Part shown: positions 1 through 33,361 of the stretch, piece by piece | Layout of the letters: every line of letters begins with the position of its first letter | Position numbering within the stretch: position 1 is the first letter of the stretch | NCBI GenBank assembly: GCA_018663505.1 | Contig: JABJQG010000017.1 | Span: 1-33,361 of the forward strand | DNA: 33,361 nucleotides | Reading direction: 5' to 3' | Source: Pseudobdellovibrionaceae bacterium | GTDB lineage: Bacteria > Bdellovibrionota > Bdellovibrionia > Bdellovibrionales > UBA1609 | Position numbers and translations under genes: made by a program | Notes under the pieces: model-generated | The model's database searches: none | The model's input: only the letters and a program-made list of their open reading frames with translations | Told to the model about the DNA's origin: nothing

Positions 1-69
1 CAGTTATCCGTATAAAGTGTAACCTATGTCGTGACTAGATAATGTTACCTATGTTCCTTTAGTAACAAA
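1..69 (-). mobile_element. Terminal segment of an insertion sequence (left copy, extends off the window)
   Basis: Bases 1-68 are an exact reverse complement of 33280-33347. At the right-hand copy this sequence leads into a ribosome-binding site and an ATG, so here the element reads leftwards out of the window. Two 12-bp near-identical direct repeats, TGTAACCTATGT at 18-29 and TGTTACCTATGT at 43-54, start 25 bp apart. Repeated motifs of this kind are known at the ends of IS21-type elements and occur near the ends of some IS481-type elements. The family cannot be settled without the transposase. Mismatches to the other copy begin at position 69, suggesting that the element boundary lies near 67-68. 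Confidence 0.7.
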
Positions 70-229
70 GGCGGCCCGAACCCACCAATTCCCCCACGTC
101 ATGTGGGGGAATCTATAAAAGAAACTCATCGTGATCTGTGCTTTTTTAATTACTTATAGATTCTCCCACACGACGTGGGAGAATTGCGGGTTTCAGGGGC
201 GGCAAGCCCCTGATCTCCCATGGATGGAA
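70..229. repeat. Hairpin-rich inverted-repeat element, REPIN-like (left copy)
   Basis: Two related modules lie head to head around an AT-rich spacer (117-153). The first module (70-116) has a 10-bp stem at 88-97/103-112 (ATTCCCCCAC, 5-nt loop). The second (154-229) has a 10-bp stem at 160-169/175-184 (ATTCTCCCAC, 5-nt loop) and a 7-bp GC stem at 194-200/206-212 (CAGGGGC, 5-nt loop). The module edges ATCTAT and ATAGAT face each other across the spacer. The first module is cut short by the insertion-sequence end at about the place where its second hairpin should be. Paired inverted palindromic modules resemble REP/BIME/REPIN elements. A structured transcript is the alternative. Confidence 0.6.
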
Positions 230-487
230 GGCTATCAGCTCTGCACTAAAAACTCAAAAATTCATAGGTACTGTATATTGGAAAATTAGCCGTTACTGTT
301 ATCTAAACTCAGATGGACTGAGGGGGGAGCTCGTGCCGCCTATCTATTTGACGATACTGTCTTTTTTTCAATCATTAGCTTTCTCTTACTGGTGTAGATT
401 CTTATCTGTTATATTAGAGCTCATTGGTCTCAGTAAATATATTTCAAATAAGTGGGCCACTTCATTGTTTAAGGAAAGGTGCTCATT
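230..487. other. Non-coding stretch upstream of the first gene
   Basis: No open frame with a plausible start and no RNA gene is visible here. A weak -10-like TATATT at 410-415 could belong to a promoter for the gene starting at 488, but no convincing -35 box is paired with it. The ribosome-binding site AGGAAAGG at 472-479 belongs to that gene. Confidence 0.5.
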
Positions 488-1036
488 ATGAAAAATTTAG
501 TTTTTATCTTATTCACTTTCTTTGTCATTAGTCCCTCTTATGCAGATGAGCTGGGTAAGTCTGAGGCGACAGCCAACCCAGTGAAAAAGTACTCTTGTGT
601 AATTACTAATGCTAGTTTGCAAGGAGTTGATTTACCTCAAGACGGCGATGATGAAAGTATTGATGACCTTATGCGATCCATGGAAGTTGAACTTGTTATT
701 AATGAGGGTGACCAGCAGCGCATAGAATTAAATCATGCACATAGTGGTGTTCCATTATTTTGTTATCTTAAAGATATTAAACGTCCAAAAGATAATAATA
801 TTAATGATGATCAATATGTATATTTATCTGAAGCGCCTAAGTCATGTTTGTTCGAACCTTCATTTATGAAATTTAGTGTTAATGCAGAGGATGAAAAGAA
901 AAATGCTTTGAGTTTTGTGAGAATTGATTTTGATAAAAAAACCAAAATGGGTCGATTTGTTGATGAATACAAATATTTGACAGATAGTGTGAGATCCCTT
1001 GTTTACAGCTTTGATTGCTCACAAGGTGGCGAGTAA
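488..1036 (+). CDS. Secreted protein of unknown function
   Basis: The protein is 182 residues long and its family is not recognised. I chose the ATG at 488 over an in-frame GTG at 479 because AGGAAAGG lies 8 nt before the ATG, whereas the GTG overlaps that site. From this start the protein has a clean signal peptide, with a short Lys-containing n-region, a hydrophobic stretch and cleavage after the Ser-Tyr-Ala near residue 19. The mature part is acidic with four cysteines spread along it, starting with a Lys-Tyr-Ser-Cys strand and ending with Phe-Asp-Cys. This suggests a disulfide-stabilised periplasmic or secreted beta-rich domain. It lies 8 nt upstream of the transporter gene and is probably co-transcribed with it. 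A role as a periplasmic partner of that transporter is only a guess. Confidence 0.75.
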   Translation: MKNLVFILFTFFVISPSYADELGKSEATANPVKKYSCVITNASLQGVDLPQDGDDESIDDLMRSMEVELVINEGDQQRIELNHAHSGVPLFCYLKDIKRPKDNNINDDQYVYLSEAPKSCLFEPSFMKFSVNAEDEKKNALSFVRIDFDKKTKMGRFVDEYKYLTDSVRSLVYSFDCSQGGE

Positions 1037-1044
1037 GGTGACTC

Positions 1045-2385
1045 ATGGTTAAGTGGTTTAAAACAGGTTCAGACATTGAAGTTGCTGAAGGCAATGCAGA
1101 AGAGATGCAATCAAGATATAAAAAATATCAATGGAGTGTATTTATTAGTTTAGTGCTGGGGTACTCTTTTTTTTATACCACTCGATTAAGTCTATCGGTG
1201 GTTAAGAAGCCATTGATTGACAATGGTTTATTAACAAAAGAGCAGTTGGGTATGATGGGATCGGCTCTTTTCTTTGTCTATGCCTTTGGTAAATTCACAA
1301 ATGGATTTTTATCTGACCACGCAAATATTAAAAGATTTATGTCTATGGGTTTGTTTTTTTCTGCCCTTATAAATATTGTTCTAGGGTTTAGTGATGCCGC
1401 GTATGTATTTATTATTTTATGGGGACTCAACGGTTGGTTTCAGTCCATGGGATCTGCGCCCTCCTGTGTTTCGATTTTCCAATGGTTTCAGCCTTCTATA
1501 AGGGGAAGTCGCTATTCATTGTGGGCAGGATCTCATAATATTGGAGAAGGAATTACTTTTGTTTTAACATCAGTAGTTGTGTCTCAATTGGGTTGGCGTT
1601 ACGGCTTTATTTCCCCAGGGGTGCTCAGTCTTATGGTTGCCATATTGATCTTTTATTTTTTGAAAGATCGGCCTCAGACTTTAGGTCTTCCAACACCAGC
1701 AGTAGCTTTTGAGGAGCCCTGCGATTTAAATACCAAGGGAAGCACCTTAAGCTCTCAATGGTATGTTTTAAAGAGTCCAGTAGTTTGGGTTATAGCTGCC
1801 TCATGTGCAGGGATGTATGTGTCTAGATATGCGATAAACTCATGGGGCATATTATTTTTGCAAGAAGCTAAGCTGTATTCATTAATTGAGGCAGGTACGG
1901 TTATGGCTGCCTATCCCATTGCTGGATTAATTGGAGCTGTTATGTCTGGACTTATTTCGGATAAATTTTTCAACAGTAGACGAAAAATGCCAGCAACAAT
2001 ATACGGATTATTTAATGTGGGTGGTATGGCATTACTTTTCTGGGGAGGTCAAAGTAAGGTACTCGACGCTGTTGCATTGACTTTATTTGGCTTTGGAATT
2101 GGTGGACTGGTTGTTTTTCTAGCTGGCTTAATGGCGGCAGATATTATGCCTAAAAACGCGGTGGGTGCAGTAAAGGGCTTTATTGGGCTCTTTGCTTACG
2201 CTGGAGCATCGGCGCAAGAGTACATTAGTAGTGTGCTTATTCATATTACGGAAGTTGGCGGTATTAAGGTATACGATTTTAGTAACGCTATTTATTTTTG
2301 GATATTATCAGGAGTAGGATCTATGTTTTTGGTTGGTCTTGTACGTGATAGGAAAATTCAATTTAACAGACCACACACAAACTAA
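1045..2385 (+). CDS. MFS transporter, organophosphate:phosphate antiporter (UhpT/UhpC/GlpT-like) family
   Basis: This is a 446-residue inner-membrane protein with about 12 hydrophobic segments and a central cytoplasmic loop near residues 205-240, the usual size and layout of the OPA family. Two arginines known to bind substrate phosphate in GlpT/UhpT have counterparts here: R47 in the first helix (Tyr-Thr-Thr-Arg) and R261 at the start of the second half (Val-Ser-Arg-Tyr). The loop Gly-Phe-Leu-Ser-Asp-His after helix 2 is the MFS A-like motif. Uptake of a phosphorylated metabolite such as a sugar phosphate or glycerol phosphate, in exchange for phosphate, is the likely job. The exact substrate, or a UhpC-like sensor role, cannot be told from sequence alone. 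AAGGTG precedes the ATG, and the gene follows the secreted-protein gene by 8 nt. Confidence 0.85.
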   Translation: MVKWFKTGSDIEVAEGNAEEMQSRYKKYQWSVFISLVLGYSFFYTTRLSLSVVKKPLIDNGLLTKEQLGMMGSALFFVYAFGKFTNGFLSDHANIKRFMSMGLFFSALINIVLGFSDAAYVFIILWGLNGWFQSMGSAPSCVSIFQWFQPSIRGSRYSLWAGSHNIGEGITFVLTSVVVSQLGWRYGFISPGVLSLMVAILIFYFLKDRPQTLGLPTPAVAFEEPCDLNTKGSTLSSQWYVLKSPVVWVIAASCAGMYVSRYAINSWGILFLQEAKLYSLIEAGTVMAAYPIAGLIGAVMSGLISDKFFNSRRKMPATIYGLFNVGGMALLFWGGQSKVLDAVALTLFGFGIGGLVVFLAGLMAADIMPKNAVGAVKGFIGLFAYAGASAQEYISSVLIHITEVGGIKVYDFSNAIYFWILSGVGSMFLVGLVRDRKIQFNRPHTN

Positions 2386-2400
2386 CACTGGAGAATCCCT

Positions 2401-4002
2401 TTGGATAACATGAAATTTACAGACCTAAATATTAAGCCTGAAGTATTAAAGGCAATACTTGAAATGGGCTTTACCCAACCCACTGATATTCAACAATCAG
2501 CTATACCTCTTTTGATGAATACTGCAAAAGATTTTATTGGCCAAGCACAAACTGGAACGGGTAAAACAGCCGCTTTTGTTGTTCCACTTTTAAGTAAGCT
2601 GGTTGATACTCATGATTCTGTACAAGCACTTATTTTAGCTCCAACCAGAGAGCTTGCTATGCAGGTTGAGGCCGAATTTGTAAAACTAAGCAAATATACG
2701 AAATTTAAATCCACTTGTGTTTACGGTGGGGCATCGTACGAAAGACAATTAAGAGCCTTGAAAAAAGACAGACCACAGGTTGTGGTAGGTACTCCGGGTC
2801 GTGTGATAGACCTTATTAAAAGACGAGCCTTGGTCTTAGATAAGGCTACTTTTTGTGTACTTGATGAAGCGGATGAAATGTTAAATATGGGGTTCTTTGA
2901 AGATGTTCAGTTGATTTTGGATATTTTTAAAAAAGAAAGACAGATGATTATGTTCTCGGCAACAATGCCCACTACAATTTTGTCATTAATCAAAAAATCT
3001 TTTAATGAATACGAAATGGTTAAGGTAAAGAAAAAAGCTCTAAGTAATGAAGATATTGAGCAAAAGTACTTTATTGTTAAGGAGAAACATTTTTCTGAAG
3101 CTTTAGCTCGTATTATTGATAGTGCTAATGATGTTTATGGTTTGGTTTTTTGCAGAACTCGACTAGAAACGAAAGAAGTTTGTGATGAATTAAGAGCTCG
3201 TGGGCACGCTGTTGAAATTTTAAATGGGGACATGGGGCAAGCAGAGCGAGAGCATGCCATGAGAAATTTCAAAAATAAAAAGGTTAAACTCATGGTTTGT
3301 ACAGATGTGGCTGCACGTGGGATTGATGTTAATAATTTAACACATGTGTTTAATTACGGTTTGCCACAGGATAATGAAAGTTATGTTCATCGTATCGGAC
3401 GAACTGGAAGAGCTGGCTCAAAGGGGTTAGCTTACACACTAGTGAGTCCAAAAGGTGTCTATGTGATGAGAAAAATTGAACGTCACGTTAATCAGAAAAT
3501 TGAGCTAGCAAAACTGCCCACTGTTGAGGACTTAAAATCAAAAATAGTTGAGAACGAAATTATTGAGGCTAAAAGAATTGCAGAATCCATTCAAGAGCGA
3601 GGCGAAGATTTTAGAGTGGATAAATCATTTAAATTATTTACCGATAGTGTGGGAGATTTATCTAAAGAGGAACTGCTCAAAATGATTTTTACCTGGAAGT
3701 TTAATAGTATGTTACGAAATTATGATAGATTAGCTGACATCGAGTCAGATGCTGATGAATCTGGACGTGGAAACAAAGGAAGTGGCCGAGGCGGCCGTTC
3801 ACGCTCTAGAGATCGACGTGGTGGTGGCGGCCGATCTAACAGGAGTGCTGGAGGCGGAGGAAGAGCCAATAGAAGCGGTGGCGGCGGACGTTCTGGCTCT
3901 GGCGGAGGAGGCGGCCGATCCGGTGGTGGAGGATCGTCAACTGGTCGAAGCTCAGGTGGATCAGGTCGAAAAACAGGTAAAAGGTCAGGATCCGCAAGTT
4001 AA
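2401..4002 (+). CDS. DEAD-box ATP-dependent RNA helicase with RGG/Gly-rich tail (RhlE/CsdA type)
   Basis: All core motifs are visible: Q motif around residues 6-36, Walker A AQTGTGKT (49-56), PTRELA (81-86), TPGR (131-134), DEAD (155-158), SAT (186-188), ARGID (305-309) and HRIGRTGR (330-337). The protein unwinds or remodels structured RNA using ATP. From about residue 455 to the end (533) the tail is almost only Gly, Arg and Ser in RGG-like repeats, a low-complexity RNA-binding region that may support condensate formation. A TTG start at 2401 is preferred because GGAG ends 7 nt before it, while the ATG at 2410 is 16 nt away. The cold-shock protein gene follows in the same orientation and shares the terminator, which suggests a role in cold adaptation, ribosome assembly or mRNA turnover. 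Confidence 0.93.
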   Translation: MDNMKFTDLNIKPEVLKAILEMGFTQPTDIQQSAIPLLMNTAKDFIGQAQTGTGKTAAFVVPLLSKLVDTHDSVQALILAPTRELAMQVEAEFVKLSKYTKFKSTCVYGGASYERQLRALKKDRPQVVVGTPGRVIDLIKRRALVLDKATFCVLDEADEMLNMGFFEDVQLILDIFKKERQMIMFSATMPTTILSLIKKSFNEYEMVKVKKKALSNEDIEQKYFIVKEKHFSEALARIIDSANDVYGLVFCRTRLETKEVCDELRARGHAVEILNGDMGQAEREHAMRNFKNKKVKLMVCTDVAARGIDVNNLTHVFNYGLPQDNESYVHRIGRTGRAGSKGLAYTLVSPKGVYVMRKIERHVNQKIELAKLPTVEDLKSKIVENEIIEAKRIAESIQERGEDFRVDKSFKLFTDSVGDLSKEELLKMIFTWKFNSMLRNYDRLADIESDADESGRGNKGSGRGGRSRSRDRRGGGGRSNRSAGGGGRANRSGGGGRSGSGGGGGRSGGGGSSTGRSSGGSGRKTGKRSGSAS

Positions 4003-4104
4003 AAAGACTAAGAATCTTGATGAAATAGTTATTATTTGCCATGCTTGAATTACTGTTGTAAGCAGTGAATAAAAGATGAAAACAAAACATAACAAGGAAT
4101 TAAT

Positions 4105-4299
4105 ATGAGTAAAGGTACAGTAAAATTTTTTAATGGCGGCAAAGGATTCGGTTTTATCACTCAAGATGAAGGAGATGACTTATTTTTTCACATTTCTGAG
4201 ATCCAGGGCCCAGAGCCTAAAGATGGGGATAAAGTAGAATATGAAGTTGGTGAAGGCCGTAAGGGACCTTGTGCAACACAAGTAACCGTCGTTAATTAA
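4105..4299 (+). CDS. Cold-shock domain protein (Csp family)
   Basis: A complete 64-residue single cold-shock domain, the normal Csp length. It begins with the typical Gly-Thr-Val-Lys-Phe-Phe-Asn strand and has RNP1 KGFGFI (residues 14-19) and an RNP2-type LFFHIS (26-31), the aromatic face that stacks on single-stranded RNA or DNA. Csp proteins act as RNA chaperones and transcription antiterminators. AAGGAA lies 5-6 nt before the ATG. A 102-nt gap separates it from the helicase stop, long enough for its own promoter or a cold-responsive leader, although no clear promoter boxes are seen there. The last base of the gene is 27 bases before a strong terminator hairpin. Confidence 0.95.
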   Translation: MSKGTVKFFNGGKGFGFITQDEGDDLFFHISEIQGPEPKDGDKVEYEVGEGRKGPCATQVTVVN

Positions 4300-4320
4300 G
4301 AATTAAATTTTAATTTTCAA

Positions 4321-4357
4321 AAAAAACCTGATTAAGATTCTTAATCAGGTTTTTTTA
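4321..4357 (+). terminator. Intrinsic terminator after the helicase/csp genes
   Basis: A perfect 10-bp stem, CCTGATTAAG (4327-4336) and CTTAATCAGG (4340-4349) with a 3-nt loop, is followed by eight T (4350-4357) and preceded by an A-run. It could therefore work in both directions, but it ends the rightward transcript here. Confidence 0.93.
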
Positions 4358-4548
4358 TATGTAGCTCAGTATTTGTGAAGAATAGTGACTTCTTGCTCCC
4401 ACTTAAGCAAGCGTCTTAAACCACTTTTTGTAGTTATCAATAACTGATGAAAGACATGTAAGAACTCCTAGCTTTTTCATAAGAATTACTATTTAATATC
4501 AAGGGTAAAGAAGGTATTCGAAAGAATTGATAAAATAGGGGGATCAAC

Positions 4549-5289
4549 TTGATCAGGTTTTGTGTATTTTCAGTTTTAATTTGTCTATCGACATCTGTTT
4601 TTGCTAAGGCAGATGCTCTTCAACTCTTAAAAAAAATTGATGAGTTATACAGAAGCCAAGGCAGCAAAGCCTTGATGCAAATGCAGGTGATTACCCCAAA
4701 TTGGACAAGAACTATCAAGATGGATATTTGGACTAAGGGGCTGGACTATACCTTTGTGAGAATTTTGGAGCCACGCAAGGACCGTGGGGTAAGTTCTTTA
4801 AAACGAAAAAATGAAATGTGGAACTTTTTCCCCAAAATTAATAAGGTGATTAAAGTTCCTCCATCTATGATGATGGGGTCTTGGATGGGATCTGATTTTA
4901 CTAATGATGATCTTATTAAAAATTCTTCCTTTGAAAAAGATTACGATTATTTAATATCAAAGGAAACCGCTGGTTTTTATTATATTACTCTGACGCCGAA
5001 AAAAAATACGGTATCTTTGTGGGGTAAAATTGTATTTGATGTAAATAAAAAATCTTTATTGCCCTCTAAACAATCATATTATGATGAAAAAGGCGTAAAG
5101 GTCAGGGAGCTCCTTTTTAAAGATGTACAAAAAATTGATGGTAAAAATCTACCTGTAACCATGGAGCTAATACCATTAACCAAAGATAAAGTGGGTTATA
5201 AAACAGTGGTGAAGTATTTAAAACTAAAATTTGATATTAAAATATCTGATAGAATTTTTAGTAGAACAAATTTACAAAAGAGACAATAG
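4549..5289 (+). CDS. LolA-like periplasmic outer-membrane lipoprotein-sorting protein
   Basis: The 246-residue protein starts with a TTG (AGGGGG ends 6 nt upstream) and a signal peptide cleaved after Ser-Val-Phe-Ala at about residue 19. The mature part fits the LolA_like family often annotated as outer membrane lipoprotein-sorting protein. It has an early helix, then alternating strands with the pattern of a half-barrel that holds acyl chains, including Met-rich segments near residues 104-110. Members of this family travel through the periplasm carrying lipid-modified cargo from an inner-membrane ABC extractor. That fits the position here as first gene of an operon with two FtsX/LolC-type permeases and a LolD-type ATPase. 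It differs from housekeeping LolA in context, and its cargo is unknown. No lipobox is seen, so it should be soluble. Confidence 0.75.
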   Translation: MIRFCVFSVLICLSTSVFAKADALQLLKKIDELYRSQGSKALMQMQVITPNWTRTIKMDIWTKGLDYTFVRILEPRKDRGVSSLKRKNEMWNFFPKINKVIKVPPSMMMGSWMGSDFTNDDLIKNSSFEKDYDYLISKETAGFYYITLTPKKNTVSLWGKIVFDVNKKSLLPSKQSYYDEKGVKVRELLFKDVQKIDGKNLPVTMELIPLTKDKVGYKTVVKYLKLKFDIKISDRIFSRTNLQKRQ

Positions 5290-5293
5290 GCCC

Positions 5294-6499
5294 ATGCTTT
5301 TAAAAATGTCATTAAGAAATATTTTAAGGAATCGTCGAAGAAGTTTACTTACAGGTATAATGATGCTTTTTGGAATGGTGATTGTTTCTTATAGTTTAGC
5401 TTTAACAGACGGTACTTATAATGGAATTATTGATATTTTTACTACACAACATACAGGCCATGTACAGGTTGTGCATAAAGAATATATTAAAAATCGATCT
5501 ATTTATAAAACCATTACTAACTACAAAGATGTATTAAATAAAATAACGTCTGATAAGCAGGTGAAGGCTGTTGCCCCTCGAATATTTGGTGGAGCACTTG
5601 GTTTTCATAAGACCAAAACTTTAGGCCTTGAGGTGGTTGGAATTCATCCTAAGCTTGAGGACCAAGCCACGGGCATTCAAAAAAGAATATTAAAGGGAAA
5701 TTACTTTGAGTTAAATTCAGAATATGAAGCTCTGATCGGAAAAAAAGTAGCTAAAATTTTAAAATTAGAATTAGGTGACGAACTAGTGCTTATCTCTCAA
5801 GGAGCTGATGGTTCCATAGCGAATGATTTATTTAAAGTTAAGGCTATTGTGGGAACTAAGGATGGTGGTAAGGACGATTATAGAGTTTACTTACCTTTAA
5901 ATACTGCTACAGAGTTTTACTCTCTATATAATCAGGTACATGAAATATCCATTGTGCTTGGCAGTATTAAAGGTGCCGTTGATTTTACAGATGAGTTACA
6001 ATTAAAAAAGCCATTAATTGCTCGTCCTTGGCAAATTGTTGAGGCCGAGTTTTATAAAGCTATGGAAATGGATAAACAGGGGAATATGGTGACTCTGTTT
6101 ATTTTAATTTTAATGGTGGGGGTCAGCGTTTTGAACACAGTTTTGATGTCTACTTTGGAAAGAACTCGAGAGTTTGGTGTATTGAAAGCTCTGGGAACAC
6201 AGCCAAGGCATTTATTTAGTATGATCGTTTCTGAGGCCATTATCTTGTCCTTAATGAGTGTATTTGTGGGCGCTTTTATATCTTTTGGGCTCAATTACTA
6301 CTCGAGTATTTATGGATTTAAATTTGATGAACCCATGAGTATTGGTGGAATGATGATCTCAGAATTTAATAGTGAGTTGTCTGTGGGCAGTATTTTTTAT
6401 CCAGGATTAATGATTGTTTTTACTGCGATTATTGCAAGTTTATATCCAGCTATAAAAGCTTCCAAGATTGGGGTAAGCACCGCCCTAGGGGAGCACTGA
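5294..6499 (+). CDS. ABC transporter permease, FtsX/LolC/LolE-MacB superfamily (first of two)
   Basis: The 401-residue protein has the MacB/LolCE fold: one N-terminal membrane helix (residues about 20-40) preceded by a basic Arg-Asn-Arg-Arg-Arg cytoplasmic edge. A periplasmic domain of about 230 residues follows, then three C-terminal helices with the FtsX core around Leu-Asn-Thr-Val-Leu-Met and the Glu-Arg-Thr-Arg-Glu-Phe-Gly coupling loop. The ATG at 5294 is taken as the start. An in-frame start at 5231 would lie inside the previous gene and add an unrelated N-terminus. The gene begins 4 nt after the LolA-like stop and its stop overlaps the next start by one base (TGATG). Such permeases do not import. 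They use ATP hydrolysis in the cytoplasm to drive extraction or conformational change in the periplasm. Confidence 0.88.
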   Translation: MLLKMSLRNILRNRRRSLLTGIMMLFGMVIVSYSLALTDGTYNGIIDIFTTQHTGHVQVVHKEYIKNRSIYKTITNYKDVLNKITSDKQVKAVAPRIFGGALGFHKTKTLGLEVVGIHPKLEDQATGIQKRILKGNYFELNSEYEALIGKKVAKILKLELGDELVLISQGADGSIANDLFKVKAIVGTKDGGKDDYRVYLPLNTATEFYSLYNQVHEISIVLGSIKGAVDFTDELQLKKPLIARPWQIVEAEFYKAMEMDKQGNMVTLFILILMVGVSVLNTVLMSTLERTREFGVLKALGTQPRHLFSMIVSEAIILSLMSVFVGAFISFGLNYYSSIYGFKFDEPMSIGGMMISEFNSELSVGSIFYPGLMIVFTAIIASLYPAIKASKIGVSTALGEH

Positions 6500-7719
6500 T
6501 GTTTATTTTTATTAAAATTGGTTATAAAAATTTATTCAGAAACAAACGAAGGTCTGTGCTCACAAGTATTGTCATTGGTTTGGGCTTAGCATCTATGATT
6601 ATTACAGATGGTTTTATGGATGGTATGTCAGAAAATATGGTAAAAACAATTACAACAGGGATGGTTACAGAGGGTCAGGTTCATAACCCTCTGTTTAGCG
6701 ACTCTTTTGATGCTAAAGATGTGATTATGGAAAAAGACAAGGTTGAAAAGATTTTGTCTAATGATGCTCAAGTAGAGAATTATGCTAAAAGAGTAATTAG
6801 TTTTGCAATGCTGTCCTCGGCCAGAAATATGAGGAATATAACCGTTTACGGTGTAGACCCTGAAAAAGAAAAACAAGTCACCACAACTTATAAATATGTG
6901 AGTGAGGGAAAGTATGTAGAAGATGAACAGTCACTACTGGTGGGTTCACTGTTGTTAGAAAGGTTAGAAGTAGAACTAGGGGATAAGGTGGTGTTGACAG
7001 TGGCTGAGGCGCACTCTGGAGAGTTATCTCAGGTTCTATTAAGAATTAGTGGTGTACTCACAGCTGGATCCAAAGAGATGGATGAGAACGCAGCATTTAT
7101 TCATATTAAAAAAGCGCAATCCATATTTAATATTGGTCAGAACTATCATGAAATTGCAATAAAGTTTAGAGATCGTAGTGTGGGGGAGCAAGAAACTTAC
7201 CCTTTGTGGGCTCAACTTAACCATACTGGTAACAAGGGCGAGAGTTGGAAAGGTATTGTAGCCAGTTTTACTGAAATAATGGGAATGGTGGATCAGTCCA
7301 AAGGTATAATGGCATTTATTCTAATGCTATTGGTGGGTGTGGGCATTGTGAATACTTTGTTTATGTCCATCTATGAACGCATGTTTGAGTTTGCTGTGTT
7401 AAGAGCCTTAGGCACTAAAAGTCGAGAAATTATAATTATGGTTATGTCTGAGGCAGGGGCTATGGCTGTAATGAGTGTTGTACTAGGGCTAATCATTACA
7501 GTGATTTTGGCCTTACCTCTTGGGTTATCTGGTATAGACTATGGTGGCATGGAGTTTGCGGATGTGACTATAAGAGAGCCTATTTTTTATGAGTTTCATT
7601 GGTCTCAAATAACAAGTTTTCCAGTGGCCACATTTATGTTTACAGTTTTAATAAGTATATATCCTGCATATCATGCTGCAAAGGTGACCATGGCTCAGGC
7701 TATTAAGAAGACCCTTTGA
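6499..7719 (+). CDS. ABC transporter permease, FtsX/LolC/LolE-MacB superfamily (second of two)
   Basis: This 406-residue protein is a diverged paralogue of the preceding gene with the same layout: basic N-terminus (Phe-Arg-Asn-Lys-Arg-Arg), first helix, large periplasmic domain and three C-terminal helices containing Val-Asn-Thr-Leu-Phe-Met and Glu-Phe-Ala-Val-Leu-Arg-Ala-Leu-Gly. Two unequal permeases beside one ATPase indicate a heterodimeric LolCE-like core in which each subunit may contact a different partner, one the chaperone and the other the cargo. Translation is probably coupled to the upstream permease through the one-base TGATG overlap. The ATPase gene follows after 44 nt. Confidence 0.88.
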   Translation: MFIFIKIGYKNLFRNKRRSVLTSIVIGLGLASMIITDGFMDGMSENMVKTITTGMVTEGQVHNPLFSDSFDAKDVIMEKDKVEKILSNDAQVENYAKRVISFAMLSSARNMRNITVYGVDPEKEKQVTTTYKYVSEGKYVEDEQSLLVGSLLLERLEVELGDKVVLTVAEAHSGELSQVLLRISGVLTAGSKEMDENAAFIHIKKAQSIFNIGQNYHEIAIKFRDRSVGEQETYPLWAQLNHTGNKGESWKGIVASFTEIMGMVDQSKGIMAFILMLLVGVGIVNTLFMSIYERMFEFAVLRALGTKSREIIIMVMSEAGAMAVMSVVLGLIITVILALPLGLSGIDYGGMEFADVTIREPIFYEFHWSQITSFPVATFMFTVLISIYPAYHAAKVTMAQAIKKTL

Positions 7720-7763
7720 GTAGGCAAGAATCTAAAGTAATTTATGGCAAGTAGAGGTTTAAA

Positions 7764-8465
7764 ATGGAAAATAATAATGAAGTAATTTTTAAGTTAAATG
7801 ACATTGGAAAAGTTTTTGGCACAACTTCAGATACACAGGTACACGCCTTGTCAGATGTTCAATTAGAAATAAAGCAAGGCGAGTTCACAGCATTTGTTGG
7901 CCCTTCTGGTTCCGGCAAATCGACCTTAATCAATGTTATGAATGGTTTTGATGTGCCCACAAGCGGACATGTTTTATTGTCAGGAAAAAAAATAGATCTA
8001 ATGGGTGAAAGTGAATTGGCCAATTTTAGAAGAGACCATATCGGAATTATTTTTCAATCCTATAATTTAATTCCTGTTCTTACGGCCAAGGAAAACATCG
8101 AGTACGTCATGATTCTTCAGGGTATTGGAGAAGAAGAGCGAAGCAAAAGAGTGAAAGAATTTTTATCAATTGTGGGGCTTGAAGGTAAAGAGGATCGTTA
8201 CCCCTCGCAATTAAGTGGTGGTCAACAACAGCGAGTTGCAGTGGCCAGGGCAATGGTATCAAGACCAGATATAGTTATAGCTGATGAACCCACAGCCAAT
8301 TTAGATTCAAAAACAGGAACTGAGCTTGTGGATATGATGTTGGAGTTAAATAATAAGTATGGCACAACCTTTGTGTTTTCCACTCATGATCCTATGATTA
8401 TGGAGAAAGCTAAGCGTTTGGTTACTTTAAAAGATGGAAAAGTAGTTCAGGATGAAGTTCGCTAA
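7764..8465 (+). CDS. ABC transporter ATP-binding protein, LolD/MacB type
   Basis: The 233-residue nucleotide-binding domain is of normal LolD length. Walker A GPSGSGKST is at residues 46-54. Further along are the Q-loop within Ile-Ile-Phe-Gln-Ser-Tyr-Asn, signature LSGGQQQR, Walker B Ile-Val-Ile-Ala-Asp-Glu-Pro and the H-loop Ser-Thr-His-Asp. It powers the two permeases encoded just upstream. An AGAGG site precedes the ATG. Its last 14 bases overlap the start of the beta-barrel gene, so the outer-membrane component is translationally coupled to the ATPase. Confidence 0.93.
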   Translation: MENNNEVIFKLNDIGKVFGTTSDTQVHALSDVQLEIKQGEFTAFVGPSGSGKSTLINVMNGFDVPTSGHVLLSGKKIDLMGESELANFRRDHIGIIFQSYNLIPVLTAKENIEYVMILQGIGEEERSKRVKEFLSIVGLEGKEDRYPSQLSGGQQQRVAVARAMVSRPDIVIADEPTANLDSKTGTELVDMMLELNNKYGTTFVFSTHDPMIMEKAKRLVTLKDGKVVQDEVR

Positions 8466-9642
8466 TATATTTAAGAATTTAGTTTTAGCAATGGCATTAG
8501 CTGCGAGTTTGTTTGGAGCCGCCTTTTATGCCAAAGCCTCTGAGGTTCGAGGTTTTTCTAAATTAAATTATTTAAACTATGATTCGCCCAATGATAATTT
8601 AAATAATTCAGAGTTATTTCAGATAAATAGACTATCTTTTGTTACTCAGTTGTCAGAACAATTTTCTTTTGAAAGCTCTTATGAGTTTTCACAAATATAC
8701 ACAGATATAGAATCACCGCTACTTAAAAAAAGTTATTCAGCGGCAGATAAAGACTACCGCATTGACGACATCGAGCAGTATTTTGACTTGCGTGAAAATT
8801 ATTATTATCTCAATCAAAACTTAGATCGTTTATTTGCCACTTACGAAAAAGAGCAACTCTTGATTACTTTTGGACGACAGCCCATTGCTTTTGGCAGTGG
8901 GTCTGGAGTCAATCCCACAGATGTTTTTACCCCCTTTAGTTATACCACTATTGATACTGAAGAACGAAATGGTGTGGACGCTGTTCGACTTCGTTATGAG
9001 TTGGATAATATGGGACAATTAGACATGGGAATCTTGTTTGGCAAGAGCTTTAATTCTGAAAAATCAGCTTTCTACGGGTTGGTAAAACTTCCTTTTGCTG
9101 ATTTTGAAGTGCAGCCTATGTTAGCCTATTTTAAAACAGCTATGCTTGTAGGGCTGGATATAACCACAGGTATTTTGGGGGCCTCAGTTTGGCTTGAAAG
9201 TGCTTGGGTTAAAACAAGCGAGGAAAAGGAATATTTTAGATCAGTATTGGGCTTCACCCGGCAGTTAAGCACAGACCTGACTTTAACTGCAGAATATTAT
9301 TTTAATGGGGCGGGAAGAACCAAAAAGCAAGAGTATGCAAATTTACTTACCGATTTTGCACACACTGAAGGCGGTGTGTTTGTATTTGGTCAAAATTATT
9401 TACACTTAACACTCGCTCATCAACTAGCAGCTTTGCATGGGGTGTTTTTGTCTCTTAAAAATAATTTGGATGATAGTTCTGACCTAGTAATATTAGGCTG
9501 GGAGTGGAACGTATTAGAAAATACTTATGTAAACGTAGGCTCTTATCTAAATTTAAAACAAGATAATAAAAATGAAATTAATAAAACCGAATTTGGCAGT
9601 CTGCCGAAGACTATTTTCACCAGAGTTAGGTATTATTTTTAA
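8452..9642 (+). CDS. Outer-membrane beta-barrel protein of the Lol-like operon
   Basis: The 396-residue protein has a long signal peptide (basic start, hydrophobic core, cleavage near Ala-Lys-Ala at residues 27-29). Its mature chain alternates polar and apolar residues, is rich in aromatic residues, and ends in Arg-Val-Arg-Tyr-Tyr-Phe, the C-terminal Phe signature recognised by the BAM machinery. The segment Phe-Gly-Arg-Gln-Pro-Ile-Ala-Phe-Gly resembles strands of porin-like barrels. It starts inside the ATPase gene (14-nt overlap), so it is very likely part of the same system. It could be the outer-membrane receiver or exit pore for cargo carried by the LolA-like protein. I do not recognise a named family. 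Direct function is inferred from context only. Confidence 0.8.
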   Translation: MKFANIFKNLVLAMALAASLFGAAFYAKASEVRGFSKLNYLNYDSPNDNLNNSELFQINRLSFVTQLSEQFSFESSYEFSQIYTDIESPLLKKSYSAADKDYRIDDIEQYFDLRENYYYLNQNLDRLFATYEKEQLLITFGRQPIAFGSGSGVNPTDVFTPFSYTTIDTEERNGVDAVRLRYELDNMGQLDMGILFGKSFNSEKSAFYGLVKLPFADFEVQPMLAYFKTAMLVGLDITTGILGASVWLESAWVKTSEEKEYFRSVLGFTRQLSTDLTLTAEYYFNGAGRTKKQEYANLLTDFAHTEGGVFVFGQNYLHLTLAHQLAALHGVFLSLKNNLDDSSDLVILGWEWNVLENTYVNVGSYLNLKQDNKNEINKTEFGSLPKTIFTRVRYYF

Positions 9643-9742
9643 AAAAATGAAATAAGGATTCACGCACTGCATTCTCATTGAAGTGGGTATGTTTACCAGG
9701 CTAGTCTTAAATAAAGTTCATAACTAAAAAGGGGAATATTTT

Positions 9743-10120
9743 ATGATTAAACTATTTATTGGATTTGTTGTTTCCATAATTACATCATCTGTTTTTGCTG
9801 GTACCACACCAAAATATAATTGTACTTTTGTTTTGGCAGACCCAATAAAAAATACCATTGTAGATTTTGATTTAAGTATAGCAACTCCAGTTAATGTGGT
9901 TGATCATAAGGGCGAGACTTGGCTTGTTCGACTTAATCAGATTACCTCTGAAGATAGCACGCTTATTTTAAGGTTAAACACTCCTGAAAGTCTAAAATAT
10001 AATACAAATCCCATTATGAGCCCTGTAGCTTCATACACATCTCCCGAATCAAAAACAATCGGAGTTCAGTCAATTAATGGCGCCACAATGTACAGGGTTG
10101 TTTGCGATAAAGTTAATTAG
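9743..10120 (+). CDS. Small secreted protein of unknown function
   Basis: The 125-residue protein has a signal peptide ending Ser-Ser-Val-Phe-Ala at about residue 19 and a predicted all-beta mature part of about 105 residues. AGGGGA lies 7 nt before the ATG. The mature domain opens with Lys-Tyr-Asn-Cys and has one more Cys five residues from the end, suggesting a disulfide joining the two edges. This arrangement resembles the secreted protein at 488-1036, but similarity outside the Cys contexts is weak. The gene lies 100 nt after the beta-barrel gene and may be separately transcribed. Confidence 0.65.
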   Translation: MIKLFIGFVVSIITSSVFAGTTPKYNCTFVLADPIKNTIVDFDLSIATPVNVVDHKGETWLVRLNQITSEDSTLILRLNTPESLKYNTNPIMSPVASYTSPESKTIGVQSINGATMYRVVCDKVN

Positions 10121-10283
10121 TTTTATCTACCTTTAAAAAATAACTTTGAATAATAGGATTTGGTTTGTTTAAGCTAGATTCAATAAATCTATCATAAATG
10201 GAAAATGAAGGCTAAGATAGTGCCAGCTAATGAAAACATAACCTCTAATTTAATCTAAGTTATTAGGTATGTGCAGTTTAAAT

Positions 10284-11099
10284 TTAATCTAGATATCTGT
10301 GTACGATTTCTTTATTGCTATTTATAGACCAAATATCTGGGTTTTTATTACTATCATCATTGCCTATTATACAAGTGTGAAATGTCTTTAATGAAATATT
10401 GAAGTCTGTGCAGTAATTTTCAACTTCACTCCTAGTCATAGCTCTGTAATTTAAATGCATAGAGCTTTTAAGAAAATCTTTTATGGAGATATCGATATCA
10501 AAGTTTTGCTGATTATTATTTGAATAGTCAATTTGGTGTTTCCAATAAGAACTTAAGAGTGAACGGGCCTCTGATACTCGGATCCTATTTTTTGATTTGC
10601 TCATTGATGATTCAATACTTACGATAACTTCTATTAAATTTTCTACTTTTTTAGATTCAAAAATATACTTTACACCCTTCAATGGAACAGCATCAAAGAA
10701 AATTCTCTTAGTAGCAGTAGTTCCCTTCACATCAATGATAGGAACTGATGGGTAAACAGAATAACCACCTATGGCTCCGGTATCGGTAGGTTGATCCATA
10801 CTGTCAGCTTGAGGCGTAACCCACGCTCGTAGTGGAAATGCCTTTTGAAGACCGGAAGCTTTCTTGTTAAAATCTTGTTTATAACTAAGAACAAACTCAA
10901 CGTTAATTTTAGAATCATCTAATTCTTTTCTCTCCACTGGGTTTGTTATCAACTTGAAAACAGCTCTTCTTAAATCGAAAATATCGTGGCCAAATAGCCT
11001 TTCATTAATGGTAACTCGTATTTCTTTATCATTCAATTCTGCATATGCAGAATTGAATAAAGTCACTAGCGTTAACACTAATATAAAATTAAATTTCAT
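10284..11099 (-). CDS. Secreted protein of unknown function
   Basis: The 271-residue protein is preceded by AAGGA 8 nt before its ATG and starts with a signal peptide cleaved after Ser-Ala-Tyr-Ala (about residue 20). The first 150 mature residues are mixed alpha/beta with few distinctive motifs. The C-terminal third carries two Cys (in Tyr-Cys-Thr-Asp and His-Thr-Cys-Ile) about 14 residues apart and may form a small separate domain. I recognise no family. It is the last of four leftward genes (13239 to 10284) that all encode exported proteins, and it lies tail to tail with the small secreted protein ending at 10120. Confidence 0.7.
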   Translation of the reverse strand: MKFNFILVLTLVTLFNSAYAELNDKEIRVTINERLFGHDIFDLRRAVFKLITNPVERKELDDSKINVEFVLSYKQDFNKKASGLQKAFPLRAWVTPQADSMDQPTDTGAIGGYSVYPSVPIIDVKGTTATKRIFFDAVPLKGVKYIFESKKVENLIEVIVSIESSMSKSKNRIRVSEARSLLSSYWKHQIDYSNNNQQNFDIDISIKDFLKSSMHLNYRAMTRSEVENYCTDFNISLKTFHTCIIGNDDSNKNPDIWSINSNKEIVHRYLD

Positions 11100-11137
11100 T
11101 GTCGAATTCCTTACATCGAAATTATAAATTTTTTAAA

Positions 11138-11593
11138 CTAATACCCTCTTAATAATGGAGCATTGTCATGTGTTCTGCAGGAGTTAGCGGCTGTTGCAAG
11201 TTCAACACTTTCTGTAATTAAAATTTTGCTTCCAGGCATTGGCTTTGGTGGCTGAGGTGGAGAGTCTACAGAATAATTCCAGTTCATTCCTTTGGAAACA
11301 TATGTATTAAAATCTTGTACTAAACTATTTCCATTTATTTCAATGCAGCTTTGCTTTAGCCCACTAAGGGTTGTGGACTCAATGTATTGATCATTGGTAA
11401 CTACTAAGTAACCAAAAGAATCTGTTAATGATAAACAAGTTGCTACATATTTTTCGCAAGTTTCATATTTTTTGCTTGTGTTTGTACTACCAAAAACATT
11501 GTTAGATAGCAAAAGTGTTAATATCAGTATTGAAAAAACATAGTTCATTGGTTTCCATACTAAATAGTTACCAAATGTTAAAATTAAATTCAT
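11138..11593 (-). CDS. Small secreted protein with Pro-rich segment, unknown function
   Basis: The start at 11593 is chosen because GGAGGT (rightmost base 11606) ends 7 nt upstream of this ATG. An in-frame ATG at 11608 overlaps that site, and a third ATG at 11548 would give a shorter signal peptide. The 151-residue product begins with an extended n-region followed by a strong hydrophobic stretch ending Asn-Asn-Val-Phe-Gly. The mature part contains four cysteines, the segment Ser-Pro-Pro-Gln-Pro-Pro-Lys-Pro, and a Cys-Arg-Thr-His near the C-terminus. No family is recognised. Confidence 0.6.
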   Translation of the reverse strand: MNLILTFGNYLVWKPMNYVFSILILTLLLSNNVFGSTNTSKKYETCEKYVATCLSLTDSFGYLVVTNDQYIESTTLSGLKQSCIEINGNSLVQDFNTYVSKGMNWNYSVDSPPQPPKPMPGSKILITESVELATAANSCRTHDNAPLLRGY

Positions 11594-11666
11594 ACTATCT
11601 ACCTCCATAAAGTTTAAAATTACAGTGTACAGAAGCTAAACAGTGACAATTGTTGTCTGCTCAGGA

Positions 11667-12191
11667 TCAGTCTGAGCTCCATTCAGTGGACTGCACAAAG
11701 AATCTATCACTTAAGGCAGCAATCCATATGCCAAACGAATACGCTTTTATTGTATCTTTTATCTTAAACTTAGCTTTAAGAATTTCAGTACAAAAACTGC
11801 TAATCACGGAAGGACAATACTTTTTCGCATTATTTTGAATTTTTTTAAGGTTTGCGGTTAAACTCATTTCTAAAGCAAAGCCCGTTTGGACACCTCGGAG
11901 AATAGTGCTTTCTGGCTTTTTCTTAGATACATAGGCAGTAAAAGCTGTCCAGTCTTCTGCCAGAGCTTCTTCAGAAACTCCTTGTATGGTTTCAGCATAA
12001 GACCCATCCAGGCAATTACCAAATTTCTTCAAAAATTTTCCATATTTATCCCATCGCAAAGGGTCGGTTCTTTTATGCATTGTTTTTGAGATGGTACCAA
12101 TCTCATCATCAAATGAAGAGCTACAGAGATTTTCAGAAAAAGCAAATGCACTACTTCCAACAACTAAAAAGCAGGCTAGTAATTTAATCAT
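11667..12191 (-). CDS. Secreted Cys-containing protein of unknown function
   Basis: The 174-residue protein is started at the ATG at 12191 because GGAGG is positioned 4-5 nt upstream. An in-frame TTG at 12209 lies before that site. The signal peptide is cleaved after Ser-Ser-Ala-Phe-Ala (about residue 17). The mature chain looks mostly helical, with Cys in Asn-Leu-Cys, Asn-Cys-Leu, Tyr-Cys-Pro and Phe-Cys-Thr, which could form two disulfides. It lies 49 nt downstream of the beta-barrel gene in the same direction and is plausibly co-transcribed with it. No named family is recognised. Confidence 0.65.
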   Translation of the reverse strand: MIKLLACFLVVGSSAFAFSENLCSSSFDDEIGTISKTMHKRTDPLRWDKYGKFLKKFGNCLDGSYAETIQGVSEEALAEDWTAFTAYVSKKKPESTILRGVQTGFALEMSLTANLKKIQNNAKKYCPSVISSFCTEILKAKFKIKDTIKAYSFGIWIAALSDRFFVQSTEWSSD

Positions 12192-12240
12192 TATTCCTCC
12201 TGCTTGCAAGTGTTACGGTTTTTACAAGAACTAAGCTTTG

Positions 12241-13239
12241 CTAAAACATAGCATAAGAAAAACTCATAACAAAACCCATTTGTCTTTGCCATTCATCTAA
12301 TAGTTTAGGCTGGTAGGAGGCTTTGTATTCATAGGATAGATCTAACCATTCGTTGACCTTTGTGGTCACATCAAATTTAATTTCAACGTTGGTCAAGCGA
12401 ATGGAGGATTCTTCTTTTAAGTTAGCTGGAAGGTCTTCTTTGTTGGTGGAAAGTGGTGTTAAGGTTTCCATGGATAGGGAATAGCTGGATTGTTTGTTCC
12501 ATTGGCCCTTATAATCCATGGCCATTTCTACTCCTAGGTCGCTGTAGCTATTGAGTTGTTTTAATTCGATAATATTTTCGGTGGTATCCTTATCATCTAA
12601 TGAAAGTTGATCCTTAGCTTCTACTTGAATAGCCCCAAGTCCTACTCTAAATTCTAGGCTCTTTGTTTTACTATCTATGGCTTTAGCAAATAATCCCAGG
12701 GACTCTTTGGTTGTCATAGGTCGAAAACCATCGGTTAGTCTTTGTGTGGATTTTGTACCAAGGCTAGTCCCGTCAGAATATTGATATTCCACGTTACTAT
12801 CTCTTTTGTTTTCGCCAATAAGTAGAGGCGCTTCTACTGATGCTTTCACATAGGGACCAAGCCAGGGCTTATTTTCAAACTGTTTTAAATAGATAGTTTC
12901 ATATTTAAAGGCATCTTCGGATTTAACCCAGAAAGGCACGGCTGGGGTTTTAGTGCTAGCGAGATTAATTTTAGCGGAGTTTCTCCACTCTGAGTTTATT
13001 GTTTTGAGATTGGCTCCACTATTTATTTTTAAACCAAGAGTTTTGGTGTCACCGCTTTTTTGACCGATGATGTTATCACTAGATGAGAGAGCTATATTTG
13101 AGGAGAACTTGAGTTTGTAGTTCCAACCCATCTTAGCTTTACTGTCCATTTCTAGTTTCTTAGTTTCAGTGAGGCTGTCTTCGGCGAAGGCTGAGGGGAG
13201 TAAAAAGCAAGTAGTTAAAATGAGTAAAAATTTATACAT
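12241..13239 (-). CDS. Outer-membrane beta-barrel protein, DUF3078-like
   Basis: The 332-residue protein has a signal peptide (cleavage after Ser-Ala-Phe-Ala, about residue 19), CGGAG 5 nt before the ATG and a C-terminal Ser-Tyr-Ala-Met-Phe. The pattern of alternating Asn/Gly/Ser-rich strands, with an early Asn-Ser-Gly-Ala-Asn segment and a Trp-Arg-Asn-Ser strand, suggests the DUF3078 group of outer-membrane barrels. I rate that family call as moderate. It is transcribed away from the isocitrate dehydrogenase gene. The 139-bp divergent gap holds a symmetrical TGTCAA-ttt-TTGACA (13289-13303) and an overlapping TGACATGTCA (13299-13308), possible operator sites for either gene. Confidence 0.7.
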   Translation of the reverse strand: MYKFLLILTTCFLLPSAFAEDSLTETKKLEMDSKAKMGWNYKLKFSSNIALSSSDNIIGQKSGDTKTLGLKINSGANLKTINSEWRNSAKINLASTKTPAVPFWVKSEDAFKYETIYLKQFENKPWLGPYVKASVEAPLLIGENKRDSNVEYQYSDGTSLGTKSTQRLTDGFRPMTTKESLGLFAKAIDSKTKSLEFRVGLGAIQVEAKDQLSLDDKDTTENIIELKQLNSYSDLGVEMAMDYKGQWNKQSSYSLSMETLTPLSTNKEDLPANLKEESSIRLTNVEIKFDVTTKVNEWLDLSYEYKASYQPKLLDEWQRQMGFVMSFSYAMF

Positions 13240-13378
13240 GGGAGCTCCGTAGTTGTTTTGCTACTCATTTATAAATAATTAGGGGTGATGTCAATTTTTG
13301 ACATGTCAGAACTACTTATTTTGAGAAAACTGAATTATGCTGACCTCCGATTTAACACTATAACTTTAGGGGAATGCT

Positions 13379-15607
13379 ATGAGCACAGATAGTTCTACGA
13401 TTGTTTACACAAAAACAGATGAGGCTCCAGCCTTAGCCACAGGATCATTTCTGCCCATTGTTCAAGCATTTGCCTCTAAAGCAAATATAACTATGCAAAT
13501 TAAAGATATATCACTCACAGGAAGAATTATTGCAAATATGTCTGATTATTTAACTGAAGATCAAAAATCAAGCGATGTGCTTTCAGAGTTAGGAGCCTTA
13601 GCCAAAACCCCAGAGGCAAATATCATAAAGTTGCCAAACATTAGTGCCTCCATCCCTCAGTTAAAAGCTGTGATTAAGGAGTTGCAAGCTAAGGGCTATG
13701 CAATTCCTGATTTTCCAGAAGATCCTAAAACTGATGCGGAAACTACCGCACTTGCAAAGTATGCAAAGGTTCTGGGAAGTGCAGTGAACCCAGTTCTAAG
13801 AGAAGGTAATTCTGATCGTCGAGTGGCAGCACCAGTAAAACAATATGCTAAGGATAACCCTCACTCCATGGGTGCTTGGGATTCAGCTTCTAAAACTCAT
13901 GTGGCTAGTATGTCTGAAGGAGATTTTTATTCTTCAGAAAAATCAGTGGCTGTTACTAATAATACAGATGTAAAAATTGAACATGTGGATGCTTCTGGAA
14001 CGGTATCTGTCTTAAAAGAAAGTACGCCATTACTAAAAGACGAGATCATCGATGCTTCTGTTTTGAGTGTAAAAAGTTTAAGAGACTATTACGAAAAACA
14101 ATTTCAAGATGCCAAAGACAATGGAGTTTTGTTATCTCTTCATTTAAAGGCAACAATGATGAAGGTTTCTGACCCAATAATTTTTGGTCATGCTGTATCT
14201 GTATATTTTAAAGATGTATTTGGAAAATACGCCACAGTGTTTGCTGAGTTAGGAGTGAATCCAAGTAATGGTTTGGGTGATGTTTTAGTTAAAGTAGGAA
14301 GCTTACCAGAAGAACAGAAATCAGAAATTTTAAATGCAATGAACGACGCTTACAACAACCGTCCAAAACTAGCCATGGTAGATTCTGATAAGGGTATAAG
14401 TAACCTACATGTTCCCAGTGATGTGATCATTGATGCTTCAATGCCTGCGGCAATTAGAAGCTCTGGGCAGATGTGGAATACAGATGGTAAGTTACAAGAC
14501 ACGAAGGCTTTAATCCCAGATCGTTGTTACGCAGGTGTTTATCAAGAGACCATTGCTTTTTGCCAATCTAATGGGGCTTTTGATGTGAAGACCATGGGTA
14601 ATGTTTCAAATGTTGGTCTTATGGCAAAAAAAGCAGAAGAGTACGGTTCACACGACAAAACTTTTGAAATGAAATCTGCAGGTACTGTAAAAGTAAAAGA
14701 TGCTCAGGGAAATATTTTAATGGAGCACTCTGTGGAACAGGGTGATGTTTGGAGAATGTGCCAAACTAAAAACGAAGCAGTTAAAGACTGGGTAGCCCTA
14801 GGGGTTAAGAGAGCCAGGAATACGGGACAGCCTGCTATTTTTTGGTTAGATGAGGATCGTGCTCACGATAATAACTTAATCACAAAAGTGAACACATATT
14901 TAAGCGATTTAGATACTGAAGGCTTGGAAATTCAAATTCTTTCTCCTGTGAAAGCCACAGCTTATACTTTAGAGCGGGTGAAAAAAGGTGAAAATACAAT
15001 TTCTGTAACAGGTAATGTTCTTAGAGATTATCTTACGGATTTATTTCCAATTTTAGAGCTAGGCACAAGTGCAAAAATGTTATCCATAGTTCCATTACTT
15101 GCTGGTGGAGGGCTGTATGAAACAGGTGCAGGAGGATCTGCGCCTAAACATGTGCAACAGTTTCTAGAGGAAAATCATTTAAGATGGGATTCATTAGGGG
15201 AGTTTCTGGCCCTATCGGCATCCTTAGAAGAGCTTGGTGAAAAAACGAAGAACGTAAAAACTCAAGTTTTAGCCGCGGCTTTAGATAAAGCCAATCATAA
15301 GTTTTTAAAACAAGATAAGTCTCCTTCTAGAAAAGTAGGGGAGCTCGATAACCGTGGCAGTCATTTTTATCTAGCCATGTATTGGGCAGAAGCTCTAGCC
15401 GAGCAAGACACTGATCAAGAGTTAAAAACATACTTTTCTGACATAGCTCAAAAGCTGGAAGAAAACGAATTAAAAATTGTAGAAGAGTTAAATTCGGTTC
15501 AAGGTAAACCCATGGACATTGGTGGCTATTATTTCCCAGACGAAGAAAAGCTAACAAAGGCCATGCGCCCCAGCCAAACACTAAACACCATCATTGATAA
15601 CATTTAG
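13379..15607 (+). CDS. icd: Isocitrate dehydrogenase (NADP+), monomeric type
   Basis: At 742 residues this matches the monomeric NADP-dependent isocitrate dehydrogenase family (EC 1.1.1.42, usually about 740), not the 415-residue dimeric form. The enzyme converts isocitrate to 2-oxoglutarate and CO2 in the TCA cycle while making NADPH. Recognisable segments include Arg-Glu-Gly-Asn-Ser-Asp-Arg-Arg (141-148), which contacts isocitrate. The catalytic-lysine region [12 protein letters not shown] lies at about 256-267, and Trp-Leu-Asp-Glu-Asp-Arg-Ala-His-Asp in the second half. AGGGGA precedes the ATG by 5 nt. The gene stands alone and is followed by a long hairpin. Confidence 0.97.
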
Positions 15608-15655
15608 AAACAAAATTCAAATTAGAGGGTCAGGCAGAAACGCCTAGACTCACCA

Positions 15656-15690
15656 AGTCGCAAAAAGGTACGCCGATACTTTTTGCGACT
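15656..15690. other. 12-bp perfect hairpin downstream of icd
   Basis: AGTCGCAAAAAG (15656-15667) and CTTTTTGCGACT (15679-15690) pair perfectly around an 11-nt loop. No T-run follows (GCGCGCATAATATTT), so it is not a standard intrinsic terminator. It could stabilise the icd mRNA 3' end, act as an atypical terminator, or be a dispersed palindromic repeat. Confidence 0.6.
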
Positions 15691-15763
15691 GCGCGCATAA
15701 TATTTAGTTAAAGGAAGAGCTACTGTTACCTTATAGATCTCATTATATTTTAAATTGGATAAT

Positions 15764-15877
15764 TTATTGTTGGTTTTCGGATGTGTGCACTGGGTTAGAT
15801 TTCCTTTCTACTATTAAATAGTTTCCTAGGATAAATATACAAATAAGAAGAATGATATAAAGAATTATTTTATTCAT
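15764..15877 (-). CDS. Possible 37-residue membrane miniprotein
   Basis: An ATG-initiated frame of 37 codons encodes a basic Met-Asn-Lys start, about 20 consecutive hydrophobic residues (Ile/Leu/Tyr/Cys-rich) and a charged, polar tail ending Glu-Asn-Gln-Gln. This is the profile of a single-pass small membrane protein. Arguing against it are a weak upstream ribosome-binding site and AT-rich intergenic sequence in which hydrophobic frames arise easily. It would be the only gene in the 345-bp gap between icd and the ATP-grasp gene. Apart from it and the hairpin at 15656-15690 I see nothing in this gap. Confidence 0.25.
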   Translation of the reverse strand: MNKIILYIILLICIFILGNYLIVERKSNPVHTSENQQ

Positions 15878-15952
15878 AGCAGAGAAATCTACCACATTTA
15901 CTGTGATTTTCTAGTTTTTAATAAAAAAATCGCCAGATCAAGCAGGGTTCTG

Positions 15953-16858
15953 ATGTTAGGACTGATATTTATTGAAAGCCCACTGACAGATACAAAGATG
16001 AGTAGTAGCTATTATTATATGACAAAGTTATATATTTTAACTCAAAAATCCATGCCCGCATTTTGCCCTGATGATAAGGGATTGATTGCAGCCTTTAAGG
16101 ATGTTGGCATTGAGGCCACTGCAAAGATTTGGGACGAATGGGAACTAAAGTTTAATGTAAATGTATTAATGCGTACACCTTGGGATTATGCGCAAAACAG
16201 AGAAAAATTTGAATCTTTGCTGCAGAAAATTGAGAGCAGTCAGAGTCATTGTATTAACTCTTTAGATGTTATTCGATGGAATATGAATAAAAAATATTTA
16301 GTGGAGCTCTCTAAACAGGGTGTTGATGTTATTCCAACAAAAGTCTTTTTAAATTTCAATGCAAAAGAGCAAAAAAACTTGCTTAATGAGGGGCCAGTAG
16401 TCTGTAAACCCTTAGTGGGTGCCGGAGGCATAGACACCTTCTTAGTTGAAAAAAACGAAGATTTAAGAAATACAGATGTCCTATTTGGTCGTGACATTCT
16501 TGTTCAGCCCTTTATTAGTGATATTTTAGATAATGGTGAATTATCTTTTATCTATTTTGATCATCAATTTTCTCATGCCATATTAAAAAAAGCTAAGTCT
16601 GGAGAGTTTCGTGTTCAAGATGACTACGGGGGCACAGTTTCACCGTATGAACCAACCAAAGATGAAGTATGCCAAGTAAACTCTATTATCAAAGCTACTG
16701 GTCGTCAGTTCAGTTATGTACGTGTGGATGTGGTGAAATTAAAAGCTAAATTACTGCTTATGGAATTTGAGGCCATAGAACCTGAATTATTTTTTAGGTT
16801 TTCTAAGGACTCTATGTATAAATATTGTAAGGCTGTGAAGCAGAGTATGTGTGTATAG
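15953..16858 (+). CDS. ATP-grasp domain protein (RimK/glutathione-synthetase-like, DcsG-type)
   Basis: This is a 301-residue cytoplasmic ATP-grasp ligase of the group that includes O-ureido-serine cyclo-ligase and many uncharacterised RimK-like proteins. Family marks include Arg-Thr-Pro-Trp-Asp-Tyr (about residues 74-79), the segment Arg-Trp-Asn-Met-Asn-Lys-Lys-Tyr, the Lys-Pro-Leu-Val-Gly-Ala-Gly-Gly ATP-binding loop, and the C-terminal metal-binding Glu-Phe-Glu-Ala-Ile-Glu-Pro-Glu-Leu-Phe. It should join a carboxylate to an amine or related nucleophile through an acyl phosphate, but the substrates cannot be predicted. The ATG at 15953 has AGCAGGG 5 nt upstream. Family similarity starts only at the ATG at 16019 (Met-Thr-Lys-Leu-Tyr), so the true start may be there. 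Confidence 0.8.
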   Translation: MLGLIFIESPLTDTKMSSSYYYMTKLYILTQKSMPAFCPDDKGLIAAFKDVGIEATAKIWDEWELKFNVNVLMRTPWDYAQNREKFESLLQKIESSQSHCINSLDVIRWNMNKKYLVELSKQGVDVIPTKVFLNFNAKEQKNLLNEGPVVCKPLVGAGGIDTFLVEKNEDLRNTDVLFGRDILVQPFISDILDNGELSFIYFDHQFSHAILKKAKSGEFRVQDDYGGTVSPYEPTKDEVCQVNSIIKATGRQFSYVRVDVVKLKAKLLLMEFEAIEPELFFRFSKDSMYKYCKAVKQSMCV

Positions 16859-16914
16859 TTTCAATCGGCAATTAAGTTGAGGTCAGGTCCTGTTAGTGAG
16901 TACGGGCATGATAT

Positions 16915-17745
16915 TTACCTCTGGCACTTCGAGCAGTAAAAAGTACCACGTCCTCCAAGCACAATCTTTTTAATTAAGCTCCCACATTTTTCGCAAGGCT
17001 TACCTGTTTTTTGATAAACCTTAAAATGCATTTGAAAGTAACCCGATTGATTATCGCCAGTTTTAAAATCACTAATAGTAGACCCACCAGTCTTAATGGC
17101 TTTTTTTAGAGTTTTTTTAATCTCTTTAACCAATACATTATACTTTTCTAAGGTTACTCTGGAGGCTTTTTTACTGGGGGAGATACCCGCAGTGAATAGG
17201 CTTTCACAGGCATAAATATTGCCCACACCAACTACTATTTTTTGATCCATGATAAATGTTTTAACGGGTGTATTGGTTTTTTTTGAAAGATCTTTTAAAT
17301 ATTGACCTGTAAATTTTTTGTCAAAGGGCTCTAAACCAAGGTGCTTTAAAAAGCGATGTTCTTTTAATGTTTCATTATAAGGGGCTTTGGAGATATCAAT
17401 ATAACCAAAGCGTCTAGGGTCGCTATACACAAGTTTATCCCCATTTTTTAGAGTGAAAATCACATGGTCATGTTTTTTTAAAGTATTATTTTTACCTAAT
17501 GCTTTCCAAGACCCTGTCATACCTAGATGATTGATGATTTGAAAGTTGTCAAAAACCCAAAGAAGGTATTTAGCTCGTCGTTCTACGGTGATAAATTTTG
17601 ACTTTTTTATTAAAGGCTTTAGTTCTGTTGGTATTTCATAGCGAAGGTCCTTGCGTCGCAGCTCTACCTTAGTGATTTTATCACCTTTGCTTAGACTTTC
17701 ATTAATGAATTGGCGTGTAACTTCGACTTCGGGTAGTTCGGGCAT
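16915..17745 (-). CDS. mutM: Formamidopyrimidine-DNA glycosylase (Fpg/MutM)
   Basis: The 276-residue enzyme excises 8-oxoguanine and formamidopyrimidines and cleaves the DNA at the abasic site. The catalytic N-terminus Pro2-Glu3 in PELPEVE is intact. K59 in Arg-Arg-Ala-Lys-Tyr-Leu matches the conserved active-site lysine. Asn-His-Leu-Gly-Met-Thr-Gly (72-78) and the H2TH region with Val-Gly-Asn-Ile-Tyr-Ala are present. The C-terminal zinc finger is complete (C251, C254, C271, C274) with the conserved R266 in Gly-Arg-Gly-Thr. Its final codon lies tail to tail with the ATP-grasp gene, with 56 nt between. The ribosome-binding site is weak (AAAGG about 12 nt upstream). Confidence 0.97.
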   Translation of the reverse strand: MPELPEVEVTRQFINESLSKGDKITKVELRRKDLRYEIPTELKPLIKKSKFITVERRAKYLLWVFDNFQIINHLGMTGSWKALGKNNTLKKHDHVIFTLKNGDKLVYSDPRRFGYIDISKAPYNETLKEHRFLKHLGLEPFDKKFTGQYLKDLSKKTNTPVKTFIMDQKIVVGVGNIYACESLFTAGISPSKKASRVTLEKYNVLVKEIKKTLKKAIKTGGSTISDFKTGDNQSGYFQMHFKVYQKTGKPCEKCGSLIKKIVLGGRGTFYCSKCQR

Positions 17746-17816
17746 ATTGGTTATAACCTTTTAATATCAATTGACTTTAATCGCGTTTAGAATTGAACGT
17801 GGAGTTATACTGATTA

Positions 17817-18101
17817 TTAAGCTGAAATTTTTTTTGGTAATGTAATCTCAGAGTTTTGGAGTTCCCACAAATCATTTGCACTTTGAAGATTCATCCAAAA
17901 CTCTGGACTTGTACCAAGGCTAGATGATAGTTTTAGGGCCATAATAGGATTTAGCGACGTCTTGTTGTTAACGATTCTATTTATGGTTTTAACTTCAACA
18001 TCTATATGATCAGCAAACTGGCGTTGAGTAAGGCCTAGAGGTAATAAAAACTCTTCTTTAAGCATTTCACCTACAGTTGTTGGCTTTCTTGATCTTTTCA
18101 T
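17817..18101 (-). CDS. higA: Antitoxin HigA (XRE-family repressor)
   Basis: The 94-residue protein carries a helix-turn-helix of the HigA/VapI family, with the segment Leu-Thr-Gln-Arg-Gln-Phe-Ala-Asp-His-Ile followed by a recognition helix and Pro-Glu-Phe-Trp-Met-Asn-Leu-Gln, typical of this group. It binds and neutralises HigB and represses the shared promoter. I use the ATG at 18101, which has AAGGA 6 nt upstream. An in-frame ATG at 18107 directly abuts that site. It begins 9 nt after the toxin stop codon, in the toxin-first order characteristic of hig loci. Confidence 0.92.
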   Translation of the reverse strand: MKRSRKPTTVGEMLKEEFLLPLGLTQRQFADHIDVEVKTINRIVNNKTSLNPIMALKLSSSLGTSPEFWMNLQSANDLWELQNSEITLPKKISA

Positions 18102-18110
18102 AGTCATTCC

Positions 18111-18407
18111 TTATTTGTGATAATCAATTATTTCAACTTCTTCAAGCTGGTTTTGTTTATTAATTCTAAAGATAATTCTCCATTGATCGTTGATTCGGAT
18201 GGATGCATATCCTTTTAAGTCACCCTTTAACAATTCAAATTTATTTCCAGGTGGTACTTTAAAGTCTTCGGTCTTTATCCCGTAAATGAGAATATCTAAT
18301 TTTCTTCTTGCTATATTTGAAATGTTCGCCCATTTACATTTTTTTGTTAATTTATCTTTTAAGTCAAAGTTTTCAGTTTCTTTGTTTCCGTAGCTGATTA
18401 TTTCCAA
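18111..18407 (-). CDS. higB: Toxin HigB (RelE/ParE superfamily mRNA endonuclease)
   Basis: The 98-residue protein has the HigB pattern: Arg-Arg-Lys-Leu in the first helices, Pro-Pro-Gly-Asn, Leu-Lys-Gly-Asp-Leu-Lys-Gly, and Ser-Ile-Arg-Ile-Asn-Asp-Gln-Trp-Arg-Ile, ending in Asp-Tyr-His. HigB toxins cut mRNA at the ribosome. The start is a TTG with AGGA 6 nt upstream, and a weak start codon may help limit toxin synthesis. All recognised conserved residues are intact, so the toxin is probably active and kept in check by the downstream antitoxin gene. Confidence 0.92.
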   Translation of the reverse strand: MEIISYGNKETENFDLKDKLTKKCKWANISNIARRKLDILIYGIKTEDFKVPPGNKFELLKGDLKGYASIRINDQWRIIFRINKQNQLEEVEIIDYHK

Positions 18408-18442
18408 TAATATTCCTTTAACTTAGATGGACCAACCCAATT

Positions 18443-18471
18443 AGTATACCACACAGAGGTATACCTGTCAA
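18443..18471 (-). promoter_or_regulatory. higBA promoter and palindromic HigA operator
   Basis: On the minus strand a -35 TTGACA (18466-18471) and a -10 TATACT (18443-18448) are separated by exactly 17 bp, a near-perfect sigma-70 promoter. Between and overlapping them is an inverted repeat: on the plus strand GTATACC (18444-18450), 7-bp spacer, GGTATAC (18458-18464). HigA-type antitoxins repress through such palindromes. Binding here would cover both promoter boxes. Confidence 0.85.
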
Positions 18472-18479
18472 TGGGCATT

Positions 18480-18739
18480 TAAGATGTGTGTAATGTAACT
18501 AAAGAAGTGAAAAAATCAAAACAAAGCGAGCTAAACAGTACTCAGATTAAGATTTAAGAGTCGTGTTTTTTCTAATAAAATTATGTATTTAACACAGCTG
18601 TTGGACGAAGTGGTGCAGTTAGTGTTGTGCTCTTTATTGGAAAAAAGTGAGTTTCTTGAGGTGAAAATATATTTTTTATTTTGCATTTTTATTATGTAGA
18701 GAAGATACTTTTTAAGTTATTTATTAATAGGAGGATCAA
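18480..18739. other. Non-coding stretch between higBA and the methyltransferase gene
   Basis: AT-rich sequence of about 260 bp. I see no RNA gene, no convincing open frame and no strong hairpin. The methyltransferase ribosome-binding site AGGAGG lies at its right edge. The sequence is compatible with promoters but no boxes stand out. Confidence 0.4.
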
Positions 18740-19258
18740 ATGAGCTATACGGTAGATTATGATAAGTTTTATAAAGAAGATTTAGCTGCCTGTGGAAAAC
18801 CTTTTAAAGAGTTTGAGATCTTTTTTAAAAAGAATATTCAGGAAGCCATGAGTGTTTTGGATTTGGGGTGCGGGCAAGGCAGAGATGCGATTCTTGTTGC
18901 TAAAATGGGTGCACATGTTGTGGGTGTTGACGTATCTACAGTTGGTCTTAAACAGTTAAACAGAATAGCAAAAAAAGAAAAATTGAAAATTGAAACAATT
19001 GTCTCTGATTTAGTTGATTTCAAAACTAGAAAAAGATTTGATGTTATAATACTTGATAGAGTTCTTCATATTGTAGCCACTGAACATGAGAGAGAACAGG
19101 TGCTTGAGAAGTCAGTCACTTATCTTAGAAAGTCAGGATATATTTTAATTGCAGATACACCACTAAACATTATTAGTTTTAGAAAGTACTTAAAGAAAAA
19201 TAACTCTCAACTAAAATATGTTTTAGATAATAAGAATTATCTTTTTGTGCAGAAATGA
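18740..19258 (+). CDS. Class I SAM-dependent methyltransferase (TehB-like)
   Basis: The 172-residue protein has a Rossmann methyltransferase fold. Motif I Val-Leu-Asp-Leu-Gly-Cys-Gly-Gln-Gly-Arg-Asp is at about residues 39-49, acidic motif II Gly-Val-Asp-Val-Ser at 63-67, and Ile-Ile-Leu-Asp-Arg-Val-Leu-His at motif IV. The sequence is closest in feel to TehB/thiopurine-type methyltransferases, which methylate small molecules or tellurite, but substrate prediction is not justified. AGGAGG is correctly spaced before the ATG. It is slightly short at the C-terminus compared with most TehB proteins (about 197 residues). Confidence 0.8.
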   Translation: MSYTVDYDKFYKEDLAACGKPFKEFEIFFKKNIQEAMSVLDLGCGQGRDAILVAKMGAHVVGVDVSTVGLKQLNRIAKKEKLKIETIVSDLVDFKTRKRFDVIILDRVLHIVATEHEREQVLEKSVTYLRKSGYILIADTPLNIISFRKYLKKNNSQLKYVLDNKNYLFVQK

Positions 19259-19496
19259 TTGTATATACTTAAAACCTAGTTACATAGATGGTTTTAGGGA
19301 GGGTCTGGTTTTAATATCAAGCCTTGTCAAATAAAGATAAATTTCCAATACTAAATTTAAGCGTATGTTCGCGTTTTCCCCCTTCGTTGGAAAAGCACTT
19401 GAGTGTAGAACGGATTATCATAAATTGATTCTAACCTTTAATTTTGGTTTAGACAGAAGAGGGGAATGTGTAAAAGCCATTAATTGGAGGTTTCAG

Positions 19497-20285
19497 ATGA
19501 AACTATCAGCGCCTATTCATGTACTAAAAATTCAGGCAAAAAAAATAAAAAAAGAAGAAAATATCACATTAGCAGAAGCTCTCAATCGTATTGCTCAACA
19601 AGAGGGTTTTATCTCTTGGTCACTTTTGCAGGCTAAAAGTTCTAATATATTGCCACAGAACTTTGATGAAATTTTAAGTTATTTTAATGCGGGTGATTTA
19701 GTAATTATAGGAGCTCGACCACAATATGGAAAAACAAACTTTGCCATAGGGCTATTTGTTAAAGCCATTCAGGAAAAAAGAGTTAAGAGCTACTACTTTT
19801 CATTAGCAGAAACTCATAAGAGTGTCGCTGACAGAATAGCTAACTATGATGAGCTTATTGGTATGGATAACAGTGTTTTTGAATTGAACTATTCCAATGA
19901 TATTTGCGCAGATTATATAATATCCAAAACAAATAATGAAGTAGGCAAAAACTCGGTGATTGTGGTGGATTATTTACAGCTACTGGATGAAAAAAGAATT
20001 AATGCTCCTTTACAGGAACAGATTGAAAAGCTCAAAAGCTACGCCAAAGAAAAACAATGTATCATTATTTTTATATCCCAATTGGATAGAAAATTAGAAT
20101 CGAAAATTAATAAATCACCAACTGATGCTGATCTTAGGTTGCCTAATCCACTTGATCTAAGTTTGATAAACAAACGAGTTTATTTATCCCGTAAATCGGT
20201 AGGCTCAAAAGAAGTAGAAGTGACGATTTCTGGAAAATATAAATTGAATGTAAGGTGGGATAATGAAAAAATCAAATTTGTATAA
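19497..20285 (+). CDS. Stand-alone DnaB-like helicase ATPase domain protein
   Basis: I use the ATG at 19497 because GGAGG ends 6 nt upstream. An upstream in-frame ATG at 19365 would add 44 residues without a ribosome-binding site. The 262-residue product has a basic, helical N-terminal segment of about 45 residues and then the RecA-like core of replicative helicase DnaB. Walker A is Gly-Ala-Arg-Pro-Gln-Tyr-Gly-Lys-Thr (DnaB: Gly-Ala-Arg-Pro-x-x-Gly-Lys-Thr) and Walker B is Ile-Val-Val-Asp-Tyr-Leu-Gln-Leu-Leu. A motif-3-like Ile-Ser-Gln-Leu-Asp-Arg and a C-terminal Asp-Leu-Arg-Leu segment follow. The DnaB primase-binding N-terminal domain is absent, so this is not the housekeeping helicase. 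It may be a plasmid- or phage-derived DNA motor or a regulatory ATPase. A GNAT gene follows 27 nt later. Confidence 0.75.
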   Translation: MKLSAPIHVLKIQAKKIKKEENITLAEALNRIAQQEGFISWSLLQAKSSNILPQNFDEILSYFNAGDLVIIGARPQYGKTNFAIGLFVKAIQEKRVKSYYFSLAETHKSVADRIANYDELIGMDNSVFELNYSNDICADYIISKTNNEVGKNSVIVVDYLQLLDEKRINAPLQEQIEKLKSYAKEKQCIIIFISQLDRKLESKINKSPTDADLRLPNPLDLSLINKRVYLSRKSVGSKEVEVTISGKYKLNVRWDNEKIKFV

Positions 20286-20312
20286 GGGATCTATTTAGAT
20301 GAAAGAATATAT

Positions 20313-20780
20313 ATGAAAATATATGAAGTTTTAGATATTTTTAACAAGGAACGAATTTCATCCGAAATACTTCGTTCTCTACCAGATTGGTTTGGAATTG
20401 AAGATTCTACAGTTGCATATATTAACGGGTGCAAAACCATGCCCATGTATGTAATGGAAGAAAATGAAAAAGCCATAGGTTTTATTTCATTACATAAACA
20501 TTTTCAGAAATCATGTGAATTATATGTTTTGGGTATTTTACAAGAGTATCATCGAAAAGGTTTAGGAAAAAAATTAATTACTCATGCAGAGTGTGAAGCC
20601 AAAAAGAACGGCTTTGAGTTTATGACTGTCAAAACCCTATCTGAAGGTAGACCTGATAAGTTTTACGATAAGACAAGGGCTTTCTATTTGGGAATAGGAT
20701 ATGCGCCTTTGGAAGAGTTTAAAACCCTTTGGGATGAATCAAATCCGTGCTTATTAATGATTAAATATTTAGGGAATTAA
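20313..20780 (+). CDS. GNAT-family N-acetyltransferase
   Basis: The 155-residue single GNAT domain has the acetyl-CoA pyrophosphate-binding loop Glu-Tyr-His-Arg-Lys-Gly-Leu-Gly-Lys-Lys-Leu-Ile (motif A, about residues 88-99), and Phe-Tyr-Leu-Gly-Ile-Gly-Tyr near the C-terminus as the usual motif B. The acceptor substrate is unknown. No strong ribosome-binding site is visible, and it begins 27 nt after the helicase-like gene, so translation may depend on readthrough from upstream. Confidence 0.87.
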   Translation: MKIYEVLDIFNKERISSEILRSLPDWFGIEDSTVAYINGCKTMPMYVMEENEKAIGFISLHKHFQKSCELYVLGILQEYHRKGLGKKLITHAECEAKKNGFEFMTVKTLSEGRPDKFYDKTRAFYLGIGYAPLEEFKTLWDESNPCLLMIKYLGN

Positions 20781-20797
20781 ATAAGCATCTTTAGAGA

Positions 20798-22069
20798 TCA
20801 ACATAAGTTTTCTATGGCGTACTTGTTTAACCCTGCTAGTACGCTGTTGAAGGCGTTTCCAGATTGCACTTTTTCCTCTGAGAACATCTTTTTTAGACGA
20901 GTTTGTATGGAATTGAGCTTCGATGTTCCACCAGTACAGTATATAAAATCGATATCTTCTGGTTTTAATTGGGCCAACTTTAGGCACTCGTGCAGTTCGT
21001 CAAAAATTTTATTGGTATGTTTTTGTGAGAAGGTATCAAACTCATCCCGATGGATATCTTCTATGATTTCTAAATCTGTGTATTTGTAATGAAAGTGTGC
21101 GCTTCCTTCTAGATTCACGGTTACTTTTGCCTTTTCTATGGCTTCAAAGACCTTGAATCCTAAGTTGTCATCTACGATGACCTCTAATAGCTCTAGCTTC
21201 TTTCTATTTTCACTAGATACGTTCCAACTTTTTAATCCTTTGAAAAAAGCATAAAATTCTTTTTTGTGAAATTGAGTAAGGTCACCTGGTGAACAAATGT
21301 GGTCCAAAAGGGCTTTGGGCATTTGCAGAATATTTTTGCCAAGAGGGGCTCTGTAGGTAACGTTTGCTCCAAGGTATTTGGCAATTTTATGCTCCATAAT
21401 AGAACCGTCATACTTATCACCAGCTACTGGCACTCCTGAGATGGCTAATACATCTTCTTGTTGAATTTTATTTTTATGCATATTTACAACTGTAAAGTCA
21501 GAGGTCCCACCGCCAAGGTCAACAACAAGGACTAGTTTTGACTCTTGAAACTCTGAGCTAAAGTCATGAGCAGCAGCTATGGGTTCGGGCAAGTATGCGA
21601 TATATTTAAAGCCAGCTAGTTCTGCAGCCTTAGTCATGCGGTAGAGTGCCAAATTATCTTTAGCAGAATCCTGAGAATATTTAGCTGGTCGCCCCAGTAA
21701 TATGCTATCAAACTGATGATTTAAATGTTTCTCGGCTCTTTTTTTCATTTCTAGCATAAAAAAATGGATTAAATCCTCAAGCTTAACCATACGGTTATCA
21801 ATATAGGAGCCCAGGTAACTTTGAACCGGTAGAAATTTTTTAATGGATTTAATAAATCGTCCCTCAAAATCATGATCTTCATAGGCATCAATGGCTTCAT
21901 GCCCATAGTATGCCTTATTCCCATCGGGAAAAAAGAGAAGCGTACGAATAACGGTAGGGTCAGGGCTAAATGGATCTAAAGGAAGGGCGGAAAAGCTTTT
22001 GCCGTCAATAACCGCACCAACAAGAGTGTTACTTGTGCCAAAATCCATAACTAAAGTAGATTGCTTCAT
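20798..22069 (-). CDS. Hsp70-family chaperone-like protein, YegD type
   Basis: The 423-residue protein consists of the actin-like ATPase domain of Hsp70 with no C-terminal substrate-binding domain, the normal build of E. coli YegD (about 450). Phosphate-1 Asp-Phe-Gly-Thr-Ser-Asn-Thr is at residues 9-15, the connect region Pro-Glu-Pro-Ile-Ala-Ala-Ala at 161-167, phosphate-2 Asp-Leu-Gly-Gly-Gly-Thr-Ser-Asp at 184-191, and the adenosine loop Cys-Thr-Gly-Gly-Thr-Ser near residue 380. It should bind and hydrolyse ATP in the cytoplasm. The client or role of YegD-type proteins is unknown. AAAGG precedes the ATG. It lies tail to tail with the GNAT gene (17 nt between stops). Confidence 0.9.
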   Translation of the reverse strand: MKQSTLVMDFGTSNTLVGAVIDGKSFSALPLDPFSPDPTVIRTLLFFPDGNKAYYGHEAIDAYEDHDFEGRFIKSIKKFLPVQSYLGSYIDNRMVKLEDLIHFFMLEMKKRAEKHLNHQFDSILLGRPAKYSQDSAKDNLALYRMTKAAELAGFKYIAYLPEPIAAAHDFSSEFQESKLVLVVDLGGGTSDFTVVNMHKNKIQQEDVLAISGVPVAGDKYDGSIMEHKIAKYLGANVTYRAPLGKNILQMPKALLDHICSPGDLTQFHKKEFYAFFKGLKSWNVSSENRKKLELLEVIVDDNLGFKVFEAIEKAKVTVNLEGSAHFHYKYTDLEIIEDIHRDEFDTFSQKHTNKIFDELHECLKLAQLKPEDIDFIYCTGGTSKLNSIQTRLKKMFSEEKVQSGNAFNSVLAGLNKYAIENLC

Positions 22070-22188
22070 AGATTGCCTTTAGATTTTAAGAGATAATTAT
22101 TGTTCGAAAGTATATAATCCATTAAATTTACAATATTGTAAATGCTAGATTTAATATACGCGGGTTAATAGGGCCGGGGGAGTCTACA

Positions 22189-22746
22189 ATGGAAAAAATA
22201 ATGTTTAAAGAACTGCTTAAAGGAGATCATATTAGTCTGAAGAAACACAGTTTAGAGCTAGCTCAGACAATGTTTGAGTATGTTGATCAGGATAGAGAAC
22301 GATTAAGGAAATTTCTACCATGGGTTGAATTCACTAAAACGGTGAATGATGAAGTCAATTATATACAAATGACTCATGACAATTGGGATGAGGGAAAGTT
22401 GTTTGATTATGGTATTTTTAACAGTGAGGGTGTTTATGTTGGAAATATAGGTGCTCACTCCATTCGATGGCAAGATGATGCTTGTGAGCTCGGATACTGG
22501 ATTCTAGGTAAATATGAAGGTCTGGGTTTAATGTCTCGCGCAGTTGAGTTATTGGAGAGTCATATTTTTTCATTAGGCTTTAATCGTATTCAAATTAGAT
22601 GCTCTGATTTAAATGCTAGATCAGCTAGAGTTCCTGAGAACACGGGATATGTATATGAAGGTACAGCTAGGCAGGATGCAGTGGAGATGGGAGCATATAG
22701 GAACACCAAAACATTCTCCAAATTACGATCTGAACATATAGCTTAG
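22189..22746 (+). CDS. RimJ/RimL-type GNAT acetyltransferase
   Basis: The 185-residue protein resembles the ribosomal-protein Ser/Ala N-acetyltransferase group (RimL). It has an N-terminal Leu-Arg-Lys-Phe-Leu-Pro-Trp motif, Ile-Gly-Ala-His-Ser-Ile strands, Glu-Leu-Gly-Tyr-Trp-Ile followed by a Gly-rich acetyl-CoA loop, and Glu-Asn-Thr-Gly-Tyr-Val-Tyr-Glu-Gly near the end. One position in the last motif is unusual: RimL-like proteins normally have Ser-x-x-Val-x-Glu-Lys-x-Gly, and here it reads Arg-Val-Pro-Glu-Asn-Thr-Gly. GGGGGAG lies 6-7 nt before the ATG. Its TAG stop overlaps the stop of the opposite-strand gene. Confidence 0.87.
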   Translation: MEKIMFKELLKGDHISLKKHSLELAQTMFEYVDQDRERLRKFLPWVEFTKTVNDEVNYIQMTHDNWDEGKLFDYGIFNSEGVYVGNIGAHSIRWQDDACELGYWILGKYEGLGLMSRAVELLESHIFSLGFNRIQIRCSDLNARSARVPENTGYVYEGTARQDAVEMGAYRNTKTFSKLRSEHIA

Positions 22747-23270
22747 GCGGCGGCCTGCCTGGATTCTGACGTCCAATTATAATCCTGAATATTTATGAGA
22801 ATGTCACTGTAATTTCCTTTATTATCAAGAGCTAGAAGAGTGATGTTACCAAAGTTATATTGGATCTTTATTTCCTCTAAACTAGGGTGATCGAACGAGA
22901 TAGGGACTAATGCGGAAAATACTTGATCATTATTAAAGAGTATGCTTTCTTTTTTTTGCCCGTAAAATAGTTCAACTTGTCTATCCCAAGTGGCTGTTGA
23001 ATTATTAAATTTTTTAGAATATTTTATGGAGCTAATTAATTTTTCCTCAGTATGATCTAGTCCTTTAGGCTTTAAGTTTTGAAGCTTAATAGATTGCCAG
23101 TCAAAGTTGAGTACACATGACTTGAGCCCTTTGTAAGGGTTATGGTTGAACTTTAGTGTAAACCCGTCCACATCAGCTGAGTCCTGTGGTTCCGCCATAA
23201 GATGATTTTTGGAAAAATAATAAATGCTTATAAGAGTTATTAATATACTAATTAATAATAAATAGTTCAT
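22743..23270 (-). CDS. Membrane-anchored periplasmic protein of unknown function
   Basis: The 175-residue protein has GGAGG 4-5 nt before its ATG and one N-terminal hydrophobic helix (residues 3-20), without an obvious cleavage site. It is probably anchored with the body in the periplasm. The rest alternates predicted strands with Lys/Asp/Asn-rich loops and ends with three Ala. The stop codons of this gene (TAA on the minus strand, 22743-22745) and the GNAT gene (TAG, 22744-22746) overlap. No family is recognised. Confidence 0.6.
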   Translation of the reverse strand: MNYLLLISILITLISIYYFSKNHLMAEPQDSADVDGFTLKFNHNPYKGLKSCVLNFDWQSIKLQNLKPKGLDHTEEKLISSIKYSKKFNNSTATWDRQVELFYGQKKESILFNNDQVFSALVPISFDHPSLEEIKIQYNFGNITLLALDNKGNYSDILINIQDYNWTSESRQAAA

Positions 23271-23505
23271 GTAGCCTCCAACGTACTGCAGTTATACTTT
23301 AACATCCATAAATATGAATTAAAATAATTGGAGCGAATATGAGGAATATCTCATATGCCTGTCTCAGTCTGAGATTTTGCAAGTATTTAAATATGCGGGT
23401 TGCGAATTCAGTGGATGACCTACGTGAATGGCATTAACTTTGTTGCACTGGGTTGCAAATTGGGAATAAAGACATGTGATTAAGGCTAATGGTAGGCTGC
23501 TATCT

Positions 23506-24414
23506 ATGATTAAAATCTCAAATTTAAATAAAGTTTATGCTGGTGGCTTTCAAGCCTTAAAGGATATTAATTTAAATATAAAAAAAGGTGAAATATTTGC
23601 TTTATTGGGACCAAATGGAGCAGGAAAAACTACCCTTATTAGCGTTATTTGCGGGATTAACAATGCCACAGATGGCGAAATTTTAATTAATGGATTTAAT
23701 ATTATAAAAGATTATCGCAAGACCCGTTCCTTAATTGGCTTAGTGCCTCAGGAACTCACTACCGACGCCTTTGAAACAGTGTGGGACACGGTTAATTTTA
23801 CCCGCGGTCTTTTCGGCTTGTCTCCTAATCATGCTTACATCGAAAAAATTCTTAAATCTTTGTCTCTTTGGGATAAGAAAAATAACAAACTAATGACATT
23901 GTCTGGCGGTATGAAAAGGCGAGTTCTTATTGCTAAAGCCTTATCACATGAACCTAGAGTTTTATTTTTAGACGAACCCACAGCCGGGGTAGACGTGGAA
24001 CTCCGTAAAGATATGTGGAGCATGGTCCGGAAACTTCAAGAATCAGGTGTTACCATTATTCTCACAACACACTATATTGAAGAGGCAGAAGAAATGGCTG
24101 ACCGTATAGGGGTCATTAATAATGGAGAAATTATATTGGTGGAAAACAAAGATCTTTTAATGCAAAAGTTAGGCTCTAAGAACATGTCTATTGATTTAAG
24201 GGCATCATTGGAGAATATCCCCATGGAGCTCAATAAGTTTGATTTAAAGCTTGTGCTTGAGGGCACCCGACTCATTTACACTTACAATTCAAAAAATGAG
24301 GAGAATAAGATTTCAGAAATTTTTGATGTATTGAATATCTTGAAAATTCCTTTTGCAGATATAAATACTAATCAGAGTTCTTTAGAAGAAATTTTTGTGA
24401 GTTTGGTGAAATAA
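23506..24414 (+). CDS. ABC-2 type transporter ATP-binding protein (YadG/DrrA/NodI-like)
   Basis: The start is taken at 23506 because family proteins begin with Met-Ile-x-Ile-x-Asn-Leu a few residues before the first strand. A GTG at 23476 would add ten residues. The 302-residue protein has Walker A Gly-Pro-Asn-Gly-Ala-Gly-Lys-Thr (35-42), signature Leu-Ser-Gly-Gly-Met-Lys-Arg-Arg, Walker B [11 protein letters not shown] and H-loop Thr-Thr-His-Tyr. A C-terminal extension of about 80 residues ends in the Ser-Ser-Leu-Glu-Glu-Ile-Phe motif typical of ABC-2 exporters. It drives the permease encoded next; its stop and the permease start overlap (TAATG). Confidence 0.93.
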
Positions 24415-25175
24415 TGAATGTATATGCAGTTTTAGCTATATTTAAATTTGAAATGAGTAGAATGAAAAGGACAATTGGTCAGTCTGTGGCATCACCAGTG
24501 ATATCCACAGTACTCTACTTTGTGGTTTTTGGCTCGGCCATTGGATCTCGAATTACTGAAGTGGATGGAATTAGCTATGGAGCCTTCATTGTTCCAGGTC
24601 TAGTGATGATGTCCGTTTTGAACCAAAGTATAGCTAATGCATCCTTTGGTATTTATTTTCCTAGGTTTACAGGGACAATTTATGAGGTTTTATCGGCACC
24701 AATCTCCTATATTGAAATTTTATTGGGCTATGTAGGAGCTGCCACTTTTAAAGCTTTATTTTTAGCTACACTTATAATAATTACAGCACATTTTTTTGTC
24801 CCTATGGATATCCAGCACCCTTACATAATGGTATTATTTTTAATTCTTACAGCTATAACTTTTAGCTTATTTGGTTTTCTTATTGGAATTTGGGCAGATG
24901 GCTTTGAACAGCTGCAGGTAATTCCATTATTAATTATTACTCCATTAGCATTTTTAGGAGGTAGTTTTTATTCAATAAAAATGCTGCCTCCTCTGTGGCA
25001 GAAGGTATCCATGTTAAACCCAGTAGTGTACTTAATCAGTGGTCTTCGTTGGAGTTTTTATGGAAAATCTGATGTTAGTTTAGAAGTGAGCTTGTGGGTC
25101 ATTTTTACATTTTTAGTAGTGGGAATTTTAATTATTAAGTATGTCTTTAAAAAAGGTTACGGCTTTAAACAATAA
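24414..25175 (+). CDS. ABC-2 type permease (YadH-like)
   Basis: This 253-residue inner-membrane protein has six predicted helices, the standard ABC-2 permease size. Typical marks are Gly-Ala-Phe-Ile-Val-Pro-Gly-Leu before helix 2, and [12 protein letters not shown] with [12 protein letters not shown] at the C-terminal third, which match the YadH group. With the ATPase it forms an exporter of unknown substrate; relatives move polysaccharides, lipids or drugs. It overlaps the ATPase by one base and is followed after 15 nt by the disrupted barrel gene. Confidence 0.92.
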
Positions 25176-25190
25176 TTTTCGAGAGAACTT

Positions 25191-25663
25191 ATGAAAAAGT
25201 ATTTAATTAGCGTATTTATTTTATCAACTTTAGCATTGTTTTCCGAAGCGGACTCAGCGCCCTTATTAAAAAAAGTAAGACTCGAAAAATTGGATTAGGT
25301 GTTATTGTAGGTGGTCCAACAGGTATTTCGGGAGTTTACCAACTAAAAAAAGGCGTCAGCATTGATGCCGCATTATCTTTTGGTGGGGGAACTTATTTAC
25401 ACTCAACCTATTTAATTGAAATGCCTAAAAGGCTTGAGGTTGAGGGCGTTAAGATTCCCTGGTATTATGGGGTGGGCGCAAAGCTTGAAATTAAGGGTTC
25501 TGGTAATGATTTGTATTTAGGGCCACGCGCATCCATTGGTTTAAAGAAACTGGTTGAAAGAGAAACCATTGAAGTTTTTGCAGAGGGTTCTGCATACTTA
25601 GATATTACATCTGAGACAAGTTTAAACCTAGATGTAGCTATTGGTGGACGTTTTTACTTTTAA
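25191..25663 (+). pseudogene. Small outer-membrane beta-barrel gene frameshifted at an A7 tract
   Basis: An ATG at 25191 with GAGAGAA upstream opens a frame coding a signal peptide (Met-Lys-Lys-Tyr-Leu-Ile-Ser) that stops at 25296-25298. The continuation lies in the -1 frame from the seven A at 25268-25274 to the TAA at 25661-25663. It is coherent through Leu-Gly-Val-Ile-Val-Gly-Gly-Pro-Thr-Gly-Ile-Ser-Gly and ends in Gly-Gly-Arg-Phe-Tyr-Phe. Joined, the product is about 157 residues, with a barrel pattern and C-terminal Phe like small DUF3996-type outer-membrane proteins. Causes could be a real one-base loss from A8, a sequencing error, transcriptional slippage on the A-run, or -1 ribosomal frameshifting, since A-AAA-AAA-G is a slippery heptamer. 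The rest of the reading frame shows no decay. Confidence 0.8.
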
Positions 25664-25720
25664 CTAGTAACGAATCACTAATCAGTTGTTTATGTAACTA
25701 GCTCGTTAGATACTTCAAAT

Positions 25721-26074
25721 ATGAAAAAAGTAAAACAAATTATTCAATTCTTAAAAGATGTGGCCAATGACCATAGAATACCAGCCCGTGACAAAAAATT
25801 GCTACTTGTATTTATTGGTTTAATCATTTCTCCCATAGATTTTATTCCAGATTGGATTCCAATAATTGGAATCTTGGATGATCTAGTGATCTTATCTATT
25901 GTTTTAGATTATTTTTTTGAATACCTTGATGTGGAAATACTTTTGGACCATTACCCTTTTGGCATGAAGAGTTTTAATTGGTTAAGGAGAACCTCAAAAA
26001 TTATAACGCAATTCACGCCAATGTGGATACGAAATAGAATATGGAAGTTTAAGCCTGATGTATATCGAAAGTGA
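25721..26074 (+). CDS. DUF1232 (YkvA-like) membrane protein
   Basis: The 117-residue protein contains the DUF1232 signature at residues 20-60: Arg-Ile-Pro-Ala-Arg-Asp-Lys, then Ser-Pro-Ile-Asp-Phe-Ile-Pro-Asp-Trp-Ile-Pro and Gly-Ile-Leu-Asp-Asp-Leu in a hydrophobic hairpin. The function of this family is unknown. The C-terminal 45 residues after the domain are basic and aromatic. No clear ribosome-binding site is seen. Confidence 0.85.
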   Translation: MKKVKQIIQFLKDVANDHRIPARDKKLLLVFIGLIISPIDFIPDWIPIIGILDDLVILSIVLDYFFEYLDVEILLDHYPFGMKSFNWLRRTSKIITQFTPMWIRNRIWKFKPDVYRK

Positions 26075-26171
26075 AACAGAGAAAGGTTGATTACTTTGTA
26101 TTAGTTGAGTGAGTCTGGTTTTTCCTGGGTTTATGCTTGTGACTAATAATTCCAGTTGGTACTATTTCTAT

Positions 26172-27722
26172 ATGACTAATGAAAATAATAAAATGACAAT
26201 GATTCAAACAGTGAAGGCCTTTACTAAACCCAGTGTTATAACCATGTTATTTCTTGGGTTCTCAGCAGGTCTTCCCATATTATTAATTTTTTCTTCGCTC
26301 TCTCTTTGGTTAAGAGAGGCCGGGGTGGAAAGATCAGCAGTGACTTTTTTTAGTTGGGCTGCGTTGGGCTACTCCTTTAAATTTGTATGGGCACCTTTAG
26401 TGGACAAGCTGCCAGTTCCAATTTTAACTAAAGCCATGGGGCGAAGAAGATCTTGGTTGTTGGTTTCTCAACTTGCAATTATTTTTGGAATATTAGTTAT
26501 GGCATTTACTGACCCGGCTACGTCTTCATCGGGTCTTACAATTATGGCAATAGGGGCGGTGATTTTAGGTTTTTCATCAGCCACTCAAGATATCTCCATT
26601 GATGCTTATAGAATTGAGTCAGACGCATTAGATATGCAGGCGCTACTTTCATCCACTTATATAGCTGGATATCGTATAGGAATGATTGTTGCTGGTGCTG
26701 GAGCATTATTTCTTGCTAGTTATTTAGGATCTACAAAGGCCAACTATAGCTATTCGGCATGGATGTGGACTTATATAATTATGGCGCTAGTTATGCTCGT
26801 TGGAATTACAACGACATTTTTAATGCCAGAGCCTGATGTTAAGAGCAATAATGAAGTTAAGTACTCTACAGAGGACTACACTCGATTTTTTATTTTATTT
26901 CTGCTGATCACGGCCTCCTTCATAGCCTTTTTTCTTGGTTTTAAAACGCCAATTGGTCAACTAAAAGAATTTTTAGCATCCATACTAGGTAAAGGTTTGG
27001 GCTACTTTATAGGTGAAGTTATTCGCTTAAGCGCGGCCCTTGCAGGTACATTTGTTTCTACAAAACTGATTTTAAAAACAAATATTGTAAACAAAGAGAT
27101 GGTTACTCAAACTTATGTGGCTCCTATTAAGGATTTTTTTGATAGATATGGGCGATCAGCAGCATTGTTGTTACTGTCCTTGGTGGGGTTATATAGAATT
27201 TCAGATATTGTCTTAGGGGTGATATCTAATGTTTTTTATCAAGATCTTGGATTTACAAAAAATCAAATTGCTACAATTGTAAAAACCTTTGGTTTAATCA
27301 TGACACTTGTAGGTGGGTTTTTAGGGGGAGTATTAACGGTTCGATTTGGCGTTATGAAGATACTATTTATTGGTGCAGTGTTATCTGCAGCTACTAATTT
27401 ATTATTTATGGCTCTTGCTGAAATGGGCAATAACTTACCTATGCTTTACCTCGTAATTTCTACGGATAACTTAGCCGCAGGGCTGGCCAGTGCTGCATTT
27501 GTGGCTTTTTTATCTGGTTTAGTGAATATATCTTTTACTGCTGTTCAATATGCTATTTTCACATCTCTGATGACGCTTTTGCCAAAAGTTTTAGGTGGCT
27601 ACTCAGGGTCAATGGTAGATAGTTTGGGTTACTCAGGTTTTTTTGCAGCTACTGCTTTGATGGGAGTTCCCGTTTTATACTTAGTGTGGTTAGCTGAGAA
27701 AAAATTAGCTATAAAGAAGTAG
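26172..27722 (+). CDS. AmpG-like MFS permease (muropeptide transporter family)
   Basis: A protein of about 516 residues with 12 or more hydrophobic helices. The N-terminal Leu-Phe-Leu-Gly-Phe-Ser-Ala-Gly-Leu-Pro, then Trp-Leu-Arg-Glu-Ala-Gly-Val, Phe-Lys-Phe-Val-Trp-Ala-Pro-Leu-Val-Asp, Gly-Arg-Arg-Arg-Ser-Trp and Ser-Ala-Thr-Gln-Asp-Ile-Ser-Ile-Asp-Ala-Tyr-Arg are classic AmpG-family motifs. AmpG imports GlcNAc-anhydro-muropeptides for cell-wall recycling. The start is uncertain: no good ribosome-binding site is seen, and in-frame GTG 26109 and ATG 26133, 26172 and 26193 are all possible. I chose 26172, close to where family similarity begins. A central insert (about residues 255-310) with a Lys-rich loop lengthens the middle of the protein. 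Confidence 0.88.
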   Translation: MTNENNKMTMIQTVKAFTKPSVITMLFLGFSAGLPILLIFSSLSLWLREAGVERSAVTFFSWAALGYSFKFVWAPLVDKLPVPILTKAMGRRRSWLLVSQLAIIFGILVMAFTDPATSSSGLTIMAIGAVILGFSSATQDISIDAYRIESDALDMQALLSSTYIAGYRIGMIVAGAGALFLASYLGSTKANYSYSAWMWTYIIMALVMLVGITTTFLMPEPDVKSNNEVKYSTEDYTRFFILFLLITASFIAFFLGFKTPIGQLKEFLASILGKGLGYFIGEVIRLSAALAGTFVSTKLILKTNIVNKEMVTQTYVAPIKDFFDRYGRSAALLLLSLVGLYRISDIVLGVISNVFYQDLGFTKNQIATIVKTFGLIMTLVGGFLGGVLTVRFGVMKILFIGAVLSAATNLLFMALAEMGNNLPMLYLVISTDNLAAGLASAAFVAFLSGLVNISFTAVQYAIFTSLMTLLPKVLGGYSGSMVDSLGYSGFFAATALMGVPVLYLVWLAEKKLAIKK

Positions 27723-27733
27723 TTATAATAAAT

Positions 27734-28666
27734 CTATAGTAATAAGTTTTCGCTAGCTTTTAACATATGACTACCGAACCAAGAAAATGTACGTCCATCT
27801 ATAAACCAAATTTTAGAATGAGGCATGGCCTCAATGAGTTCTTGGGAGTTTTCAGTTTGAAAATGATAGGGCTCCGTGGGGAGAAATAAGACATCAGGAT
27901 TGAGCTTAACCAAATTGTCTAAATCGATAATGGGATAGCGGGGCTCATCGTTAAATACATTAATGAAGCCTAGGTGCTTTAGCCATGACTGAATAAATGT
28001 ATCATTCCCTGCAACCATATAAGGTTTTTTCCATATTAAATAAGCACAGGTTTGACCATTAAATTGCCCCTCAAGATGAGAAAGTTTTTCTAAGGTTTGA
28101 TGAATTAGGTCATAGGCTTCAGTTTTTCGGTTAAAAACTTCAGCGAAAGTTTCTATCATAGAGAGAGAGTCCTCAAAGTCAGTAACATCAGTGATAAAGA
28201 CTTTGTAGTGCTCCTGTAGCCGGCTGATTTCTTCTTGGGTGTTTTCTTCTTTTGAAGCCGCAATCAAATCAGTGTCAAGATTGTAGATATTGTCAAAATT
28301 TAAATTTTTAGTTCCACCTATAATTATGGAGTGCTTGTTAGGCTGAGGGCAGAATTTAGTATGCCCAACAACACAATTTTGTAAGCCTAAATCAATAAAT
28401 GTCTGAGTGATTGAGGGGACTAAGGAAATGACTTTCTTAAACTGTTTATCTACAGCAATATAATTCCCCAATTGATCTTTAATAAAAGAATCTTCAGACA
28501 GGTTAAATCTTCTTTGCGGAGAGGTCAGTTCTATACGTTTTTTATTTATATCTGAGGTTATTGACCAATTTGTAATTTCATTTGGGGTTCTAAGGCACCC
28601 CAAACAAAATTGATTATCTTTAGAATATGTGCAATAGCCATTGCACGAACTTTTTTTTGTATACAT
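27734..28666 (-). CDS. DUF1289 domain fused to a BtuF-like helical-backbone metal/cobalamin-binding domain
   Basis: A 310-residue protein without a signal peptide. Residues 1-50 are a DUF1289-type Cys cluster (C8, C12, C21, C24 in the order C-x3-C-x8-C-x2-C, then Arg-Thr-x-x-Glu-Ile-x-x-Trp). From residue 78 it is a periplasmic-binding-protein class III domain like BtuF: Val-Ile-Ser-Leu-Val-Pro-Ser-Ile-Thr, a Gly-His-Thr-Lys-Phe-Cys loop, Gly-Gly-Thr-Lys-Asn, and a long linking helix. The C-terminal half has Asn-Pro-Asp-Val-Leu-Phe-Leu-Pro-Thr-Glu-Pro. The binding domain is known from B12 and iron-siderophore uptake, but without a signal peptide this copy should be cytoplasmic. The Cys cluster may bind zinc or iron. 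No ribosome-binding site is obvious; the gene follows the lipoprotein gene after 17 nt. Confidence 0.78.
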   Translation of the reverse strand: MYTKKSSCNGYCTYSKDNQFCLGCLRTPNEITNWSITSDINKKRIELTSPQRRFNLSEDSFIKDQLGNYIAVDKQFKKVISLVPSITQTFIDLGLQNCVVGHTKFCPQPNKHSIIIGGTKNLNFDNIYNLDTDLIAASKEENTQEEISRLQEHYKVFITDVTDFEDSLSMIETFAEVFNRKTEAYDLIHQTLEKLSHLEGQFNGQTCAYLIWKKPYMVAGNDTFIQSWLKHLGFINVFNDEPRYPIIDLDNLVKLNPDVLFLPTEPYHFQTENSQELIEAMPHSKIWFIDGRTFSWFGSHMLKASENLLL

Positions 28667-28683
28667 AGAGGTTTACTATGACA

Positions 28684-29247
28684 TTATTTTTTTAAATAGG
28701 CTTCAAGTTTATTTTCAAGACCTGTACTTTTTAAACCGGCGCCCTTAGCAAGGGTCATCAACTTGTTTACATTATTGTCTTTATGTGTTGTTTTTACATG
28801 AGCTGCAAACCAGGCTCCAACGCGATTACCAGAAGAGCAATTTACTAGTACCTTCTCTCCTTTTTTGTGATGTTTCATAAATACAGCTTCAATGGCATTA
28901 ATGTTTTCCTGGGTGATTTCCTTGTTATTAAAAAAGGGAAGATTATAATACTTTAAGCCTAATTTTTCAGCATCATTATTTGGGTTATAACTCAGTTTTT
29001 TGAACTCGGTTTTATTTCTAAGATTTATAACAACAGTTACGCCTTCTTTTTCTTTGAGTTCTTTCAGGTTACTTGCAGTGGGTTGGCCTGACATAAATAC
29101 CTTACCTTTATAGGAGCGGTACTGAAAATTTTTGTTGAAACTTTTCTCTTGAAAAGTGACCTTATTAGAGTGGTCTTTCATATGAGCACATGATGTGATT
29201 ATGCTAAGCGCAAAAAAAGCAATAATCATTTGTGAAATTAATTTCAT
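28684..29247 (-). CDS. Lipoprotein with tyrosine-phosphatase-like (DUF442-type) domain
   Basis: The 187-residue protein has a lipobox Ile-Thr-Ser-Cys (C20) after a hydrophobic stretch, so it should be a membrane-anchored lipoprotein facing the periplasm. The domain resembles the dual-specificity-phosphatase fold of the DUF442/beta-lactamase-hydrolase-like group. It has Tyr-Lys-Gly-Lys-Val-Phe-Met-Ser-Gly-Gln-Pro (about 46-56), Val-Val-Ile-Asn-Leu-Arg, and the P-loop Asn-Cys-Ser-Ser-Gly-Asn-Arg-Val-Gly (C137, R142). The Cys-to-Arg spacing is four residues rather than the five of classic phosphatases, as is usual for DUF442. AAAGGA lies 7 nt before the ATG. The substrate is unknown. Confidence 0.8.
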   Translation of the reverse strand: MKLISQMIIAFFALSIITSCAHMKDHSNKVTFQEKSFNKNFQYRSYKGKVFMSGQPTASNLKELKEKEGVTVVINLRNKTEFKKLSYNPNNDAEKLGLKYYNLPFFNNKEITQENINAIEAVFMKHHKKGEKVLVNCSSGNRVGAWFAAHVKTTHKDNNVNKLMTLAKGAGLKSTGLENKLEAYLKK

Positions 29248-29301
29248 TATATTTTCCTTTGTAAGTAGATTATTAATATTTAGTCCGGTAAAATTATTTC
29301 C

Positions 29302-29913
29302 GTGAGGCGGTTAAAAGTCAAAAATTATCTATTTTTTTTGTTATTGGTGTGTTGTTTTTCTGTAAATGCAAAAACCATTGTTTTTTTGGGAGATTCTTTA
29401 ACCGAAGGTTATGGTATAGCTAAAAAACAAGGCTATGTTGCCCTTGTTGAAAAACAACTGAAAAAAAATGGTTATGTAAAAGTAAAAGTAATCAACGCTT
29501 CTGTTTCAGGCTCCACCTCAGCTAGCGCAGTTTCACGATTAAAATGGTTTTTAAAGGCTAAGCCAGATATATTAGTTTTGGCTTTAGGGGCCAATGACGG
29601 GCTGCGTGGAGTAAATACAAAAGTGACCTTTGAAAATCTTGAAAAAACTATCTTATTAGCTAAAAAAAGTAAGCTAAAGGTCCTATTGCTGGGTTTACGA
29701 ATGCCGCCAAATTATGGGGAGAGTTTTACTCAATCTTTTAAAAAAATATACTATGATTTAGCAAAGAAACACAAATTGGCTTTTGTACCAAAGCTTCTAA
29801 AAGGGGTGGCTGGTGTGAAAAAGTATAATCAAGTGGACGGTATTCACCCAAACGAAGCCGGGCACAAGGTGTTATTTAAAAATATTTATCCCACTTTAAG
29901 GAAATTATTATGA
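29302..29913 (+). CDS. tesA: SGNH-hydrolase esterase / acyl-CoA thioesterase I-like (TesA)
   Basis: The 203-residue protein begins at a GTG and has a signal peptide cleaved near Val-Asn-Ala (about residue 23). All four SGNH blocks are present: Gly-Asp-Ser-Leu with nucleophile S32, Gly70 in Ser-Val-Ser-Gly, Gly-Ala-Asn-Asp with N98, and Asp-Gly-Ile-His-Pro with D179 and H182. TesA is a periplasmic esterase/thioesterase/lysophospholipase. Its stop overlaps the start of the ABC ATPase by four bases (ATGA), giving a tight operon with ybbA and ybbP, the same three genes that are neighbours in E. coli, though divergent there. The start codon lacks a strong ribosome-binding site. Confidence 0.92.
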   Translation: MRRLKVKNYLFFLLLVCCFSVNAKTIVFLGDSLTEGYGIAKKQGYVALVEKQLKKNGYVKVKVINASVSGSTSASAVSRLKWFLKAKPDILVLALGANDGLRGVNTKVTFENLEKTILLAKKSKLKVLLLGLRMPPNYGESFTQSFKKIYYDLAKKHKLAFVPKLLKGVAGVKKYNQVDGIHPNEAGHKVLFKNIYPTLRKLL

Positions 29914-30578
29914 TTCTAGAAGCTAAAAGTATTGAGAAAAGCTTTCTTCAGGGGCAAAAAAAAATATCTGTTTTGAAAAAATTAAATTTATTGGTTGCTG
30001 AGGAAGAAACTGTAGCGATTTTAGGGAAGTCAGGATCTGGTAAGAGCACCCTTCTCAGCCTTCTATCTGGACTAGATACTCCTGATTCAGGGGCATTAAA
30101 TTTATTAGACAAAGATATTTTTCAGATGGATGAGGAGAGCCTAACCCAATTTAGAGCTAATAGCTTAGGTATAGTTTTTCAAAATTTTCATCTTTTGCCA
30201 CACTTAACGGCAAAAGAAAATATTGCATTACCTTTGGAGATTCTTGGCTTGTCTAATGCTAGAGAGAGGTCTCTAGAGTTGTTAAAAAAAGTAGGGCTTT
30301 CAGAAAGAGGAGCGCATCTGCCTAGTCAACTCAGTGGTGGAGAAAAACAGAGAGTGGCTGTTGCACGAGCCTTAGCAGCAAAACCAGGTCTTATTTTAGC
30401 TGACGAGCCCAGTGGTAGTTTAGATGAAGAAACTGGCGAGCAAATTATGGACCTCATTTTTGATTTAGTATCTAAAGAAAAGAGATCAATGATTTTGGTG
30501 ACTCACGATAGAGTTTTAGCGAAAAGATGTTCTCGTCAGCTGGTATTGGAACATGGGGTCTTGAATGCTCTTAGCTAA
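29910..30578 (+). CDS. ybbA: ABC transporter ATP-binding protein YbbA
   Basis: The 222-residue LolD/MacB-type ATPase has Walker A Gly-Lys-Ser-Gly-Ser-Gly-Lys-Ser-Thr (39-47), Q-loop in Val-Phe-Gln-Asn-Phe, signature Leu-Ser-Gly-Gly-Glu-Lys-Gln-Arg, Walker B Leu-Ile-Leu-Ala-Asp-Glu-Pro and H-loop Val-Thr-His-Asp. The assignment to YbbA rests on its place between tesA and a large YbbP-like permease. It overlaps the permease gene by 14 nt, so the two are translationally coupled. The complex probably acts on envelope lipids or lipid-like molecules presented to TesA; this is inference from co-occurrence. Confidence 0.92.
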
Positions 30579-33069
30579 ACTAGCCCTCAAGGAGCTATTA
30601 AGGTCAAGAAAGTTTGCTATCTATTTTTTGCTGAATGTTTCGGTAGGACTTTCTGGCTTGATTCTATTAGATAGTTTTAAAACTACTTTTAATGATCATT
30701 TAATGGAGCGTTCAAAAAAATTACTGGGTGCAGATTTCTCGGTGGGTGGTCGGATAAAGTTATCTGACGAAAAAAAACAAAAAATTTATGAAATAATTAA
30801 TGCTAAGAAAAAAGTATCCATTGTGGATATGTTCTCTATGGTTAGAACAAAGGAGACTAGCCGATTAGTGTACTTGAATCAGTTGGACTCAGAGTTTCCC
30901 TTTTACGGAGGTCTGCAATTAAAATCAGGTACATTGGCAAAACAAGTCACTCTAGGTGATGATGAAATCTGGGTGTACCCAGAATTACTGTTTCAATTAA
31001 AACTAGAAATTGGAGAAAGTGTACAAATAGGCACTAGTCATTTTGTGATATCTGATGTTGTGGCCGATGATCCTGCGCAAACATTTCAGATGGGCTCCAT
31101 TGCTCCAAAATTATTTATATCAAGTGCTGGCATAAAAAAAGCAAATCTAATGAAAAAAGGGTCTACAGCTTTTTATACCACATACTACCAAACTCCAGCT
31201 CCTATTTCTGAAGCACAAGAACAGCAAATTATTGAACTTGTTGATGATACTGCGTTGCGTGTGACAACACCTTTAAAGGCATCAGAGCAAGTGGGCCGCA
31301 TGATTAATTATTTATCTGATTTCCTGGGGCTGGTCTCACTGGTGGCTTTATTTTTATCTATTGTTGGAATTTTTTATCTCTATCGATCCTACCTATTTAG
31401 TAAGCGAAAAACTTTTGCCGTACTAAAATCCATAGGTATGAGTAATAAAATGATTTTTAGTTCACAGCTGTGGCATATAGGTTTTCTCACCATTACTGGT
31501 ACCTTTTTTTCCGTTGGCATAAGTGCGCTTTTATTGTTCTTTGCAAATCAATTGATTCAACAGGTACTTCCTTTTGATTTAGTTTTAGCACCTCAGCTAA
31601 GGTCTGTTGGTCTTGGACTTGGTGTTGGTATTTTGGGAGTATATTTCGTAAGTATTCCCTTAATCCTGGGAAGCTTAAGGGAGAAAGCATCGGTTTTGTT
31701 TCAAGAGGGGCAGGATTCAGGAGTTAGTCTTCTTAAAATTAATTTTGTTAATTACCTTCCCTTACTTAGCTTTTTCTTACTTCTTAGTATTTTCGTTAGT
31801 CACTCTATTAAGATTGGACTAATTTTTATGGGAATATTATTTACTCTTTTTATCACTTTATACCCCATTTTAAATTTTATACTTTCAAAGAGTGAACAGA
31901 AATTCAAATTTAAAAAACTTGAGCATACCTTAAGTTTTCGTTATTTAACTAGGTATCGTTTGAGCACAATTTCAATATTTTTAGCGTTGTTTTTTGGTAG
32001 CCTAATGATGAATTTCATCCCATCCTTGCAGACCAGTTTACAAAATGAGTTAGATGGAGGAATGTCTGGAAATGCTCCCAGCTTGTTTTTGTTTGATATC
32101 CAGGAAGAACAAGTTTCTGACCTTAAAGATTTTGTGAAAAATAGAAAGCAAAAGCTATTATCCTTATCGCCACTCATTCGTTCTCGTCTGACGTTTATTA
32201 ACGGTGAGCCACTTATAATAGACAATAAAAAAGCCCTTACAAGAGAAGGGGAGCGAGAGAAGCGATTTCAAAACAGAGGTATAAATCTCACTTACAGACA
32301 GGGGACATACCAGGATGAAAAAATCGTTAAAGGAAACTCCTTGTCAATTTATAGCGGAGAAGGCTTGCCTGATATCAGTTTAGAGCAACGTTACGCAGAT
32401 CGTATTGGAGTGAACATTGGGGATGAGCTTACTTTTGATATTATGGGGATAGAGCAAAAGGCCATAGTAAAAAATATTAGGCGAGTACGTTGGACAAGTT
32501 TTCAGCCTAATTTTTTTATTTCCTTTGCTGAAGGAGTTTTAGACAATGCTCCAAAAACATTTTTAGCTGCTATTCCTAAAATGACGGAGCTACAGAAAGC
32601 TGAAGTGCAGCGGGATTTATATGATGAATTTCCAAATGTTTCAGCAGTTGATCTGGACCGACTTGTTGAGAAAATTAGATCTATTTTGGGGCAAATGAGC
32701 ATGGCCCTAAAGGTGATGAGCCTGCTTGTTATTTTGGTAGGTATCATGGTGGTTTATGCCTTAGTTAATCATCAACTTTCAGAGCGCATGAAAGACCTTA
32801 TGTTGTTGAAAGTACTTGGTTTAAGTATAACTAAAATTGAAGTTATGGTTATGAATGAGTTTTTAATGATCTCATTAGTGGCTTCAAGTTTCGGTGCATT
32901 TTTTGGGTTGCTAGTAGCTTATATTTTTTCCGCACAATTTTTTGAAGGTTTGTGGGAGCTTGAATTTCAGACACCTTTAATAAGTATCTTTGCTATTACT
33001 GTAATATGTTCTTTAGTTAGTTTCTTCACTTCTAAGGTGGCTTTGTATAGGAAGAATTATGAGTTTTAG
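30565..33069 (+). CDS. ybbP: ABC transporter permease YbbP (large FtsX/MacB superfamily)
   Basis: The 834-residue protein (E. coli YbbP is 804) has the duplicated architecture of this subfamily: an N-terminal helix and periplasmic domain, then FtsX-type helices (about 250-370). A second block follows from about residue 395 with another periplasmic domain (about 480-690) and the C-terminal FtsX helices containing Glu-Arg-Met-Lys-Asp-Leu-Met-Leu-Leu-Lys-Val-Leu-Gly. The first FtsX block carries the matching Lys-Arg-Lys-Thr-Phe-Ala-Val-Leu-Lys-Ser-Ile-Gly coupling loop. It starts inside ybbA. Two FtsX units in one chain pair with a YbbA dimer. No intrinsic terminator is obvious downstream. Confidence 0.92.
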   Translation: MLLAKLALKELLRSRKFAIYFLLNVSVGLSGLILLDSFKTTFNDHLMERSKKLLGADFSVGGRIKLSDEKKQKIYEIINAKKKVSIVDMFSMVRTKETSRLVYLNQLDSEFPFYGGLQLKSGTLAKQVTLGDDEIWVYPELLFQLKLEIGESVQIGTSHFVISDVVADDPAQTFQMGSIAPKLFISSAGIKKANLMKKGSTAFYTTYYQTPAPISEAQEQQIIELVDDTALRVTTPLKASEQVGRMINYLSDFLGLVSLVALFLSIVGIFYLYRSYLFSKRKTFAVLKSIGMSNKMIFSSQLWHIGFLTITGTFFSVGISALLLFFANQLIQQVLPFDLVLAPQLRSVGLGLGVGILGVYFVSIPLILGSLREKASVLFQEGQDSGVSLLKINFVNYLPLLSFFLLLSIFVSHSIKIGLIFMGILFTLFITLYPILNFILSKSEQKFKFKKLEHTLSFRYLTRYRLSTISIFLALFFGSLMMNFIPSLQTSLQNELDGGMSGNAPSLFLFDIQEEQVSDLKDFVKNRKQKLLSLSPLIRSRLTFINGEPLIIDNKKALTREGEREKRFQNRGINLTYRQGTYQDEKIVKGNSLSIYSGEGLPDISLEQRYADRIGVNIGDELTFDIMGIEQKAIVKNIRRVRWTSFQPNFFISFAEGVLDNAPKTFLAAIPKMTELQKAEVQRDLYDEFPNVSAVDLDRLVEKIRSILGQMSMALKVMSLLVILVGIMVVYALVNHQLSERMKDLMLLKVLGLSITKIEVMVMNEFLMISLVASSFGAFFGLLVAYIFSAQFFEGLWELEFQTPLISIFAITVICSLVSFFTSKVALYRKNYEF

Positions 33070-33116
33070 GGTTTATTGGGGTTGAATTTGAAGATTTGGT
33101 AGCTAAAGAGATGATC

Positions 33117-33279
33117 TTTCCGTCCGTGGGAGATCGAGGCTGGCCGCCTCGAGCACTGCAATCTAATGGCATCGTGCCATTAGATCTATTAAAATATTAA
33201 TATTCGAGACAAACTGAATCTATTTCTTTCAATAGATTCCCCCACACGACGTGGGGGAATTGGCAGGTTCGGGCCGCCC
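33117..33279. repeat. Hairpin-rich inverted-repeat element, REPIN-like (right copy)
   Basis: The layout is the same as at 70-229 but inverted. A 7-bp stem lies at 33134-33140/33146-33152 (TCGAGGC) and an 11-bp stem at 33161-33171/33175-33185 (ATCTAATGGCA, 3-nt loop). An AT-rich spacer follows, then a 10-bp stem at 33236-33245/33251-33260 (ATTCCCCCAC). The first two stems differ in sequence from the left copy (CAGGGGC and ATTCTCCCAC) but remain fully paired, while the linkers (TGGGAGATC, GCAAT, ATCTAT) are conserved. The inner module is again interrupted by the insertion-sequence end. Confidence 0.65.
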
Positions 33280-33361
33280 TTGTTACTAAAGGAACATAGG
33301 TAACATTATCTAGTCACGACATAGGTTACACTTTATACGGATAACTGGAGGTAGTTATGCC
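33280..33361 (+). mobile_element. Terminal segment of an insertion sequence (right copy, extends off the window)
   Basis: Bases 33280-33347 are the exact inverted copy of 1-68. Two direct repeats, ACATAGGTAACA (33294-33305) and ACATAGGTTACA (33319-33330), start 25 bp apart. Downstream, GGAGGT (33347-33352) is followed by ATG at 33357, so the element's first gene reads rightwards out of the window. Confidence 0.7.
33357..33361 (+). CDS. First codon of a gene running off the window, probably the transposase
   Basis: GGAGGT ends 4 nt before an ATG at 33357-33359, an ideal initiation site. Only Met and the first two bases (GC) of the following codon are visible... the reading CC at the end suggests Met-Pro or similar only if the frame is read as ATG-CC. 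Product identity is inferred from its position inside the repeated insertion-sequence end, not from its own sequence. Confidence 0.45.

Follow-up and report, generated by a model that had tools for sequence, protein, structure and literature searches.

Inverted pairs of double-hairpin modules form a dispersed, probably mobile repeat family in a Pseudobdellovibrionaceae genome

Results

Both contig ends carry a double-hairpin element cut by an insertion sequence

The stretch of DNA analysed here, in the following called the window, is 33,361 nucleotides long and comprises the entire contig C64 of a draft Pseudobdellovibrionaceae genome (G000; 3.78 Mb in 72 contigs). Its two ends lie within two copies of a repeat element, each interrupted by an IS481-family insertion sequence at which the assembly breaks. 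At the right end, the insertion sequence occupies positions 33281 to 33361 on the forward strand, begins with TGTTACTAAAGGAACATAGG and contains the start of an ORF (MPWKK..., from position 33357) before it is cut by the contig end. The end of the second copy is located at positions 1 to 67 on the reverse strand (C64:1-66, 100% identical) and is likewise cut by the contig end.

Next to each insertion sequence lies a copy of the repeat element. The original prediction had described a double-hairpin element in two copies, each with a second, inverted module, and both copies were found with this arrangement. The right copy contains a module of type A-a (33111 to 33195, forward strand; module alignment A1), which consists of the head TTTCCGTCCGTGGGAGA, two hairpins and the tail ATCTAT and is matched by the covariance model R1 with 97.9 bits (E 9.1e-25). 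According to the pair table, hairpin 1 (type A) is located at 33134 to 33152 on the forward strand with the 7-bp stem TCGAGGC/GCCTCGA, and hairpin 2 (type a) at 33161 to 33185 on the same strand with an 11-bp stem and the loop TCG. An A+T-rich spacer (33196 to 33225), a segment usually 25-35 nt long, separates this module from the second one on the reverse strand, which is of type C-c and lies at 33236 to 33279 (R1 match 33226-33304, 45 bits). Hairpin 2 of this module is located at 33236-33260 on the reverse strand, and reading of the junction shows that hairpin 1 is cut by the insertion sequence. In the left copy, the intact module is of type B-d and is located at 150 to 236 on the reverse strand (hairpin 1 at 193-213, hairpin 2 at 160-184; R1 match 85.7 bits, E 3.6e-21). 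Its partner is a type C-c module at 68 to 122 on the forward strand (R1 match 44-122, 41.5 bits) with hairpin 2 at 88-112 and, again, a hairpin 1 cut by the insertion sequence.

The element belongs to a dispersed intergenic family

A blastn search of the window's genome with the right copy as query gave 48 matches, and the covariance-model search proposed with the original prediction identified 117 modules (R1, E ≤ 0.01), so that the recurrence of the two end copies is not due to chance. The family has far more than two members and stem changes are not confined to one arm, so that this check did not refute the claim of the original prediction. Altogether, the modules form 54 inverted pairs and eight single or cut-off modules, that is 62 elements; this number may be one too high, since the same module found with equal score at two contig ends (C27:12-97 and C53:50137-50222) probably reflects a contig overlap. 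All elements are dispersed and intergenic, and the spacers within the pairs are mostly 25-35 nt long. A parent transposon located between widely spaced modules was also considered and rejected, as ordinary genes (Lon, ClpX and ClpP by sequence) surround the two solo modules of contig C4.

For the anatomy of the module, 70 half-elements were excised and aligned. The head TTTCC[A/G]TCC[A/G]TGGGAGA, or a variant of it, is followed by hairpin 1 with 7 bp and a linker, the last letters of which are usually GCAAT or CCAAT. Hairpin 2 with 11 bp and the loop TCG comes next, and ATCTAT concludes the module. Hairpin 1 occurs in four types, A (CGAGGC), B (CAGGGGC), C (CGGGCC) and D (CAGGGC), and the main types of hairpin 2 are a (CTAATGGCA), b (TCTTCAACA), c (TCCCCCACG) and d (TCTCCCACG). 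One A or B module is joined to one C or D module in 54 of 54 inverted pairs, with modules left unassigned by pattern matching typed by eye as near variants or as cut by the insertion sequence. The complete element is about 200-300 bp long, and imperfect outer inverted repeats extend past the modules by up to about 45 nt.

Intergenic gaps that carry an element are frequently convergent. With simple ORF calling, 25 of 51 such gaps lie between convergent and five between divergent genes; the other gaps of the same loci include 26 convergent and 49 divergent ones among 200 (Fisher p 1.3e-7 for the convergent excess).

The insertion sequence was found exclusively in hairpin 1. One further copy is located at C56:5-1283. 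The 384-aa transposase ORF matches PF13683, PF00665 and PF13011 (rve, LZ_Tnp_IS481), and the ends TGTTAC... and ...GTTACA (TG...CA) agree with assignment to the IS481 family. All 17 readable junctions, eight at the left and nine at the right end, lie in hairpin 1 of the element (15 in type C, two in type B); a tenth right end, which extends past the end of contig C56, was left out of this count. The junctions have the motif GCCG|CCNN in common, and comparison of the two sides suggests a 4-bp duplication, for instance CCTT or CCCC.

Stems differ mainly by exchange of hairpin types

Among the 70 aligned modules, 98.5% of the 1,260 stem cells are paired in the structure described above, and only 23-47% pair if the partner is slid by one to three columns. 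Both sides vary in twelve of the 18 stem pairs. A covariation score of 0.625 was obtained, compared with 0.24 after shuffling and no more than 0.16 after sliding, a control that ignores the relatedness of the modules; counting within types lessens this problem and does not remove it.

The original prediction took the different but perfectly paired stems of the two end copies as compensatory changes. Chimeric modules exist in which hairpin 1 of type B is combined with hairpin 2 of type a, which indicates that the hairpins move as cassettes. The pair of modules compared in the prediction is an A-a and a B-d module, and most of the difference between their stems (CGAGGC versus CAGGGGC; CTAATGGCA versus TCTCCCACG) is therefore cassette exchange. 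True compensation is found within the types: 16 changes are two-sided and paired, for example TA to AT in L041 and CG to TA in L015, L033 and L036, and 25 are one-sided, of which seven retain a standard pair. Within types, the stems are 89-100% identical, the heads 52-82% and the tails 67-78%. The predicted selection on a folded structure thus draws support from the changes within types, although palindrome-templated repair or conversion could yield the same pattern.

Diverged relatives occur in other genomes of the order

The element is absent from all 46 other genomes of the family. R1 identified diverged members in G095, a genome from a different family within the order (15 matches, inverted pairs included), and a single match in G030; its search of the phylum added no further members. 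An independent model, R2, was built from 18 modules of G095 and one of G030. It recovers the modules of the window's genome with E values down to 2.3e-22 and detects six modules in G030, clear matches in G113, G104 and G108, and near-threshold matches in four more genomes. Five other genomes of the order therefore hold diverged members with the same architecture and different stem sequences. No match was found in phages or plasmids; four viral contigs with the head pattern were judged to be chance occurrences (best R1 match 19.8 bits). In the literature search, no publication that connects such repeats with Bdellovibrio was found.

Modules adjoin Y1 transposase genes in G095

G095 contains two clades of IS200-like Y1 (HUH) transposase genes, and proteins of both exceed the Pfam cut-off for PF01797 (Y1_Tnp). 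The clade 1 gene encodes a protein of 175-198 aa and is present in five intact and two broken copies. Two of these genes have inverted modules on both sides, and the homology between them stops at the outer boundary of the right module. The distance between module and gene is about 37 nt at C6:322928, and a third clade 1 gene has a module about 330 nt downstream, at C6:59300. The clade 2 genes are accompanied by a partner module with one hairpin, X, which is located about 270-290 nt upstream in all five units compared and also near a sixth gene at a contig edge. X is part of the repeated unit of about 1 kb that carries the clade 2 gene, and in dispersed elements it has an A-type module as partner (L169, L166, and L236 in G113). 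The modules of G030, G113 and G104 do not adjoin such Y1 genes. Module and Y1 gene were seen side by side in G095 only, and the support for mobilisation by such an enzyme is one of association; because the 46 other genomes of the family do not contain the element, the link to the transposase runs through the homology of modules between two families. The G095-type Y1 gene is also present in many copies accompanied by no module that R1 or R2 recognises, with 25 copies in G053 (same family), 19 in G004 and others elsewhere. Several of the G053 genes have the motif GGAGCGATGG upstream.

Contrary to expectation, no RAYT gene was found beside the element in the window's genome. The Y1 genes of this genome belong to other clades, the clade 1 gene of G095 has no match there at 1e-5, and none of the nine Y1_Tnp loci examined has a module nearby. 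These genes were rejected as partners of the element, as most of those inspected are bordered by unrelated inverted repeats (GGTGCCAGG... or GGTACG...CACTTTTGCGACT).

Discussion

The dispersed intergenic elements, their organisation as inverted dimers, the relatives of the same architecture in the order and the neighbouring Y1 genes in G095 bear out the proposal of a lineage-specific REP-type mobile repeat. We consider it likely that the element is a non-autonomous, REPIN-like element which moves as folded single-stranded DNA and is orphaned in the window's genome. Each copy has two distinguishable ends in inverted orientation, one A/B and one C/D, each with a head followed by two hairpins. 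A HUH/Y1 enzyme of the G095 kind might recognise the hairpins on single-stranded DNA, comparable to the ends of REP and IS200/IS605 elements, nick beside them and move the element in trans. The cognate enzyme could have been lost from the window's genome or be missing from the assembly, and the orphan family would survive mainly downstream of genes and serve as target of the IS481-family insertion sequence. Neither a target-site duplication of the element nor an empty site was identified, and no autonomous parent with the same ends was found.

The covariation could also originate from mutation instead of selection, if the arms of the palindrome template each other's repair and thus change together. 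The outer arms of one copy are indeed more similar to each other than to those of different copies (p < 2e-4 up to a distance of 45 nt) and match even where copies differ, as in L062, with a perfect match of 30 nt, and others, which suggests palindrome-templated conversion. However, the left and right ends keep different types in 54 of 54 pairs, and conversion of the whole palindrome therefore does not homogenise the hairpins, although local conversion inside one hairpin may still occur. We regard this origin of the covariation, which is compatible with a mobile element, as unlikely. The stems could instead be maintained at the RNA level. An unreported structured RNA, as suggested alternatively by the original prediction, has no support here: the window matches no Rfam family at the gathering or a permissive threshold, and the right copy contains no intrinsic terminator. 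A related proposal, made for REP/BIME sequences of E. coli, would regard the hairpins as bidirectional mRNA processing or stabilising signals in the 3′ untranslated regions of convergent genes, with selection on the RNA fold. It would explain the convergent bias (25 of 51 versus 26 of 200 gaps), the higher identity of the stems than of heads and tails, and the compensatory changes within types. But avoidance of promoters and genes also leads inserting elements to build up in convergent gaps, and the lack of a terminator-like site and of an Rfam match, together with the absence from the rest of the family, makes this function quite improbable.

A classical MITE, derived by internal deletion from a DDE transposon and bounded by long terminal inverted repeats, would fit the length of up to about 300 bp, the imperfect inverted repeats that extend about 45 nt past the modules and the similarity of the spacers within subfamilies. 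Against such an origin, the sequence types of the two ends differ, no target-site duplication was evident when the flanks were read by eye, and the neighbours in G095 are Y1 genes. Moreover, no module pair enclosing a transposase gene was found among the R1 matches and pairs of the window's genome. It is thus very improbable that the element is a MITE.

The REPIN-like element preferred here shares short palindromic inverted pairs (54 among the 62 elements), high copy number, intergenic location and conserved hairpin-loop letters with REPINs and BIMEs and their TnpA-REP (RAYT) genes (PMC3116915, PMC8266576, PMC6006769). The Y1 genes beside the units are shared as well, here in the relative G095, where the diverged family flanks them. 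In contrast to a REPIN, the unit has two hairpins instead of one, two different end types are always paired, and no cognate gene flanked by units was found in the window's genome. A conserved GT[AG]G foot is also absent; the letters before hairpin 1 vary in the window's genome (GGGAGATC, TGACAATC, TGAGAAATC) and read GAGAATC or TGCAATC in G095. Because neither this foot nor a same-genome gene was found, we do not classify the element as a REPIN, although in function it most likely resembles one. Heterodimers of GTAG- and CGTC-tagged REPs (PMC3733652) likewise consist of different stems with spacers of 20-100 bp, some within longer palindromes, but their defining stem-adjacent tag is not conserved here, and Bdellovibrio is not mentioned in that paper. 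Y1 genes combined with atypical secondary structures that recur elsewhere in the genome are also known from TnpA-Y1 class 3 and subclass 2.6, the latter mostly from Bacteroidetes (PMC6006769). Class 3 has the signature Y----Q and the foot CnGA, whereas the clade 1 proteins of G095 read YHELND.

More speculatively, the family may represent a distinct class of single-stranded-DNA mobile elements with two double-hairpin ends, always one A/B and one C/D, and an architecture conserved across several families of one order. It would be served by divergent Y1 enzymes with a code other than GT[AG]G, exchange hairpins as cassettes and offer hairpin 1 as exclusive landing site for an IS481-type insertion sequence. 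The findings extend REP/REPIN-type elements to a lineage for which we found no description, with a unit that differs in having two hairpins and two end types. With a naturally orphaned family on one side and candidate enzymes in a relative on the other, recognition of the hairpins by the enzyme becomes testable.

Insertion sequences found only inside copies of palindromic repeats are known from ISPpu9, ISPpu10 and ISPsy8, which target REPs (PMC1525189). The insertion sequence described here is of the IS481 family (DDE, rve), which does not appear in that paper, and its exclusive insertion into one hairpin provides a further example of a site-specific DDE insertion sequence.

Several Y1 genes of the window's genome (L049 1195-2512, L050 1361-2139, L052 1115-2079, L053 1232-1936 and L054 1233-1935) each have their own terminal inverted repeats of 27-37 nt (GGTGCCAGG... 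or GGTACG...TTTTGCGACT). They look like TIR-associated tyrosine transposases, and their flanks resemble those of the TIR-associated genes described in PMC3733652.
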